A stretch of DNA of 64,000 bases from Natrinema sp. SYSU A 869 (GTDB taxonomy: Archaea > Halobacteriota > Halobacteria > Halobacteriales > Natrialbaceae), in assembly GCF_019879105.1 (NCBI RefSeq), contig NZ_CP082249.1, forward strand, positions 1-64,000, read 5' to 3'. The position numbers and the translations under genes were made by a program. The notes below the pieces were generated by a model that did not search any database, was not told where the DNA came from, and saw only the letters and a program-made list of their open reading frames with translations. This document shows positions 1 through 64,000 of this stretch, in pieces (positions within the stretch are counted from its first letter, which is position 1; every line of letters starts with the position of its first letter).

Positions 1-878
1 GGCGGCCATCGCCAGCAGGTGGAGGACGGCGTTGGTCGAACCGCCGACGGCGACCTGTAGCGCGATGGCGTTCTCGAAGGACTCCTTCGAGAGGAAATCG
101 GAGGGCTTGCGTTGCTCTTCGACGACCTCGACGGCGAGTTCGCCGCTCTCGCGGGCGACCTCGTAGCGGTCGTCGTCCTCTGCGAGGGGTGAGGAGGACC
201 CGAGCGGCGCGAAGCCGATGGTCTCGGAGATGGAGGCCATGGTGTTAGCGGTGAACATGCCGCCACAGGAGCCAGCGCCGGGACAGGCGTTGCGCTCCAT
301 CTCGTCGAGTTCGTCCCCGGACATGTCGCCGTCCGCCACGGCACCGACGCCTTCGAAGAGGCTCTGGACCGTGATCTCCCGCCCTCGTGCTCGCCGGGCA
401 TGATCGAGCCGCCGTACAGGAAGACCGAGGGGAGATCCGTCCGGATCGAGGCCATCATCATCCCAGGCATGTTCTTGTCGCAACCGCCGATCGTCACCAG
501 CCCGTCCATACGCTCACCGAAGGAGACGAGTTCGACGGAGTCGGCGATGAGCTCTCGAGAGATCAGCGAGGCCTTCATCCCCTCGGTCCCCATGGAAATG
601 GCGTCGGAGATGGTGATCGTCCCGAACTCGATAGGCATGCCGCCGGCTTCATCGACCCCCTCGAGCGCTGCGTCGGCGACGTCGTCGAGGTGGACGTTAC
701 ACGGCGTGATATCGGCCGCCGGATTCGGGATGCCAATCATCGGCGCACCGAAGTCCTCGTCATCGAATCCCATCGCGCGGAACATCGCACGGTGAGGGGC
801 CTTATCCGGCCCCTCCGTCACTTCGCGACTCCGCAACTGCTCGTCTTTCCCGTAGTCGAACTCGTCGTCGCTGCTCAT
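1..878 (-). pseudogene. ilvD: Dihydroxy-acid dehydratase, 5' part, frameshifted
   Basis: IlvD dehydrates 2,3-dihydroxy acids in the common valine/isoleucine/leucine pathway and carries an Fe-S cluster. The ATG at 878 opens [11 protein letters not shown] and the gene runs off the left edge, so about 290 residues are present. Family segments are plain: [26 protein letters not shown] (cluster Cys), [15 protein letters not shown] and [13 protein letters not shown]. The frame slips near 384: the sequence reads GEHEG, and the expected continuation [11 protein letters not shown] is found one frame over, as if one base of a C doublet were missing. Either this is a sequencing error or the gene is inactive. 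A TATA-like box 26 bases upstream suggests a leaderless transcript. The family call is secure; whether the gene is intact is not. Confidence 0.88.
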
Positions 879-898
879 GGTCTGATCTTGATTCGCAC

Positions 899-908
899 GG
901 GTATAAGT
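899..908 (-). promoter_or_regulatory. TATA box of ilvD
   Basis: On the minus strand this reads AACTTATAC, centred about 26 bases before the ATG at 878. That is the archaeal TATA-to-start distance, so transcription should begin at or next to the start codon. Confidence 0.5.
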
Positions 909-1247
909 TACCCTTTCTCGGCCAATCGTTCGTGGGAGTTCGGACCGGACGAACACGTTCGCCCGGTCGACCGGGGTCGTCGTCCGAACGACTCGGATTC
1001 GAAGCCAGACCGTCGGATTGACGTCGCGGAGATGGCCCCAATACGTCGACCGGTGCGAGCGATAGAATCGCTGTTCCCCGCCGAACTGCGCTGCTCTCCG
1101 TCGCTGACCCGTCCGGAACTGCCAGTGCAGACGTAATTCTTCGCGAATTAGTCGCGATACTGTCTCTATAACCGATATTCGCTACCGCTAATTACAACGG
1201 TTATTCGCCCTATATATATGTATGATGAAATAGTACCTCATATTTTC
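909..1247. other. Intergenic region between ilvD and the amylase gene
   Basis: About 340 bases between divergent genes. Apart from the ilvD TATA box and the amylase TATA box near 1210-1219, I see no gene. The open frames here are the low-quality type that GC-rich DNA throws up on the opposite strand. Confidence 0.5.
1210..1219 (+). promoter_or_regulatory. TATA box of the secreted amylase gene
   Basis: CTATATATAT lies about 30 bases upstream of the ATG at 1248. An ATG at 1218 lies inside this box and is therefore unlikely to be the start. Confidence 0.5.
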
Positions 1248-2564
1248 ATGACAGAGGATAACGACCGGTCCTCCAAGCAGAGCACCGAGAGAACGATCAG
1301 CAGACGGACCCTCGTTCGGGGAGCCGCGATCGCCGGACTCTCGCTTGCCGGTGCGGGAGCCGCTTCGCCAGCCGCGGCCGCCGGCGAGCGGGTGTTCTTT
1401 CAGTACTTCCACGAGACGTGGCCGACGATCACGGACGATCTCTCGCGGGTCGCCGACCGCGGCTACGACGGCGTCTGGATTCAGGCACCCCAGGAGAGCG
1501 AACTGACGTGGGAGGAACAGGACGGTCGAAACGATCCGCCGCTGGGCTACCAGCCCGTCGACTTCCGTTCCTTCGACAGCGAGTTCGGCACCGAAGACGA
1601 CCTGCAGCGACTCATCAACACTGCACACGAACACGGCCTCGAGGTGTACGTCGACTGCGTGATGAATCACATGGCCGCGAACCGTGGCTATGACTTCCCG
1701 CAGTTCGGCGAGGAGCACTTCCATACCGATGTCGGATCGATCGACAACTGGGATGACGAACATCAGGTTGAACACGGCAACCTCCTCGGGCTGAAGGACT
1801 TGGCGCAACTCGAGAGGCATGGCCACGAGGACACCGCGCCGTACGTCCGCGAGCAGCTATACGAGTACATGCAGAAGATCGCGAGTTTCGGCGCGGACGG
1901 CTACCGGTACGACGCGGTCAAGCACGTCGAGGCCGAGTTCTGGGACCAGTACGCCAACTCCTGGGCCGACGAGTTCAACATGAACCGCGTCGGCGAGGTG
2001 TTCGACGGGGGCGTCGACTACGTACAGAATTACATTGACACCGGCATGGACGCCTTCGACTATCCGCTGTACTTCGTGCTGAATGATGTCTTCGACTACG
2101 GAGATATGAGTCAACTCGAGGGAGCGGGCGTCACGGCGCAGGACCCGTGGCACGCCTGGCCGTTCGTCCAGAATCACGACGAGGGCGCGCCGCCGCAGTA
2201 CCACCTCGCACATGCCCACGCCCTCACGATCGAGGGGACGCCGATGGTGTACAACCTCTATCCGGACGAGATCCTCGACGACGACGCGATCACCAACATG
2301 GTGTGGGTCAAGACGAACCTCGCCGGCGGAGCGACCTACTGGCGGCACACCGACGCCGACCTCGCGATCTACGAGCGGGAAAACAACCTGCTCGTCGGGC
2401 TCAACAACAACACTGACGAGTGGCGCAGCGAGTGGGTGTCTACGACCTGGAGCGACGAGTCGCTCAACGACTACAGTGGCACCGTCGACGATGTCACGGT
2501 CGACGACAATGGCTGGGTCGAGGTCTCGGTACCGCCAGAGGGGTGGGTGTTTTACGCGCCGTAG
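1248..2564 (+). CDS. Tat-exported GH13 alpha-amylase
   Basis: 438 residues. The N-terminus has a twin-arginine signal (SRRTLVRG followed by a hydrophobic Ala/Gly-rich stretch ending SPAAAAG), so the enzyme is exported folded and acts outside the cell on starch. The four GH13 regions are present: DCVMNH (about 136-141), GYRYDAVKH with nucleophile Asp about 222, GEVFDG with acid/base Glu about 250, and FVQNHD (about 306-311). The size fits a simple A/B/C-domain amylase without a starch-binding module. A frame-compatible ATG at 1218 sits in the TATA box, so I prefer 1248. It probably feeds the maltodextrin uptake genes at 15-25 kb. Confidence 0.9.
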   Translation: MTEDNDRSSKQSTERTISRRTLVRGAAIAGLSLAGAGAASPAAAAGERVFFQYFHETWPTITDDLSRVADRGYDGVWIQAPQESELTWEEQDGRNDPPLGYQPVDFRSFDSEFGTEDDLQRLINTAHEHGLEVYVDCVMNHMAANRGYDFPQFGEEHFHTDVGSIDNWDDEHQVEHGNLLGLKDLAQLERHGHEDTAPYVREQLYEYMQKIASFGADGYRYDAVKHVEAEFWDQYANSWADEFNMNRVGEVFDGGVDYVQNYIDTGMDAFDYPLYFVLNDVFDYGDMSQLEGAGVTAQDPWHAWPFVQNHDEGAPPQYHLAHAHALTIEGTPMVYNLYPDEILDDDAITNMVWVKTNLAGGATYWRHTDADLAIYERENNLLVGLNNNTDEWRSEWVSTTWSDESLNDYSGTVDDVTVDDNGWVEVSVPPEGWVFYAP

Positions 2565-2662
2565 TGATCGTCACGAGCGGCGGTCGCTCCCTCGGGCGGC
2601 GGTCGCCCCGTCGCCTTGCCACCGTCGAAATCCCCTTGACTGCGGTCCCCGTACGCCGCGAC

Positions 2663-3640
2663 ATGGCGACCGTCACCGCGGGTGCGAGACTCCACGTCGG
2701 CTTCCAGAACCTCTCGCTGGCTCGCGAGCGACTCTACGGCGGTATCGGTATCGGACTCGCGGAGCCGCGGGTCACCGTCACCGCCGAACCCGCCGCGTCC
2801 ATCGAGGCCGATGATCTGCTGGTTCGGGAGTACGCGAGCCGTGCCGTCGATGTCCTTGACGTCTCAGGCGTCGCCGTCGCGCTGGAGGCGTCTCTCCCGC
2901 GCCACGTCGGCCTCGGAAGTGGGACCCAACTCGCGCTCGCCGTGCTCACGGCGACGGCGCGAGCACACGGCCTCGAGCCGCGGATCCGGAATCACGCGCC
3001 AGCGATGGGCCGTGGCGGTCGCAGCGGCGTCGGCGTCGCGACCTTCGAGGATGGCGGCTTCGTCGTCGACGCCGGTCATCCGACGAACCGGTTTACCACC
3101 GAGCCGCCGGCGGAGGGCGACTGGACGGTACCGCCGGTCGTCGCCCGCCACAACCTTCCCCCCGAGTGGCGGTTTCTAGTCGTCGTTCCGGACGCCGAAC
3201 CCGGTCGGAGCGGCGACGACGAGGACGCAAGCATGCGCGCCGTCGTCGAACGCGCTGACCCCGCCATCGCCGACGAAATCGCCGGCGTCGTCACCCGCAA
3301 ACTACTGCCGGCCGCCGCTGCCGGCCGCCTCGAGCCCTTCGGCGAGGCCATCGCCGAAATCGGCCGCAAGAACGGTGCCTGGTATGCCGACGCCCAGGGC
3401 GGCGTCTTCCGACCGCCCGCAGGCGAACTGGTCGAAGCGCTCGAGGAGTGTCAGGTCCTCTCGGGCGTCGGTCAGTCGTCGTGGGGGCCGGTCGTCTACG
3501 GCGTGACCGATACCGCCCACGCCGCCGAAGCCGAAGCCGCGGCCCGAGACGCGCTCGCTGATCGCGAGCTCGAAGGGCGAGTTATTCTTGCCGAAGCTGC
3601 GGAGACCGGGGCTCGAGTTCGGACTGACGGTTCAGTGTAG
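2663..3640 (+). CDS. GHMP-superfamily protein, beta-RFA-P synthase-like
   Basis: 325 residues from the ATG at 2663; the longer open frame starts inside the amylase gene and its first 80 codons look non-coding. MATVTAGARLHVGF and the Gly/Ser ATP-loop-like segment LPRHVGLGSGTQLAL match the GHMP fold and the family of beta-ribofuranosylaminobenzene 5'-phosphate synthase, which makes the first committed intermediate of methanopterin. Haloarchaea are not known to use methanopterin, so the true substrate is uncertain. The late segments GRKNGAWYADAQGG and LSGVGQSSWGPVVYG are also conserved-looking. The gene lies 99 bases after the amylase stop and is probably transcribed separately. Confidence 0.72.
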   Translation: MATVTAGARLHVGFQNLSLARERLYGGIGIGLAEPRVTVTAEPAASIEADDLLVREYASRAVDVLDVSGVAVALEASLPRHVGLGSGTQLALAVLTATARAHGLEPRIRNHAPAMGRGGRSGVGVATFEDGGFVVDAGHPTNRFTTEPPAEGDWTVPPVVARHNLPPEWRFLVVVPDAEPGRSGDDEDASMRAVVERADPAIADEIAGVVTRKLLPAAAAGRLEPFGEAIAEIGRKNGAWYADAQGGVFRPPAGELVEALEECQVLSGVGQSSWGPVVYGVTDTAHAAEAEAAARDALADRELEGRVILAEAAETGARVRTDGSV

Positions 3641-3703
3641 CCGACTGTTCTGGCGGACCACCGCTGCCACAACAGGTAAACGGATCCGACCGGACGAACC
3701 CGT

Positions 3704-4546
3704 ATGGAGCGGATGCCGCTCGGAATCTCGCGGCTCGACCGGATGATCGGCGGCGGCGCACCCACCGGGAGCGTCGTCCTGCTGGCCGGCGAATCTGGCG
3801 CGGGCGCACGCGAATTCTGCTATACGAGCGCCGCGATGAACGGACTCGTCGACGCCGATCCCGACCTGTTCGACCTCTACTACGGGGACCTCGAGCCGAA
3901 CGTGACGGTTCCCGAGGACGTCCACTACGTCTCGTTTACCGACGAGCGACGCGCCGTCGTCAGTGAGATGGCGTTCGTCATGGACGACGACCTCGTCGAT
4001 GCCGGGATGAACGACGTTGGATTCGTCGAGTTCGCCGAGGAGTACTTCCAGCTAACGCCGGTTCCGACGGACTGGTACGCCGATGGCATGGCCGACATCA
4101 CCGAACTGGGGAGTCACAACGAGCGCACCGACGTCCTCGAGGCGCTGGGGGAGTACCTGACCGAGCACGCGACGGACAGTCTCGTCGTGATCGATTCCGT
4201 GACGGATCTGGTCGCAGCGGCCGACGATCGGCTCGGCTGGTCGGATCTAACAGTTCTGCTAAAGGGGCTCAAACGCGCCTCACACCACTGGGGCGGCGTG
4301 ATCCTCCTACTTGTCAACTCCGAGCTGCTCGGGCCGACCGAGCTGGGGCGGCTCAAGGAGGCCACCGACAGCACCCTGCTGTTCGAGTGGGAGAGCGGCG
4401 GCTCGGAGCGCGCCCGCACGCTCGTTGTCGAACAGTTCAGGGGCTGCTCTCCCGGCTCGAGGACGAGGACATCGTCCGATTCGAGACCGAGATCCACGAC
4501 GGCGGCTTCGATATCAGTAACGTGCGCAAGATCCGCTGAGGCGTGA
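3704..4546 (+). CDS. RecA/KaiC-like ATPase of the HTR-like family, C-terminus frameshifted
   Basis: A single RecA-fold domain. It opens MERMPLGISRLDRMIGGGAP, typical of KaiC/RadA-like archaeal proteins, then a degenerate Walker A (GESGAGAREF) and a Walker B-like strand (DSLVVIDSVTDLV). Proteins of this type are predicted signalling or DNA-associated ATPases; the partner is unknown. As read, the product ends in about 35 Ser/Arg/Thr-rich residues that look out of frame. From about 4442 the next frame reads LLSRLEDEDIVRFE... and ends NVRKIR at a TGA at 4537-4539, which is the natural C-terminus. One base of a C doublet appears to be lost near 4442, so the intact gene would end at 4539. Confidence 0.75.
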   Translation: MERMPLGISRLDRMIGGGAPTGSVVLLAGESGAGAREFCYTSAAMNGLVDADPDLFDLYYGDLEPNVTVPEDVHYVSFTDERRAVVSEMAFVMDDDLVDAGMNDVGFVEFAEEYFQLTPVPTDWYADGMADITELGSHNERTDVLEALGEYLTEHATDSLVVIDSVTDLVAAADDRLGWSDLTVLLKGLKRASHHWGGVILLLVNSELLGPTELGRLKEATDSTLLFEWESGGSERARTLVVEQFRGCSPGSRTRTSSDSRPRSTTAASISVTCARSAEA

Positions 4547-4623
4547 CTCGCGGTTCCGACCGGTGAACTCAGCGGCTGAGTTCGAACCAAGCCTTATCCG
4601 TCCGATATCCCTACTACGGGCAG

Positions 4624-5487
4624 ATGTCGAGCCAGGACCGCGACGAGGGCGGCGTCTCGTTTACACTCGCCGCCGAGGTCGACGACTGGCTGACTGAGGA
4701 AGCGGCTCGGCGCGGCGAGACCCGCGACGAGCGCTGTCGGCGGCTGGTGACCGCCGCACAGCGCGTCGCGACCGACGACGATCTCGAACTCGCCGATCGC
4801 GACGAACTCGTCGCGCTACGGAGCCAACTCGAGGCCCAGCGCGAGGAGTTCACTGACCTCCTCGAGGACGTCCGCGATCGGGTCGTGGAAGTCAAACGCA
4901 ACGCCGACGGGAAGGCTCCCGCGGAACACGACCATCCCGACCGGCCGACCGACGATGATCTGGCGGCCCTCCGCGGGGAGGTCACCGCCCTCGAGCGGAC
5001 CGTCGACGGCGGATTCAACAATTTCGGGACCGTTCTCGAGGATCTCATCGCAGAGACCGACGAACTCGCCGACCGATCGATGCTGCTCGCTCAGGCCGTC
5101 GTCGACCTCCGCGAGCACCGCGACGAGCGCGCCGCTCGGCAGCGCCGTCGGGCAGCGGCAGACGACCTCAAGCTGGCGGCCAACCGTCTCGGGATCCGAA
5201 CGGCGATGTGTGTGGACTGCTCCTCGAGCGTCGATATCGCGTTGCTGACCGCTCCCGAGTGTCCCCACTGTGCCAGTGGCTTCACCGATGTCGAGGATCG
5301 ATCGTCGATCTTCGGCTCCCACCGGCTTCTGACCGGAGAGCCACCGGCGCTCGAGGGGTGCGTCGAGTCGTCGGCCGAATCGCCACCGGACGCGATCTTC
5401 GAGGCTGCCGAGACGGAGGCCGAAGCCGCGGACGACGGCGCCGGGACGCCAACCCAACCGACCGATTCTGGAGAGGGAAGTCGATGA
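4624..5487 (+). CDS. Uncharacterised coiled-coil/zinc-ribbon protein
   Basis: 287 residues. Residues about 10-45 (VSFTLAAEVDDWLTEEAARR then ETRDERCRRLV) resemble a ribbon-helix-helix or small helical DNA-binding unit. Residues about 60-180 are heptad-rich and highly charged, predicted coiled coil. A zinc ribbon follows (CVDC, then CPHC, about 200-222), and the tail is acidic and low in complexity. The stop overlaps the ATG of the next gene (ATGA at 5484-5487), so the two are translationally coupled. I do not recognise a characterised family; regulator or structural chromatin factor are guesses. Confidence 0.7.
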   Translation: MSSQDRDEGGVSFTLAAEVDDWLTEEAARRGETRDERCRRLVTAAQRVATDDDLELADRDELVALRSQLEAQREEFTDLLEDVRDRVVEVKRNADGKAPAEHDHPDRPTDDDLAALRGEVTALERTVDGGFNNFGTVLEDLIAETDELADRSMLLAQAVVDLREHRDERAARQRRRAAADDLKLAANRLGIRTAMCVDCSSSVDIALLTAPECPHCASGFTDVEDRSSIFGSHRLLTGEPPALEGCVESSAESPPDAIFEAAETEAEAADDGAGTPTQPTDSGEGSR

Positions 5488-5999
5488 CCGATCGAGCACG
5501 GTCGGCCGACGAAGACGGTGTCGAGTTCACACACAACGAGACCGGCGGCTCATCGACCGATGACGACACCGATCCCGCCCGCGATGTGAGCGATCAACCG
5601 GAGCCGCTCGCCGATCTGGCGGCGACCGTCGAGGGAACGGATGACGCCGATCGCTCGCGGTTGAGCGCGCCCGATTTCGACGATCTGTTCGATCGACAAG
5701 ACAGCACCGAGATCGACGGCGACCGACTCTGGGAGCGACTCGAGGCGGACGATCCGGACGCCGCGCTCAGTCCGGACGGTCCGGGTGCCGCGTCCGCTCC
5801 GGACGACCGAGAGACCCACGAGATCGACAAGCGGTCCTACTGCCAGGGATGTGACCACTTCGCCGACCCGCCCGCGGTTGCCTGCGATCACGAGGATGCC
5901 GAGATCCTCGCCGTTCCGACGATGACGACGTTCCGAGTCGCGGACTGTCCGTTCATACTTGACGAGTCGCTCGAGGGCGAGGACGATAGTAGCCACTGA
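5484..5999 (+). CDS. Uncharacterised acidic protein with C-terminal Cys/His site
   Basis: 171 residues from the ATG at 5484, which overlaps the previous stop by four bases. The first about 115 residues are acidic and probably disordered. The C-terminal 50 residues carry CQGCDHF, CDH and DCPF, a likely zinc site. The longer open frame upstream belongs to the frame shadowing the preceding gene. The coupled arrangement suggests that the two proteins work together; no function can be assigned. Confidence 0.65.
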   Translation: MTDRARSADEDGVEFTHNETGGSSTDDDTDPARDVSDQPEPLADLAATVEGTDDADRSRLSAPDFDDLFDRQDSTEIDGDRLWERLEADDPDAALSPDGPGAASAPDDRETHEIDKRSYCQGCDHFADPPAVACDHEDAEILAVPTMTTFRVADCPFILDESLEGEDDSSH

Positions 6000-6174
6000 C
6001 AGTCACTGCATACCCGATCGCACGACGGTAGCGCGGTTCGGAGCGAGCAACGTAGGTGAGAACCGTGGACTATGCGATCGGCGTGTACACCGTTTCAGTT
6101 GGTACTATTGTCCGACGCCGAGAGCGGGCGGCCGACTGGAGTGTTTTTGCGTGCCGAGTCCGTACACCACTGAT

Positions 6175-6504
6175 ATGCAATTCTGTGACGACTGCGGTTC
6201 GATGATGAAAGCACGGGGCGATCGAATGGTCTGTACGAGTGATGACTGCGGGGCCTCGAGCGAGCGGGATCGCGAACAGGAAGACGCGTTCGTCACGACG
6301 GAGTCCCAAACCGACGGTGACGTGATCGAATCCAGCGAGGAAGCGAACTTCGAGGGCAAACCGAAGGCGACGGACGTCATCTGCGACGAGTGCGGTGCCG
6401 AGGAAGCGTGGTACACTCTCAAGCAGACCGCCTCGGCCGACGAACCGCCGACGCGATTCTTCAAGTGTACCGACTGTGGGAAGCGCTGGCGGGAGTACAA
6501 CTGA
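6175..6504 (+). CDS. tfs: Transcription factor S (RNA polymerase cleavage factor)
   Basis: 109 residues. TFS, the archaeal counterpart of TFIIS, rescues stalled RNA polymerase by stimulating RNA cleavage. The N-terminal zinc ribbon is MQFCDDCGSMM with a second Cys pair (CTSDDC). The C-terminal ribbon has CDECG and FFKCTDCGKRWREY. The catalytic Asp-Glu pair of the acidic hairpin is present in SADEPPT, so the protein should be active. The ATG at 6175 gives the canonical N-terminus; the upstream extension of the frame is not part of the family. Confidence 0.9.
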   Translation: MQFCDDCGSMMKARGDRMVCTSDDCGASSERDREQEDAFVTTESQTDGDVIESSEEANFEGKPKATDVICDECGAEEAWYTLKQTASADEPPTRFFKCTDCGKRWREYN

Positions 6505-6521
6505 GTCCGGGTATCAAGACG

Positions 6522-6576
6522 ATACTGATACAATACTGATATAATACTGATACAATACTGATACGATACTGGCACG
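6522..6576. repeat. Five tandem 11-bp repeats (ATACTGATACA)
   Basis: Starting 18 bases after the TFS stop, ATACTGATACA occurs at 6522 and 6544, with variants at 6533 (ATA end), 6555 (CG end) and 6566 (more diverged). The period is exactly 11 bp, close to one helical turn, so the same face of DNA is repeated. No gene overlaps it. The rest of 6505-6801 holds only the upstream region of the cupredoxin gene. Confidence 0.9.
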
Positions 6577-6801
6577 CGCTTGTCCCGAGCGTGTTCCCTC
6601 TCGAGACGACGACTCGTCGATAGTTCTGCTTCGTATCGGGTTTCGCGCCGAAATTCTCTGTTTCAGACGTCGGGCGTTGCTCTCGCGGAGGCAGTGTGCA
6701 ATATCGTCCGAACGCGTAACATGATCCTATAAATGACACTCATTCATAAAGAAGAGATTAGTCGTGCAATGGTCCCATACACCTACTCTCGAACAAGGTA
6801 G

Positions 6802-7539
6802 ATGGTGACCATGGACCGCAGACAGGTTCTGAAAGCGGCCGGTGTAACGTCGACAATCCCCCTCGCAGCCGGGCTCGGCGCGGCAGGCGGTGATGATAGC
6901 CGTGGCGAGGGACGGGAACAGCGAGCGTGTCCGCAGCCGAACTGCATCCATCCGGTGCTCGGCTATTCGGGCCTCGAGGGCGACGAGCAACTGCCACGAT
7001 CGCTCCGGCCCGATCACGCGGTCGAGTTGGAAATACGGCCACAAGAGGGGCGACCGGTTCCGGAGTTCTTCTTCGAGCCGACCGGACTCTTCGTCGAGCC
7101 CGGTGACGTCGTCCAGTTTCGGCTCGCGACGCCCGACCATACCGTCACCGCGTACCATCCCCAGCACGGTCGGCAGCGCCGCGTCCCGGAAGGGGTGCCG
7201 CCGTTCTCGTCGCCGGTGTTGGGGATGAATGCGTTCTGGCTGTATCGGTTCGACGAACCCGGTGTTTACGACGTACTGTGTTCGCCCCACGAGATCTTCG
7301 GCATGGTAATGCGGATCGTTGTCGGGGAGCCGACGGCCGATTTCGGCCCAGAGGGGGCTGTCGAAACCGAGGGCGGCGAAGTCGAACTCCGCCCGCCGGC
7401 GCTCACCGCAGAACTGGTCTACGCCGATCCGAACATGGAGCCGGCGACCATCGCGGAACAGGGATCGATCAGCTGGGACGACCTCGCAGCCGAGAGCAAA
7501 CAGCTCCTGGTCGAGTTCCCCGAGCCACCGGCGGAGTGA
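6802..7539 (+). CDS. Tat-exported cupredoxin-domain protein
   Basis: 245 residues (242 if the ATG at 6811 is used; MDRRQVLKAAG is the usual Tat-type opening). After the signal, a plastocyanin-like domain spans about 70-175. Its type 1 copper ligands are visible: His in TPDHTVTAYHP and the C-x2-H-x4-M loop CSPHEIFGM. It probably works at the outer face of the membrane, carrying electrons or binding copper. A close paralogue lies at 62.0-62.9 kb; both share FEPTGL, VPPFSSPV and MRIVVGE. It is preceded by the 11-bp repeat array and stands alone. Confidence 0.82.
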   Translation: MVTMDRRQVLKAAGVTSTIPLAAGLGAAGGDDSRGEGREQRACPQPNCIHPVLGYSGLEGDEQLPRSLRPDHAVELEIRPQEGRPVPEFFFEPTGLFVEPGDVVQFRLATPDHTVTAYHPQHGRQRRVPEGVPPFSSPVLGMNAFWLYRFDEPGVYDVLCSPHEIFGMVMRIVVGEPTADFGPEGAVETEGGEVELRPPALTAELVYADPNMEPATIAEQGSISWDDLAAESKQLLVEFPEPPAE

Positions 7540-7667
7540 GATCGCGGTCGGGTGCATACCCTCACCCGACCCGACGACCTGAATCGACTCGAGCCGGGGC
7601 TCGGCGAATAGTATGCTGCATGATACCAATGGGCAAGGAATAAGCGATGGCCTTCCGTACTGCGCGT

Positions 7668-8398
7668 ATGGACGCGATAGAACGGCCAACGTTTGCGTCC
7701 GAAGCCAGCAGACGCATTTATGAGTACGTCGAACGGCACGGAACCGTCGAACGGCACAAAGTACTGGACATCGTGTCCCTCCCGGCCGAGGAGTTTCGAA
7801 CACGCCTCGAGGAGCTGAAATCGGACGGCTACCTCGAAGACGACGGCGGGACCCTTCGGATCGCACTCGAGTTCGGTGCCGTCGAGAAACACGAGTTAGG
7901 CGAGTTCACCGTGACAGTTCGGCCCGCTCAACAGGCGGATTTCGATGGCCTCGTCGATACCATTCGTGACGTCACGGCCGAAGAGACGTACGTCGTCGCC
8001 GAGACGGTTGCCGAACAACTGTTGTACGAAACGCCGTCACCAGACACAACACGGTACAGTCTCGGCGGTTCTTCGTCGCGACCGTTGACGGCGATGTCGT
8101 CGGCTGGACCCACCTCGATCTCCAGCAGGTTGATCCGGTGCGGGAGGTCGCCCAACAGACCGTCGGCGTCCGCGACGCCTATCGGGGCAACGGGATCGGG
8201 AGCACACTCTTGCAGCGAGGGGTCGAGTGGGCCGAAGCGAACGGCTACCGGAAACTCTACAACAGCGTCCCCGTCGTCAACGATACCGCACTCGAGTTCC
8301 TGACCGTCCACGGCTGGGACACCGAGGCGATCCGCAGGGACCACTACACGATCGACGATGAGTACGTCGACGAGGTGATGATGGCATACGAGTTGTAG
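7668..8398 (+). pseudogene. Winged-helix/GNAT acetyltransferase, frameshifted
   Basis: The N-terminal about 70 residues (MDAIERPTFASEASRRIYEY, then SLPAEEFRTRLEELKSDGYL) look like a winged helix-turn-helix. A GNAT domain follows, with the acetyl-CoA loop VGVRDAYRGNGIGSTLL in the last third. The frame breaks near 8063: the first frame degenerates into Ser/Arg-rich sequence, while one frame over RFFVATVDGDVVGWTHLDLQ continues the fold through 8398. One base of a C doublet seems lost (CTC-CGG-CGG expected, CTCGGCGG read). If the break is a sequencing error, the intact product is about 243 residues. An ATG at 7647 is an alternative start. Confidence 0.75.
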
Positions 8399-8485
8399 CC
8401 GTCGCCGGCGAGAGCGCCGTGTCGATCGGTCCCCGAACCGGGGCGCAACGTTCACATCCGTTCGGACGAATCGATCGGTAGACGA

Positions 8486-9838
8486 ATGTCCAACGGGCCG
8501 CAGCTACCGGGCGTCGAGGGCGAGGACGACGAGGATCGCATCGTCTGCCACGTCGACGCCGATTGCTTCTACGCCGCCTGCGAGCGACTGCGTGAGCCCG
8601 TCCTCCGGGACGAGCCCCTCGTCGTCGGGATGGGTTACGAGGAAGGGGAGACTAACGGCGCGGTCGCCACCGCCAGCTACGAGGCCCGCGAGTTCGGCGT
8701 CGAGAGCGCGCAGGCGATTTCAACGGCCCTCGAGCGACTCCCGAGACGTGCGGCCTCCGAGAACGGCGATATCGATGTCCCTGACCTCGAGTGCGGGGCG
8801 CAGCGCGCCCCGGATGACTCGAGCGGGTCATCGCGAGAGCACGAGGACACCGGCTACTACCGGCCCGTCGATATGGATTACTACGAGTCGGTCGCGGCTG
8901 ACGTCCGAGAGATCCTCCACGACTGCGCCGACGTCGTCCGCGAGGTGAGCATCGACGAGGCCTACCTCGACGTGACCAAGCGGACCGCCTGGGAGGTCGC
9001 GGACGGCTTCGCCCGTCACGTGAGGGACCGCATCCGCCGAGAAGTCGGCGTCACCGTCAGCGTCGGCGTCGCACCGACGATGAGTACGGCCAAGATTGCC
9101 AGCGATTTCGACAAACCCGACGGGCTCACTGTCGTCGAGCCCGGCGAAATCCGGACGTTTCTCGCACCGCTCGAGGTCGACTTGCTCCACGGCGTTGGCC
9201 CCGTGACTGCCCGCGAACTTCGGGAGATGGGCCTCGAGACGGCGGGCGATGTCGCCGCGGCCGACCCGGAGCCGCTAGTCGAGCGCTTCGGCGAACGCGG
9301 TCGAGAGCTCTACGACCGCGCGCGTGGCGAGGACGACCGCCGCGTCGAGCCGAAGGGCGACCCCAAGAGCTTCTCTCGAGAATCGGCGTTCGCCGACCCT
9401 GTCGAAGCGTCGGCCCCGAAGTACGACTTGATAGAGACCCTCGCGGCGGCCGTGGCCGACCGTGCTCGGCGCGAGGGTGCGCTGTACCGGACCATCGGCG
9501 TCAAGGCCGTCACGCCGCCGTACGACGTCAACACGCGCGAGCGGTCGCTGCCGGGGCCGATCGACGACCCCGACCTCGTCGATCGCATCGCTCGTGATCT
9601 CTTCACCGAGTTCGAGGGCGAGCCCGTCCGCAAACTCGGCGTCCGGGTCGCCAACCTCGAATTCGTGACCGCCGATCAGGCGAGCCTCGAAAGTTGGGAG
9701 CGAGACGCGGACAGCGCTGGAACCGAGGCCGACGAGGTATCGACCGACGACGAATCGATGTCGGACACGGACGCGGATCTCGACTCCGCTCACGGGCATC
9801 GGTCAACCGGTCAGTTATCGCTCGCGGATTTTTCGTGA
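8486..9838 (+). CDS. dinB: DNA polymerase IV (Y-family)
   Basis: 450 residues. A translesion polymerase. The catalytic acidic residues are in HVDADCFYAACE (near residue 30) and in VSIDEAYLDVT (about 155-160). The thumb helix-hairpin-helix region (LHGVGPVTARELREMGLETA) and the little-finger domain (KSFSRESAF, TIGVKAVTPPYDV, RKLGVRVANLEF) follow. The last about 50 residues are acidic and end QLSLADFS, which resembles a sliding-clamp (PCNA) binding motif. An insertion of about 40 residues near residues 80-120 breaks the finger region and looks like a halophilic acidic loop. It appears monocistronic. Confidence 0.93.
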   Translation: MSNGPQLPGVEGEDDEDRIVCHVDADCFYAACERLREPVLRDEPLVVGMGYEEGETNGAVATASYEAREFGVESAQAISTALERLPRRAASENGDIDVPDLECGAQRAPDDSSGSSREHEDTGYYRPVDMDYYESVAADVREILHDCADVVREVSIDEAYLDVTKRTAWEVADGFARHVRDRIRREVGVTVSVGVAPTMSTAKIASDFDKPDGLTVVEPGEIRTFLAPLEVDLLHGVGPVTARELREMGLETAGDVAAADPEPLVERFGERGRELYDRARGEDDRRVEPKGDPKSFSRESAFADPVEASAPKYDLIETLAAAVADRARREGALYRTIGVKAVTPPYDVNTRERSLPGPIDDPDLVDRIARDLFTEFEGEPVRKLGVRVANLEFVTADQASLESWERDADSAGTEADEVSTDDESMSDTDADLDSAHGHRSTGQLSLADFS

Positions 9839-10019
9839 GCGGCGGTGTCTCACCGTGGCCAACCACATCTGCCGCGATCAACCGACCACAGCTGTCACGG
9901 CCAACCGACATATCCACGCTCTCGAGCCACGAAAAGCACTTACCGAACCGGAACGAACACTGAAATTATAACCCCTCCCCGACAATCCCTACAGCAGACC
10001 ATACCGCCCGCATGATTAC

Positions 10020-11321
10020 ATGACAGAAGATTTTTACGACCTTCTCGAGATCCCGCCCGATGCCCCACAGGACGAGATCAAGGATGCCTATCGCGATCAG
10101 GTCCGTGTCTACCACCCTGATCTAAACGACGATGACCGCGCACAGGCGCAGTTTACCGCGGTGCAGACGGCCTACGATATCCTCGGCGATCCGGTCGAAC
10201 GGCAGGCCTACGATCGACTCGGCCACGAAGATTACGTCGCGAAGCGAACCAGCGGACTACCCTCTCCCGACGTCTGGAAGAGTGACGACGATGATAAAGA
10301 CGACTCGAGCGGCACGGAACTGAGCTATTCGGAATCGGAGACGGCCTCCGCGTCGACCGCGTCAGCAACGGCCGGCTCTACGACGTCCGGGTCGACGACT
10401 GGCGGTCGATCGTCAGCGACGACCGGTTCGAGCGGATCGAGGTCGACGACCGGAACGGCGTCGGCCGGGACCGCGAGCGGGGCCTCGAACGCGACCGGGA
10501 CCGGATCCGGAACCAGGTCGCGGTCCGGGGGGAGCGGCGCGGGAGCGAGTCGTCGAACCGGCAATACGGCCACCGGAACGGCCGATGAAACCGGTCAGTC
10601 CAGTCGGACCACGACTGGCTCCGGGTCGGAAACGAATGGCAGATTCGGGAACCCGATCGCGCGCTGGTGGCGGCGACAGAACTTCTCGCTGCCGCTGCTC
10701 TGGCTCTCGGTAGTCATCTACGCCGCCGGACTCGCCCACTTCGGCCTCGAGAACGCCACTCCTCTCGAATCGCTCTGGACCGAGCTCCGCGCGACCGGTG
10801 CCGATCCGACCGGGATCTGGACCCTGCTCACGGAGAGCCGACACGGACTTGAGACGATGGTCGCGTTCACACAGAGCACCGAATTCGTGACGCCGCCACT
10901 CGAGCGGCCGCTGTGGGACGGTGCACTGGCTGGTGTTGTCGCAGTTACGCTCCTTTCGCTACTCGCTGTCCGGGTCGTCCGCCGAGAGAACACCTGGGGC
11001 CCGCTGACGATCGACGAGACGATCGTCGTCGCGCTCGCGGTGACGGCCACGACGACGCTCGTCGGCGGGCCGCTGCTGGCGGGCGCGGTGCTCATGCCGC
11101 TGCTGTTCGGCGTCGTCGTCCGCCACACCAGACGCGGGCGGGGCTGGACGCCATCGTATCTCTACGTGCTCCCCGTCCTCGCGCCGCTCGCCGGCTTTGG
11201 GGCCGTTGCAGCCGGCTATACGTCGCTTCCAGTCGACCTCGCCGCGTTCGTGATCCTCCCGCTGCTGGGTGGGTTGGGACTACCGCTACGGGCGACGGTC
11301 AAGAAACATATCGGTTGGTGA
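10020..11321 (+). CDS. Membrane-anchored J-domain protein
   Basis: 433 residues. Residues 1-65 are a J domain with the HPD triad (VRVYHPDLND) and the typical AYDILGDPVERQAYD end, so it should stimulate an Hsp70 ATPase. Residues about 100-205 are a low-complexity Ser/Thr/Gly linker. The C-terminal half has about five or six hydrophobic segments (LPLLWLSVVIYAAGLAHF, GALAGVVAVTLLSLLAVRVV and others). Zinc-binding and client-binding DnaJ domains are absent, so it is not the chaperone DnaJ. It probably recruits DnaK to the membrane or to an integral partner. The ATG at 10020 is 19 bases after a short AT-rich stretch. Confidence 0.82.
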   Translation: MTEDFYDLLEIPPDAPQDEIKDAYRDQVRVYHPDLNDDDRAQAQFTAVQTAYDILGDPVERQAYDRLGHEDYVAKRTSGLPSPDVWKSDDDDKDDSSGTELSYSESETASASTASATAGSTTSGSTTGGRSSATTGSSGSRSTTGTASAGTASGASNATGTGSGTRSRSGGSGAGASRRTGNTATGTADETGQSSRTTTGSGSETNGRFGNPIARWWRRQNFSLPLLWLSVVIYAAGLAHFGLENATPLESLWTELRATGADPTGIWTLLTESRHGLETMVAFTQSTEFVTPPLERPLWDGALAGVVAVTLLSLLAVRVVRRENTWGPLTIDETIVVALAVTATTTLVGGPLLAGAVLMPLLFGVVVRHTRRGRGWTPSYLYVLPVLAPLAGFGAVAAGYTSLPVDLAAFVILPLLGGLGLPLRATVKKHIGW

Positions 11322-11430
11322 ATACGGGTCGTTCGTTCGATAGCGCTCGAGTACGTCTCGCACGAATCGACGCTCCGTGGGACACACGCGGTACCGAACA
11401 GTTGAAATGCGACAGATGCCAAACGCTCGC

Positions 11431-11955
11431 ATGGCCAAATACTCGACCGGTTCGTCCGGCGGCGGTGGCGGGACGAGCTGCGAACTCTGCGGTGCCGAGA
11501 GCGATTCGCTCACGCTCGCATCGGTCGCCGGAGCCGAACTCGAGGTCTGTCCGAACTGTGCGCCACACGACGATTCCGAGGCACACAGCGAGGACCGGAA
11601 CCGGAATCGCAGCGAGCAGAACGCGGGTTCGGACGACGAACCGAGCCGCAAGAAGAAGGCTGCCCAGAACGTCGCGAAAGCGAACCCGGTCTGGGACGGC
11701 GACTCCGAACACTGGGAGAGCGAGGGAACCAACTATGACGACGATCCCCTTCCGTATCTCGTCTCGGACTACGGCGACGCGCTCGTCGAGGCGCGCCAGG
11801 ACGCGGGCCTCCAGCGCGAGGAGCTCGCCGACGAACTCGGCGCACCGGCCAAAGACGTCCTCGCTGTTGAACAGGGACGCGCGACGCAGGCTGGCGTCGG
11901 CGGCGGCCTGATCGAGGCCCTCGAGGAGCACCTCGACGTGACCCTCGCGGAGTAG
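11431..11955 (+). CDS. aMBF1-like multiprotein bridging factor
   Basis: 174 residues from the ATG at 11431 (MAKYSTGSSGGGGGTSCELC). An N-terminal zinc ribbon (CELC and CPNC) is followed by a charged linker and a C-terminal XRE-type helix-turn-helix (DYGDALVEARQDAGLQREEL, then LGAPAKDVLAVEQGRA). Archaeal MBF1 proteins associate with ribosomes and the transcription machinery. The frame is open further upstream, but MAKYSTG is the family start. Confidence 0.85.
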   Translation: MAKYSTGSSGGGGGTSCELCGAESDSLTLASVAGAELEVCPNCAPHDDSEAHSEDRNRNRSEQNAGSDDEPSRKKKAAQNVAKANPVWDGDSEHWESEGTNYDDDPLPYLVSDYGDALVEARQDAGLQREELADELGAPAKDVLAVEQGRATQAGVGGGLIEALEEHLDVTLAE

Positions 11956-12033
11956 GCTGGTCGGTTTTTTCTTCGGTAGTCGATGACAGTCTCGGCGAGC
12001 AGACTTTTAACTATTGCCGACTGATTGCAATCG

Positions 12034-12903
12034 ATGACCGGCCAACGGGCGGCAGCGGAGCCGTATGCGACGCGGTTCGAGACCGAAGTGACGTCGATCG
12101 ACGGCCGCCGGGTCTGGCTCGAGCGCAGTCACTTCTACGGCGCAAGCAGCGGACAGCCGGCCGATCGCGGGACCATCGCCGATATCGAGGTGAGCGACGT
12201 CCGACTGGTCGACGGCGAACAGGTCCATGTGTTGGCCGAAGAACCGTCGTTTAGGCCGGGCCACCGCGTCCTCTGTTCGGTCGACAGGTCTTTTCGGATG
12301 TACTGTATGCGAGCTCACACCGCCAGTCACGTTCTCGTTGGGACCGCGCGGCGACTGCTCGAGGATGCGACCTATGCCGGTCTCGAGATCAGCCCGGAGA
12401 CGGTTCAGGTCGACCTCGAGACGAACGCAACCGTCGACGACGAGACGCTGATCGAGTTAGACGAGACGATCACCCGCGTCATCTGGGAGTCGCGCCCGGT
12501 CTCGTGGGACGACGTGTCGATCGCGGAGGCACGCGAGCGCGAGGAGGTGGCACTCAACCCTGAGGTCGACGCCGCTGTAGTCGAGAAGGGGCGAGTCCGA
12601 CTCGTCACGATCGAGGCCGAGAACGACCGGCAAAACCGTTCCCGTTTCGCCGGTGCAACCGGCGCGGCGGATCCGTGGGACGTGTCCGCCTGTGGCGGCA
12701 CTCACGTCCGGAATACCCGCGAGATCGGTCCCGTCACAGTGCTCGGCAGTTCGAGTCCCGCCGAGGACGTGACCCGGATCGAATTCGCCGTCGGCCCGCA
12801 GGCGATCGATCGGCGAACAGCCGAGAAGCGCGCCGCGTTCGCTGCGACCGCGGCGTTGAACGTCGATCTCGAGGAGGTCGGCGACGAACTCGAGCGGCTG
12901 TGA
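12034..12903 (+). CDS. alaX: AlaX-type alanyl-tRNA editing protein
   Basis: 289 residues. It is related to the editing domain of AlaRS and hydrolyses mischarged Ser-tRNA(Ala) in trans. The zinc ligands are visible in HTASHVL (about 89-95) and CGGTHV (about 222-227). The N-terminal beta-barrel segment reads LERSHFYGASSGQPADRG. The ATG at 12034 is preferred to a TTG three codons earlier. No synthetase core or anticodon domain is present, so this is the stand-alone form. Confidence 0.88.
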   Translation: MTGQRAAAEPYATRFETEVTSIDGRRVWLERSHFYGASSGQPADRGTIADIEVSDVRLVDGEQVHVLAEEPSFRPGHRVLCSVDRSFRMYCMRAHTASHVLVGTARRLLEDATYAGLEISPETVQVDLETNATVDDETLIELDETITRVIWESRPVSWDDVSIAEAREREEVALNPEVDAAVVEKGRVRLVTIEAENDRQNRSRFAGATGAADPWDVSACGGTHVRNTREIGPVTVLGSSSPAEDVTRIEFAVGPQAIDRRTAEKRAAFAATAALNVDLEEVGDELERL

Positions 12904-13057
12904 TGACGGCAGTCGGTAGTTCTCACTCGAAATCGATGTTCTCATTCGCAAGCAGTGGGTTCATGTCTCTCGGTTCCTAGCCGTCGATCAGGTACGATTC
13001 CGGAACCCGTTCCGCGAAGGTAGAAACTATTACTATCTTCGGAGTGAATCTCATCCC

Positions 13058-14296
13058 ATGGGAGTCGATTACTCACAGTTGCACGATCCGAACGCCGAGT
13101 ATACGATGCGAGATCTCTCATCGGAGACGATGGGCGTCACGCGAGAGCGCGGCGGCGGTCGAGACGTCGAGATCACCGATATCCAGACGACGATGGTCGA
13201 CGGCAACTTCCCGTGGACGCTCGTCCGCATCTACACCGACGCGGGAACCGTCGGCACCGGTGAAGCCTACTGGGGCGCTGGCGTCCCGGAACTGATCGAG
13301 CGGATGACACCGTTCCTTATCGGCGAGAACCCGCTGGACATCGATCGCCTGACGGAACACCTCGTCCAGAAGATGTCCGGCGAGGGCTCGATCGGCGGCG
13401 TCACCGTCACCGCGATCTCGGGCATCGAGGTCGCGCTGCACGATCTGGCCGGCAAGATCCTCGAGGTTCCGGCTTACCAGCTCCTGGGCGGCAAGTACCG
13501 CGACGAGATGCGGGTCTACTGTGACTGCCACACCGAGGAAGAAGCCGATGCCGATGCCTGCGCCGACGAGGCAGAACGCGTCGTCGAGGAACTAGGCTAC
13601 GACGCGCTGAAGTTCGATCTCGACGTGCCGAGCGGTCACGAGAAGGACCGCGCGAACCGTCACCTCCGCGAGCCCGAAATCGAGCACAAGGCCAAGATCG
13701 TCGAGAAAGTCACCGAGCGCGTCGGCGACCGCGCCGACGTCGCCTTCGACTGCCACTGGACGTTCTCCGGCGGCAGCGCGAAGCGACTCGCAAAGCGTCT
13801 CGAGGAATACGATATCTGGTGGCTCGAGGACCCCGTCCCGCCGGAGAACCACGACGTCCAGCAGGAGGTCACGCAGTCGACGTCGACGCCGATTACCGTC
13901 GGCGAAAACGTCTACCGGAAACACGGCCAGCGCCGCCTCCTCGAGGAGCAGGCCGTCGACATGATCGCGCCGGACATGCCCAAGGTCGGTGGTATGCGCG
14001 AGACGCGGAAGATCGCCGATCTCGCAGATATGTACTACGTGCCGGTTGCGATGCACAACGTCGCCTCGCCGGTCGCGACGGTCGCCAGCGCCCACGTCGG
14101 TGCTGCGGTCCCGAACTCGCTGGCGGTGGAGTACCACTCCTACGAACTCGGCTGGTGGGAGGACCTCGTCGAGGAAGACGTCATCGAGGACGGCTACATC
14201 GAGATCCCCGAGAAACCGGGCCTCGGCGTGACGCTCGATATGGACGTCGTCGAGGAGCACATGGTCGAGGGCGAGGAGTTGTTCGACGCGGCATAA
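13058..14296 (+). CDS. Sugar-acid dehydratase (gluconate/xylonate type), enolase superfamily
   Basis: 412 residues. It belongs to the mandelate racemase/muconate lactonizing branch. MGVDYSQLHDPNAEYTMRDL at the start and the 412-residue length match the haloarchaeal gluconate and xylonate dehydratases, which make 2-keto-3-deoxy sugar acids. Metal-ligand strands are visible: FDCHWT (about 230), WWLEDPVPPEN (about 256) and TVGENVY (about 282); DMIAPDMPKVGG and MHNVASP follow. The substrate cannot be fixed from sequence: gluconate would link it to the KDPG-type aldolase at 25.4 kb, xylonate to pentose oxidation. Its last codons and stop lie in the first hairpin of a 50-bp repeat array. Confidence 0.85.
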   Translation: MGVDYSQLHDPNAEYTMRDLSSETMGVTRERGGGRDVEITDIQTTMVDGNFPWTLVRIYTDAGTVGTGEAYWGAGVPELIERMTPFLIGENPLDIDRLTEHLVQKMSGEGSIGGVTVTAISGIEVALHDLAGKILEVPAYQLLGGKYRDEMRVYCDCHTEEEADADACADEAERVVEELGYDALKFDLDVPSGHEKDRANRHLREPEIEHKAKIVEKVTERVGDRADVAFDCHWTFSGGSAKRLAKRLEEYDIWWLEDPVPPENHDVQQEVTQSTSTPITVGENVYRKHGQRRLLEEQAVDMIAPDMPKVGGMRETRKIADLADMYYVPVAMHNVASPVATVASAHVGAAVPNSLAVEYHSYELGWWEDLVEEDVIEDGYIEIPEKPGLGVTLDMDVVEEHMVEGEELFDAA

Positions 14297-14428
14297 GCCG
14301 CGTCGAGCCAGCAAATCTCCGATTTGCGTTGTTCGACGAAGCGTGAGCTTCGTCGGGCTCGCTGAGCCTCGCTCAGCGGTGTTTGACGAGGCGTGAGCTA
14401 CGTCACACTCACGGAGCGTTGTCCGGGT
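14279..14428. repeat. Three 50-bp tandem units of covarying hairpins
   Basis: Units begin at 14279, 14329 and 14379. Each starts GTTGTTCGACG (third: GGTGTTTGACG). Hairpin A has 8-bp stems at 14285-14304 (GACGCGGC/GCCGCGTC, loop ATAA containing the stop codon) and 14335-14354 (GACGAAGC/GCTTCGTC, loop GTGA); the third copy at 14385-14404 is imperfect. Hairpin B in units 1 and 2 is GCAAATC/GATTTGC and GCTGAGC/GCTCAGC. Stems differ between units yet still pair. Confidence 0.88.
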
Positions 14429-14581
14429 TGTTTAATCCGGTATAACAGTATTGGAAATACGCTTTCTTTATTCAGAGTTAGTCGGGAAACTCGCGTTCAG
14501 TACAGGTAAGGAACACACCATTCAGTATATCCACTACATTAAAGTACATTTGAAGTATAAAATACTAACTAACCAACCGCT

Positions 14582-15019
14582 ATGGACGTACATCGTCGTC
14601 ATATTCTTGCTGGCCTCGGGATGGCTCCTCTGGGAGGGTGTTCAGAGAGATTCACATCCGATTCAGGGATCCAACTTGGGAGTCTTCGGGTCGCAAATAC
14701 GGCGGACGAACCACGTACCGTTGACTTGGTGTTAGAGAGAGACGGATCGCGTGTCTATAATGAGATGGTAGAGATCGATCCGGATAACCACGTCTGGATC
14801 GACCCGACGTGGTCCTCCGAACCAGCAGAATATGATCTGTATTATACAGTCTCAGGTTCGGACGAGGTGTCTATTGCAGAACTCACTAATGACGTTGCAC
14901 CAGACGATATTGACGGAGAATGCGTCGTTGCAGATTTGTGGACAGTTATGAACCCCTCTGGCGCTGACGTATTACTCAAGAGTGTAGATAGATATGAAGA
15001 GGCGAAGTGCAACTTCTGA
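14582..15019 (+). CDS. Predicted secreted lipoprotein, uncharacterised
   Basis: 145 residues: MDVHRRHILAGLGMAPLGGC is a short Tat-like signal ending in a lipobox-type Cys, so the product is probably lipid-anchored outside the cell. The mature part looks beta-rich (TADEPRTVDLVLERDGSRVY, then VWIDPTWSSEPAEYDLYYTV), suggesting an Ig-like or similar sandwich. The gene and its flanks (14.43-15.12 kb) are clearly richer in A+T than the neighbours, a sign of transfer or weak selection. No family is recognised. Confidence 0.6.
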   Translation: MDVHRRHILAGLGMAPLGGCSERFTSDSGIQLGSLRVANTADEPRTVDLVLERDGSRVYNEMVEIDPDNHVWIDPTWSSEPAEYDLYYTVSGSDEVSIAELTNDVAPDDIDGECVVADLWTVMNPSGADVLLKSVDRYEEAKCNF

Positions 15020-15164
15020 GTAGTTAGTATGCATATGATGGTACCGGATTGGTTCAGTTTCAGGAACCGCATCGTCGATAGCGACGGCGACCGCAAGTCC
15101 GCTGCGCTCTAACTATGGTGTACTACTACACCACAAATTTATTCCCCGGGCCGAAAGGAATCCC

Positions 15165-17282
15165 ATGGATCAGCGACGACTGTGCACGGACGGCGGTGAC
15201 CCCGGCTCCGGTGCCGCGCTCGAGAGCGGCGACGGCTCGCATCATCCCGGACCGCCGCGGTTCGTCACCGTCGGCGAGGGGATCGTCGATCCGAATGGAA
15301 ACGAAATGGAGACGCGCGACGACCTCGCGCCGCGGAACCCGGACGGGGACGGCACGTACGTCTGGCGAGTACTCGAGTCGCCCGACAGCTCGAGTGCGGC
15401 ACCGACTGACGGGCCGATCGCCGAGTTCGAACCGGACGTGCCGGGAACGTACGCGCTCGCGCTCGAGGCACCCGACGGCACGCACGAACTGACGGTCCGC
15501 GCGTTTCCCGAGGTGGACGAGGACGCGCCGCGCCCGCAGGTCGAACTCGAGGCGACGGTCGCGGACGGTCATGTCCGTCTCTCGGCGACCGCGAGCGTCG
15601 TCGGCGACGGTGATCCCAGCGTCGAGTACTACGTCGATGACCGGAACGGGGACGTGCTCGAGCCGAACGGGACGATTCCGGTCGATGCGATCGACGAACG
15701 GGTCCGCGTCTACGCCATCGCGGTCGATGAGCGCCACTCCGTTCCAGACGCGATCGAACTGGTTCTCGACGGCGAAGGGGCGAACGAACCATCCGTCCGC
15801 GTCGAGCGTCCGTTCGAGCCACCCGAGTGGGCCGTCGACGCGGTCGTCTACGAGATCTTCACCCGGCGATTCCCGGACCGGGACGAGCCCACGTTCGAGA
15901 CGATCGCGGATCGGCTCGACCACCTCGAGGCCCTCGGGATCGACGTCCTCTGGCTGTCGCCGTTTCTCGAGGCCGAGAGCGGGTTCGGGACGCCCGCGGA
16001 GCGCGGTGGTCCCCACGGCTACAATACTCGGGACTACTTCGAGGTCGATCCGGACCTCGGATCCGTAGCCGATTTCGAGGCGCTGGTCGACGCCTGTCAC
16101 GAGCGAGATATCCGGGTCGTCTTCGATCTCGTGATCAACCACACGGCGGACACGCATCCGTTCTACGAGGCCGCGGTCGACGAGACGCATCCCGACCACG
16201 AGCGGTACCGCGACTGGTACCGGTGGGAGGACTTCGACGAGCGCGACGCGGACACCTACTTCGGCTGGGACGACATTCCGAATTTGAACTACGCCAACCC
16301 CGAGGTCCGGGACTATCTGCTCTCGGTCGTCGACTACTGGGCCGAGCGCGTCGACGGCTTCCGCGCGGACGTCGCGTGGGGCGTCCCCCTGAGCTTCTGG
16401 ACCGAGGTGTCCGACCGAGTGAGCGGCGCGGACGGCGACTTGTTCCTGCTGGACGAGACCCTGCCTTCCGACATCGAGATGGGCGGCGGCCGGTTCCACA
16501 TGCACCACGACGACGTCCTCCACGACGCGCTCGAGCGATTGGGTGCGTCGTTCGCAGACGGCGGTACGGACGGGTCAACCGCGGCCGACAGCGCGGACGA
16601 ACCCGCCGACGAGACGGCAGCGGTTGCGGAGGGGAACGCGGTCGCTGACGAATTCACCGATTCCGCGGCCGATCTGGAGGCCACGACCGCCGACGCGATA
16701 CTCGAGGCGATCGAGGACCGGCAGCGCCGCGGTGCCCACCCCGACTCGGAGTGGTTGCTGTACGTCGAGAACCACGACACGGACCGGTATCTCACCGAAT
16801 ACGGTCGCGACGCGCAACTGGCAGCAAGCGCTGCGACGGTTACCCTCCCCGGCTCGCCGATGCTCTACTACGGACAGGAAACCGGCGTGATGGGACGGCG
16901 CGACCCGATGAACTGGGAGTCGTTCGATACGAACCTACTCGAGCACTATCGGCAACTGATCGACCTTCGGAAATCGCATCCGGCGCTGCAGTCCGATGCC
17001 GACCTCGAGCGGATTCCGTACGCGACCGACACCGACGCCGCCGTCGCGTTCGCGAGGGAAGCGCCGGCGAGCGGCCGCCGGCTCGTCGTCGCGTTGCACT
17101 TCGGTGACGGCACGGCGACGGTGCGGATCGACGAACCCGTCGAGGGAACCGACCTGCTGACGGACGAGGAGGTCGCGGACGATGATGGTACGGCCGATTC
17201 GTGGGCCCGCGAACTCGCTGTCGACACCGCCGTTGTCCTCGAGGCCGAGACGACGGACTCGAGCGAATCGGGCGGCCAGTAA
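15165..17282 (+). CDS. Cytosolic GH13 alpha-amylase/neopullulanase-like enzyme
   Basis: 705 residues with no signal peptide. Residues about 30-215 form beta-rich N-terminal modules (a fragment ending TYALALEAPDGTHELTV, then a cadherin/PKD-like repeat). The GH13 barrel starts near 225 (WAVDAVVYEIFTRRFPDRD). Catalytic regions: DLVINH (321-326), GFRADVAW with nucleophile Asp402, LLDETL with acid Glu431, and VENHDTDR. An acidic Ala/Asp-rich insertion precedes region IV. The N-terminal module plus barrel suggest a maltogenic amylase or neopullulanase acting on imported maltodextrins. It converges on the transporter permease genes, 29 bases from the malG-like stop. A start at 15165 is supported by an AT-rich box (AAATTTATT) about 30 bases upstream. 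Confidence 0.88.
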   Translation: MDQRRLCTDGGDPGSGAALESGDGSHHPGPPRFVTVGEGIVDPNGNEMETRDDLAPRNPDGDGTYVWRVLESPDSSSAAPTDGPIAEFEPDVPGTYALALEAPDGTHELTVRAFPEVDEDAPRPQVELEATVADGHVRLSATASVVGDGDPSVEYYVDDRNGDVLEPNGTIPVDAIDERVRVYAIAVDERHSVPDAIELVLDGEGANEPSVRVERPFEPPEWAVDAVVYEIFTRRFPDRDEPTFETIADRLDHLEALGIDVLWLSPFLEAESGFGTPAERGGPHGYNTRDYFEVDPDLGSVADFEALVDACHERDIRVVFDLVINHTADTHPFYEAAVDETHPDHERYRDWYRWEDFDERDADTYFGWDDIPNLNYANPEVRDYLLSVVDYWAERVDGFRADVAWGVPLSFWTEVSDRVSGADGDLFLLDETLPSDIEMGGGRFHMHHDDVLHDALERLGASFADGGTDGSTAADSADEPADETAAVAEGNAVADEFTDSAADLEATTADAILEAIEDRQRRGAHPDSEWLLYVENHDTDRYLTEYGRDAQLAASAATVTLPGSPMLYYGQETGVMGRRDPMNWESFDTNLLEHYRQLIDLRKSHPALQSDADLERIPYATDTDAAVAFAREAPASGRRLVVALHFGDGTATVRIDEPVEGTDLLTDEEVADDDGTADSWARELAVDTAVVLEAETTDSSESGGQ

Positions 17283-17310
17283 CCAACGGCGAGGCGAAAA
17301 TTGAGCCGGT

Positions 17311-18213
17311 TCACCCCTCCATGCCGCCGAAGGAGAGGCCGCTCTCGACGTAACTCTGTGCGAAGAAGTAGATGATCGCGACCGGCATCGCGAACAGGAT
17401 CGCGAACGCCGAGAACTCGGTCCATGGCGTCTCGTACCGTCCGGCCGTCGCGAGCGAGTAGAGTTCGACTGAGAGTGTGTAATTGTCCGGACTGAGTAGC
17501 GTCCGCGCGACGATGAACTCGTTCCACCCCGCTAGGAAGGTGAAGACTAGGACGACGGCGATGCCGGGTTTCGACAGCGGGAGAATCACCTCGCGGATGA
17601 CATCCCACCGACCCGCCCCGTCGACGATCGCCGCCTCCTCGTAGGAGACGGGGATGTTGTCCATGAAGGTCTTGAGCAACCACGTGTTGAACGGGATTGC
17701 CCCCGCGGCGTAGAACAGTCCGAGCACCAGGAGGCTGTCGCTCAACCCGAGGTTGACGAACAGGGCGTACAGCGCGACGAGCGTCGCGACCGAGAGGCCA
17801 GCACCGACCTGCGTGAACAGGACGTAGCCGTAGAGAACCTTCTCTCGGCCGACGAAATTTCGCCGCGAGAGCGCGTACGCGCCCGGAATGACAACCGACA
17901 TCGAGACGCTGACTGTCACGAAGACGACGACTAAGCTGTTGACCAGCGCGTCGCGGAAGTCCGATTCGAAGAGCACCCAGTGGTAGGCCTCGAGGTTGTA
18001 GGTGGCCGGATCGGCGAAGATACCTTCGGAGCTCATCAGTCCGGTCCCCTGCGAGAGCGAGGCCGTGAAGATCCAGTAGACAGGGAACATGAGGACTACC
18101 AGAATCCCGACCGCGCCGCCGGTCGCGGCGACCGTCTTGGCGATGTCCAGCGGATTCCGCCTGCTACTCCCGGCCTGCTCGTCGGATCGCGTCTCTGATT
18201 TAGATGCTGTCAT
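17311..18213 (-). CDS. Maltose-type ABC transporter permease, MalG-like
   Basis: 300 residues from the ATG at 18213, whose A is also the last base of the upstream permease stop (TAATG), so translation is coupled. About six membrane helices (GILVVLMFPVYWIFTASLSQ first). The cytoplasmic EAA loop is EEAAIVDGAGRWDVIREVIL, which docks on the ATPase at 20.8 kb. A longer frame to 18261 adds an Arg-rich stretch overlapping the partner gene and is unlikely. It forms the membrane channel with the MalF-like protein. Confidence 0.9.
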   Translation of the reverse strand: MTASKSETRSDEQAGSSRRNPLDIAKTVAATGGAVGILVVLMFPVYWIFTASLSQGTGLMSSEGIFADPATYNLEAYHWVLFESDFRDALVNSLVVVFVTVSVSMSVVIPGAYALSRRNFVGREKVLYGYVLFTQVGAGLSVATLVALYALFVNLGLSDSLLVLGLFYAAGAIPFNTWLLKTFMDNIPVSYEEAAIVDGAGRWDVIREVILPLSKPGIAVVLVFTFLAGWNEFIVARTLLSPDNYTLSVELYSLATAGRYETPWTEFSAFAILFAMPVAIIYFFAQSYVESGLSFGGMEG

Positions 18214-19226
18214 TACGAGTTCACCCCTTCGGCGAGGTCGCCTTTCTTTACTGCGAGCCACATGAACGCGCCGATGAATGCGATCGCCGTGACCATGATC
18301 GCTGATCCGAACGCGTACTCATTGAGTTCGGTCGCCTCCCGGAAGCCGTAGACGATGATAAGTTCGTTTTGGCGAGACGGACCGCCCTGATTGAAGATCC
18401 ATGGGACGAGGAACTGCTGAAACGACGTCGCCGCGGTCAGGATCGATCCGAACATGACCGGGCGTTTGATCGACGGGAGTGTGATGTGACGGAACCGGTT
18501 CAGGAAGCCCGCACCGTCGACTTTCGCTGCGTCGTGGAGTTCCGCTGAGACGTCCTGCAGCGCACTCACGATGATGATCACCATGAACGGATACGCCAGC
18601 CAGACCTCCGCCGTGATATAGGCGAAGAACGAACTCCACCGACCGCTGAGCCACCCGATCGGTAGCTCCAGCAGCAGTAGCTCCGGCGCGGTGACATCGA
18701 ACAGACCCGTGAGCGAGAGCACGGCATCGTTGTACTTGTAGAGCATCTCGTTCAGCGGCCCGAACCGAGCGCCGCTAAATATGCCTCGCCAGACCGTGAT
18801 CGTGAATATCGTCGGGAACCCCATCGGGATGATGACCGCGGCTCGGAGGTACCGCTTTCCGAGCACACGGCTGTGAGTGAGGACCATCGCGAGCCCGAGC
18901 GAGAGCACGATCTTGACCACGAGGCTCACCACGACGAACAGCCAGGTGATCCCGAGCGAGGTCCAGAACTGCGAATCCGAAAAGAGCTCGACGTAATTGT
19001 CGAGCCCGATCACGCTTGAGCCGCCCCCGATGACCGTTCCGGCGTGGGTCGCGTCGGTCATCGACAAGTAGACCAGGAACGTGATCGGGAACAGCATGAA
19101 GGAGCCGAACAGGACGACGCCGGGTAAGACGAGCAGGATCCCGAACAGGTCGTACTCCCGGAGACTGACCGGAAGTCGCCGTCGACCGCGCTCGGATACG
19201 CGTCTGAGAAATGACGATGTAGACAT
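18213..19226 (-). CDS. Maltose-type ABC transporter permease, MalF-like
   Basis: 337 residues. It has six to eight membrane helices (FGILLVLPGVVLFGSFMLFP first) and an EAA loop ELHDAAKVDGAGFLNRFRHI. A periplasm-facing segment of about 50 residues after the second helix is short compared with E. coli MalF, as usual in archaea. It follows the binding-protein gene by 26 bases and overlaps the next permease by one base, so binding protein, MalF and MalG form one operon. Confidence 0.9.
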   Translation of the reverse strand: MSTSSFLRRVSERGRRRLPVSLREYDLFGILLVLPGVVLFGSFMLFPITFLVYLSMTDATHAGTVIGGGSSVIGLDNYVELFSDSQFWTSLGITWLFVVVSLVVKIVLSLGLAMVLTHSRVLGKRYLRAAVIIPMGFPTIFTITVWRGIFSGARFGPLNEMLYKYNDAVLSLTGLFDVTAPELLLLELPIGWLSGRWSSFFAYITAEVWLAYPFMVIIIVSALQDVSAELHDAAKVDGAGFLNRFRHITLPSIKRPVMFGSILTAATSFQQFLVPWIFNQGGPSRQNELIIVYGFREATELNEYAFGSAIMVTAIAFIGAFMWLAVKKGDLAEGVNS

Positions 19227-19252
19227 GGGATTGAGGTGTCAAACGCAGTCAG

Positions 19253-20467
19253 TTAGTCCCAGCGGCCCCGAATTTCCTCGGCGGCAGTTGCCATCGATTC
19301 GTCGGCACTCGCCTGTCCGTTGAAGACCCGCTGGAGACCGTCCTTGAGCGGCGTCCACACGTCGCCAATTCGTGGGTCAGTCGGCAGTGGAACGCCCATC
19401 TCGACGGTCTGGGCGAACGCTTCGACATCGTCGCCGAGTTCGTCGGACTGCGTGTACTCCTGGTGAACCGGAATCAACCCGTGGTCCTGTGCGTTGCTCA
19501 GGATCACGTCCTCGGTGGTCGTGTACCACTCGGCCCACTCGAGAGTCGTCTCGAGCGCGGTGTCGTCTGCGCTCTCGAGTTGCGTCGTAAAGTACCACGT
19601 CTGGACGCCCGTGTACGGCGACGGCTCACCGCCGTCGATGTCGGGGAGGGGTGCGACGGTCGCGTCGACATCGGCCTCGCGGAAGCTGCTGACCTGCCAC
19701 GGTCCGTTGATCGCGTACGGCGCGTTCCCCTCGGAAAACGTTGGGATCTGTGATTCGGGGGTGGGATCCTCCGCGACGTACGGCCAAATAGAGTCCTCGA
19801 GAAGTTCGATGCCCTCGATGAACACGTCGTCCTCGATACCGAGTTCGCCGCTCTCCTCGTCGAAGACGGTACCGCCGAACGCGTTGAGGAACGCGCTGAC
19901 GAAGTAGGTCTCGATCGCGGGAACCGAGAGCCCGTACTGGTTGTTGTCCGGATCGTGGTGGTCCTCCATTACGTCGACCATCTCCGAGAGCGTCTCCGGC
20001 GGTCCGTCGACCAGATCCGGATTGTACATGAGCGAGACGGTCTCGGCCGCATAGGGGAGGCCGTGTACCGCACCGTCCCACTGGACTGCCTGTGCGGCCG
20101 CTTCCGTGAACGTACTCTCGAGGTCAATGTCGATGTCGTCGGCAGCGTCATAGACGAAGTCCTGATCGTGATACTGACCGATCCAGTCGTGGGCCCATGC
20201 GAACGTATGTGGCCCATTACTCGCCGGTAATGCCGTTTCGAGTTGCGAGTCCATCTCCGAGATATTCTCGACGTTCATCGCGTCGTCCCGTCCCTCGTTG
20301 AACGTTCCGAGGTGTCCCTCGAGAGACTGCTGCTCGCCTTCTTCGAACTGCGTCCACAGCGTCGTCCCCTGGTCGCCGCCGCCGAGCAGTCCCCCGAGAC
20401 ACCCCGCAACTGTCAGTGTCGTAATCCCGCCGATGCCCACGAGTGCGTTCCTGCGATACAGTGTCAT
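19253..20467 (-). CDS. Maltodextrin-type extracellular solute-binding lipoprotein, MalE-like
   Basis: 404 residues. MTLYRRNALVGIGGITTLTV runs into AGCLGG: a twin-arginine signal with a lipobox Cys near residue 23, so the protein is exported folded and lipid-anchored. The body has the family-1 binding-protein pattern (TLWTQFEEGEQQSLEGHLGT near the start, YAINGPWQVSSF in the middle, ADESMATAAEEIRGRWD at the end). It should capture maltodextrins released by the secreted amylase. First gene of the minus-strand transporter operon; its promoter faces that of the ATPase gene. Confidence 0.88.
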   Translation of the reverse strand: MTLYRRNALVGIGGITTLTVAGCLGGLLGGGDQGTTLWTQFEEGEQQSLEGHLGTFNEGRDDAMNVENISEMDSQLETALPASNGPHTFAWAHDWIGQYHDQDFVYDAADDIDIDLESTFTEAAAQAVQWDGAVHGLPYAAETVSLMYNPDLVDGPPETLSEMVDVMEDHHDPDNNQYGLSVPAIETYFVSAFLNAFGGTVFDEESGELGIEDDVFIEGIELLEDSIWPYVAEDPTPESQIPTFSEGNAPYAINGPWQVSSFREADVDATVAPLPDIDGGEPSPYTGVQTWYFTTQLESADDTALETTLEWAEWYTTTEDVILSNAQDHGLIPVHQEYTQSDELGDDVEAFAQTVEMGVPLPTDPRIGDVWTPLKDGLQRVFNGQASADESMATAAEEIRGRWD

Positions 20468-20765
20468 GGCAAACAGTGATGAATAATATCTTCACATATT
20501 TAGTTGTTAGGATGCCACCTTGACGAAGCAAACGAAATAATTGTAACGGGCATCAGGCCCCTTCATATCGGGAATTTCGGGAGTTCGAACCGGATCCATA
20601 CCTCTCGAGACGGTCCCAGATTTCGCTATCGGGCGTCGCATTCCCTCGGCTGAGAACCTGTTCGTCTCGCGAACGGCAATTTCCAATATGTTTGGTGTAA
20701 TATTACTTCTTAGATTCCAAATTTTGGGAAAAGGTTTTACGCACCCTCGCCGAACGAACAGTGAA
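20468..20765. promoter_or_regulatory. Divergent control region of the maltodextrin transporter
   Basis: 298 bases between the divergent binding-protein and ATPase starts. It has AT-rich stretches near each start (TAATATCTTCACATATTTAG near 20490; AATATTACTTCTTAGATTCC near 20700). I looked for the TACT-spacer-GAGTA site known for Halobacterium TrmB and did not find a convincing one. Regulation by the nearby TrmB protein is inferred from context. Confidence 0.45.
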
Positions 20766-21902
20766 ATGGCACGAGTAACGGTCGAATCGCTACGGAAGGA
20801 ATACGACGCCGGGTCGGTCGTCGCCGTCAACGACCTCGACCTCGAGATCGAGGACGGCGAGTTCGTGACCGTGGTCGGCCCGTCGGGCTGTGGAAAGACG
20901 ACGACGCTGCGGATGTTAGCCGGACTCGAGCAGTCCACGTCCGGGCGAATTCGGATCGGCGACGAGGACGTCACGGACGTCCACGCAAAGAACCGGGATG
21001 TCGCGATGGTGTTCCAGAACTACGCGTTGTATCCCCACAAGACCGTCTTCGAGAACATGGCGTTCGGGCTCCGGATGAGCACCGATCTGAGCGAGTCAGA
21101 GCGCGAGCGGCGCGTCATCGACACGGCCGAGATGATGGACATCGAGGACCTCCTCGAGGACAAACCGGACGAGCTCTCTGGCGGTCAGAAACAGCGCGTC
21201 GCGCTTGGCCGTGCGATCGTCAGGGAGCCGGATCTATTCCTGTTCGACGAGCCGCTCAGCAACCTCGACGCCAAGCTCCGAACGAGCATGCGCGCGGAGA
21301 TCCAGCGGCTCCAGAACGAACTCGGAATCACTGCTGTCTACGTCACGCACGATCAACACGAGGCGATGACGATGGGCGACCGGATCGTCATCCTCGACGG
21401 CGGCGAACTCCAGCAACAGGGGAAACCGACCGAGGTCTACGAGAACCCCGTCAACGAGTTCGTCGGCGGCTTCGTCGGCTCGCCGTCGATGAACTTCGTT
21501 GATGTCGCCGTCGAGTCCGACGGCAATCGACTCCACCTAACTGGCCCCGACGGCGGGTTCGAATTCGACCTCTCGGCAGCGTACGTCGACCGCCACGGGG
21601 ACGATCTCGATGCGAGTCAGTACACGCTCGGTATCCGACCGGAAAACGTCTCCGTCACCGACGAAGGCGCGGCTAACTCGATCACGGCGGCCATCGGTGT
21701 CGTCGAACCTGTCGGCTCCGACAACTTCCTCCATCTCGATCTGCCCACCGAGTTCATTGCCCGCGTCGACTCGGACGTGCACCTCAAGCCGGGCGATCGG
21801 GTGACGCTCACGTTCGACGAATCGGATGTCCACCTGTTCGATCCCGAAACCGGTCGGAACGTCCTCACTCGCGAACGCGACGTTCCAATCGTCACGTCCT
21901 GA
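20766..21902 (+). CDS. Maltose-type ABC transporter ATPase, MalK/MsmX-like
   Basis: 378 residues. All ABC motifs are visible: Walker A VGPSGCGKTTTLRML (about 38-52), Q-loop FQNYALYPHKTVFENM, signature LSGGQKQRVALGRAIVREPD, Walker B LFLFDEPLSNLD and the switch His in VTHDQHEAMTM. The C-terminal third (from about 240) is the TOBE/OB domain with TLGIRPENVSV and IARVDSDVHLKPGDRV. It energises the permease pair. The ATG at 20766 gives the canonical opening MARVTVESL; the frame is open upstream but not family-like. Divergent from its operon partners, so both units are probably switched together. Confidence 0.92.
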   Translation: MARVTVESLRKEYDAGSVVAVNDLDLEIEDGEFVTVVGPSGCGKTTTLRMLAGLEQSTSGRIRIGDEDVTDVHAKNRDVAMVFQNYALYPHKTVFENMAFGLRMSTDLSESERERRVIDTAEMMDIEDLLEDKPDELSGGQKQRVALGRAIVREPDLFLFDEPLSNLDAKLRTSMRAEIQRLQNELGITAVYVTHDQHEAMTMGDRIVILDGGELQQQGKPTEVYENPVNEFVGGFVGSPSMNFVDVAVESDGNRLHLTGPDGGFEFDLSAAYVDRHGDDLDASQYTLGIRPENVSVTDEGAANSITAAIGVVEPVGSDNFLHLDLPTEFIARVDSDVHLKPGDRVTLTFDESDVHLFDPETGRNVLTRERDVPIVTS

Positions 21903-21995
21903 CGCAGACAGCGCTAACCTCTCAGCCTCGTTTTTCGGTTGCCTCTGCCTCACTCTGGAGAGATAGCCGCCGCGCCAAAAAACGGAATCGCCGAC

Positions 21996-24035
21996 TTAGT
22001 CCTGCAGTGGTGCGCGGTCCTCGTCGTCCGCGAGCGCGGGCGAAGCGGATTCCTCGAGCGAACTCGCCGTCGCGAGCCGGATGGCATGGGGCCAACCGAG
22101 CGGCGTCGCGCTGTCCGGCGTGCCGTCGTCGAACACTTGTTCGGGGAGGTAGCCGCCGGGCCGGCGGAGCACTCCGCTGGGCCCGACGAGCGCTAAAAGG
22201 GTACGACCACGTTCGTCGAACATGTCGGCCTCCTCACGGCCGTTCGCCGTCAGGAGGTCGCCGAGTTCGACGGCAGCGTGTGCCCCCCATGCAGTCGTCA
22301 CTGTCCAGATCTTCGGGGCATCCTGTTCGCGGACTCGCCAGGGATCCCCCTCGAAGCGGGCGAGCCCCTCGACCGGTCCATCTGGATTTCGATAGAGGCC
22401 ATCGAGCGTCGTCCCGACGTGGGAGACGAGCCGATCGAGTCGGTCGTCGTCGACGCCCTCGAGCGCATCGTACGCCCGGTGGGCCCCGACCAGCGCGAGC
22501 GTGCTCCCGTCGAGTCGATCGTCGACGTCACCGTTGTCACTGCGCATCGCGTAGATCCCGCGCTCGGGCACCCAGAGCTCGTCGAGGGCTTCGTAAACGG
22601 TTGCCGCCCGTTCTCGGGCGCGAGCCGCGAGCGACTCGTCGACCGGGGCCCGAGCGATCGCCGCGTAGGCTTCGAGGAACGTCGCCGCGGTGTGCGCGAA
22701 CCGCCCGGTCATGTTCTCCCAGGCGTTCTGGACGCGCCCGGGGAGGCCGTCCGCTGCGAGGGTGTCGTCTAACCCGTCGATGGCGGCCGCGAGCGCCTCC
22801 TGTACCCCTTCCGCGTCGGCATCGACGTGACGAAGGTACGTCGCGAGAAACGCCGCGACGCTCGCCGTCTGGTCGGCCTGGTATTCCTCGGAGTCCCCGT
22901 CTTCGACGCGGCCGTGCGCCCAGCCCGGAGCGAGCGCGCCGTTGTGCGGCCACACCCGATGGGGCCAGGTGCCGTCGGAACGTTGCGTCTCGACGTAGAA
23001 GCGGACACTCTTCGCGTGCCACTCCTCGAGTCCAAGCGCCAGCCGCCGATCGGCCTCGAGCAGGAACCCAGCGATTTCGGCGTCGTCACGGAACCAGGTG
23101 TAGCCGTAGCCGCCGGAGTACCGATAGAACGGATCGAACTCGGGTCCGGCCATCCGTGCACCGGTCGGCGCACGCAACAGCGCGAGTGTACGGAGGTCTG
23201 CGAGGCTGCCCTCGACGTCGCTATCAGGATCGGGAAGCCGATCACGAGCTTGTTCGCGGCCCGCCTCGAGCACCGCCTCACCGTCGGCGTGGTTGGCCAC
23301 GGCGGTCCGAACGCACTCAAGCCCGTCGGTGCGGTCGCCGTCGGAGAGGAGCGTCGCGACGGTCGTGCTCGGTGACGACCCGGTGAGTTCGATTTCGCTC
23401 ATCGCGACCGGGCTAAGGCGTGCCTCCTCGTAGCGGTCGTCGGTCGGTGATCGCGGAAAGTCGACGGGCTCGGCCGCGAGCAGTTCCGTGAACCGCTCGG
23501 GGACCTGCCCCGTCACGGACAGCTCCGTCGAGGCCGCGAGGAAGTCGTGTTCGGTGTCATGGTGTACCTCGACGGCGTTCCCGTGCCAGAGCTGTCCGAC
23601 TCGTCCCGCTCGCCCGTCCGGTGCGAATCCGACGCACGCGTGGAGGGAGATATCGTCGTCGGCTCCACCTCCGTCCTCGATCCTAACGTGAGTCAGGTGG
23701 AGCCGTCCGATCGTGAGGTCGTACTGCACGCAAATCGAGTCACCGACCGCGTGCGTCGTCTCGACGACCGCGGTATCGTCGACGTAGCGCTGGTCGCCGT
23801 CAGCGTCAAACCAGTGGACATCACCGTCTTTCTCGAGTCCGAGCCGGGAGCGTTCAATGCCGGCCAGCCCAGAGAGCGGGTAGGAGTAGTCCCTGATTGA
23901 TCCGCCGGGGGCGACGTGAACGAGCCGTTCGCCGAGACCGGAGAAAAGCCCCGTCGTCGACCTACGCTCGCCGGGAAACCGCTGTGGATCCCCCTGTGAC
24001 CGCTTGAAATCGTTGAGGGCACCGTGTAGTTCCAT
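21996..24035 (-). CDS. GH15 glucoamylase / glucodextranase-like enzyme
   Basis: 679 residues, no signal peptide. The N-terminal about 250 residues are a beta-sandwich super-domain (VHVAPGGSIRDYSYPLSG, LFSGLGERL). The (alpha/alpha)6 barrel follows, with the GH15 signature YSGGYGYTWFRDDAEIAGFL, then GTWPHRVWPHNGALAPGW and DAPKIWTVTTAWGAHAAVEL. It releases glucose from the ends of maltodextrins in the cytosol. The ATG at 24035 lies about 30 bases after a TTTATTG box, suggesting a leaderless mRNA; the longer frame to 24062 is less likely. It sits between the transporter ATPase and the TrmB gene. Confidence 0.88.
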   Translation of the reverse strand: MELHGALNDFKRSQGDPQRFPGERRSTTGLFSGLGERLVHVAPGGSIRDYSYPLSGLAGIERSRLGLEKDGDVHWFDADGDQRYVDDTAVVETTHAVGDSICVQYDLTIGRLHLTHVRIEDGGGADDDISLHACVGFAPDGRAGRVGQLWHGNAVEVHHDTEHDFLAASTELSVTGQVPERFTELLAAEPVDFPRSPTDDRYEEARLSPVAMSEIELTGSSPSTTVATLLSDGDRTDGLECVRTAVANHADGEAVLEAGREQARDRLPDPDSDVEGSLADLRTLALLRAPTGARMAGPEFDPFYRYSGGYGYTWFRDDAEIAGFLLEADRRLALGLEEWHAKSVRFYVETQRSDGTWPHRVWPHNGALAPGWAHGRVEDGDSEEYQADQTASVAAFLATYLRHVDADAEGVQEALAAAIDGLDDTLAADGLPGRVQNAWENMTGRFAHTAATFLEAYAAIARAPVDESLAARARERAATVYEALDELWVPERGIYAMRSDNGDVDDRLDGSTLALVGAHRAYDALEGVDDDRLDRLVSHVGTTLDGLYRNPDGPVEGLARFEGDPWRVREQDAPKIWTVTTAWGAHAAVELGDLLTANGREEADMFDERGRTLLALVGPSGVLRRPGGYLPEQVFDDGTPDSATPLGWPHAIRLATASSLEESASPALADDEDRAPLQD

Positions 24036-24225
24036 CGTTTTCACAGTCCGCTCCCGGGGCAATAAACTTTTTTGAAATATGTCTTCCTACTTTTCTGTGC
24101 CGCGATGGTGGGGCATCGTGGTCGAACGACGCGGTTCGGCCATATCGATCGGCGAGCGGCTCGATCGGGCGGCCGGACCGATCATATTTACACTGACCGC
24201 TCAATCGATAGGATACTAGTTACAC

Positions 24226-25284
24226 ATGGACGACGACGAGCTCGCCGAGTTGCTCGAGCGATTCGGCCTCTCGGAGAAGGAGACCGACACCTACCTCGCG
24301 ATTCTCGAACACGGGGAGTCGAAAGCGAGCACCATCGCCGACGCGGCTGACGTGTCCAAGCGCTACGTCTACAGCATCAGCGAGGCACTCGAGGACCGCG
24401 GGTTCGTTGAGGTCGACGACCACTCGGTTTCGACGGTGATCCGGCCCGTCCAGCCCGAAACAGTTATCGAACAGCTCACGGACAGCGTCACGGAAATCGA
24501 ACCGGAGCTCCAATCGCGGTACACGACGACGGAGCGTTCCGGCGAGCAGTTCGAGGTAATCAAGTCTCGGCAGACGGTGCTCAAACGAATCGAGAGCCTG
24601 CTGGCCAACGCGGAGACGGAAGTGACGCTCTCCCTGCCCGCCGAGGTCCTCCCGCGAATCCGGTCGACGCTCGAGGCGACGGTCGACCGCGGCGTGCTCG
24701 TCCTCCTCTTGCTCGGCGCGACCGAGGGCGATCAAGACATCGCGTCGCTGGCCGGTACGGCCAGTACGGTCCGCACCTGGGATGCGCTCGTGCCAACGAT
24801 GTTGACGGTTGACGGCCGGCACGGGCTGCTCGCACCGAGCCAGATACTGACGACGTCGACGAGCGACACCCGCGCGATTTCGATCTCACAGGAACAACTC
24901 GCTCCCGTCCTCGCCGGTTCATTCCTGGCGAACTACTGGCCGACCGCGGAAGAGCGCTACGTCACCACTCCGAACGAACTCCCCTGTACCTACGAGGGGT
25001 TTCGGAGCGCCGTCTTCCAGATCGCGCTCCACCGCGCGACAGACACGCGGATCGAGGCCTCGGTCACCGGCTCGCCGGTCGGCGATCAGGACCTCCCATC
25101 GTCGCTCTCCGGCGAGGTCGTCGACGTCCGACAGAGCCTCGTCAGGCCAGTCTCCTCGACGCTGCCGATCGAGAACGCGTTCGAACTCGAGGTCGACGGC
25201 GACCAGTACACTATCGGCGGCACCGGCGCGTTCCTCGAGGACTACGAGGCGGAGTCGGTCACCATTCGCCCGCTCGAGGAGTGA
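24226..25284 (+). CDS. TrmB-family sugar-responsive transcriptional regulator
   Basis: 352 residues. The N-terminal winged helix (LAELLERFGLSEKETDTYLA, then ADAADVSKRYVYSISEALED) is the TrmB DNA-binding domain. A short coiled coil follows (about 85-110), then the phospholipase-D-like fold and a C-terminal sugar-binding domain (from about 250), the TrmB arrangement. Such regulators control maltose transport and glycolysis/gluconeogenesis genes in archaea. Placed divergently from the glucoamylase and 2.3 kb from the transporter ATPase, it is the obvious candidate regulator of the cluster. Confidence 0.88.
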   Translation: MDDDELAELLERFGLSEKETDTYLAILEHGESKASTIADAADVSKRYVYSISEALEDRGFVEVDDHSVSTVIRPVQPETVIEQLTDSVTEIEPELQSRYTTTERSGEQFEVIKSRQTVLKRIESLLANAETEVTLSLPAEVLPRIRSTLEATVDRGVLVLLLLGATEGDQDIASLAGTASTVRTWDALVPTMLTVDGRHGLLAPSQILTTSTSDTRAISISQEQLAPVLAGSFLANYWPTAEERYVTTPNELPCTYEGFRSAVFQIALHRATDTRIEASVTGSPVGDQDLPSSLSGEVVDVRQSLVRPVSSTLPIENAFELEVDGDQYTIGGTGAFLEDYEAESVTIRPLEE

Positions 25285-25424
25285 GCACCATCGGCGCGCT
25301 TATTTCGACTATGAGTAAATTTCTTGGCGTCGGGGCGCACACGTCTCGCCACGATGGAACGATTCACTAGTACGCGGCTCGCGAGCGAGCACCGAATGGC
25401 GGCCACTATGCGAGGGCTGGACGG

Positions 25425-26078
25425 ATGACCGAGAAAGGCGCAGTCAGGGACCGAATCGTCGACAGCGGTGTCATCGCAGTCCTCCGCGGCATCGATGAGA
25501 ACCAAATCGTCCCAGTCGCCCGTGCGATTCACGACGCCGGGGTCGATGCGCTCGAGATCACGGCGGACGGGACGCGCGCGGCCGAGCAGATCGCGGCCGT
25601 CGATCGGGAGCTCGCGGACACCGACGCGGTCGTAGGCGCAGGGACCGTCCTCGACGCGCCGACCGCACAGTCCGTAATCGACGCGGGCGCGTCGTTCGTC
25701 GTCTCGCCACAGACCTCGCCGGACGTGGTTCGGACATGCAACCGACACGGCATCCTCGTCGCACCCGGCGTCATGACGCCGACGGAGGCCGTGACGGCGA
25801 TGGAAGCCGGCGCGGACCTCCTCAAAATGTTCCCCGCGTCGACGGTCGGCCCGGGCCACATCGGCGCGCTCGCGGGGCCGCTAGGTGATGTCGATATCGT
25901 TCCGACGGGTGGTGTCTCGCAGGACAACGCCGTCGACTTCTTCGACGCCGGTGCAGTGGCCGTCGGTGCCGGCGGTGCCATCGTCGACGATGCGGCCGTT
26001 GCCGACGGCGACATGGATCGCGTTCGAGAGACGGCCGCATCGTTCGTCGACGCAGTCGAGGCGGCGCGAAGCGAGTAA
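25425..26078 (+). CDS. KDPG/KHG-type aldolase
   Basis: 217 residues, the bacterial-type class I aldolase that cleaves 2-keto-3-deoxy-6-phosphogluconate to pyruvate and glyceraldehyde 3-phosphate. Motifs: GVIAVLRG at the start, LEITADG (usually LEVTxRT), VGAGTVLD, the Schiff-base Lys in DLLKMFPAS (about 130), and VPTGGVS. The frequent PGxxTPTE motif is present as APGVMTPTEA. With the sugar-acid dehydratase at 13.1 kb it gives two steps of the semi-phosphorylated Entner-Doudoroff pathway; glucose dehydrogenase and KDG kinase are not in the window. Acting on KDPGal is also possible. Confidence 0.87.
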   Translation: MTEKGAVRDRIVDSGVIAVLRGIDENQIVPVARAIHDAGVDALEITADGTRAAEQIAAVDRELADTDAVVGAGTVLDAPTAQSVIDAGASFVVSPQTSPDVVRTCNRHGILVAPGVMTPTEAVTAMEAGADLLKMFPASTVGPGHIGALAGPLGDVDIVPTGGVSQDNAVDFFDAGAVAVGAGGAIVDDAAVADGDMDRVRETAASFVDAVEAARSE

Positions 26079-26158
26079 TCGAACGCCGGCGCACGCAGAC
26101 CCGTCACGTCCCGCGAGTGGCCGCAGCACAACCGGCTGCTGGTGCTGGGAGCCGTTTT

Positions 26159-27349
26159 ATGTCGCTCGTCGGGGTGGAAACGGGCGTGACTCCAGATCCA
26201 GATCAGTGTACTCGCAGACGGATACTCGGCGCGGTCGGAGCAACCGGGGCCGCGGCAGCGGTCGGCCTCGGGGGCTCCGGGACCGGCGTTGCACAGAACG
26301 AAACCGCTGACTCGAACGCGACGGCCCAGGAGGGTGACGGGAGCGATGTCGACAGTCCGTACACGGAGACGTATCGCAATACCATCGATTCCGTCGTCCT
26401 TGTCACCGTCTCCGGGACGAGCGGTGTTCCGGGTGGCGGTGGCGGCGGCCTCGGCTCCGGGTTTGTCATCGACGACCAGTATATCGTGACCAACAATCAC
26501 GTCGTCGAGAGCGCGAGCGAGGACGGGATCGAGATCCAGTTCAGCAACGAGGAGTGGCGAGCCGCATCGATCGTCGGCACCGACGCCTACAGTGACCTCG
26601 CCGTCCTCCGCGTCGAGGACGTACCCGACATCGCCACCGGTCTCTCGTTCTCGGAGTCCGAGCCCGTAATCGGTCAAGAAGTGCTGGCGATCGGCAATCC
26701 GCTCGGCCTCGATGCGTCGGTCTCTCAGGGGATCGTCAGCGGAATCGATCGATCGCTCCCGAGCCCCACCGGCTTCTCGATTCCGGCCGCGATCCAGACC
26801 GATGCACCGATCAACCCTGGTAACAGTGGCGGCCCGCTGGTGAGCCTCGAGGGCGAGGTTCTCGGCGTCGTCTTCGCCGGGGCCGGCCAGACCATCGGCT
26901 TTGCGATCTCCGCGTTGCTGGCGAACCGAGTCGTGCCCGCGCTCATCGAGGACAGTACGTACGAACACCCCTACATGGGCGTCGGCGTCCAACCGGTTGG
27001 CCCGGAGATCGCCGCCGAAATCGGCCTCGAGGAAGCCACTGGCGTGCTAGTCATGGAGGTCGTTCCGAACTCGCCTGCAGACGGCGTCCTCGAGCCGGGC
27101 AGTACCAGTCGCCCAGCCAGCGGTGACGTAATCGTCGCCATCAACGGCGAGGAGATACCCAACCAGAATCAGCTCTCGTCGTATCTCGCCCTCGAGACCT
27201 CGCCCGGTGAGACGATCGAACTCGAGATCGTTCGCGATGGTGACCGGCAAACGGTCGAGTTAACCCTCGCGGAGCGACCGGAGGTGGAACTGCCACAGAC
27301 GCCGGTTCCGGGCGGACCGGGCGAACGACCGCCGACATCGGAGCCGTAA
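26159..27349 (+). CDS. HtrA/DegP-like serine protease with PDZ domain, exported
   Basis: 396 residues from the ATG at 26159. The N-terminus CTRRRILGAVGATGAAAAVG is a twin-arginine signal. The trypsin-like domain has His in TNNHVVESA, Asp in AYSDLAVLRV and Ser in NPGNSGGPLVS. A PDZ domain occupies the last about 110 residues (YMGVGVQPVGPEIAAEIGLE, then GDVIVAINGEEI). It degrades or refolds misfolded exported proteins. The Gly-rich loop VPGGGGGGLGSGFVI precedes the first strand. The tail is Pro-rich. It ends 11 bases before the next gene and may be cotranscribed. Confidence 0.92.
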   Translation: MSLVGVETGVTPDPDQCTRRRILGAVGATGAAAAVGLGGSGTGVAQNETADSNATAQEGDGSDVDSPYTETYRNTIDSVVLVTVSGTSGVPGGGGGGLGSGFVIDDQYIVTNNHVVESASEDGIEIQFSNEEWRAASIVGTDAYSDLAVLRVEDVPDIATGLSFSESEPVIGQEVLAIGNPLGLDASVSQGIVSGIDRSLPSPTGFSIPAAIQTDAPINPGNSGGPLVSLEGEVLGVVFAGAGQTIGFAISALLANRVVPALIEDSTYEHPYMGVGVQPVGPEIAAEIGLEEATGVLVMEVVPNSPADGVLEPGSTSRPASGDVIVAINGEEIPNQNQLSSYLALETSPGETIELEIVRDGDRQTVELTLAERPEVELPQTPVPGGPGERPPTSEP

Positions 27350-27360
27350 TTCGACCACAG

Positions 27361-28314
27361 ATGATGACGGAAATCGGATACAAACTCATCTGCGAGGAGC
27401 ACGGCCCGAACGATCTCGTCGAATACGCCCAACTCGCCGATGATTCGGCGTTCGAATTCGCGATGATCTCCGATCACTACCACCCCTGGACCGCGAGTCA
27501 GGGAGAGGCTCCGATGGTCTGGAACGTGATCGGCGCGATCGCACAGGCGACCGACGACCTGCGATTGGGGACCGGAATCACCTGCCCAATTAGCCGCGTA
27601 CATCCGGCGGTCGTTGCGCAGGCGGCCGCGACGGCTGCGGCGATGCTCCCCGGGCGGTTCTTCCTTGGCGTCGGCGCTGGCGAGCAGTTGAACGAGCACA
27701 TTTTGGGTCATCGCTGGCCAGAACACGAGGTTCGACTCGAGATGCTCGCCGAGGCGATCGAGATCATCCGGACTCTCTGGGTGGGCGAGACGACGAGCTA
27801 CCACGGCGAGTATTACACCGTCGAGAACGCGCGACTGTTCACCCTCCCCGACGACCTCCCGCCGATTCCGATCGCCGCGGACGGGCCGAAAGCGGCCCGA
27901 TTCGCGGGCGAGCTGGGAGACGGGGTCGTCGGCGTCAGTCCCAACTCGGACCTGCTCGAGACCTTCGCGGACGCTGGCGGCGAGGGACCGCGATACGGTG
28001 AGGTCACGGTCTGTTACGACGAAGACGCGGACGCGGCGGTCGAACGCGCACACGAGATCTGGCCCATCGAAGGATTGCCGGGCGAATTGATGTGGGAGCT
28101 GTCGACGCCGGCTCACTTCGAGCAGGCCACACAGACGGTAACCGAGAGCGAGATTGCGGAGTTAATTGTCTGTGGTGACGACCCCGACGACCACGTCGCC
28201 GCGATCGAGGAGTACGTCGACGCGGGATACGACCGCGTGGTTGTCCACCAGATCGGTTCGAATCAGGCCGAGTTCGTCGAGTTCTACGAAGAAAACGTGT
28301 TACCGTCGTTCTGA
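27361..28314 (+). CDS. F420-dependent LLM-class oxidoreductase (G6P dehydrogenase-like)
   Basis: 317 residues of the luciferase-like TIM-barrel fold. EIGYKLICEEHGPNDLVEYA and EFAMISDHYHPW are typical of F420-dependent glucose-6-phosphate dehydrogenase relatives; LGTGITCPISRVHP and LGVGAGEQLNEHI form the cofactor-binding core. The true substrate is unknown: in haloarchaea this subgroup is large and rarely tested. Tandem ATGs at 27361 and 27364 are both possible. It lies 11 bases after the HtrA stop. Confidence 0.85.
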   Translation: MMTEIGYKLICEEHGPNDLVEYAQLADDSAFEFAMISDHYHPWTASQGEAPMVWNVIGAIAQATDDLRLGTGITCPISRVHPAVVAQAAATAAAMLPGRFFLGVGAGEQLNEHILGHRWPEHEVRLEMLAEAIEIIRTLWVGETTSYHGEYYTVENARLFTLPDDLPPIPIAADGPKAARFAGELGDGVVGVSPNSDLLETFADAGGEGPRYGEVTVCYDEDADAAVERAHEIWPIEGLPGELMWELSTPAHFEQATQTVTESEIAELIVCGDDPDDHVAAIEEYVDAGYDRVVVHQIGSNQAEFVEFYEENVLPSF

Positions 28315-28354
28315 CGGACGTTATCGGCCACTCTCCCTCGAATCTACTACCACC

Positions 28355-28561
28355 TTAGCCCTCCTCCTCCTCACTCTCCGCTTCTTCCTCGAGATCCTCG
28401 AGGTCATCGGCGTCCTCGCGCGGCGCGTTCTGGGTACCGAGATCGTCGTCACCCTCGTCGACCTCGTCGGGATCACGATCGACCCGCTCGAGTTCGTCCT
28501 CTATTTCCGCTTCTCGTTCCGCCTCGTACTCGTTTGCTCTGTCTGAGTCATCTTCGGCCAT
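28355..28561 (-). CDS. Small highly acidic protein, uncharacterised
   Basis: 68 residues from the ATG at 28561 (MAEDDSDRANEYEAEREAEI). Over half the residues are Asp or Glu, with no hydrophobic core, so it is probably disordered. A GTG at 28633 would add 24 residues that overlap the leader of the divergent secE. It converges on the F420 enzyme gene. Coding is supported by strong acidic bias in one frame and its position next to secE-spt5, but no function can be given. Confidence 0.5.
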   Translation of the reverse strand: MAEDDSDRANEYEAEREAEIEDELERVDRDPDEVDEGDDDLGTQNAPREDADDLEDLEEEAESEEEEG

Positions 28562-28676
28562 GAACGAGGGTTCGTCGCCGAGCGGTTTGGACGCGGGGCC
28601 GTCGAGTGCAACGTCGGCGTCGCCCACCGTCACGATCGGTGGCGTGACGGCCGTGGTTACTGAGCGGACACGAAAG

Positions 28677-28685
28677 ACAGATAAA
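28677..28685 (+). promoter_or_regulatory. TATA box of secE-spt5
   Basis: CAGATAAAAG lies about 28 bases before the secE ATG at 28712, which suggests a leaderless secE-spt5 mRNA. Confidence 0.5.
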
Positions 28686-28711
28686 AGACCCCGCGCTGTG
28701 AATAGACATAT

Positions 28712-28888
28712 ATGGACGTTCCGTACGACCTCACCTCGTACATTCGGGTGCTGAAGATGGCAACGACACCCACTACTGAGGAGTTCCTCCAGGTATCGAA
28801 GATCGCCGGTGCAGGTATCCTTCTGGTCGGCCTCATGGGATTCCTCATCGGCGCGATCATGCTGCTCCTGCCCGGTGGTGGCGTCTAA
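28712..28888 (+). CDS. secE: Preprotein translocase subunit SecE (Sec61 gamma)
   Basis: 58 residues. An amphipathic N-terminal helix ([20 protein letters not shown]) is followed by one membrane helix ([20 protein letters not shown]). That is the complete archaeal SecE, which clamps the SecY channel. Its TAA (28886-28888) overlaps the ATG of spt5 by one base, the conserved archaeal secE-spt5 pair. Confidence 0.93.
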
Positions 28889-29325
28889 TGGGTATCTTCG
28901 CTGTCAAAACGACGGCGAGCCAGGAACGCACCGTCGCGGACATGATCATCAACCGCGAGGAGTCGGAAATCCACGCCGCACTCGCACCCGACTCACTGAC
29001 CTCCTACGTGATGGTTGAGGCCGAGGGCAATGCAGCCCTCAATCGCGTCCTCGAGGACATTCCGCACGCGCGGAGCATCGTCCCCGGCGAGTCAGACATC
29101 TCGGAGGTCGAGCACTTCCTCTCGCCGAAACCGGACGTCGAAGGGATCGCCGAGGGCGACATCGTCGAACTCATCGCTGGCCCGTTCAAGGGCGAGAAGG
29201 CCCAGGTCCAGCGCATCGACGAGGGGAAGGATCAGGTGACAGTCGAACTGTACGAGGCAACGGTTCCGATTCCCGTAACGGTGCGGGGCGACCAGATTCG
29301 CGTGCTCGATAGTGACGAACGGTAG
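28888..29325 (+). CDS. spt5: Transcription elongation factor Spt5 (NusG homologue)
   Basis: 145 residues. The NGN domain ([20 protein letters not shown] up to about 85) binds the RNA polymerase clamp and keeps it processive. A KOW domain follows ([20 protein letters not shown], then [15 protein letters not shown]). Length and domains are those of archaeal Spt5. Its final codons and stop form the first of a series of downstream hairpins (29314-29331). Confidence 0.95.
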
Positions 29326-29471
29326 TTCGTCGGACCATGCGAACGGGCAGTTCGGGACGGTTTCACCGTCCCGCAGTGCCCGTGAGCAGACAGTGACGAG
29401 CGCGTTAGCGCTCGTTAAGCAGTCAGCGCGGCGAAGCAGCGCTGAATATAGCGACGAACGATAGTTCGTCG
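29314..29471. repeat. Cluster of related hairpins after spt5
   Basis: Hairpins: 29314-29331 (GACGAAC/GTTCGTC, holding the spt5 stop in its loop), 29353-29373 (CGGGACGGT/ACCGTCCCG), 29396-29415 (ACGAGCGC/GCGCTCGT), 29424-29444 (CAGCGC/GCGCTG) and 29452-29471 (CGACGAAC/GTTCGTCG). The first and last are near copies; the third is a variant with compensating changes. The remainder of 29472-29775 holds no gene; 29680-29760 is AT-rich upstream sequence of the next gene. Confidence 0.85.
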
Positions 29472-29775
29472 AATACCGGAACGGCCGCACATTGCGGGCC
29501 GACTCCGATGACACGGAAGATTCGGTTCTCGGCTCGCTCGCCGTGAACACCGCTTCATTGGACGCGCGTTTCTCCGTAACCTCGAGTCCTCACCAACCAA
29601 GGATCCGATCCCAGTTGTACTGTTCGCTAGTCTCCTGTGCGCCGTTGGATCGAGTTCCCTCTGCCCGCCCGTCTATCATCTTCTATGTATTCCAATATAT
29701 CCAAACGCGGATAAAAATTATACATTAGGTTGTGAAATTATATCCTGTTCGCATCAGAACCGAGAACGATTTCCA

Positions 29776-30582
29776 ATGCCAACAACCGAACACGTGAATT
29801 CGACCGCAGAGAACAGCGATACGTCGAATACTGTCTCGAGACGGCGGCTCCTTGGGTCCGCGGCGGCGACAGTCGTCGCGAGCGCCAGCCTGAGTGTCGC
29901 GTCGAGGTCGGTCGCGGCCGACACTGACGAGATCGCGGAGCTCGACTTTCGAGACGGCGTCCCTGACGTCGCCGACGCGCCCCAAGCCGAAGCCGAGGTC
30001 GTGTTCAAGATCCACGGCTACACGAGTTCGTCGGCGAGCGTCGAGCGGGCCGCGACGTTCCGGGAGACGGCGAGTGCAGTCGGCTACGACGAGCCCGTCA
30101 CGGCAGTCACCTGGGATGACAGCAGTCTGCCAACATCGGCGATCCAGAGTGCCAGAGACACGGGAGACCTGTTCGCCACCTGGCTGGCGGACTACACCGA
30201 CGCGAACCCGTCGACGACGATCCGTATTCTCGGTCACTCGATGGGTGGTATCGTCCAGATGGAAACGCTCGCGGCTATCGACGGGGATTTTACGGTTGCG
30301 ACGGTAGACAGTATCGGTTCGTTCGAGGCGTCCGACGCGCCCTGCGAAGACGGTGCCTTCTTCGATGCTATCCAGGCGTCGGCCGACGCAGTCCACAACT
30401 ACTACTCGACGAACGACGGCGTCGCCAGGCTGGGGAGTGGCCCGGCTGACTGCGGCAGCTGGTTCAGTGATGGCACTACGCCGGACAACTACGACGATAT
30501 CGATGTGAGCGATTCGGTCTCTGATCACTCCGCCTACAGGGAGGAGACCGGCTGCGTGTCAGCGATCGTCAACAACTACTGA
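29776..30582 (+). CDS. Tat-exported alpha/beta-hydrolase (lipase-like)
   Basis: 268 residues. The Tat signal is SRRRLLGSAAATVVASASLS (about 18-37). The hydrolase core has an oxyanion strand VVFKIHGYTSSSAS (about 75), nucleophile Ser in GHSMGGIVQ (about 155) and a likely catalytic His in SDHSAYREE near the C-terminus; the acidic member may be Asp in YSTNDGVARL. Two Cys pairs in the C-terminal half could form disulphides outside the cell. Substrate unknown; lipids or esters are the family guess. Confidence 0.8.
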   Translation: MPTTEHVNSTAENSDTSNTVSRRRLLGSAAATVVASASLSVASRSVAADTDEIAELDFRDGVPDVADAPQAEAEVVFKIHGYTSSSASVERAATFRETASAVGYDEPVTAVTWDDSSLPTSAIQSARDTGDLFATWLADYTDANPSTTIRILGHSMGGIVQMETLAAIDGDFTVATVDSIGSFEASDAPCEDGAFFDAIQASADAVHNYYSTNDGVARLGSGPADCGSWFSDGTTPDNYDDIDVSDSVSDHSAYREETGCVSAIVNNY

Positions 30583-30756
30583 CGACGAGCCTCCTGATCG
30601 TCCGCTTCCGGCGTCGTTCGGTGTCGACTCGCGCTCCAGACGAACAGGAAGCGGACGAGCGGAACGACGGTAGTCCGAGAAATCGTCCACAGTCGGCACG
30701 TCCAGTAGCGATGAGAGACCCACCATTAGTCGCGGAGACGATGACGAGACGGATCG

Positions 30757-31044
30757 CTACCGCTTCAATTCCGTCGCAATCGCTTGCATATTCGCTTCTG
30801 ATTCGATCTCCTCAAGTAACTCTTCGCGTTCTCTGACTGCCTCGGAGCTGGCACCGTAGGCGCGAACGTACTCGGCGCGGCTGTGTTCGGTAAAGACGTG
30901 TCGAATCGCGAGGTAGCCATCAGGCACGACGGTCCCGCAGACCTGGCACTCACGACGCTGGTGCTTTGTCGCCTGATGAACGACGGCCGACTCGACATCC
31001 TCGAAGACTGCGCCACAGCCGTCGATCCCGCATTCCCAGGCCAT
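30757..31044 (-). CDS. Small C2H2-like zinc-binding protein
   Basis: 95 residues. CGIDGCGAVF...HQATKH is a C2H2-type finger; CQVCGTVVPDGYLAIRHVF...H is a second Cys2/His-containing unit. The C-terminal 40 residues are a charged helix (SSEAVREREELLEEIESEAN). A haloarchaeal family of unknown function that could bind DNA or protein. Its gene is convergent with the hydrolase and divergent from the PHP gene. Confidence 0.72.
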   Translation of the reverse strand: MAWECGIDGCGAVFEDVESAVVHQATKHQRRECQVCGTVVPDGYLAIRHVFTEHSRAEYVRAYGASSEAVREREELLEEIESEANMQAIATELKR

Positions 31045-31233
31045 TCGTTACTGACACTCGAACCGCCCTCCTAATGATCCTTTCGCAGCAAAACCAATTG
31101 GCCAGAATACATGTTGTCCGATACCCTTCATAGGACAGAACCTCCTCACCGAGGCATGCTGGCGACTGACAGGGCGGTCTCGAGTGGCCGCCAAATCAGA
31201 ATTCATAACCCGGCTGTCCCGGAAGTAGTGTTC

Positions 31234-31998
31234 GTGACCGATGGAGTGACGTTCAGAATCGACTGTCACGTGAAGGTGCTGGACGAGACGGTCGTCGAAC
31301 GAGCCAAACGGGCCGGCCTCGACGCGATCGTCTACGCACCCCACTTCACCCGCCTCCCGGAGATCCGCGATCGAGCGGCGGCTTACTCCGACGAGGACCT
31401 GCTGGTGATCCCCGGGCGTGAGGTGTTTACCGGCACGTGGCGAGACCGCAAGCACATCCTCACGATCGGCCTCGACGAGCCCGTGCCCGATTTCATCCCG
31501 CTCGAGGCAGCGATGGCCGAGTTCGACCGACAGGACGCGACGGTGCTCGTTCCCCATCCCGAATTCGCGAATGTGAGTCTCACCGAGGCGGATCTGCGGA
31601 CGTATGCCGAGACGATCGACGCAATCGAAATATTCAACCCGCGTCACTTTCCGTGGAACAACCGCCGCGCGCGCGAACTCGCAGACACGCTCTCAATACC
31701 GCCGTTTACCTCGTCGTATGCCCATGTTCGGCGGTCTGTTGGCGTCGCCCACACCGCGTTCGATGCGGCCATCGAGACCGAGGCGGACGTCGTGACCGCG
31801 CTCGCGGATGGGACCGCCCGCCGGGTCACCTACGATAACGGCCTCGAGCACTGGGCGACAACGACGATGGAACTCGGCCACCTCGTCTATGAGAACACCT
31901 GGAAAAAGGTCGATCGCCTCTTTCTCTCGGGGACGGAGCCGACCCATCCCCACCACATCGCCTATGACGGTCGGTTCGACGACGTTGCCGTTTACTAA
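31234..31998 (+). CDS. PHP-domain metal-dependent phosphoesterase-like protein
   Basis: About 254 residues from the GTG at 31234 (a GTG at 31246 is an alternative; a TATA-like TTCATAACC box near 31201-31211 favours a leaderless start here). FRIDCHVKVLDETV carries the first metal motif, modified from HxH to DxH; APHFTRLPEI, VIPGREVFTG, LVPHPEFAN and SSYAHVRRSVG are the later metal ligands. The fold is that of histidinol-phosphate phosphatase and the PolX PHP domain. The substrate is unknown. The frame is open upstream to 31111, but those residues look non-coding. Confidence 0.75.
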   Translation: MTDGVTFRIDCHVKVLDETVVERAKRAGLDAIVYAPHFTRLPEIRDRAAAYSDEDLLVIPGREVFTGTWRDRKHILTIGLDEPVPDFIPLEAAMAEFDRQDATVLVPHPEFANVSLTEADLRTYAETIDAIEIFNPRHFPWNNRRARELADTLSIPPFTSSYAHVRRSVGVAHTAFDAAIETEADVVTALADGTARRVTYDNGLEHWATTTMELGHLVYENTWKKVDRLFLSGTEPTHPHHIAYDGRFDDVAVY

Positions 31999-32024
31999 GT
32001 TCGGACTCGCTCTCGAGTCGGTAG

Positions 32025-32501
32025 TTACGTCTCGTCGGGCCGTTCTCCGGCCGATTCCCGGATCTCTGAGAGCGTCTTTGCGACCCGATCCCAGTGACTC
32101 CCGCGCCAGAAGTACTGGCCGCAGTCACGACAGGCCCATATCTCGAGTGTCGACGGATTGGGTGCGTACTCCGGCGTCGACGCCGTCGGCTCGACGGGCT
32201 CGAGCAGGCCGTTACACCGCCCACAAAAGCCGGGGTCGTCCGCGAGGGTGAGATCGAGTCCTGCTACGTCGAGTGCCGCGAGTTGCTCCTCGACGTCGCG
32301 AGACTCGAGCAGGATTGACTCATCGGCGCGACTCGCGAGGTCAACGTCTCGAGTGACGACCGTCCGATCTTCGCCTCGAGCGACGGCGAGGAGGTCGTCG
32401 TCGGCCTCGAGTCCGCGATCGCCCGCGTAGGCGGTGTCGTAGTTACACATCCGGAGATATGAGACGAGACCGCCGCACATGACGTCGAGGAGGATGCGCA
32501 T
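32025..32501 (-). CDS. Mut7-C RNase-domain protein
   Basis: 158 residues. The N-terminal PIN-like half (MRILLDVMCGGLVSYLRMCN, ADDDLLAVA, TVVTRDVDLASRA) has conserved Asp residues for metal binding. The C-terminal zinc ribbon is CGRCN and CRDCGQYFWRGSHWDR. This is the stand-alone archaeal form of the Mut7-C nuclease family; RNA is the likely substrate. It ends near the PHP gene stop (convergent) and lies 33 bases upstream of the polX stop. Confidence 0.85.
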   Translation of the reverse strand: MRILLDVMCGGLVSYLRMCNYDTAYAGDRGLEADDDLLAVARGEDRTVVTRDVDLASRADESILLESRDVEEQLAALDVAGLDLTLADDPGFCGRCNGLLEPVEPTASTPEYAPNPSTLEIWACRDCGQYFWRGSHWDRVAKTLSEIRESAGERPDET

Positions 32502-32534
32502 GGGAACAGCGTGAGATGAGAGCGTTCCAGCCGA

Positions 32535-34286
32535 TTAGTGGAGGAACTCGCGGAGGTCGTCGAGTTCCCAGGTGTTGATCACGTCGTCCGGTTCGGCCCA
32601 GCCGCGACGCGCCGTGTGGACGCCCCAGCGCATGTACTCGAGCGTCGAGGGCTGGTGGGAGTCGGTGTTGATCGCGATCGGCGCGCCCTCCTCGAGAGCG
32701 GCTTGGACGGCGCTGCCCCAGAGGTCGAGTCGGCGGGGGTTGCTGTTGACCTCGAGAGCGGTGTCGTGTTCGGCGGCGGCTTCGCCGAGCGCGGTCGCGT
32801 CGAAGTCGAGCCCGGACCGCTCGTTGAGCAGGCGGCCGCTTGGATGACCCAGCACGTCAATCGCCGGGTTCTCGATCGCGTGGACGAGCCGCTCCGTGGC
32901 GGTCTCCGCGTCCTGGTCGAGCGCGCTGTGCGTCGAGGCGACGATCACGTCTAGGGCCTCGATCACGTCCTCGGAGAGGTCGATCTCGCCCTCGGCGTCG
33001 ACATTAGCTTCGATCCCGGCGAAGACCTCGATCTCCGCGTCGTCGCCGACCGCGTGGATCTCCTCGACCTGCTCTAAGATCTCGGTATCGGAGAGACCCA
33101 TGCCGCCGACGATGCCGGGGCCCTCGGCGTGGTCGGCGATTCCGAAGAAGTCGTAGCCCCGCACCTCGGCGGCCTCGACCATCGCCTCGATGGAGGTGTT
33201 GCCGTCGGACCACTCGGTGTGGCTGTGCAGGTCGCCGCGGATATCGTCGCGCGTGAGCAGGTCCGGGAGGTCGCCGTTCTCGGCGGCTTCGATCTCGCCG
33301 CGGTTCTCGCGAAGCTCCGGCGGAATCCACGGTAGCCCGAGCGCGTCGTACATCCCCTCCTCGGTCTCGCCTGCGACCCACTCGCCGACGCGCTGTCCTG
33401 CCTCGGCGTCGTCGACATCCGAGACGTCGAAGGCACCGTACTCGTTCAACTTCATGCCGCGATCGATCGCGTAGTTGCGTAGGCTGACGTTGTGGTCCTT
33501 GCTCCCGGTGAAGTACTGGAGCGCCGAGCCGAACTCTTCGGGGACGACCACCCGGAGATCGACGCGAATCTCGCCAACGCGGATGCTGGCCTTCTCGGGA
33601 CCGGACTCGATCTCGTCGCCGGCTGACTCCCACGCAACGAATCGCTCGATGACGTCCTCGCCGGCCTCGGTCGCCGCGAGGACGTCCACGTCGCCGATCG
33701 TCTCGCGCCAGCGCCGGATCGAGCCCGCGACCTCGCAGCGCTCGACGTCGTCGATCGACTCGAGAAAGTCAAGCACGTCGTCGGCCAGCGGTCGCGCCTC
33801 GCCGAGCAACTGGCGCTGCCCGATCGTGCGGGCGAACTCGAGGTTCTCGAGGATGTTCTGCTCGGTTTTCGGACCGAATCCTTTCACGTCCTGTACCTCA
33901 CCGGCCTCGGCGGCGTCCTCAAGGTCGTCTAGTGTCTGGACTCCGAGTTCGCGATAGAGCTTCCCCGCGGTCTTGGGACCGACGCCTTCGATCCGAGTGA
34001 TGTCGGCGATATCGATCGGCAGTTCGGCGTGGAGTTCCTCGAGTTCGTCGATCTCGCCGGTCTCGACGTATTCGATGATCTTCGAGGAGATGGCGTCGCC
34101 GACGCCGTCGATGTTCTCGACGGCCTCGTGGTTGCCGGCCGCGACCTGATCGGCGATCGGCGACGGATGCGAGCGGATGTTCTCGGCCGCCCGCCGATAC
34201 GCGCGGGGCTTGTACTCGACGTCGTCGGCCTCGAGCAGGTCCGCGAACTCCTCGAATCGGGCGGCGATTTCGGCGTTGGTCGCCAT
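32535..34286 (-). CDS. polX: PolX-type DNA polymerase/3'-5' exonuclease
   Basis: 583 residues from the ATG at 34286. Order: helix-hairpin-helix 8-kDa domain (1-90), a second HhH (ITRIEGVGPKTAGKLYRELG), polymerase-beta palm with catalytic acids in IGDVDVLAA and IRVDLRVV (about 190-260), then a C-terminal PHP domain (LHSHTEWSDG, ADHAEGPG, SDTEI, INTDSHQPSTLEYMRWGVHTAR) that gives 3'-5' exonuclease and AP-site activities. It serves base-excision repair. The ATG overlaps the stop of the upstream gene (TGATG), so the two are coupled. Confidence 0.93.
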   Translation of the reverse strand: MATNAEIAARFEEFADLLEADDVEYKPRAYRRAAENIRSHPSPIADQVAAGNHEAVENIDGVGDAISSKIIEYVETGEIDELEELHAELPIDIADITRIEGVGPKTAGKLYRELGVQTLDDLEDAAEAGEVQDVKGFGPKTEQNILENLEFARTIGQRQLLGEARPLADDVLDFLESIDDVERCEVAGSIRRWRETIGDVDVLAATEAGEDVIERFVAWESAGDEIESGPEKASIRVGEIRVDLRVVVPEEFGSALQYFTGSKDHNVSLRNYAIDRGMKLNEYGAFDVSDVDDAEAGQRVGEWVAGETEEGMYDALGLPWIPPELRENRGEIEAAENGDLPDLLTRDDIRGDLHSHTEWSDGNTSIEAMVEAAEVRGYDFFGIADHAEGPGIVGGMGLSDTEILEQVEEIHAVGDDAEIEVFAGIEANVDAEGEIDLSEDVIEALDVIVASTHSALDQDAETATERLVHAIENPAIDVLGHPSGRLLNERSGLDFDATALGEAAAEHDTALEVNSNPRRLDLWGSAVQAALEEGAPIAINTDSHQPSTLEYMRWGVHTARRGWAEPDDVINTWELDDLREFLH

Positions 34287-34726
34287 CAGCGCCCCCTCCG
34301 CGCGCTGGCGTCGTCCTCTTTGCCCAACGCCTTCTTCAGGAAGGACATCCAGCGCTTGCGGTCCTGGGCCTGCTGGACCTTCTGTTCGCGCTCTAAGTCC
34401 GTCGGTCCCAGATTCTCGAGGGCGTTCAACGCCCGGTCGATGCCGATGATACTCCCGGCGAGTTCCTCGCCCGTCTCCCACGTGATATCGCCATCCTCGA
34501 TCCGCTCGAGTCGCTCGAGCCGCTCGCGTCGCAGGTTCTTCTTGGCCTGCTCGACGCGCTCGCGTTCGCCGGACGGGATCGTCTCGCGGCGCTTGATCTC
34601 GAAGACGAAGGTCTGGAGGTCGATCTTCTCCCCCTGAATCGTGATCGTCTCCGGGATGTCCGTGCCGACGGTCGCGCCCTCGCGCTCGACGCGCTCGAGC
34701 AGTTGCTTGCGCTCGTACTCTTGCAC
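34286..34726 (-). CDS. Uncharacterised conserved haloarchaeal protein (DUF5788-like)
   Basis: 146 residues from a GTG at 34726 (reads (V)QEYERKQLLERVEREGATV). Mostly helical and basic-acidic mixed; the middle reads ETITIQGEKIDLQTFVFEIK and the end QDRKRWMSFLKKALGKED. Upstream codons to 34753 follow a TTG and look less likely. It overlaps polX by one base, so a role in DNA repair or polX expression is possible but only from position. Recognition as DUF5788-like is from memory. Confidence 0.68.
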   Translation of the reverse strand: MQEYERKQLLERVEREGATVGTDIPETITIQGEKIDLQTFVFEIKRRETIPSGERERVEQAKKNLRRERLERLERIEDGDITWETGEELAGSIIGIDRALNALENLGPTDLEREQKVQQAQDRKRWMSFLKKALGKEDDASARRGR

Positions 34727-34940
34727 ACTCCGATATGGGTGGTGGGGACGCAAAAATGTACAGTCCCGACGCAGATCGAGCGAGTGGGAACAGCGATCCG
34801 TCTCTCGTCTCGGCTTCTGTGACTGAATAGCACAGAACTCGGCGAAGCGCTCTCCTGGCCCTACTGAGTGAGTGGAATCGATCGAAAAAATCCAGCGGAA
34901 ACCCCAAATCCCTTAGCGGCTCCGCACATACCCCCGGTCA

Positions 34941-35891
34941 ATGGCCAAGTGCGACGTGTGTGGGAAGGACGAAAACATGCCGTACAACTGTCGGCACTGC
35001 GGCGGCACCTATTGTGCCAACCATCGGCTCCCCGAGAACCACGACTGCTCGGGGCTGCAAAACTGGAACGATCCACAGGGCGTCTTCGACAGCGGGTTCG
35101 ACGACAACGTCAATTCGGGCGGGAGCACGTCTCGGGTCTCGAGTCTCACGGACAAGCTCCCGGTCGATACCGGTCCGGGCGGACCGCTGGCGTACTTCCG
35201 CGGGAATGCCACCTACACGTTCCTCGCGTTGATGTGGCTCACGTTTATCGCCCAGTTTCTCGTCAGAGCGGTCTTCGGTATCGAAATGGCACAGACCCTC
35301 TTCGTTCTTCGACCCTACTACCCGGAGTACGTCTGGACGTGGGTAACGTCGATCTTCGCACACGGCGGACTCTACCACATCGCCGGCAACAGCATCGTGC
35401 TGTTCTTCTTCGGCCCGCTCGTCGAGCGATACGTCGGGTCCCGGAAGTTTGCGATCCTCTTCCTGGTGAGCGGTGCCCTCGCGGGGCTCGGTCAGATCAC
35501 CATCCAGACGCTCCAGACGACCGCGGTAACGCCGTTCACCCCGGGTGTCGTCGGAGCGAGCGGTGCTGCACTCGCGATCATGGGCGTCCTGACGATCTTG
35601 AATCCTGGTCTCAAGGTGTACCTCTACTTCATTTTGCCCGTCCCGATCTGGGTCCTCACGGGCGGATACGCCTTCATCAGCATCACGTTCCTCTCAGGCG
35701 CTCTCGGCGGTGGTAGCGGAATCGCACACATGGCCCACCTTGTCGGTCTGGTGATCGGCCTTGCCTACGGGAAGTACATCAAGCAAAACCGGAACGTCAG
35801 CGCGCCGAACCAACTCGAGTTCGGCGGTGGCGGTCCCGGTGGCCCGGGCGGTCCGGGCGGCCCCGGCGGTCCCGGACGCGGCCGATTCTGA
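34941..35891 (+). CDS. Rhomboid protease with N-terminal zinc finger
   Basis: 316 residues. Residues 1-38 are an AN1-type zinc finger (CDVCGKDENMPYNCRHCGGT, then CANHRLPENHDC). Seven-helix rhomboid core from about 95: HGGLYHIAGNSIVLFFFGPL, nucleophile Ser in GASGAALAIMG (about 215) and catalytic His in AHMAHLVGLVIG (about 268). It cleaves membrane proteins within the bilayer. The C-terminus is a run of Gly-Gly-Pro repeats, probably a flexible cytosolic tail. The finger may read ubiquitin-like (SAMP) or other cytosolic partners; that is inference. Confidence 0.9.
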   Translation: MAKCDVCGKDENMPYNCRHCGGTYCANHRLPENHDCSGLQNWNDPQGVFDSGFDDNVNSGGSTSRVSSLTDKLPVDTGPGGPLAYFRGNATYTFLALMWLTFIAQFLVRAVFGIEMAQTLFVLRPYYPEYVWTWVTSIFAHGGLYHIAGNSIVLFFFGPLVERYVGSRKFAILFLVSGALAGLGQITIQTLQTTAVTPFTPGVVGASGAALAIMGVLTILNPGLKVYLYFILPVPIWVLTGGYAFISITFLSGALGGGSGIAHMAHLVGLVIGLAYGKYIKQNRNVSAPNQLEFGGGGPGGPGGPGGPGGPGRGRF

Positions 35892-35960
35892 GTCGAACCG
35901 AGGGGGTTCCCGCATAACCCCGCAACTGATTTTCTCGCGGCGTCTATCACCGCCAAACAG

Positions 35961-36752
35961 ATGCACGACCCCCGCCCCGACCTCGCACCCGATGCCGGCC
36001 TCTCGCGCGACGAGATGGAAGCCCTCCAGCGCGAAATCGCCGCTGCCGCCGTCTTCGAGGACGACTTCTCGTTCGATCCCGACGTCCTCTCGAACCCGCT
36101 CGCGTCGACTGCGGGCGGCGGGACACCGCCGGTCATCGTCGGGATCGATCAGTCGTTTCTCACGAACGAAGACGGCGATCAGGATCGCGCTCTGAGCGCC
36201 GTCGTCGCGATGCGCGGCGGCGAGGTCATCGAGCGCGTCCACGCGGTGACGTCCCTCGAGATTCCCTACATTCCCGGTCTCCTCTCCTTCCGCGAAGGGA
36301 CGCCGATCCTCGCGGCGCTCGAGGAACTGTCCGTCGATCCCGATCTGTTCCTGTTCGACGGCAGCGGTCGCATTCACTTTCGGCAAGCCGGCATCGCGAC
36401 CCATATGGGCGTCGTCCGGGACGTGCCGAGCATCGGCGTCGCGAAGAGCCTGCTCTGTGGCACGCCGCATGAGGACACCAACGACCTCCCGGCAGGGACG
36501 AAAATCGCCATCGAATCGAACTCGAGGGTCGACACACCCGACGGCACCCTGCTCGGCTACGCCGTCCAGACTCGACAGTACGACTCACCGAACCGGTACA
36601 TCAATCCGCTCTACGTCAGTCCCGGTCATCGGGTCGGACCCGAAACGGCGGCCGACATCGCGCTCGAACTCGCCTCGTCGTACAAACTCCCCGAGCCGGT
36701 CCGACTCGCGGACAAGTACGCAGACGACGCGAAGCAAAACCTCGGCGACTAA
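35961..36752 (+). CDS. nfi: Endonuclease V
   Basis: 263 residues. It nicks DNA near deaminated bases (inosine). Catalytic Asp in VIVGIDQSFL (about 58), Glu in YIPGLLSFREG (about 110), and Asp in DLFLFDGSGRIHFRQAGIAT (about 132-140); the wedge motif PYIPG is intact. THMGVVRDVPSIGVAKSLLCG follows. The N-terminal about 35 residues are slightly longer than usual. Monocistronic. Confidence 0.9.
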   Translation: MHDPRPDLAPDAGLSRDEMEALQREIAAAAVFEDDFSFDPDVLSNPLASTAGGGTPPVIVGIDQSFLTNEDGDQDRALSAVVAMRGGEVIERVHAVTSLEIPYIPGLLSFREGTPILAALEELSVDPDLFLFDGSGRIHFRQAGIATHMGVVRDVPSIGVAKSLLCGTPHEDTNDLPAGTKIAIESNSRVDTPDGTLLGYAVQTRQYDSPNRYINPLYVSPGHRVGPETAADIALELASSYKLPEPVRLADKYADDAKQNLGD

Positions 36753-36808
36753 GCCTACTCAGCCACCGATTAAAACCGCTCGACCAACCGATCGCGGCGG
36801 GCGGGAAT

Positions 36809-36911
36809 GAAAGGGGCCAGCCCGCTCGGGGAAGGCGGACGACGCAAGAACCGCAGCCCAACGGGCGAGGATCGCAGCGAGTCCACCGAGTCGAGCGGGC
36901 TGGGGGCTTTC
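36809..36911. other. Long imperfect hairpin element, possible structured RNA
   Basis: The 20-base arm 36809-36828 (starts GAAAGGGGCC, ends CCCGCTCG) pairs almost fully with 36892-36911 (CGAGCGGGCTGG then GGGCTTTC). The 60-base interior also has pairing potential. It follows the endonuclease V gene in plus orientation. I recall similar GAATGAAAGGGGC elements in other haloarchaea, but cannot verify that here. Confidence 0.55.
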
Positions 36912-37033
36912 AGAGTGACGTTCAGTGCCATCACACACCCCTTCTCCCTTCTGCGACCCCATTCAAATACGAACGTTACGGATAGCGCGACAAACCGTCG
37001 ATACTTAGGTATCGTCTCACGAACCGATCACAC

Positions 37034-37978
37034 ATGGCCACCGCTGAGGACGTTGAAGGGACAGCCGATGACGAGCCGGACGGCACCGTCGTCGAGGACG
37101 ACCGCGGCCGGGATCGCGAGACCGGGACGAGCGCCGACGATCGCTATACGCGCAAAAAGTCGGTGCTCATCACCGGCTGCTCGTCCGGCATCGGTCGCGC
37201 GACCGCCCGCGCCTTCCTCGCGGATGACTGGCAGGTCTTCGCGACGGCGCGCAACGTCGACGACATCGCGGCCCTCGGGGAGGCCGGCTGCAAGGCCCTC
37301 GAGTTAGACGTCACCGACCCCGAGCAGGTCGCACGGGTCGTCGAGGAGGTCGTTGACGTCGCCGGATCGATCGACTGTGTCGTCAACAACGCCGGCTACG
37401 CCCAGATGGGGCCCCTTGAGGACGTCGCGACGGTCGACCTCCACCGGCAGTTCGACGCCAACGTCTACGGTCCCCACCGACTTACCCGCGCCGCCTTGCC
37501 CCACATGCGCGCACAGGGCGAAGGCCGGATCGTCAACGTCTCGAGCGTCACTGGACGCATCTCGTTCCCCGGCTCGGGCGCATACTCGGGCTCGAAACAC
37601 GCCCTCGAGGCAATGAGCGACTCGCTGCGCGCCGAAGTCGACGAGTTCGATATCGATGTCGTCGTGATCGAACCCGGCCCGGTCGAGACGGACTTCACCG
37701 ACCGCGTCGACGAGGAACTCCCCGAAGACGAGCGAACACCGGCCTACAAATCGCTGTATGAACTCTACGATGAGGCCCAACTGATTGGCGGCGGGAGCGG
37801 CGGTCCTTTCGCCTCCGAAGCCGAAGACGTCGCCGACGCGATCCTCGAGTCAGCGACCAGTCCCGACCCGCCAGCGCGGTACCCGGTCGGCCCGCTCGCC
37901 CAGTACGGGCTGTACGCCCGCTTCCTGCCGGATCGACTGCGCGATGCGGTCTACGGACTCCTGCGGAAACTAGTCTGA
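37034..37978 (+). CDS. SDR-family oxidoreductase
   Basis: 314 residues. An N-terminal acidic extension of about 38 residues precedes a classical short-chain dehydrogenase: TGCSSGIGRATARAF (cofactor loop, about 46), NNAGYAQMGPL, catalytic Ser in VSSVTGRISFPG and Tyr/Lys in YSGSKHALEAM (about 180), then EPGPVETDF. Arg in FATARNVDD after the second strand suggests NADP preference. Substrate unknown. Another ATG may lie inside the extension, but none restores a shorter family start. Confidence 0.87.
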   Translation: MATAEDVEGTADDEPDGTVVEDDRGRDRETGTSADDRYTRKKSVLITGCSSGIGRATARAFLADDWQVFATARNVDDIAALGEAGCKALELDVTDPEQVARVVEEVVDVAGSIDCVVNNAGYAQMGPLEDVATVDLHRQFDANVYGPHRLTRAALPHMRAQGEGRIVNVSSVTGRISFPGSGAYSGSKHALEAMSDSLRAEVDEFDIDVVVIEPGPVETDFTDRVDEELPEDERTPAYKSLYELYDEAQLIGGGSGGPFASEAEDVADAILESATSPDPPARYPVGPLAQYGLYARFLPDRLRDAVYGLLRKLV

Positions 37979-38003
37979 CTGCTGGATCGCTTCGTCAGGG
38001 CCC

Positions 38004-38534
38004 TTATCGCTCGTCTCCGTCGTATCGCTCGGCCGCTGACTCGAACCCCAGTTCCGACTGCTCGCGGCCGCGCCGTTCCTCGAGCGCCGCAATCGCGTTG
38101 GGATCGGGCGCGGCGTCGTCGGTGATCCGCGCCCACGAATTGTGGACCTTCGAGTGGCACCACCGACAGAGGTAGACCGTGATCTCGTGGGAGAGCGTCT
38201 CGCCGTCGCGATCATAGGAGAGGTGGTGTTCCTCGAGCAGCGGGCGCTCATCGTCGTGGGCCATCCGCTTTTCTGCGAGCCCGCAGCGGACGCACTCGCG
38301 GTCGCGGTTGCGCGAGCGGAAGTGCGGACAGTCGGCCCACGACCAGTCCGATTCGGGGTCGACCACGGGACACTCGTACTCCTCCTTGGCGCGCTCGCTG
38401 GCGAACTCGGGATCGTGCCCGTAGTGCTCGAGGGCGTATCGACACTGGCCCTCGCTGGTGAGATAGTCGCAGACGCCCGCGAACTCGTAGGGGTCGTCGA
38501 CGCCGACCGAGGTACCCTGCGGCGTTTTCTCCAT
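38004..38534 (-). CDS. HNH-type protein with zinc clusters, haloarchaeal
   Basis: 176 residues from the ATG at 38534 (MEKTPQGTSVGVDDPYEFAG). Four Cys-rich segments: CDYLTSEGQC, CPVVDPESDW...CPHF, CVRCGLAEKR and CRWCHSKVH. LLEEHHLSYDRDGETLSHEI followed by CRWCHSKVH has the His-His and HxxxxxH pattern of an HNH nuclease. The function in vivo is unknown. The longer open frame through the divergent gene is non-coding. It converges with the SDR gene. Confidence 0.75.
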   Translation of the reverse strand: MEKTPQGTSVGVDDPYEFAGVCDYLTSEGQCRYALEHYGHDPEFASERAKEEYECPVVDPESDWSWADCPHFRSRNRDRECVRCGLAEKRMAHDDERPLLEEHHLSYDRDGETLSHEITVYLCRWCHSKVHNSWARITDDAAPDPNAIAALEERRGREQSELGFESAAERYDGDER

Positions 38535-38637
38535 CGTCGTTCGACCGTCCTTGGTGCACCGACCAGTTGAATTTGGCGTCTGATTGCTGTGCTCCAAAAG
38601 ATGAAAACAAAATATGTTATGGAAGTAACTATATGGT

Positions 38638-39312
38638 ATGGACCAACCGAACCCGACTCGGATCGCTGCCCTCGTTGTCGCTGGCTGGATCGTTCTCGAG
38701 TTCGCGCTTCGGCGAGGCCTCGTCTCGGCCGCCGCTGCCGTCGGGATCGATCCGGGGCTGGTCGATGCCCTCGTCCTCGCGATCGGATTTCCACTCATCG
38801 CCGCGGTTCTGAGCTGGGTCGCCCTCAAGCGAGGACAGGACCGCGACCAGTGGGACTGGGAATTGACGCCCCGGACCCTCGGTATGGGCGTTCTCGCGGC
38901 GGTTGTCGGATTCGGACTGGTCGCTGGCGCGGCCCAGATCGACGCGGCGTTGTTCGGCCTCGACCAGATCGACGGGACTCGAGAAGGACTGTCGGTGGCG
39001 ACGGCAATCCTGTTACTCGTCGGTAACGGACTCATTGTTCCCATCGCGGAGGAGCAGGTCTGGCGGGGGATCGTCCAGACGGAACTCGTCGACGCTTGGG
39101 GTACCGTCGCCGGTATCGGTGTGACGGCGGTCCTGTTCGCGTTCAAGCACGTGATCGTCGACCTCTCGATAGTCCGGCTCACGACGCTGCTGACCCTCGC
39201 CGTTCTCTTCGGAGTCGTCCGTCACCGGTGGAGCACCGCCAGCAGTACGGTAACGCACGCTCTGATCAACACGGTCTCGACGGCTGGTCTTGTCGCAGTG
39301 GCCCTCGGCTGA
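38638..39312 (+). CDS. CPBP-family intramembrane metalloprotease
   Basis: 224 residues with about seven or eight hydrophobic helices. The signature motifs are present: EEQVWRGIVQ (EExxxR, about 136-145), FKHVIVD (FxxxH, about 168) and HALINT (HxxxN/B, about 210). This family is related to CAAX prenyl endopeptidase and bacteriocin-immunity proteins; in haloarchaea the substrates are unknown. An AT-rich patch upstream (AAAATATGTTATGG) holds its promoter. Confidence 0.85.
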   Translation: MDQPNPTRIAALVVAGWIVLEFALRRGLVSAAAAVGIDPGLVDALVLAIGFPLIAAVLSWVALKRGQDRDQWDWELTPRTLGMGVLAAVVGFGLVAGAAQIDAALFGLDQIDGTREGLSVATAILLLVGNGLIVPIAEEQVWRGIVQTELVDAWGTVAGIGVTAVLFAFKHVIVDLSIVRLTTLLTLAVLFGVVRHRWSTASSTVTHALINTVSTAGLVAVALG

Positions 39313-39402
39313 TCGACACCGGGCGGTTCGACGAGCTGCTGTCGATCGACTGACTATCCGTCGGCGGGAAGGTTTTTGCTGTCTCCGTTCTCACTCGAGG
39401 GC

Positions 39403-39777
39403 GTGCGACTCGTCCACGAATCGGCCATCGACGACTCGTCCGCCGACGGGACCGACCGCGACGTCCTAGCGATGACGGTCGAGCTCGCTGACTCGATCGT
39501 CAGCCAAGCGCGAGGGCTCATGTTTCGTCGGAGCGTTCCGGACGACTACGCGCTGGCATTTCGGTTTGACTCGACCAAGACCCGTGATCTCCACATGCTG
39601 TTCGTCTTCTTCCCCATCGACGCCGTCTGGGTCGTCGACGGCATCGTCCAACGCGTCGAGCGGCTCCGACCGTGGCGGGGCTTCGCTCGCGAGACGGCCG
39701 ACCTGATCGTCGAACTCCCAGCCGGCACCGCAGCCGATGTCGAGCCAGGTGACCGGTTGATTTTCGAGGGCGAGTAA
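39403..39777 (+). CDS. DUF192 family protein
   Basis: 124 residues from a GTG at 39403. The conserved DUF192 core is visible: ELADSIVSQARGLMFRRSV, AFRFDSTKTRDLHMLFVFF, PIDAVWVVDGIVQ and VELPAGTAADVEPGDRL. This small beta-fold is widespread in bacteria and archaea without a known activity. The frame is open to 39376 through a TTG, but the GTG start fits better. Confidence 0.82.
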   Translation: MRLVHESAIDDSSADGTDRDVLAMTVELADSIVSQARGLMFRRSVPDDYALAFRFDSTKTRDLHMLFVFFPIDAVWVVDGIVQRVERLRPWRGFARETADLIVELPAGTAADVEPGDRLIFEGE

Positions 39778-39935
39778 CGGCGATCGAGTGCGACCGCTGA
39801 CGACTGTGGACGCTCCGAGACAGCCAGAGACGACCGGTGACGGCCCCGATCCCATGCAAGTCACTCCGCAGAGACAGTGGTACTGTGCTGTGACCAGCGG
39901 ATTTAAGTCAGGGAGATACGTTAGGAGACAGTACA

Positions 39936-40025
39936 ATGGCACGAGATCCCATCTCAACGCCGCACGACGAGGATAGAGGAAGTCGGGGCAACCCGGCTGG
40001 ATGTGAAATTCTCCGACGAACGTAA
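39936..40025 (+). CDS. Possible leader peptide ahead of citramalate synthase
   Basis: A 29-residue frame (MARDPISTPHDEDRGSRG...) with an ATG about 30 bases after a TTTAAGTC box, so it could be the first start on the mRNA. It overlaps the GTG of the next gene by 23 bases in another frame. It has no branched-chain amino acid run of the kind found in attenuation peptides. It may be a chance frame. Confidence 0.3.
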   Translation: MARDPISTPHDEDRGSRGNPAGCEILRRT

Positions 40026-41574
40026 TCCCACTTCATCACTCTTGCCTGTAACTCACTCCGCCGAACAGACGATCGAATCGGACCGTACAGTGCGCCTTCT
40101 CGACACGACGCTTCGCGACGGCGAACAAGCGCCGGGTGTCTCGCTTTCCCCCGACGAGAAAGTCGAGATCGCCCGCTCGCTCGAGCACGCCGGCGTCTCC
40201 GTCATCGAGGCCGGCAGCGCCTGTACCGGCGCGGGTGAGCGACAGGCTATCTCACGGGTGACCGATCTCGATCTCGACGCCTGCGTCACGAGCTTCTGTC
40301 GTGGGATGCAAGGCGACATCGACCTCGCGCTCGAGTGTGATGTCGACGGCGTCCACATCGTCGTCCCCGCCAGCGACCGTCACGTCGAGGGCAAGGTCGG
40401 CACGTCCCGTGTGGACAACCTCGAGAAGACCGCCGAACTGGTCGCTTACGCCACGGACCACGACCTCTGGGTCGAAGTCATCGGCGAGGACGGCTCTCGA
40501 GCGGATCTGGACTACCTCGAGGAGTTGGCCGAAACCTCACTCGAGGCAGGCGCGGACCGCTTTTGTTTCGCCGACACCGTTGGTCACACCGGGCCGGAAC
40601 ACACCCACGAGGCCGTCTCCCGACTTGCCGACATCGGCCCGGTCAGCGCCCACACCCACGACGATCTCGGACTGGGCGTGACCAACGCACTTGCGGCCGT
40701 CTCCGCGGGTGCCGATCTCGTCCACTGCACGGTCGACGGACTCGGCGAACGCGCCGGCAACGTCGCCTTAGAGGAGGTCGCGATCGCCCTCTCGCACGTT
40801 TACGACCTCGAAACGCTCGAACTCGAGGAACTGTACGGGCTGGCTCAAACAGTCTCCCGGGCGACGGGGGTTCAGCTGCCGCCGAACAAGGCCGTCATCG
40901 GCGAGAACGCCTTCACCCACGAGAGCGGGATTCACACCGATGGAACGCTCAAAGACGACAAGATGTACGAGCCCTACGCGCCCGAGACCGTCGGGCGCGA
41001 GCGCCGACTCGCGCTCGGCAAACACACTGGCCGTGCAGGCGTCGCGGCGACCCTCGAGGAACACGGCGTCGAAGCCGACGACGACGAAATTGCCGAGATC
41101 GCGACCCGCGTGACCGAACTCGGCGACCGCGGCCGCCGGGTGACCGACGCCGATCTGCTCGCCATCGCCGAGGACGTCACCGGCGAGGACCGCGAGCGGG
41201 TCGTCGACCTGCTCGATCTCACCGCCACCAGCGGCGGTGCCGTGCCGACCGCCAGCATCCGACTAGCCGTCGACGGCGAGGAACGCGTCGCCAGCGGCAC
41301 CGGCTCCGGCCCCGTCGACGCTGCCGTTTCCGCCGTCCGCGAGGCGCTGGGCTCGATGGCCGACGCCGAACTCGAGTCCTATCACGTTGACGCGGTCACG
41401 GGCGGGACCGACGCCGTCGTCACCGTCGAAGTCACGATGGTTCGCAACGACCGCTCGGTGACAGTTGCTCGCAGCGAGGCCGACATAACCCGCGCGAGCG
41501 TGAAAGCGATGGTCGACGCGCTCGATCGACTGCTCGCGGCCGACCCCCAGTCACTCGCGCCGGCCGACGATTGA
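40003..41574 (+). CDS. cimA: (R)-citramalate synthase / isopropylmalate synthase family
   Basis: 523 residues. TIM-barrel acyltransferase: VRLLDTTLRDGEQAPGVSLS (metal and acetyl-CoA site), VIEAGSACTG, SFCRG, AHTHDDLGLGVTNALAAV (metal His-x-His), and GENAFTHESGIHTDGTLKD. The last about 130 residues are the LeuA allosteric dimer domain (LTATSGGAVPTASIRLAV), where isoleucine or leucine feeds back. The GEQAPGVSLSPDEK type and overall length suggest citramalate synthase (pyruvate plus acetyl-CoA to isoleucine) rather than LeuA, but this cannot be settled by eye. The start is a GTG at 40003 or a TTG at 40042. Confidence 0.82.
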   Translation: MKFSDERNPTSSLLPVTHSAEQTIESDRTVRLLDTTLRDGEQAPGVSLSPDEKVEIARSLEHAGVSVIEAGSACTGAGERQAISRVTDLDLDACVTSFCRGMQGDIDLALECDVDGVHIVVPASDRHVEGKVGTSRVDNLEKTAELVAYATDHDLWVEVIGEDGSRADLDYLEELAETSLEAGADRFCFADTVGHTGPEHTHEAVSRLADIGPVSAHTHDDLGLGVTNALAAVSAGADLVHCTVDGLGERAGNVALEEVAIALSHVYDLETLELEELYGLAQTVSRATGVQLPPNKAVIGENAFTHESGIHTDGTLKDDKMYEPYAPETVGRERRLALGKHTGRAGVAATLEEHGVEADDDEIAEIATRVTELGDRGRRVTDADLLAIAEDVTGEDRERVVDLLDLTATSGGAVPTASIRLAVDGEERVASGTGSGPVDAAVSAVREALGSMADAELESYHVDAVTGGTDAVVTVEVTMVRNDRSVTVARSEADITRASVKAMVDALDRLLAADPQSLAPADD

Positions 41575-41684
41575 TCGCCGGTCATTCCTTCTCGATCGGG
41601 TTCCGTCGTCGGGAGTCACCGATACTGCATGTCCCCCAGTTGATGCTCGAGGCGGGACTGACCCCCTTCATGCCGCGGCCTATC

Positions 41685-41885
41685 TCAATTATAGACGTGA
41701 ACGCGGCTCACGACGTTCCACGGATCGATCACGTACACGGCCGCGAGGAACAGGGCCATGACGACGGCAAACAGCCGTGCGACTCCGCCGACCGACGACG
41801 GAACACCTGGCTCGACGGTGATCGCCATCAGCGCTGCGACCCCGATCCAGAGACTCCCGACGATCAGCCGCTGACGTAGCTCCAT
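41685..41885 (-). CDS. Small two-helix membrane protein
   Basis: 66 residues, two hydrophobic helices (LIVGSLWIGVAALMAITVEP and VARLFAVVMALFLAAVYVID). Coding is supported by a clean hydrophobic pattern, in contrast to the random frames around it. Function unknown. It lies between convergent flanks of citramalate synthase and the Fe-S protein gene. Confidence 0.6.
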   Translation of the reverse strand: MELRQRLIVGSLWIGVAALMAITVEPGVPSSVGGVARLFAVVMALFLAAVYVIDPWNVVSRVHVYN

Positions 41886-42054
41886 AGGCGAACGTTCGTC
41901 TCGAAGACTATGAAGACATCTGTCGCTGTCGCTGACGGAGTGGGCTCGGTGTCGGACGGGACGGATCGGCTCGCGAATGCGTCAGCCAGGGTCCTCTCTC
42001 GGCGTCTCGCCCTCGAAAACGAACGAGGGTCGTCCTCCTACGGCAGCGGGAGCC

Positions 42055-43422
42055 TCATGAGTAATCGAGGTCGACGGTCTGATCATCGAGGGCCTCCTGT
42101 CGCGTGTCGAGCATCCCGACATCGTCGTACGAGACCGGCCCTGGGACCTGATGGGCTTCGGGTCCAGGTTGGTGTCCGAGGTAGGTGACGTTCGGGTTCG
42201 TTCCGATGTCCGCCAACAGCTCGAACTGCTCTTCGGGCGCGTCGACGTAGTCCTCGAACAGTTCGTAGGCCACCTCCTCTCGACTGGCGACCTGGACGTC
42301 CTGACTCGGTCCCTCGAACTGCTCCGGCGACAGCCCGATCTCTCTGATCCCCTCCTCGCTCTCGAGGTCGAGTCCGGTGTCTTCGATCGCGGTCACGACG
42401 TCCAGCACCGTCTGCTCCTTGTCCGGAAGGGAATCGCCCGGCGGCGCTTCCTTCTCGTACTCCTCCTGCGTGAGAGCGATCCCTTTCGCGAGTGCGATCA
42501 TCTCCACGGTAAGCCCGTCGACGGCATCGACGACCGCGTCAAGATTCGGGTCGACGCCCTCGAGCGACGATTCGACCGAGTTCGGCGACGGAAGCTCCGT
42601 GAACAGATTGATTACCGTTCGCGCCCTAGCTGGGTTTTCCGCGTACCGTTCCGGGTCGCTCGCGGGGTTATTTTTGTCTCCGAACTGAATCACGTTCGGC
42701 GGACAGGCCTGCTCACAGGCGCTCGTGCCGATCAGTTCCTCGCCCGCGTTGCCGTCCTGGCGAGCCGGATCGAAGACGCATTTCGACATGACGCCGCGGG
42801 GAGCACGGCGACTGACCGGCCGTCCGCGTTCGTCGTAGATCCCTTCCGAGTCGAGCTCCGACCGGTCGACGTTCGGATCGTCCCACTGGAAGTAGTTGAC
42901 GCCGTAGGGGCAGGCCACCTGACAGTAGCGACAGCCGATACAGACCTCGTAGTCGGTCAGCACCAGCCCGCCTTCGTCGCGTGTGTGGCGAGCCGTTGTC
43001 GGGCACACCTTCTCGCAGGGCGCGTCGGTACAGTGCTGACACGGGCGGACGAGGTAGTTGAATTCGTGGACGACATCGTTCTGCGAGCATTCTCCAGGCT
43101 CGACGTCGACGGTGCCGGGATCCGGGGACTCAACCTGGCCGTCTTCGAAGGCGAGAACGTACATCCAGTTTGCCCCCTCATCCCACTGGTGTTCCTGATT
43201 ACAGGCGGTCACGCAGGCGAGACACCCGTCGCAGTGCTCAAGGTCGATCGTCATTCCCCACTGGGTCCCCTCGTCTGCGCCCTCGACTTCCCCTGCCTCC
43301 TCGACGGACTGCTCCGGCTCCTGCTGGTCGACCGCACCCCATCCGAGACTCGCGAATCCCATCCCGGCCCCCGCCTTTTTGAGCATCCCTCGACGGGACT
43401 CATCGCCACTGGTGAGTTCCAC
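42055..43422 (-). CDS. Tat-type 4Fe-4S electron-transfer subunit (DmsB/NrfC-like)
   Basis: 455 residues from a GTG at 43422. It starts with SRRGMLKKAGAGMGFASLGW, a Tat-like motif, then four ferredoxin clusters: CDGCLACVTAC, CQHCTDAPCEKVC, CIGCRYCQVACPYGV and CVFDP...CEQACPP. Such subunits pass electrons between quinone and a molybdenum catalytic subunit, which is not nearby here. The acidic C-terminal third is longer than in DmsB. The natural N-terminus is probably upstream: one frame over, the preceding sequence encodes a matching acidic segment (see the next entry), and a single base loss near 43436 would split one gene in two. Confidence 0.8.
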   Translation of the reverse strand: MELTSGDESRRGMLKKAGAGMGFASLGWGAVDQQEPEQSVEEAGEVEGADEGTQWGMTIDLEHCDGCLACVTACNQEHQWDEGANWMYVLAFEDGQVESPDPGTVDVEPGECSQNDVVHEFNYLVRPCQHCTDAPCEKVCPTTARHTRDEGGLVLTDYEVCIGCRYCQVACPYGVNYFQWDDPNVDRSELDSEGIYDERGRPVSRRAPRGVMSKCVFDPARQDGNAGEELIGTSACEQACPPNVIQFGDKNNPASDPERYAENPARARTVINLFTELPSPNSVESSLEGVDPNLDAVVDAVDGLTVEMIALAKGIALTQEEYEKEAPPGDSLPDKEQTVLDVVTAIEDTGLDLESEEGIREIGLSPEQFEGPSQDVQVASREEVAYELFEDYVDAPEEQFELLADIGTNPNVTYLGHQPGPEAHQVPGPVSYDDVGMLDTRQEALDDQTVDLDYS

Positions 43423-43712
43423 GAGCGTTGACCCGATCCCACCCCACCCTCCTCGCCGTCCCCGTCCTCCGGGCTGGCAATTGGCCGTTCGTCCTCACCG
43501 AACTCCTCCATCACGTCGTCGTGATACCGCTCGTGGAACTCCTCCTCCGAGAGCTCCCCTTTCGTGACACGCATAGCGTCTCGTCCCATCTCCATCCCGA
43601 GTTCCGTATCGTACTCGGTGTCGTCAAGCGTGTCCTCAAGCTCGTCTTGCCACGCCTCACCGAGCGGATGGAACGCCCCCTCCTCGTCTGTCGGCTCGTC
43701 GTCGAAGCTCAT
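43423..43712 (-). pseudogene. N-terminal part of the 4Fe-4S subunit gene, split off by a frameshift
   Basis: From an ATG at 43712 the frame reads MSFDDEPTDEEGAFHPLGEA, later GMEMGRDAMRVTKGELSEEE and FHERYHDDVMEEFGEDERPI, then loses sense after GEEGG. Homologues I recall carry exactly this acidic domain ahead of the SRRGMLKKAG motif. Adding one base in the G run near 43436 (GGGTGGGG) joins it to the downstream frame as GGGGIGSTLVELTSGDESRR. The frame is also open from 43778, but a TATA-like CTATAGAC near 43791 favours the ATG at 43712. Confidence 0.65.
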
Positions 43713-43954
43713 CGTCCCCACCGCGTCCAGGTTGCTGTCTCTCGAGTGGCGATCATTGTGGCTTTGGTCAGTGAACATATCATCAGTATGTCTATAGTGA
43801 CCCTGCTTGCGAATGACGGGCCCCGGGCGGTGTCAGTCCAGCTAGTTCCGCGTAGAGATCTATCCGAGCGGTATCGGACTCAAGCGATCGGACGTGACAC
43901 TCGAGTCGGAACGAGACGACGGCTCGCTTCGCTCACGGCTTCGCCATTCATTAT

Positions 43955-44180
43955 TCCGTGGCGCTACGCGCCACGATGATCGAGCGGTGAAACCGCGAGA
44001 CGCGGAGCGGTGTGAGTTAACTGGTCGCTGGAAACAACGCGGGAATTTGAACGAGAGAAGACGCAGCCCGGGAAGCGAACGAAGTGAGCGACCCAGAACG
44101 TCTTCGCGTTGTTCAAATCTCCCTCTCGGCGTTTTTTATGACGCAACATGGCGAGCGACGCGTGGCGCGTAGCGCCACGC
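43955..44180. repeat. Palindrome-rich region beside tRNA-Ser
   Basis: Hairpins CGTGGCGC/GCGCCACG (about 43958-43976) and GCGTGGCGC/GCGCCACGC (about 44160-44180) are near-identical cores in inverted surroundings. AACAACGCG (about 44034-44042) pairs with CGCGTTGTT (44106-44114). A 21-bp copy of the tRNA-Ser 3' end lies at 44111-44131 on plus, inverted relative to the gene, followed by six T. The rest of 43779-44434 holds only the tRNA and no protein gene. Confidence 0.75.
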
Positions 44181-44210
44181 ACCGCTCATCGGATAGTGTC
44201 GCTGGAAAAG

Positions 44211-44295
44211 CGCCGAGAGGGAGATTTGAACTCCCGAGTCCGTGAGGACAGTAGATTTCGAATCTACCGCCTTGGCCGGGCTAGGCTATCTCGGC
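44211..44295 (-). tRNA. tRNA-Ser(CGA)
   Basis: 85 nt with 7-bp acceptor stem GCCGAGA/TCTCGGC and discriminator G. D arm GCCT...AGGC; anticodon stem GTAGA/TCTAC with loop TTCGAAA, anticodon CGA; a long variable arm (GTCC TCAC GGAC) as in serine tRNAs; T arm GGGAGTTCAAATCTCCC. No intron. CCA is not encoded, as usual in haloarchaea. Confidence 0.95.
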
Positions 44296-44434
44296 TCACT
44301 CCTCCCTACCCGAGGGACCTTTTTACCGGTTTCGATTTTTCGCTCTCCCTGGTATCGATTCTCTCACGATCGCAGCAGGGTTCGATCCGCTTGAGTCGTG
44401 ATAAACGGATCCGCTGTCGTGGACGAACCGTCGA

Positions 44435-47125
44435 CTACCCCGTATTCTTCATGCCGGCTGCGATTCCTTTGACCGTTAGCCGCAGGGTCCGTTCCTCGAT
44501 GTCTGTCCGATGAGTGCGGTTGAGTAGGTAGACCTGCAGCATGTTCAGCGGATCGACATAGGGGTTCCGGCGCTCGAGGTTTTCACCGAGCCAATCGCGA
44601 GTATGCAGGCGGTCTCGCTGGCCGATCTCGGTGATCAGATCGGTCGCTCGCTGGTATTCGTCGGCGACGCGGGGGAAGAATCGATCGCGAAGGTCCTCGT
44701 CGGCCATGTCCGCGTATCGCTCGGCGATCTCAAGTTCGGTCCGCGACAGCGAGAGCGCGGCGTTGTCCAGCGTCGTCCGGAAGAACGGCCACTCCTCGTA
44801 CATCTCCTGGAGCGTCTCCATCGATCCGCCGTCCTCGAGATAGGACTGCATCCCCGTTGCGATGGCGTACCAGCCGGGCAGGATACACCGCGACTGGGTC
44901 CAGGAGAACACCCACGGGATCGCCCGCAGGTCCTCGACAGTGCGCTCGCCGCTACGGGAGGCCGGGCGCGACCCCAGATCGAGGTCTTCGATGACGGTGA
45001 TCGGCGTTGCCTGTTCGAAGTACTGAACGAACCCATCGCTCTCGAGGAGGTCGCGGTACTCTTGGCGGGCGGTGTCGGCCATGGTTTCCATGGCCTCGAC
45101 CCACTCGTCGCGGATCTCCTCTTCGGGCTGGTCGATCGACTGCTTGCGCGCCCGGAGCTGGGCGTTGAGCATCTGCTCGATGTTGCGCTCGGCGATGCGC
45201 GGGTTAGCGTACTTCTCGGCGATGGCCTCGCCCTGTTCGGTGAACTTGACCTGGCCCGTCACGGTCGAGTTCGGCAGCGCCAGCAGCGCCTCGTTCATCG
45301 GGCCGCCGCCACGGGAGATCGAGCCGCCGCGGCCGTGGAACAGCCGCATCGTTACGTCGTGGTCGTCACAGATCTCACCGAGCCGGCGCTGGTTCTTGTA
45401 CAGCGACCAGTTCGCCGCGAGGAAGCCGTTCTCCTTGTTCGAGTCCGAGTAGCCGAGCATGATCTCCTGGGTCCGGCCGCGCGCCTCGAGCGCCTGCGAA
45501 TAGGCCTCGTTTTCGAACAGCGTCCCCATGATCCGACGCGCCCCTGAGAGAGCGTATTCGGTCTCGAGTAGCGGGACGATGTCAATCCCCGAATGCTCGG
45601 GCAGGGAGACGACGCCGGCCTGGTCGGCCAGGAAGAGGACTTCGAGGACGTGGCTGGGCTCGTCCGTCATCGAGATGGCATAGGTGTCGATGGCGTTGAC
45701 CCCGTACTCGGTCTGCCAGTCCGCGAGGCTGTCGAACAGCTGGAGGACCCGCTCGGAATCGTCCGAGAGTTCGTCAGTGTCGCTCAGATCGATCACTGGC
45801 TCGTCCTGCAGGACGGCATCGGTCAGGAATTCGACACGGTCGTCCTCTGAGAGCCCGTGGTAGTCGATCCCCTCGGCCTCGAGGGCTTCGGCGATGGCGT
45901 CGGTGTGTTTCGCCTGATGCTCGCGCAGGTCGAGACTCGCCAGCGAGAAGCCGAAGGTGGCGACCTGCCGGCGGATCGGGTCGACGTGGGCGTCGACGAC
46001 GCTCTCGGCACCGTTGTTCCGCAGGCTCGTCGCGATGACCTCGAGGTCCGTGAGGAGGTCGTCGACCTCGTCGTAGCCGCCCGGTCGAACATCGCCCACG
46101 CGGCGGAGTCGCTCGCGCATGAGCTTGAGCTTCTGTCGGTAGGGTTCGTCGGGGTAGCGCTCCTCGGCCGTGCGAGCGCTGCCGGGGAGTCGGTCCCGAT
46201 CACGCTCGAGGGCAGCCTGGAACTCGGAGCCGGCGTCGATCCGGCTCCCGTCCTGACTCAGAACCCCCGAGAGACGCTTGAGTTGGGTTCGGTACTGCTC
46301 TAAGATGACCGAGCGCTGGCGCTCGAGCGTGTTCGCAGTCACGTCGGGGGTCACGTATGGGTTGCCGTCGCGGTCGCTGCCCGCCCACGAACGGAACTCG
46401 AAGAGTTTCGGGATCTCGAGGTCGCCCGGCACTTCCGCGTCGATCGCGTCGTCGAGTTCGTCGTAGACCTCGCCGACGACCTCGAACAGCGTGTTCTCGA
46501 GGTACCATTGGACGTTGCGCGCCTCGTCTTCGGGCTCTGGCTGACGATTGCGAACCTGGGGCGTCTGCCAGAGGCTCGTGACCTCCGCGTCGATGTCCCG
46601 CCAGAGCTGGTTCTCCTCCTTGTCGGTCAGCAGCCGCTCGTCTAGGGTCTCGAGATACGTCGAAATCTCCCGCAGTTTGGACTTGACGGTCTTCCGGCGG
46701 GCTTCGGTCGGGTGGGCGGTGAACGTCGGCTCGATCAAGACGTCATCCAGGACCTGCTGGACCGTCTCGACGTCGGCTTCACCGAGCTCTTCGGCCGCGG
46801 TCTCGAGGCTATCGTCGAGGGTTCCCTCGTGGGATTCGGTACGGATCGTGCGGACCCGTTCGCGCTCCTCAGCGAGGTTGATCAGCTCGAAATAGGTCGT
46901 GAACGCACGGGCGACGATCCGCTGTCGATGCGGCGAGAGCCCCTCTAGTTCCGTGATGAGTGACTCTCGTGACTCGAGGTCCCCGGATCGGTACTCGATA
47001 GCTGCCTGTCGACAGGACTCGACGTTCTCGAACGACCTGCGGGACGTCTGCTCCTCAAGGACGTTCCCGAGCAACGCACCGAGTTCGCGAACGTCTTGTC
47101 GGACTTCCCTGTTGTGGAGTCGCAT
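44435..47125 (-). CDS. ppc: Phosphoenolpyruvate carboxylase
   Basis: 896 residues from the ATG at 47125 (MRLHNREVRQDVRELGALLG). It carboxylates PEP to oxaloacetate, replenishing the citric acid cycle. Hallmarks of the bacterial-type enzyme: LIEPTFTAHPTEARRKTVKS (catalytic His, about 145), GYSDSNKENGFLAANW, the loop FHGRGGSISRGGGP, and QTEYGVNAIDTYAISMTDEP. The C-terminus ends in RLTVKGIAAGMKNTG, the family's conserved terminal Gly. A further 19 codons upstream are open but do not resemble the family. It stands alone between tRNA-Ser and the epimerase. Confidence 0.95.
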   Translation of the reverse strand: MRLHNREVRQDVRELGALLGNVLEEQTSRRSFENVESCRQAAIEYRSGDLESRESLITELEGLSPHRQRIVARAFTTYFELINLAEERERVRTIRTESHEGTLDDSLETAAEELGEADVETVQQVLDDVLIEPTFTAHPTEARRKTVKSKLREISTYLETLDERLLTDKEENQLWRDIDAEVTSLWQTPQVRNRQPEPEDEARNVQWYLENTLFEVVGEVYDELDDAIDAEVPGDLEIPKLFEFRSWAGSDRDGNPYVTPDVTANTLERQRSVILEQYRTQLKRLSGVLSQDGSRIDAGSEFQAALERDRDRLPGSARTAEERYPDEPYRQKLKLMRERLRRVGDVRPGGYDEVDDLLTDLEVIATSLRNNGAESVVDAHVDPIRRQVATFGFSLASLDLREHQAKHTDAIAEALEAEGIDYHGLSEDDRVEFLTDAVLQDEPVIDLSDTDELSDDSERVLQLFDSLADWQTEYGVNAIDTYAISMTDEPSHVLEVLFLADQAGVVSLPEHSGIDIVPLLETEYALSGARRIMGTLFENEAYSQALEARGRTQEIMLGYSDSNKENGFLAANWSLYKNQRRLGEICDDHDVTMRLFHGRGGSISRGGGPMNEALLALPNSTVTGQVKFTEQGEAIAEKYANPRIAERNIEQMLNAQLRARKQSIDQPEEEIRDEWVEAMETMADTARQEYRDLLESDGFVQYFEQATPITVIEDLDLGSRPASRSGERTVEDLRAIPWVFSWTQSRCILPGWYAIATGMQSYLEDGGSMETLQEMYEEWPFFRTTLDNAALSLSRTELEIAERYADMADEDLRDRFFPRVADEYQRATDLITEIGQRDRLHTRDWLGENLERRNPYVDPLNMLQVYLLNRTHRTDIEERTLRLTVKGIAAGMKNTG

Positions 47126-47511
47126 ATCGTGTGGATGTGCGTGACGTGGTAAAATCCCTAGTAGGAGCACTGACCCGCTCATTCATCGTTTCCGTGATAG
47201 TTACTACCAGTGACAGTCAGATGATTGGTAGTCTCTGTCGGTCTGTTCGCCCATCGCTCCGAATGCTATCGGTACCGTAACTCTAATCCAGATATTTACT
47301 ACAAATATAAATTATTCCTATATCGGATTGGTTTCGGATTCACCGATACGCACGGCTGCGGCATTCACTCTCGAACGGCGGATAGTCCACAAAAACGCAT
47401 TATATCACTGACGACACGCTCGCACGAAACTAGATCGTATCATGCGCGGTCACAGAGGGACTGGTATGTGCTCGATCGAACGCCGAATGGTGAGCGAAGC
47501 AGTGCACTCCG
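47126..47511. other. Intergenic region upstream of ppc
   Basis: About 390 bases. 47260-47430 is A+T-rich (ATATTTACTACAAATATAAA). It carries the ppc promoter region; I see no gene, RNA or strong repeat. Confidence 0.5.
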
Positions 47512-48441
47512 TCACTCGTCCATATACTGCGTGCAGACTCGTCGAATCCCTTCCTCGAAATCGATCCGGGGCTCCCAGCCGACTTCCTCGCGAATCTTCG
47601 AGGCGTCGGCACAGGTGTCGTGGACGTAGACCGAATCGGGAATCGGATTTGCGACGTACTCCGGTTCCACGTCAGTCTCGAGTTCGTCGTTGAGCATCTC
47701 GACAACGGTGTTGAAGTCGTACGCCTCTCCCGTTCCGAGATTGTAGATTCCGTCGAGTTCGTTCGCTGCGGCTTGCTCGAGTCCCCGGACGATATCGGAG
47801 ACGTGCGTGAAGTCCCGCGTCTGGGTGCCGTCCCCGTAGAGTACGGGCGACTCGCCGTCGGCGATGTCGTCGGCGAACTGGGCAATCACGTTGGCGTACT
47901 CGCCCTTGTGCTCTTCAGCGCCGCCGTACCCCTGGTAGACCGAGAAAAATCGCATGCCGGCCATCGACATGTTGTAGTGATTCGAGAAGTACTCGCCGTA
48001 GCGCTCACGGGCCAGCTTCGAGGCCTCGTACCCTGTATTCACGCTCACGTCCATGTCTTCCGGCGACGGCTCTGTTCGGCTGCCGTAAATCGACGACGTC
48101 GATGCATACACTACTGTCTCGCAGCCGTCTTGGCGAGCCTGCTCGACCACGTTGACGAACCCCTCGACGTTCACCCTGGCACCGGTCGTCGGATCGTCCT
48201 CGTGCATCGCGTACGAGGACAGCGCGGCCAGATGGAACACTACGTTAACGTCCGTCGGCAGGTCGTCGTCCAGTACGCTCGCATCGACGAACTCGACGTC
48301 GTCGGACAGGTTCTTGGGCGTCCCCAGATAACAGTCGTCGACGACGGTCACGTCGTTTTCCTCGGCGAGATGGTTTGCCAGATTCGATCCGATAAATCCC
48401 GCTCCCCCGGTGACGAGGACGGATTTGGCCTCGAGGTTCAT
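47512..48441 (-). CDS. NAD-dependent sugar-nucleotide epimerase/dehydratase
   Basis: 309 residues from the ATG at 48441 (MNLEAKSVLVTGGAGFIGSN). Extended SDR fold: TGGAGFIGSNLANHL binds NAD, catalytic Ser/Thr in VVYASTSSIYG, Tyr/Lys in GYEASKLARERY (about 145). GDGTQTRDFTHVSDIVRGLE and IYNLGTGEAYDFNTVVEMLN are typical of UDP-glucose/galactose epimerase relatives. Likely used for glycan precursors; the substrate is not determinable. The start MGVFGMNLEAK at 48456 is also possible. Confidence 0.87.
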   Translation of the reverse strand: MNLEAKSVLVTGGAGFIGSNLANHLAEENDVTVVDDCYLGTPKNLSDDVEFVDASVLDDDLPTDVNVVFHLAALSSYAMHEDDPTTGARVNVEGFVNVVEQARQDGCETVVYASTSSIYGSRTEPSPEDMDVSVNTGYEASKLARERYGEYFSNHYNMSMAGMRFFSVYQGYGGAEEHKGEYANVIAQFADDIADGESPVLYGDGTQTRDFTHVSDIVRGLEQAAANELDGIYNLGTGEAYDFNTVVEMLNDELETDVEPEYVANPIPDSVYVHDTCADASKIREEVGWEPRIDFEEGIRRVCTQYMDE

Positions 48442-48776
48442 ACCGAAAACCCCCATACGACACCCAATAGGTGTTGTGAAAGCTCGAGCGCCTGATACGG
48501 AGCGACAGTTGACCGCCGGCATTCGCGTGTGATCGTTGCGGTGGGGGCCGGCCTGCTAAGCCTCGGAGTGCTCGCGTTCGGTATCTTACCAACATCTACA
48601 CTGGCGTTCGCCGGCTGACTCCCGGAGCCGATATTCGACAGCCGGCGAACTGATCCCACAGACCGACCGGACGGAAACGAGCGAATCGATCTCGAGGTCG
48701 CAGGCGGTGTCGCCGTCCGCGGTCCACGCTGCCTCAGCCCACAGGTTCTTGCTGGTACATACCACACTACACGGTC
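48442..48776. other. Intergenic region, no confident gene
   Basis: About 335 bases between divergent genes. A short plus-strand frame ending at about 48619 (VIVAVGAGLLSLGVLAFGIL and a few more residues) is hydrophobic and could be a tiny membrane peptide or the tail of a lost gene. I do not call it. Confidence 0.35.
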
Positions 48777-49229
48777 ATGCGCTACTACGAGGACCTCGAT
48801 GTCGGGGAAACCCAGGAGTTCGGCGAGTATCACGTCACGAAAGCAGAGATTATTGAGTTCGCAGAGCGGTACGACCCGCAGTCGTTCCACACCGACGAGG
48901 AGGCCGCCGAGGACTCTGCGTTCGGCGAACTGGTCGCGTCGGGCTGGCACACCGCTGCCATGTGCATGCGAATGCTCGTCGACGGCCCGATCCAGGACCG
49001 GGCCAGTATGGGCGCTCGCGGTGTCGACGAACTCCGGTGGAAACAGCCCGTCCGACCCGGCGACACGCTCTCGATTCGCACCGAAATACTCGACAAGCGG
49101 GTCTCCGAGAGCGACCCCGAGCGCGGCTACGTCGACAGCCTCCTCGAGGGTGTCAATCAGGACGGCGATGTCGTCATCTCGTGGATCGGACTTGGTATGA
49201 TCGCGCGTCGAAACCCGGGCGAGGACTGA
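48777..49229 (+). CDS. MaoC-like hydratase / hot-dog fold protein
   Basis: 150 residues. MRYYEDLDVGETQEFGEYHV at the start and the hydratase-2 motif region FAERYDPQSFHTDEEAAEDS (catalytic Asp and His) identify an (R)-specific enoyl-CoA hydratase relative. LVASGWHTAAMCMRMLVDG and RPGDTLSIRTEI complete the fold. It may act in beta-oxidation, polyhydroxyalkanoate supply or a related acyl-CoA route; no such genes adjoin it. Confidence 0.88.
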   Translation: MRYYEDLDVGETQEFGEYHVTKAEIIEFAERYDPQSFHTDEEAAEDSAFGELVASGWHTAAMCMRMLVDGPIQDRASMGARGVDELRWKQPVRPGDTLSIRTEILDKRVSESDPERGYVDSLLEGVNQDGDVVISWIGLGMIARRNPGED

Positions 49230-49341
49230 GGTCTCTGCCAGTTTTCGACCGGACACCTCGGGCTCTCGGCCGACCGGTAGCCAGCGGCGAGTAACTGATC
49301 GATGGATGGCTACCGGTCGCGTGACGACCGATAGCGCCGCT

Positions 49342-49974
49342 TCAGGATTCGATCGAGAGCAACCGCTCTCTGACCGTTTCGGCGACGCCGGTCAGATGGA
49401 CCTGCCCGAACACCGCCACGAGGAGCGCGCCGAGCGTGTTGAACATGAGATCGCGGACCGTGTCGTCGAGGCCGTGCTGGGCCAACGGCATCGTGAGTCC
49501 GGTCTCGGCGGCGACGATATCGAGTGCGAACTCGAACAGTTCCCAGATGACGCCGAAGGCCATCACGACCACGAAGATGTAGACGAACGCGATCCGATTC
49601 GGGATGTGGATGTCCTCGGCGTGCAGGTCAATCGCCCGAGCGGTCGTATAGCCGATCCCGGCGATCAGGGAGGCCGACAGCGCGTGCGTAAGGTGATCCC
49701 ACCAGCTGATATGGCCGTATAGGCCCGCCGATCCGAGCGTGTGGAGGAACACTGCAGCGGTGATCCAGAGCGCGAGCCACGGATCTAGCGGCAGATCGTA
49801 GTTGCGTTCTAACAACGCCGGGAGGAACGTAATCAGGAGGCCGACACCGCCGTTGAAGATCGCTTTCGGCTGGCCCGCGAGGACGCCGGAAGCGACGAGT
49901 CCGACGAGGATGAGTTGCAGCAGTCGCGTGAGCCGTCGCTGGGTTCGCAGCGAGGGCCGCGGGAGGCGACTCAT
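49342..49974 (-). CDS. Multi-helix membrane protein, uncharacterised
   Basis: 210 residues from the ATG at 49974, which overlaps the stop of the upstream membrane gene (ATGA). Six to seven hydrophobic helices with conserved-looking polar residues in HISWWDHLTHALSASLIAGI and FGVIWELFEFALDIVAAETG, a pattern seen in DUF2238-like membrane proteins (WDxxxH and ExxE). A DTVRDLMFNTLGALLVAVFG segment near the end. Function unknown. Confidence 0.72.
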   Translation of the reverse strand: MSRLPRPSLRTQRRLTRLLQLILVGLVASGVLAGQPKAIFNGGVGLLITFLPALLERNYDLPLDPWLALWITAAVFLHTLGSAGLYGHISWWDHLTHALSASLIAGIGYTTARAIDLHAEDIHIPNRIAFVYIFVVVMAFGVIWELFEFALDIVAAETGLTMPLAQHGLDDTVRDLMFNTLGALLVAVFGQVHLTGVAETVRERLLSIES

Positions 49975-50612
49975 CGCCGAACCACCCGTCTGAGCGCGCG
50001 ACGGAGCCGTCGATCCCGGCGTCTGAAGTACGCGTCGAACAGTACACCGGCGGCCAGTCCGGCGACGGTCACCGAGAGCCACTCGGCCATTAACACCTCG
50101 TTCGTCGAGAGATACGACGTACCGAAAACCCGATCCAGGTTCCATCGGACCATGGTCCACGCTGCGACCGACGCCAGCGTTGTCAACACGACGAACGCGA
50201 TGGCGAACCAGTGGGTTACCTGCAGCGACGTGAACATGTGTAGTTCGACTGTGATCAGAAGCGCCAGCCCTGCAACCGAGAGATAGGCCGCGAACGTACC
50301 GACGTTGCCGCCGAACAGTCCCCGAACGAGGATGGGCAACGTCGCGAGGACGAGCAACTCCCAAGGTAACATGACGCGCCACTCACCGTAGGCCACGGGT
50401 GGTATCAGTACGATCGTGCCAACGCCGGCGACGAAGACGAGCCACTGACGGTCAAAATCGAGCGCGCTCTTGACGAACACCATCGCGAGCACGCCGACTA
50501 CCACCCACGCGAGGAGGGCGTTCGTCCGACCGCTCCGAAACAATCGTTCGAACACGTCCTCTGCCGCGTCCGCACGGGTTTTCAGGAGTGGATCGCCGTC
50601 GTTCCTCGGCAT
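49971..50612 (-). CDS. Multi-helix membrane protein, partner of the preceding one
   Basis: About 213 residues from the ATG at 50612 (MPRNDGDPLLKTRADAAEDV); an ATG at 50627 adds five residues. About six helices (TNALLAWVVVGVLAMVFVKS, WELLVLATLPILVRGLFGG). A charged Arg-rich tail (RRRDRRLRRALRRVVRR). It is translationally coupled to the next membrane gene, so the two probably form a complex. No family recognised. Confidence 0.7.
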   Translation of the reverse strand: MPRNDGDPLLKTRADAAEDVFERLFRSGRTNALLAWVVVGVLAMVFVKSALDFDRQWLVFVAGVGTIVLIPPVAYGEWRVMLPWELLVLATLPILVRGLFGGNVGTFAAYLSVAGLALLITVELHMFTSLQVTHWFAIAFVVLTTLASVAAWTMVRWNLDRVFGTSYLSTNEVLMAEWLSVTVAGLAAGVLFDAYFRRRDRRLRRALRRVVRR

Positions 50613-50687
50613 TTTCAGGGCCGACACACCATCGATCCATAAATCCGCCGGTGGGCTTATCTCGCTGACTCCCCTTCGAGATGATAG

Positions 50688-51350
50688 ATGATGCTACCGA
50701 CACACGCGCTACTGGGGCTGGCCATCGCAGCGCCGCTCATCGTCGTCGCCCCGGAGTTCGCACCGGCGGCGCTCGTCGGCGCGTTTCTCGGCAGCGTGCT
50801 GCCGGACTTCGATCTCTACGCGGGACATCGGCGGACGCTCCACTATCCGACACTGTACGTGGCCGCTGCCGTCCCGATTGCGATCACAGCAGCGTTCGTC
50901 GTGACCCCATGGCTCGTCGCCGCCGCCTTCCTGTTCGCCGGCGCTGCCCTCCACTGTCGAATGGACCGATACGGCGGCGGCCTCGAACTTCGCCCGTGGG
51001 AGGCGACCTCCGACCGAGCGGTCTATGACCACGTCAGGAACCAGTGGCGAGCGCCGAAACGCTGGATTCGGTACGACGGCGCACCGGAAGACGTCCTCCT
51101 CGCGGTGTCCGTCGGTGTCCCGCTCTGGATCGTCCTCGAGAGCCCCCTCCGGTGGCTCGTTGGTACCGCGTTGCTGGTCGGCGGGACGTACGGACTCCTT
51201 CGGCGGCGGCTCGCGACCATCGCGTCGGTCGTGTTCGGGTCCGTTCCCGAGCCGGTCGACGAGTACGTGCCGAGTCGATACAATACGATTGAATCTGCCG
51301 CTGGGGCCGACCGGCAGGCGGAATCGATTTCTGGATACCTCGCCCAATAG
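50688..51350 (+). CDS. YdjM-like membrane-bound metal-dependent hydrolase
   Basis: 220 residues. MLPTHALLGLAIAAPLIVVA, then GSVLPDFDLYAGHRRTLHYP: the His, Asp-x-Asp and HRRxxxH residues are the metal ligands of the YdjM/DUF457 family of membrane hydrolases. Four to five helices. The C-terminal 50 residues (VDEYVPSRYNTI...) are soluble. Divergent from the membrane pair by about 60 bases. It is the last clearly core gene before the accessory region. Confidence 0.8.
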   Translation: MMLPTHALLGLAIAAPLIVVAPEFAPAALVGAFLGSVLPDFDLYAGHRRTLHYPTLYVAAAVPIAITAAFVVTPWLVAAAFLFAGAALHCRMDRYGGGLELRPWEATSDRAVYDHVRNQWRAPKRWIRYDGAPEDVLLAVSVGVPLWIVLESPLRWLVGTALLVGGTYGLLRRRLATIASVVFGSVPEPVDEYVPSRYNTIESAAGADRQAESISGYLAQ

Positions 51351-51583
51351 CGGGACATCACGATCTACGATCAAGATCTCACCCATCGTTTCCGGGCAAA
51401 GAGCGGAGTAACCGACAGCATGATGCACTGGCCGCGAGGATTGCGGCGGCGAGGACGACGAGGTCGCTGCTCGGCGAGTAAGTGGTCAACAACACGTTCG
51501 GACCCGAAAGGGCCGTTACGCTCGCGGTTCTATTTCGAATTTAAGAGTCGCGCTCGTCAGTTTCGATGTCGTCCGCAAAGAAG
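51351..51583. other. Short gap between the last core gene and the tRNA-Glu fragment
   Basis: No gene seen. Short frames here are Arg-rich shadows of GC-rich sequence. Confidence 0.4.
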
Positions 51584-51624
51584 TGCTCCGACTGGGATTC
51601 GAACCCAGGTCATTGCCGTGAGAG
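51584..51624 (-). repeat. tRNA-Glu(CTC) 3' fragment, probable attachment site
   Basis: On minus, from the anticodon loop CTCTCAC through GGCAATGACC, T arm CTGGGTTCGAATCCCAG, acceptor TCGGAGC and discriminator A. The matching 5' half (acceptor GCTCCGA, D arm, 5' anticodon stem) is absent: the sequence upstream of the loop is unrelated. This is what an integrase leaves at the far end of an element inserted in a tRNA gene. By polarity the element lies at higher coordinates. Confidence 0.75.
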
Positions 51625-51973
51625 TCCCTCCTGACTACAAGGACTAATTTCGCGGTTCGATCGTCCCGAAATCGCCGAGACCCGTGATTTCGGCCCGCTC
51701 AGTTCGAGGTAATAGCTCCAGAGTATATAAAACCCGCGAGTTTGCTCCCGAGGCAACTCCGACTCGCATAGTTGAGTTTTCATCTGAGCGTTGTTGCCAT
51801 TTTCAGGCAGCTGGATCTACAGAACAATATCGCTCCCCACTCTGGCAGGCAGTGACGGCAATCTTTCTAGGGATAAGATACAGACGCTCTTCCGTAGGAG
51901 ATTGTTGATACTACAGAACGGTCGCTGGAAAGTCGAAGAGGACAAGGGAACCGCGTCAGCGATGCCCGACACG
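51625..51973. other. Gene-free start of the accessory region
   Basis: About 350 bases. A TATATAAAA box lies near 51723-51732. No frame longer than expected by chance looks coding. Confidence 0.4.
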
Positions 51974-52163
51974 GATGATTCCGCTCAATGTGTTTGGCTC
52001 GGAATCAGTCGCAGGGGATCTGCTCCAACAGGTTCGCTGGCGTGATGGTGTGAGTTGTCCTCGCTGCCGTTTCTGACCATTCGGTCAGAACGGTAGCTAT
52101 GGGCACTTTCAGCGGTATCTCTGTAAGGATTGCGACCGCACGTTCAACGACAAGACGGTATAC
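51974..52163 (+). pseudogene. IS1595-type transposase fragment, frameshifted and truncated
   Basis: From the ATG at 51974: MIPLNVFGSESVAGDLLQQV, then RWRDGVSCPRCRF and a stop. Two frames later GQNGSYGHFQRYLCKDCDRT FNDKT follows. This is the N-terminal zinc-ribbon (CPRC and CKDC) of IS1595-family haloarchaeal transposases. It is cut off at about 52163 by the inserted IS630-type element; the catalytic domain is missing on the other side. A dead remnant. Confidence 0.75.
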
Positions 52164-52177
52164 TACTATAGTAGGCG

Positions 52178-52669
52178 TTAGAAATAGTTACTCACCTTTG
52201 GGATTGAGAGTTGGTCGAGAGCTGTATCAATCGCTGTCGTCAGCTCGTCGAGTGAATCAAAGAAGCGGTTGCTAAGAGACGCTTGAAGCGGTCTCCAGCA
52301 CTCCTCGACAGGATTCAGTTCCGGCGAATACGACGGTAACGTCACGAAGGCGAGGTCGTCACGGGCCGCCAGGTCCGTGACGGCTGACGCCTGAAAATAT
52401 GGCGCTCCATCTAGGACGACAATCAAGTTACCTTCGAATTCTCTGCATAATGCTAAAATGAAATGTTTCGTGTGTTCGGCGGTGACGTACTCAGTGAATC
52501 GGGAGAAAAAGCGATCACCGTTTTCGGTGATCGCGCCCAGCAGACACGTCCAGTCGCGTTGGCCAGAGAGTTCGACAGAGGGTCGCGTGCCGCGCGGAAA
52601 CCACGCGGCACGCGGCTCAACTTGCACGGATTTCTTGGTTTGGTCGATACAGACTACTGTGGCGTCCAT
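52178..52669 (-). CDS. IS630-type transposase, catalytic DDE domain (frame B)
   Basis: 163 residues. The DDE triad is visible: VVCIDQTKKS (first Asp), IVVLDGAPYF (second Asp) and LPSYSPELNPVEECW (Glu). It overlaps the upstream frame by 16 bases; a run of seven A on the minus strand near 52680 would allow a -1 slip (Lys-Arg-Arg-Glu-Met) to make a fused transposase. The internal ATG at 52669 could alternatively start it alone. Confidence 0.85.
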   Translation of the reverse strand: MDATVVCIDQTKKSVQVEPRAAWFPRGTRPSVELSGQRDWTCLLGAITENGDRFFSRFTEYVTAEHTKHFILALCREFEGNLIVVLDGAPYFQASAVTDLAARDDLAFVTLPSYSPELNPVEECWRPLQASLSNRFFDSLDELTTAIDTALDQLSIPKVSNYF

Positions 52670-53193
52670 CTCCCGCCGCTTTTTTTGAGTTCGTCGTAGA
52701 ACGTTTCTTGTTCGTCAGCCTCAGCTTCAGCGGCTGTGCGGCGTGGTTTTTGGTAGCTCAATCCCGCCTCGTTCAGCAACCGCCGGCAACTCGGGATTGA
52801 GTACTCGACATCGTAGGTCTCGTCGAGATACTGCTGGACGAGCGCCGGCGTCCACGCCGGCGCGTCAACCCCAACTTCCTCGGGTGAGTCGTGGACAACT
52901 TCCTCGAATTCTTGTTGCTCTTTTTCTGAGAGCTTTCGTTTTCTCCCAGATCGGTGAGCATCAGTAACAGCCTGCTCAAGCGACTCGTCGGTGTCGAGTC
53001 GCTTGAGCCAGCTATAGATCGTGCGTCGCTGAATGTCGTACCACTCGGCTAGTTCAGTCTGTGTAACGCCGTTTTTGAACGCTATTGCCGCTAAGAGCCG
53101 TTGTGTCGGCTTCTTCCCCTCCACGTTGTCGAGGGCATCTTGCAATTCCTCGACAGAGATTTCGTCGAGATGATCCACTACGCTTAGCAACAA
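52654..53193 (-). CDS. IS630-type transposase, helix-turn-helix part (frame A)
   Basis: 179 residues. Two helix-turn-helix units: TQTELAEWYDIQRRTIYSWL (about 45-65) and the later AWTPALVQQYLDETYDVEYS followed by IPSCRRLLNEAGLSYQKPRR. These bind the element's ends. It finishes ELKKSGGRWTPQ after a poly-A run, so the catalytic domain is supplied by frame B. Start at 53193. Confidence 0.83.
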   Translation of the reverse strand: MLLSVVDHLDEISVEELQDALDNVEGKKPTQRLLAAIAFKNGVTQTELAEWYDIQRRTIYSWLKRLDTDESLEQAVTDAHRSGRKRKLSEKEQQEFEEVVHDSPEEVGVDAPAWTPALVQQYLDETYDVEYSIPSCRRLLNEAGLSYQKPRRTAAEAEADEQETFYDELKKSGGRWTPQ

Positions 53194-53331
53194 TCTCTGA
53201 GTAGAAAGTTCTAACGGTTACTATAGTAGCGCCTATCAAACACTATTCAATTGTAATATCAGGGATAGAATAACAAGGATACTGTAATCGAACTATACAT
53301 ATTTAAATGGGAATAGTAGCGACGAACTCTT

Positions 53332-53940
53332 GTGACCCGAAACGAGACGAACCGGCGCCGCTTCCTCACGGCTGCTGCGGGCGTGGGAATCGTATCGATC
53401 GCTGGCTGTCTCGGCAACAACGAGGACGATTCTCCTGAGGACACGGATACGCCGACAGATACTAACGCCACCACTAATCCAGAACCAGAGACAGACACGC
53501 AGACCAGTGATAACGAGACTGAGACTGACGGCAACGAAACTAACACCGACAAAGACACTACAACCGAGTCTAATAACACTCCTAGCTCAATCGATGAGTA
53601 TCTCGCTGACACCGGCAACTACGACGGCACGGTCAAGGACAACACCAGCGACGATGCCATCGACGTTATGATCGGTGTGCAGGGCAACGGCCCCGGTGCA
53701 CAGGCATACGATCCCGCCGCGATGAAGGTCTCACCCGGTACGCTGGTCAGATGGGTCTGGACGGGCGAGGGCGGTCGGCACAACGTCGTCAGCGAGAGTG
53801 GTGAGTTCACGTCTGGTGCGACTAATGCCAGCGGCCACACCTACGAGTACACGTTCGACGAACCCGGTACCTACTTCTACTACTGCGAGACACATACCGA
53901 GGTCAAGATGCGTGGCGCAGTCGTTGTCGCCGACTCGTAA
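53332..53940 (+). CDS. Halocyanin-like blue-copper lipoprotein
   Basis: 202 residues, GTG start. The signal NRRRFLTAAAGVGIVSIAGC carries twin arginines and a lipobox Cys. A Thr/Asp/Glu-rich linker of about 60 residues (probably glycosylated) precedes the plastocyanin domain. Copper ligands: His in GRHNVVS, and the C-x2-H-x4-M loop CETHTEVKM. It shuttles electrons at the outer membrane face. It directly follows the insertion sequence and may use a promoter in the AT-rich 53230-53320. Confidence 0.9.
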   Translation: MTRNETNRRRFLTAAAGVGIVSIAGCLGNNEDDSPEDTDTPTDTNATTNPEPETDTQTSDNETETDGNETNTDKDTTTESNNTPSSIDEYLADTGNYDGTVKDNTSDDAIDVMIGVQGNGPGAQAYDPAAMKVSPGTLVRWVWTGEGGRHNVVSESGEFTSGATNASGHTYEYTFDEPGTYFYYCETHTEVKMRGAVVVADS

Positions 53941-53952
53941 GACGGGACGTCC

Positions 53953-54918
53953 CTACTTGGAGATCAGTTTCTCCTGAGGATCGATATTGAGGCACTGTCT
54001 AGATAAGAGAAATCGCAATACAGGAAGGTGATGAAGTGACGGTATCGACTGTAAAAATGCTGTGGCAGGCTCTGAAACACTTCTATACGTCGGAATCGAG
54101 TAACTAGACAGTGCCATATTGACGTTCTGGTTGAACACGTTGTCCGGATCGTACTCGGCCTTGATTTCGGCAAGGCGGTCGTAGTTGTCGCCATACACCT
54201 GCACAGCCCAGCTCTCCCAGTCACGCTCTTCAACGCCGGTGAAGCCAGCGTAGGCGCCCTCACCGCCTGCTTCGCGAATCTTTCGTTCGGTCTCGGCGGC
54301 CCAGTCGAGGGTTGGCTCATTCTGGAACTCCTCCCAGTTGCCCTCGATAGTGATCATATACTGCTTGTCCTCCCACGGGTATGCATAGTCGCCGCCGTGA
54401 CCGATGTTCCCGCCGAGCGGCCAGATACCAACCGCTGACATCGGCGTCGGCGCCGCCTCAGTCCGCTCGACGATGATGCCGTGGATGTCGTCGGAGAGGT
54501 CGTCGACGAATACCGAGCGATGAGTGTACTTGCGGCCCCACGGGTACATCTGCGCACCGAGGTCGTGGAGCATTTCGTAGGGCATCATGTCGCTCATGTC
54601 GAGGAGCGGCTCGCCGATCTCGCGAAGCGGCGCGATGACCTGTTCGCCTTCTTCGGGGTTGCCTGCGTAGCAGCCAAGGATAACGACGGCCTTCTTACCT
54701 GCGAGATCATCGGGTATCGGCGGGAGGTTCGGAACGTGACCCGAGAGGAGAATGGTGGTCAGCTCTTCGGGGGCGTCCTCGATGACCTGCCGGTGGGTCT
54801 CCATGACATCGTCGGCAAGGTCGTACGGGTAGAAGATACCGAGGGACTGTACCATCGGCCCGACCTCGTACAGGTCGAATTCGAAGTTGGTGACGACACC
54901 GAAGTTGCCGCCGCCAGA
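53953..54918 (-). pseudogene. Flavin-linked oxidoreductase (BBE-type), N-terminally truncated, with inserted MITE
   Basis: The C-terminal 300 residues of a FAD-dependent berberine-bridge-type oxidase. GGGNFGVVTNFEFDLYEVGP is the end of the FAD domain, and the BBE motif DRLAEIKAEYDPDNVFNQN is near the end. Upstream of about 54918 the sequence no longer matches, so the FAD-binding half is gone. A 125-bp MITE at 53991-54115 adds 44 codons in frame just before the C-terminus; removing it and one target copy restores NQNVNIDPQEKLISK. Not expected to be active. Confidence 0.82.
53984..54122. mobile_element. 125-bp MITE with 7-bp target duplication
   Basis: 53991-54115 is bounded by perfect 12-bp inverted repeats (GGCACTGTCTAG and CTAGACAGTGCC) and flanked by ATATTGA on both sides (53984-53990, 54116-54122). 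It codes for nothing. The ends presumably match a full haloarchaeal insertion sequence elsewhere in the genome; no such element is in this window. Confidence 0.9.
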
Positions 54919-55117
54919 TGGAATCTACCTCGGCCGGCGGGGAGTTCTTTATAAGCAACACTCCGCCGTCTGTGGAATCTTAACCATCATGAAAACGGAT
55001 TGGCGCTGCAGGCTCACAGCCACTCAGACGCCCTCAGAATTCCTCTCGTTCGGTCTGACGAACGGGGGGAAATCGCGGAGTTCAGATCGACCCGTTATCG
55101 GTTCGCGACTCACGACT

Positions 55118-56130
55118 ATGAGTCTCGAGCCAATCGATCCGGAGACAGCACTCGAGCTGTACCTCATGGACAAGGAAGCCGAACTCGCTGAGAGTTCGAT
55201 TCAGTCGCATAGGTACCGCCTCAAGCACTTCCTACGCTGGTGCGAGATGGAGGACATCGACAACCTCAACGACCTCACCGGTCGCAAACTCCAGCAGTAT
55301 CGTCTCTGGCGTCGCGACGACGGTGACCTCTCCGTCTCCAGCGAGAAGACCCAGATGGACACGCTGCGCGTGTTCATCCGCTGGGCCGAGTCGATTGACG
55401 CCGTCGAACAGGACCTCTCGACGAAGGTCCGTTCGCCGTCGATGACGCCAGAGCAAAACACCCGCGACGAGATGCTGGAGACCGAGGAAGCCGAAGCGGT
55501 TCTCTCGTACCTTGCTAAGTATGACTACGCATCCCGTGAACACGTCACCGTCGCGCTGATGTGGCACACGATGATGCGTGTCAGCAGCGTCAACGCCCTC
55601 GACGTCGACGACTACAATCCCGGCGAGCAGTACATCGAGGTCCACCACCGCCCAGAGACTGACACACCAATCAAGAACAAGAAAGACGGTGAGCGCCTGG
55701 TCGCACTGTCGGATGACATCTGCATGCTACTCGACGACTGGATCGAAGAGAAGCGACCGAACGTGACTGACGACTTCGGCCGTGAACCACTCGTCGCGAC
55801 GAGGAGGGCCGCGCGAACAAGACTACGCTTCGGAAGTACGTCTACCAGGCGACCCGACCGTGCTTCCGTGGGGCAGAATGCCCCGAAGATCGGGACCCAG
55901 AAGAGTGTGAGGCTGCTGTCAACGACCAGGAAGCGTTCAGGTGTCCCGCGAACGTCAACCCCCACGCCATTCGTAGGGGTAGCATCACACACTCGCTCAA
56001 CAGTGACCTTCCCGACAACGTCGTCAGCGATCGCGCGAACGTGAGCCCCGCAGTCATTGAACAACACTACGACCGGCGTACTGAGAAAGAGAAGATGGAA
56101 CAGCGGCGGGACTATTTAGATCGACTCTGA
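55118..56130 (+). pseudogene. XerC/D-like tyrosine recombinase (phage-type integrase), frameshifted
   Basis: From the ATG at 55118 (MSLEPIDPETALELYLMDKE) the N-terminal SAM-like core-binding domain (about 10-105) and the first catalytic Arg in MWHTMMRVSSVNAL are in frame. Near 55799 the frame slips: after REPLVA, the continuation EEGRANKTTLRKYVY lies one frame over. There, HAIRRGSITHSLN (HxxR) and the Tyr in VIEQHYDRRTEKEK complete the active site, ending at a TGA at 56128-56130. One lost C (ACC-GAG to AC-GAG) would explain it. With the base restored, this is a complete 338-residue integrase. Confidence 0.82.
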
Positions 56131-56526
56131 GCGCAGAACAACTTTGTATTTTCCTTTTATTTCTGCTGTATAATAGCCGCATTCATATTGGTAGGATCCA
56201 CTGTGGGCTAATATAGTATTTGACAAGATGATTGCGATGCTCGGAAACGAACATCCGCTAGCAGTAGCCGGTTAGACGGCTTTGTCGACCTACTCGAGTA
56301 GTGCCGGATTTCAGTGACCGTACTGAGTACGGGACGCGTATTTACCGGTGAGTGTGACCGAGTTGAGCTAGCTTGAGTTACCTATCTATGAGATTATACA
56401 TTGATACATGCTGGTTTGGGCTATAACCCCAATCTGGCGAATCGGGCCAGACTGGTGCTGGTTGACAAAATCTCTGTGTTAGTATTTACCACACTATCTA
56501 TATCGTCTTGAAGAACCTAATGATAG
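56131..56526. other. A+T-rich gene-free stretch
   Basis: About 400 bases with visibly lower GC than the core genes. A TATA-like CTATCTATATC near 56490-56500 lies about 30 bases before the next gene. No gene seen. Confidence 0.5.
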
Positions 56527-56973
56527 ATGGTGAAAGATATGGCGCTCACAACCACACCAGAGGAGAACAAGCAGATAATCCACCGCTTCGTTGAAGAGGT
56601 AGTGAACAACGGAAACTACGACCGCATCGACGAACTCGTCGCCGAGGATCTAATCGATCAGACACCGTTTGGGGAAACGCGAGGCCGCGATGCATTACGA
56701 GACACTATGACCCAAATCCGGACCGCGTTTCCGGACTTCTCCGTGACCTCTCACGAGATTGTTGCAGAGGGGGATAGCGTGGCAGTGCGAATGAACCAGC
56801 GGGGAACCCACGAAGGCGAATTCATGAGCTTGGAACCGACTGGCCGAACATTTGACATCGAAGCCATGGGTTTCGCTCGGTTGGAAGATGGACAGATCGC
56901 TGAACGGTGGGCGCAGCCCGATATGCTTGGTCTATTGCAACAACTTGGTGTCGTGGAGTCACCCGGCGAATAA
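56527..56973 (+). CDS. SnoaL-like polyketide-cyclase-fold protein
   Basis: 148 residues (144 from the ATG at 56539). ENKQIIHRFVEEVVNNGNYD, LVAEDLIDQTPFGETRGRDA, and FPDFSVTSHEIVAEGDSVAV with MNQRGTHEGEFMSLEPTGRT form the SnoaL/NTF2-like cone. Members cyclise or hydrolyse small ring compounds. It is a close paralogue of the N-terminal part of the fusion protein at 58.5 kb. The Asp in FPDFS and the His in RGTHEGEF are candidate catalytic residues. Confidence 0.85.
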   Translation: MVKDMALTTTPEENKQIIHRFVEEVVNNGNYDRIDELVAEDLIDQTPFGETRGRDALRDTMTQIRTAFPDFSVTSHEIVAEGDSVAVRMNQRGTHEGEFMSLEPTGRTFDIEAMGFARLEDGQIAERWAQPDMLGLLQQLGVVESPGE

Positions 56974-57368
56974 CTCGACTCCCCGGCCTGTTTTTCAGTG
57001 TGGCTGAAGGGTGATAGTCCGGAGTGGTGTGAGAAATACGAGATATGTAACTACCGAGTTGCTGAATACAGCCTCTCGGCCTTGTTTAGACGCTAGCGAG
57101 AGGAGTTCTATGGATAGATTGTGACCACTGAACGTGAGATGTGGTCGAGAGTTTGCTAACTGGACACTCGGTGTCGATTCTACACTCTCGGAAGAACGGC
57201 TGAGACGTCGACGTTTCTAAGAGGTGTTCTTGGACGTCAACGACAGTTTGGACAGCTACATTGCTATTCCTACATAACAGGCACTCTATCCCGTGAATTT
57301 TCGCGTCTAAACACGGCCCAGCCTCTCTATGCAGCACCGAGTGATCTGCCAGAAGGGTAGTTGTTCGG
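56974..57368. other. Gene-free stretch, possible decayed mobile DNA
   Basis: About 395 bases. No convincing coding frame on either strand. The position between two integration-related genes suggests a remnant, but I recognise no element. Confidence 0.35.
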
Positions 57369-58076
57369 TTATTTGTGGTGGACTCGACGGAGTGCGTCGG
57401 CGGTCGCGGTTCCGGAGATCCGGATGTACTTCTGGGCAGTCGCAAGGTCACTCCAACCCATCAGTGCCTGTAGCGGTACCGGGGCTACTCCCTTGTACGC
57501 ATGATGGCTGGCTGCGGTTGTCCGTAGGCAGTGTGGATAAATTCGTCCAGTGAGATTCGCTTGGTCGGTGGCTTCTTTGACGCGGCGGTTGACCGTTGAC
57601 CGCGACCGTGGGAAGCCACTGTAGCGGTTGGCGAACCGGTTGATACAGAGTTCGATTCGGAGTGAAAGATCGAAGGGGATTGACCGAGCTGATGCGACGG
57701 TCTTTGGGTACCAGCGTGAAGCGATAGCGTCAGTTTCAGTCAGTTGGTCATTGTGGGCGACTTTCTGACGGGCCTGTCGGCGGCAGTACCCGCAGTCACA
57801 CGGCTCGTGCTGTGGAATACGAATGAGTTTGCGATTCCAGTTTAACCAAGAGCTATGAAAGTGTGCGATTTTCCCAGCGCGGAGGCCAAGCCGATCACCG
57901 AGCAGACAGATGAACCGTGCCTCGAAGCCACGTGGTGCTGGCAAATCCCCGCACGCCTCTAACAGCAGTTCGAACTCTCGGTCGTTGAGTACATCCTCGT
58001 GGGAATGGCGGGTGGTCAGTGCCTGTCGGTGTCGGTCGGCCCATTCGTTCTTCGACGTTCCTTGATGAACTATCCT
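57369..58076 (-). pseudogene. Second tyrosine recombinase, no usable start codon
   Basis: The frame open from 58076 to the TGA at 57369 encodes 235 residues: TSKNEWADRHRQALTTRHSH, NDREFELLLEACGDLPAPRG, then ICLLGDRLGLRAGKIAH (first catalytic Arg), zinc-like CDCGYCRRQ, YPHCLRTTAASHHAYKGVA (HxxR-like) and LATAQKYIRISGTAT (Tyr). It lacks an ATG or GTG in the N-terminal region; the first usable in-frame start is a TTG at 57944, which would cut off about 45 residues. Probably a recombinase whose start was lost. Confidence 0.75.
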
Positions 58077-58452
58077 TTACACGAGTGTGGTGACCAAGAA
58101 TGAGTATTCCACAAACCAACGACAACTAACAGCCTCTCTGCTGTATAGACTGTGCGAATCTCGCACGGTAGCATGTCATGATCCTGGACGTGGGAATCGC
58201 CATAACGTGATCGTGGGAGCGCGGCCTTGGCTGGCTATCGTCGCCGAACAAAGTCCGCCAGCGGGTGCAACAGGACTGTGAGTGCCAGGAGGACGAGCCG
58301 CGTGCTTGTGTCGATCTACCGGTGTACTTCCTACTTTCTGTGATGTTTGGTAACATCTAACGTGATACGCGACGTAGCTGTAACTTGCGCTCACTACGAG
58401 GCCACGTTGAGGTCGGGACCTGTCGAGGTGGGTGTATCGGAAGGAGGAAACT
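58077..58452. other. Gene-free stretch between recombinase and fusion gene
   Basis: About 375 bases. No coding frame worth reporting; it must contain the promoter of the fusion gene. No repeat found. Confidence 0.4.
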
Positions 58453-59700
58453 ATGGCAGCAACACCCAAAACCGAGTCAAACAAACAGATTGTCCGCCGG
58501 CTATTAGACGACGTGGTGACCGAGGGAAACATCGACCTCATTGACGACCTCTTCGCGGAGGACGTACTCGACCACACTCTGATGGGCGACACCCGAGGCC
58601 GTGAACCGATCAAAGAACGAGCCGAATCCCTGCACGCCGCGTTTTCGGACTTCTCAGCGACCGCCGAGAAGTTGGTCGCTGAGGGTGATACTGTGGCACT
58701 GTGGGCGATTGATCAAGGAACGCACGATGGCGAGTTTCTGGGCATCGAACCGACGGGACGGGGGGTTGAATACCCGGCCACGGCGTTCTTCCAGATGGAA
58801 GATGGGAAAATCGTCGAACGGTGGGTCCAGCCCGACTTGTTCGGCCTTATGCAGCAACTCGGCGTCATCGAACTGCCCAGAGACCCGTCGAGCCGAAGAA
58901 CGATGGAAACGGCCACATCAGCAGATGGTACGCCAATTGCTTATGAACGAACCGGAAGCGGGCCACCGATCGTACTCGTATACGGGAACGGCGACATCCT
59001 CCAGTTCTGGGAAGAGGGGGGAGTCCGTTCCGCGTTCGCCGACCAGTACACGGTCCACACCATCGAGCGCCGAGGCCGCGGCGAGAGCGGTGACGCCGCC
59101 GAGTACAAACTGGAACGCGAGGCCGAGGATGTGGCGGCAGTCGTCGAGGCCATCGACGAACCGGTGACGCTGCTGGGCCACTCCGGTGGCGCCCTCTATT
59201 CGCTGGAGGCGGCCCTGCGAACCGACAACCTCCGTACACTCATCTTGTACGAACCACCGATTCAGGTCGGCGACAACGAACTCGACATCGCCGAGGAGCT
59301 CACTGAGATGAGAGCGCTGATGGAGCGCGATGAGAGTGAGCAAGCGCTCGTCCAATTCATGCGTGACATCGCAGGTCTTCCGCCGGACGAGATTGACGCG
59401 CTTCGTTCGGCACCGGTCTGGCAGGAGATGGTCGCTGCGGCCCATACACTCCCTCGGGAGTTAGAGGGGATCAACGAGTATGAGTTCGAGGCAGCCCGGT
59501 TCGAAAATGTGATCATACCGACGTTGCTGTTGTCCGGCAGCAAGAGCCCCCCACTGTACAAAGACGCGACGAAAGCGGTCAACGAATCACTTCCTGACAG
59601 CCGGATCGCCATTTTCGAGGGAGAACAGCACATGGCGATACACACCGCACCGGACCGGTTCATCAACGAGGTGATCACGTTTATCGAGGGATCATCCTGA
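58453..59700 (+). CDS. SnoaL-like domain fused to alpha/beta-hydrolase
   Basis: 415 residues from the ATG at 58453 (MAATPKTESNKQIVRRLLDD). Residues 1-135 are a SnoaL-like cone, about half identical by eye to the protein at 56.5 kb. Residues about 155-415 are an alpha/beta-hydrolase: nucleophile Ser in LLGHSGGALYSLEAAL, and His in FEGEQHMAIHTAPDRF near the C-terminus. The linker is short (ELPRDPSSRRTMET). A two-step enzyme (cyclise or shield, then hydrolyse) is the natural reading, but the substrate is unknown. An ATG at 58432 adds seven residues. Confidence 0.88.
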   Translation: MAATPKTESNKQIVRRLLDDVVTEGNIDLIDDLFAEDVLDHTLMGDTRGREPIKERAESLHAAFSDFSATAEKLVAEGDTVALWAIDQGTHDGEFLGIEPTGRGVEYPATAFFQMEDGKIVERWVQPDLFGLMQQLGVIELPRDPSSRRTMETATSADGTPIAYERTGSGPPIVLVYGNGDILQFWEEGGVRSAFADQYTVHTIERRGRGESGDAAEYKLEREAEDVAAVVEAIDEPVTLLGHSGGALYSLEAALRTDNLRTLILYEPPIQVGDNELDIAEELTEMRALMERDESEQALVQFMRDIAGLPPDEIDALRSAPVWQEMVAAAHTLPRELEGINEYEFEAARFENVIIPTLLLSGSKSPPLYKDATKAVNESLPDSRIAIFEGEQHMAIHTAPDRFINEVITFIEGSS

Positions 59701-59953
59701 CTGACCGACAATCAATTTCGCTCACATTCGGTGGCGTTTGCTATTGACGATCACGGAGTAGTCGGTTCAGAACGGACGTTCCAAACGACCCCCTGTGCTG
59801 CATGCACCCTCTGTATCGATCACCCGGCTTCTGACGGCGTACGAGTATGTCTACCCGGTACTGCTGCATAGATAGCGCGTATATTGCACCTTTTTCAGCC
59901 TCCCGCGAACGGTCTGGAGGTGCGTTTAATGAGCTGTAGCGTGTATTGGTACC

Positions 59954-60949
59954 ATGTCTCAGACTCGGTTCACTCCTGATCTCGACCTGGACGGGCTTTC
60001 CCCGGACGAGGCCTTTGCCATTCTGGGGAACGAAATCCGGTTAGAGATCATCCGCGTGCTCTGGCGGGCAGGTGCTGCCCACGTGTACGACGACGGCTCT
60101 GATGCTGTCGAAGTGGTGTCGTATTCCGAGTTGCAAAACGAGGTTGACGTCGATGATAACGGGAAGTTCAACTACCACCTCTCGGAACTCGCTCCTCACT
60201 TCGTCCGCCGAACTGACGACGGATACCGGTTGAGCAGTGCAGGAAAGCAGATCGCCAGAACGGTGATAGCCGTTTCTGGAGCGGAGAGCCTTGACTTCTC
60301 TCAGGAACTCGACGAGAATTGCCCGTTGTGCGGAGCAACCGTTGCGGCCACCTACGAGGATCAGTGGCTGCGAGTCGGCTGCACCGAGTGTGATGGGTTG
60401 TTCGGCGATCAAGCGCCGACGGGGACGCTCTTCCTCACGAACTATCCGGCAGCAGGGCTGACGACCCGCAACACTAAGCAAGCGCTCGCAGCCGGACTCT
60501 ATCGGTGTGCTCTGGACATAACGTATCTAATGTACGGCATCTGTCGGGAGTGTGCCGGGCCGATCTCGTCGTCGGTGACAGTCTGTGACGTGCACGAACG
60601 TGATGGGAAGCACGCCTGCGACACCTGTGGAACGCCGTTTCCGGTCTGGGCAGATATGAGATGTAACACCTGTGGATTCGCCAAGCGGTTACCAGTCGAG
60701 ATGTTTGCAACTGGTCTCGTCTTGGCAACCGAACTGACCGGCAATCCCGAGTTAGACATCGACTCACCGGCGGTCGACGACGCCATCGAACTGCTACAGA
60801 ACAACGTCGAGACCAACGTCTCGATGGAGCCTCTCCGCGTATCGCTTTGTATCGAGGTCGAAACGACGGTGTTCACTCTCACCTTGGACGACGAGATGAA
60901 CATCGTCGAGTTCAATCGGGAGCCACGGACTGACACCGTCGTTTCGTAA
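59954..60949 (+). CDS. Winged-helix regulator with zinc ribbons (ArsR-like, haloarchaeal)
   Basis: 331 residues. The N-terminal winged helix FAILGNEIRLEIIRVLWRAG (about 20-40), then SYSELQNEVDVDDNGKFNYH and LSSAGKQIARTVI. Four Cys pairs follow: CPLC...CTEC, CREC...C and CDTC...CNTC, i.e. zinc ribbons. The rest is a beta-rich domain (VETNVSMEPLRVSLCIEVET). Such proteins are common in haloarchaea without characterised targets. It may control the neighbouring hydrolase or cupin genes. Confidence 0.82.
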   Translation: MSQTRFTPDLDLDGLSPDEAFAILGNEIRLEIIRVLWRAGAAHVYDDGSDAVEVVSYSELQNEVDVDDNGKFNYHLSELAPHFVRRTDDGYRLSSAGKQIARTVIAVSGAESLDFSQELDENCPLCGATVAATYEDQWLRVGCTECDGLFGDQAPTGTLFLTNYPAAGLTTRNTKQALAAGLYRCALDITYLMYGICRECAGPISSSVTVCDVHERDGKHACDTCGTPFPVWADMRCNTCGFAKRLPVEMFATGLVLATELTGNPELDIDSPAVDDAIELLQNNVETNVSMEPLRVSLCIEVETTVFTLTLDDEMNIVEFNREPRTDTVVS

Positions 60950-61176
60950 TCTGGATACGTCTGACTCTGTTAGAGAAGTGTCCTTCTCCTAATACATAAG
61001 GCGATCTCAGTGCTAACACTAGCTGCTCGTATCAGAGCACAATCCGGCACTGTGGCGTCCGTTACGCGGAGGTACTCGAGGCGACACAAGCGGCGGAACG
61101 GATGGCACAGGAGGTGACGAATGACCATGACTAGCAAATCGATGCCGAACAGCGAGTGTACCACGGGGGGAACGCC

Positions 61177-61719
61177 ATGACGGCAATAGATCGCGGCAAG
61201 CAGGATCGCGTCCTCGATTGGGGTGGTTTCCCTGGCCGCTGGGAAATCACGCGTTCGACAGCGGACACGGACGGGGAACTGCTGGAAATGCGATTTGAGA
61301 TCGAAGACGTCCCCGAAGATGGCCCGTTCGTCCACACCCATCCGCACGCCGAGGAGCGCTACGAAGTGGTTTCGGGCGTGCTAGAAGTGTACGTGGACGG
61401 GGAATGGATGGAGGTAACGGCCGGTGAGGAACACACCGTCCCTCCAGGCACGGCCCACACGTTCAGGAACGCGACCCCCGTCGAGATCAGAAACGTCCAC
61501 GAGCCCGCCCTACAGCACGAGGCGTTCTTCCGGCGGTTCCATCAGCTCGTCACGGAGCAAGGTGTGTCATTGCCTCCGGAGGGCTTCAAAGATGTCGTGT
61601 TGTTAGCGATGCTGACGACAGAACACGAGGAGGACATATACGCAGTGAGTCCCCCACACTGGGTCTTTAAGGGTCTATCTGGCCTGGGCCGCTTGCTCGG
61701 GTACCACCTCCCAGATTAG
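61177..61719 (+). CDS. Cupin-domain protein
   Basis: 180 residues from the ATG at 61177. The conserved double-stranded beta-helix motifs are GPFVHTHPHAEERYEVVSGV (two His and Glu metal ligands) and VPPGTAHTFRNAT (third His, about 95). The C-terminal 60 residues (RRFHQLVTEQGVSLPPEGFK...) are helical. Substrate unknown; the metal site suggests a dioxygenase or isomerase-like activity, or simple binding. A short frame (19 codons) overlaps its start and is not called. Confidence 0.85.
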   Translation: MTAIDRGKQDRVLDWGGFPGRWEITRSTADTDGELLEMRFEIEDVPEDGPFVHTHPHAEERYEVVSGVLEVYVDGEWMEVTAGEEHTVPPGTAHTFRNATPVEIRNVHEPALQHEAFFRRFHQLVTEQGVSLPPEGFKDVVLLAMLTTEHEEDIYAVSPPHWVFKGLSGLGRLLGYHLPD

Positions 61720-62029
61720 GCAGCGGTTCTAAGCTGTAGTAACAGCCGGCAGAAGACGGGAGGGTGAGAGGCACCCTTCCTGCGATAGACGTTCGCTATT
61801 CGTAGTCATAATCCGACCAGATAGGCTGATTTCGTCGATCGAGATCGGTTATTTTCTTGGATCTTTGCGGGATAGAGCACCTCTGTGTCGAGAAAACCGA
61901 GGCCGCGCATTCAGCACAACTCAAGATGGAATGAGAGAATGGGGGAGAATCGCTCACATGTCTGTGCTGAGAAACCAGGTCACGCCATCCGGGCCCAGAT
62001 CGTCATAAAAAAGCGACGGTGAGCCACAT
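61720..62029. other. Intergenic region between convergent genes
   Basis: About 310 bases between the convergent cupin and cupredoxin genes. No gene or repeat seen. Confidence 0.4.
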
Positions 62030-62869
62030 TCACTCGTGGCCGTGACTCGTCTCAATACGGCTGATTTCGTCGAGGACATCACTGAACGGGACTGAGCCCT
62101 CTGCTTGGATCTGCCCGGGGTCGAGTACCTCCGTATCGAGAACCTCCGCTGGCGTGAGCCACACCCACTCGGGACGGACGTTTTTGCCAGGCTCACTGAA
62201 TACTTCGAGTTCCTCCTCAAGCATCTCCTTGCTAAACGGAGGCAGGAGTGGCGGATCCTCGGTGCCCTCAAACGTGTCCTCGTACTCCGGTTCATCCCCC
62301 TCATCGAGTTCTCCGACGACGATTCGCATCGTCATTCCGAGGGGGTGATGCGGGGCACAGTACAGATCGTACAGGCCCTCCTCCTCGAACTGGTAGAGCC
62401 AGCCTCCACCAGCGTTTACGACCGGCGACGAGAACGGCGGCACACCATCTGGAACCCGCTGCTGGAACCCGTGGCCGGGATGGTAGGCCGTGATCGTGTG
62501 GTCGGGAGTCGTGAAGGTGAACTGGACGATGTCACCTTCCTCTACTGCCAGTCCAGTCGGTTCGAAGTGGAACAGGGGGCCGTGGTTTTCAGGCACAGGA
62601 TCGGCGATGTGAAGTTCGACCTCGTGATCTGGTTCGAGTTCCCCCGGAATATTGTCGGCGTTCGGCGTGGAAAAGCCGTAACGTGGATCGATCTCCGCAC
62701 CACCGTTTCCCTCGGTCCCGTTGTCGCCGCTATCGCCGTCGTGAGCGGCTGCTACGCCACTTTCGAGCGAAAGTGCCGCGCTGGTCCCGAGTATTTTCAA
62801 CAGCGGACGCCGTCCGGTTCCGAGTTGTTCGATGCTCGTCTGGTCGGTTGTCTCGTTTGGTGGTGTCAT
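62030..62869 (-). CDS. Exported cupredoxin-domain protein, paralogue of the one at 6.8 kb
   Basis: 279 residues from the ATG at 62869. A signal-like region GTGRRPLLKILGTSAALSLE (about 16-35) has paired Arg. The copper domain holds His in TPDHTITAYHPGHG and the loop CAPHHPLGM (C-x2-H-x4-M). Shared with the 6.8-kb paralogue: FHFEPTGL, VPPFSSPV and GMTMRIVVGE. The acidic C-terminal 90 residues are longer than in the paralogue and end in DEISRIETSHGHE. It starts 22 bases after the stop of the methyltransferase gene upstream, so the two may be cotranscribed. Confidence 0.85.
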   Translation of the reverse strand: MTPPNETTDQTSIEQLGTGRRPLLKILGTSAALSLESGVAAAHDGDSGDNGTEGNGGAEIDPRYGFSTPNADNIPGELEPDHEVELHIADPVPENHGPLFHFEPTGLAVEEGDIVQFTFTTPDHTITAYHPGHGFQQRVPDGVPPFSSPVVNAGGGWLYQFEEEGLYDLYCAPHHPLGMTMRIVVGELDEGDEPEYEDTFEGTEDPPLLPPFSKEMLEEELEVFSEPGKNVRPEWVWLTPAEVLDTEVLDPGQIQAEGSVPFSDVLDEISRIETSHGHE

Positions 62870-62891
62870 TAGTTCGTTTCTCTTGGATGTG

Positions 62892-63917
62892 TTACTTCCT
62901 CGCCACAACCATCGTATCCGGACCCGGGAGCGGTTTCGCCTCTCCGCCTTCGAAACCCGCCTCGTGGACCCATTCGATACACTGGCCGGCCGTATAATCG
63001 AAGCCGTCAGGCGTTTCGATCAGCATGTTCAGGCTCATGAGCAACGGTAGTTCAGCGGCGCGGCGCTCCTCGTCGATTATCGTTCCGTAGACGACGATGG
63101 CCCCGCCCGGATTGACCGCCTCGGCGACCTTCGAGAGGATCGCTCGCTTGTCGTCGAGCCCCCAGTCGTGGAGGATGTGGCCGAGAATGTAGACATCCGC
63201 TGCGGGCAGTGGCTCGTCAGCGAAGAAATCAGCGGCTTGGAATTCGATGCGGTCGGCGGCCGGACTCTTCCCGGCGAAGTCTCGGAAGTACGGTTCGATC
63301 CGGGGAAGATCAGCTCCGATGGCGTGGACGTGGTCGTTCTCCTCTGCGATGCGCTTTGGAACAATTCCTTCACTGGTGCCTAAATCGACAACTGTCTCGT
63401 GGTCCTTCCAGGGGAACTCGTGCGCGAAGACCTCTGCCGCACCCATACTGAGGCTGGTCATCGCGCCGACGAACTGTTCGAGAATCTCATCATCCTGGTA
63501 GATGACACCCTCGAACGGGTGAGTCTGCTCGTCGTCGATTTCGTTCTGGGTCCGGCCGGTTCGGAGCGCCGTTTCGAGGTCGTCCCAGAACGGATACAGC
63601 CGGTCGTTGATCATTTCGAACCAGCCGACGAACGACGTGGGTTTACCCTCCACGAGGAACGCAGCGGATTCAGGCGTGTTCCGATACTGGCCGTCCTCAC
63701 GGTCGAGCAGATCGAGCGCGACCAACGCATCCAGGAAATCCCGTGAACCCCGCGGATGCAGACCGAGCGCGTCCTCTAGCTCCTCGACGGTCTGAGGCCC
63801 ATTACGGTCGAGTTCGGTGAAGACGCCGAGTTTGGTGGCACTCATCAGCGTCTTTGATGCCCAGAACCCCTGACCGATGTCCAGAATCCATTCGGGGCTT
63901 GGGCCGTCTGCGGTCAT
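62892..63917 (-). CDS. SAM-dependent O-methyltransferase (hydroxyindole/plant-COMT type)
   Basis: 341 residues from the ATG at 63917. An N-terminal dimerisation winged helix (FWASKTLMSATKLGVFTELD, LGLHPRGSRDFLDALVALDL) precedes the Rossmann methyltransferase: VVDLGTSEGIVPKRIAEEN (SAM loop, degenerate GxGxG), FQAADFF, and the catalytic-His region ILGHILHDWGLDDKRAILSK. Family members methylate hydroxyls on aromatic or polyketide-like molecules. Likely cotranscribed with the cupredoxin gene. The promoter lies in the AT-rich 63960-64000. Confidence 0.88.
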   Translation of the reverse strand: MTADGPSPEWILDIGQGFWASKTLMSATKLGVFTELDRNGPQTVEELEDALGLHPRGSRDFLDALVALDLLDREDGQYRNTPESAAFLVEGKPTSFVGWFEMINDRLYPFWDDLETALRTGRTQNEIDDEQTHPFEGVIYQDDEILEQFVGAMTSLSMGAAEVFAHEFPWKDHETVVDLGTSEGIVPKRIAEENDHVHAIGADLPRIEPYFRDFAGKSPAADRIEFQAADFFADEPLPAADVYILGHILHDWGLDDKRAILSKVAEAVNPGGAIVVYGTIIDEERRAAELPLLMSLNMLIETPDGFDYTAGQCIEWVHEAGFEGGEAKPLPGPDTMVVARK

Positions 63918-64000
63918 ATCTGTCAACCTCCGTGGTCGGTGTGACCACGATGAGGATTTTGCCCCCGACAATAGTTATAATTTTTGTGATATATATGCAA

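Follow-up and report, generated by a model that had tools for sequence, protein, structure and literature searches.

A widespread, fast-moving array of gene-end palindromes at a haloarchaeal dehydratase gene, perhaps recombining and with its arms homogenised by template switching

A sugar-acid dehydratase gene in the window, by which we mean the whole stretch of 64,000 nucleotides of Natrinema sp. SYSU A 869 that was analyzed, ends inside the first of a series of ~50-bp hairpin units that carry copies of the gene's own end. The anatomy and spread of this array, the covariation of its stems, its origin from gene ends, the exchange of whole units and the inversion of loops show it to be widespread and fast-moving. 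With a probability of roughly 0.5, we regard it as a recombining array of gene-end palindromes at the dehydratase in which template switching keeps the two arms of a hairpin matched. Within this reading, we infer that recombination or template switching is the means by which units are exchanged, and that template switching is what keeps the stems.

Anatomy of the Dehydratase Array

The host is a haloarchaeal genome of 5.67 Mb, and the neighbours of this protein in a dehydratase tree are those of Natrinema gari, Natrinema altunense and Natrinema pallidum. NCBIfam matches of the dehydratase (13058-14296) all fall under their cut-offs, the nearest being galactonate/gluconate dehydratases. The protein ends in EELFDAA-stop, and its final codons double as the 5' arm of hairpin A in unit 1. 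The gene and its array consist of the features below, scored where indicated with R1, a covariance model built from dehydratase units.

13058..14296, + strand: gene for an MR/MLE (enolase) superfamily sugar-acid dehydratase, galactonate/gluconate dehydratase-like (PF13378, E 2e-63; PF02746, E 5e-14)
14282..14331, + strand: unit 1, gene-end palindrome A and hairpin B (R1, 70.1 bits)
14283..14306, + strand: hairpin A of unit 1, TCGACGCGGC-ATAA-GCCGCGTCGA, arm 10, including the codons GAC GCG GCA TAA
14311..14327, + strand: hairpin B of unit 1, GCAAATC-TCC-GATTTGC
14332..14381, + strand: unit 2, starting with the gene-end copy LFDEA-stop (R1, 69.3 bits)
14334..14355, + strand: hairpin A of unit 2, CGACGAAGC-GTGA-GCTTCGTCG, arm 9
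14360..14378, + strand: hairpin B of unit 2, CGCTGAGC-CTC-GCTCAGCG
14382..14430, + strand: unit 3, with the gene-end copy VFDEA-stop (R1, 45.8 bits; fold)

The exact 50-bp spacing described in the original prediction holds, with unit starts at 14282, 14332 and 14382, and unit 1 does take in the final codons of the dehydratase gene together with its stop. Stems that differ between units and still pair were likewise found as described, GCAAATC/GATTTGC in unit 1 and CGCTGAGC/GCTCAGCG in unit 2. The same two hairpins had been expected in every unit; this is correct for units 1 and 2, in which both hairpins are perfect, but not for unit 3, in which hairpin A (14384-14405) has one mismatch and hairpin B has decayed to a 4-bp remnant (14412-14425). 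In unit 1, the 5' arm of hairpin A reads GAC GCG GC and the stop codon TAA sits inside the loop ATAA. The array is far more stable than its shuffled versions (z of -6.6 folded as RNA and -7.1 as DNA; none of 200 shuffles equally stable), and Rfam gave no match to the region 13000-15500 up to an E of 5.

Just 3' of the array lies a stretch (14428-14510; ATAACAGTATTGG...ACTCGCGTT..GTACAG) that recurs behind the arrays of relatives and whose first part is found once more in the same genome, at G000:C3:661979-662013. It may be a terminator or the end of an element.

Units as Copies of the Gene End

Although units 2 and 3 lie 3' of the dehydratase stop, they open with TTGTTCGACGAAGCGTGA and GTGTTTGACGAGGCGTGA, which translate as LFDEA-stop and VFDEA-stop, a feature absent from the original prediction. 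In the general plan, a unit of ~50 bp starts at the shared anchor GTTYGAC and comprises hairpin A and hairpin B with short conserved linkers between. Hairpin A consists of the last four or five codons of the gene, with the stop in the loop, followed by their complement, and in every unit it is a copy, mostly synonymous, of the gene end (LFDEA-stop). A stop is the fifth codon in 66 of 95 distinct downstream units, and third codon positions account for 102 of the 156 differences. In 16 cases, this window included, a hairpin A that belongs to the first unit in one genome recurs in a later unit of another. The downstream units were thus once the end of the gene or were copied from it, and we propose that they still read as gene ends because they were recently first units. 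The earlier statement that simple duplication does not give such an array needs qualification: the units are the gene's own 3' end, copied, and are gained, lost and exchanged as blocks, but the matched change of both arms goes beyond duplication alone.

Distribution of the Array

Array units were found at the gene end, at E <= 1e-5, in 37 of 80 homologous loci from named genomes. Searches with R1, which is biased towards dehydratase loci because it was built on dehydratase units, gave a match in 78 of the 101 genomes searched from the host's family (E <= 0.01) and in 119 of 243 from its order (E <= 1e-5). The dehydratase is present at 34 of 40 further unit sites from the family and at 37 of 40 from the order (one gene truncated). 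In the host's own genome, R1 matches with E below 1e-8 are confined to its two dehydratase genes, the second of which is a paralogue 187 kb away (L002) with its own array of like make; a genome-wide dispersed repeat was ruled out for this genome. Arrays also stand behind the dehydratase gene on haloarchaeal plasmids, for example pHTUR02, and megaplasmids are among the carriers. The idea that the units are chance repeats or an assembly artefact deserves practically no credence, because the array recurs in more than 100 assemblies, complete chromosomes among them, and nothing was found in its favour. Literature searches on haloarchaeal palindromic or tandem hairpin repeats returned nothing on point.

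At one locus (L320, 1498-1703), the dehydratase is cut to its first 49 residues and fused to EELFDER-stop, and the array unit is still there.

Turnover and Exchange of Units

Presence of the array on a tree of 82 dehydratases requires 23 changes, barely below the mean of 27.5 for shuffled labels; near-identical dehydratase genes differ in their arrays, and about half of the close homologues are without one. Between relatives that are 97-98% identical in the gene, the difference is exactly one unit, gained or lost in frame (L181/L126, L081/L205 and L078/L084), so that the codons of one unit stand in place of those of another at the end of the gene. A stems and B stems combine freely among units. 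Units are 94-98% identical between families, which is more than would be expected from mutation bias alone without transfer or selection, and this counts against the template-switch reading.

In our preferred reading, units would be exchanged by recombination, or by microhomology-driven template switching, at the repeated anchor, and the exchange partner would in part be DNA of other species, arrays being found on megaplasmids also. Gain of units at the gene-proximal position only was not borne out: the differing unit is next to the gene in five of six independent close pairs, where 4.1 are expected, and this is not significant. Strict growth from the gene side with distal decay is a trend only (p 0.06), and a stronger figure for distal decay is biased by conditioning on the first unit. 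At L271, the gene end and array are tandemly duplicated as a block of ~298 bp.

Paired Change of the Hairpin Arms

Covariation statistics and comparison across many genomes strongly support the compensated change of stems that was originally described from three units. In 49 distinct units, 89.1% of cells pair, against 75.4% after shuffling, and both-sided changes occur in 141 cells, against 46.5. In 149 distinct units aligned to a covariance model, an alignment that leans to structure, 91.4% of pairs stand (77.5% shuffled) and double changes number 417 (136 shuffled). The main covariation measures were reached by none of 500 shuffles, slid controls were far lower, and positions of the B stem show up to four Watson-Crick pair types. 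The coding arm gives a further view of this pattern, in that, in first units, the Phe, Asp and Glu codons covary at their third positions with the opposite bases of the untranslated arm (59/2/5/13, 62/3/1/8 and 28/0/2/19 in the respective tables), with Fisher probabilities of 1e-8 to 1e-11 that, like those for covariation, are too small by some factor because the sequences share ancestry. Uncompensated decay of stems, which would speak against paired change, is not general among relatives, although some downstream units do decay.

Covariation of this strength is also what would be seen if the units were a selected RNA structure of the 3' UTR, serving as mRNA 3'-end stabilisers or terminators with stems held by compensatory selection. 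The array is always sense to the gene and starts at the stop codon, its RNA fold is stable (z of -6.6), the common A tetraloops GTGA and GTAA are GNRA loops as RNA, and hairpins bring about some degree of transcription termination in Haloferax volcanii (PMC7237163). We nevertheless find this explanation rather unlikely. The absence of the array from about half of the close homologues and its differences between near-identical genes argue against it, as do the downstream units, which tolerate loop inversions that would break the GNRA pattern, and the hairpins at stop codons, which are not enriched over genes generally. In a structured sense RNA under selection, G.U pairs should be tolerated more than A.C pairs. 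Here, the in-stem counts of G.U and A.C are 48 and 45 in the model alignment with the two end pairs left out, and 48 and 25 in a simpler, ungapped parse; because G.U is not clearly above A.C, these counts appear to hold no clear signal of selection on the sense RNA. The loops of hairpin A belong to the set C(GTA)G, C(GTGA)G, C(GTAA)G and C(GAA)G. GNA and GNNA loops make very stable DNA mini-hairpins, and the A-loop type, which fits these and, for the tetraloops, RNA GNRA as well, does not decide between RNA and DNA.

Loop Inversion and Template Switching

The loop of hairpin A is inverted, with the stem kept, in 6 of 67 downstream units (~9%), at six different loci, and in none of 70 first units, in which inversion of the loop would remove the gene's stop. 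The inverted loops are TTAC (four times), TCAC and TAT (TTAC or TCAC for GTAA or GTGA, and TAT for ATA), and besides these only one tetraloop is as far as two bases or more away from the usual set. Inverted pairs are not in excess among the B loops (p 0.73). Monttinen and Loytynoja (2022; PMC8794818) regard an inverted loop as the most telling sign that a template switch has taken place, and the inverted A loops appear to be footprints of this process. Two mechanisms had been offered at the outset; template switching has gained a footprint in the inverted loops, whereas selected RNA structure is left without a clear signal (G.U 48, A.C 45).

We envisage that, within a unit, template switching during replication at a hairpin would copy one arm onto the other; the stem would thereby be made whole again whenever a synonymous substitution had altered the gene, and the loop would occasionally be inverted. 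Of 151 B stems, as many as 52 are imperfect, so that stepwise change under selection is also possible, which counts against the template-switch reading.

Comparison With Known Systems

The closest parallels differ from the array in setting and make-up. Template-switch hairpins described previously (PMC8794818) resemble it in that both arms change together and loops are inverted, but they are found in rRNA and microRNA genes, whereas the array is tandem, is joined to the end of a coding sequence and has the loop inverted in ~9% of its downstream units. Integron attC sites similarly keep their structure as the sequence changes, and the site overlaps a gene end, but the array has no cassettes between its units. 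CRISPR arrays also have evenly spaced units and a possible gain at one end; in contrast, the array has no constant repeat, and the parts between are palindromes. At E. coli icd, integrating phages (e14/phage 21) displace the 3' end of the gene, and here too earlier ends of the gene, altered by synonymous changes, are left downstream of the functional copy; however, no integrated element or integrase was found, and the units of the array are of ~50 bp, tandem and palindromic. REP/BIME are short bacterial palindromes that cluster just behind genes, as the units do, but the array is not scattered (E below 1e-8 at only two loci in its own genome), one of its arms is coding, and the arms match the local gene.

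The array documents, in many natural replicates, how palindromes stay perfect. Because the genetic code constrains one arm and leaves its partner free, synonymous changes can be traced into the mirror arm. The origin of compensatory changes, by two steps under selection or by one template switch, thereby becomes directly testable. In addition, cassette-like exchange of gene ends extends through an entire archaeal class, and we found no description of it in the literature searched.

Arrays and Hairpin Clusters at Other Genes

A second gene in the window, encoding Spt5, has the same kind of array, and the copies of its end are synonymous.

28888..29325, + strand: Spt5 gene (NGN and KOW; Pfam PF03439 and PF00467), protein end DSDER-stop
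29313..29471, + strand: hairpin cluster behind Spt5, with the gene-end copies AGTGACGAGCGCGTTAG and AGCGACGAACGATAG, both SDER-stop

In the Spt5 genes of relatives, the copies reach 22 codons with at most 10 differences, almost all of them at third positions and the rest mainly serine or stop-codon switches. At L244, L248, L254, L256, L270 and L271, long displaced copies of the Spt5 end follow a stretch of ~110 bp with TACTAAATTTTGC...GTAAAATTTAG arms.

Units also stand behind genes unrelated to the dehydratase, as follows.

L336: HTH_10 regulator ending in VFDET-stop, with five units behind
L332: DNA polymerase-like gene ending in AFD-stop, with units behind
L164: cellulase-like gene ending in ELFESL-stop, with units behind
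L185: DnaK-like gene end, with units behind
L165, around 1985-2031: 3' end of a tRNA, behind which stand hairpins and incomplete copies of that end
L300, 1966-2165: 4Fe-4S protein ending in VFDDE-stop, on the Haloferax larsenii plasmid pHl5678-2, with a hairpin block at an overlapping stop/start junction

Most of these unrelated ends have GTTYGA in common, and their arms match the local gene. The T-loop of the tRNA at L165 holds GGTTCGAATCC, the same anchor as at the GTTYGA gene ends.

Such ends seem to keep a targeted insertion process open, in which a small mobile element or att-like site would be inserted repeatedly by a recombinase or transposase at GTTYGA gene ends, bringing a replacement end each time. 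The ~20-bp direct repeat that flanks the hairpin block at L300, where both overlapping genes are intact, is consistent with insertion, and the placement of the differing unit next to the gene in five of six close pairs would be as well, although 4.1 are expected. We consider insertion unlikely, since the arms fit the local gene end rather than a fixed binding site and phage records contain no match. Moreover, displaced original gene ends are present downstream both at Spt5 (up to 22 codons) and in the dehydratase units, but in 21 genomes, covered to 20 kb around Spt5, the displaced end never lies beyond ~0.4 kb and no integrated element separates it from the new end. This indicates that there is no element body there, and an integrated element that had carried the old gene end far away was rejected for Spt5. 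It is similarly doubtful that a dedicated haloarchaeal process adds ~50-bp hairpin units at selected GTTYGA gene ends; if it did, each event would supply a new last-codon cassette and push the old end downstream, and the array would be a record of replaced ends. A viral link was discarded, the sole match on a viral contig (L299) being an unrelated AT-rich one and no phage record matching.

Clusters of at least four hairpins in 160 bp occur three times in 464 kb, against 0.2 by random placement, and two of the three are in the window. In a sample of 363 genes of the host's genome, predicted with a simple ORF caller, an exact copy of the last four residues was found behind two, those for topoisomerase VI subunit A and Spt5, where permutation gives 0.01. 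The idea that stop codons of haloarchaea lie within hairpins as a rule was abandoned, with no excess at the 363 predicted gene ends. Further clusters of strong hairpins, with GCGAATC/GATTCGC-like stems and no obvious tie to a gene end, are located at G000:C3:385700-386150 and at L210. The gene for topoisomerase VI subunit A (G000:C3:296170-297390; L233, 12170-13390) itself ends in a hairpin (MGVL-stop) and has a synonymous copy of its end, ATGGGCGTACTGTAG, within 70 bp downstream.
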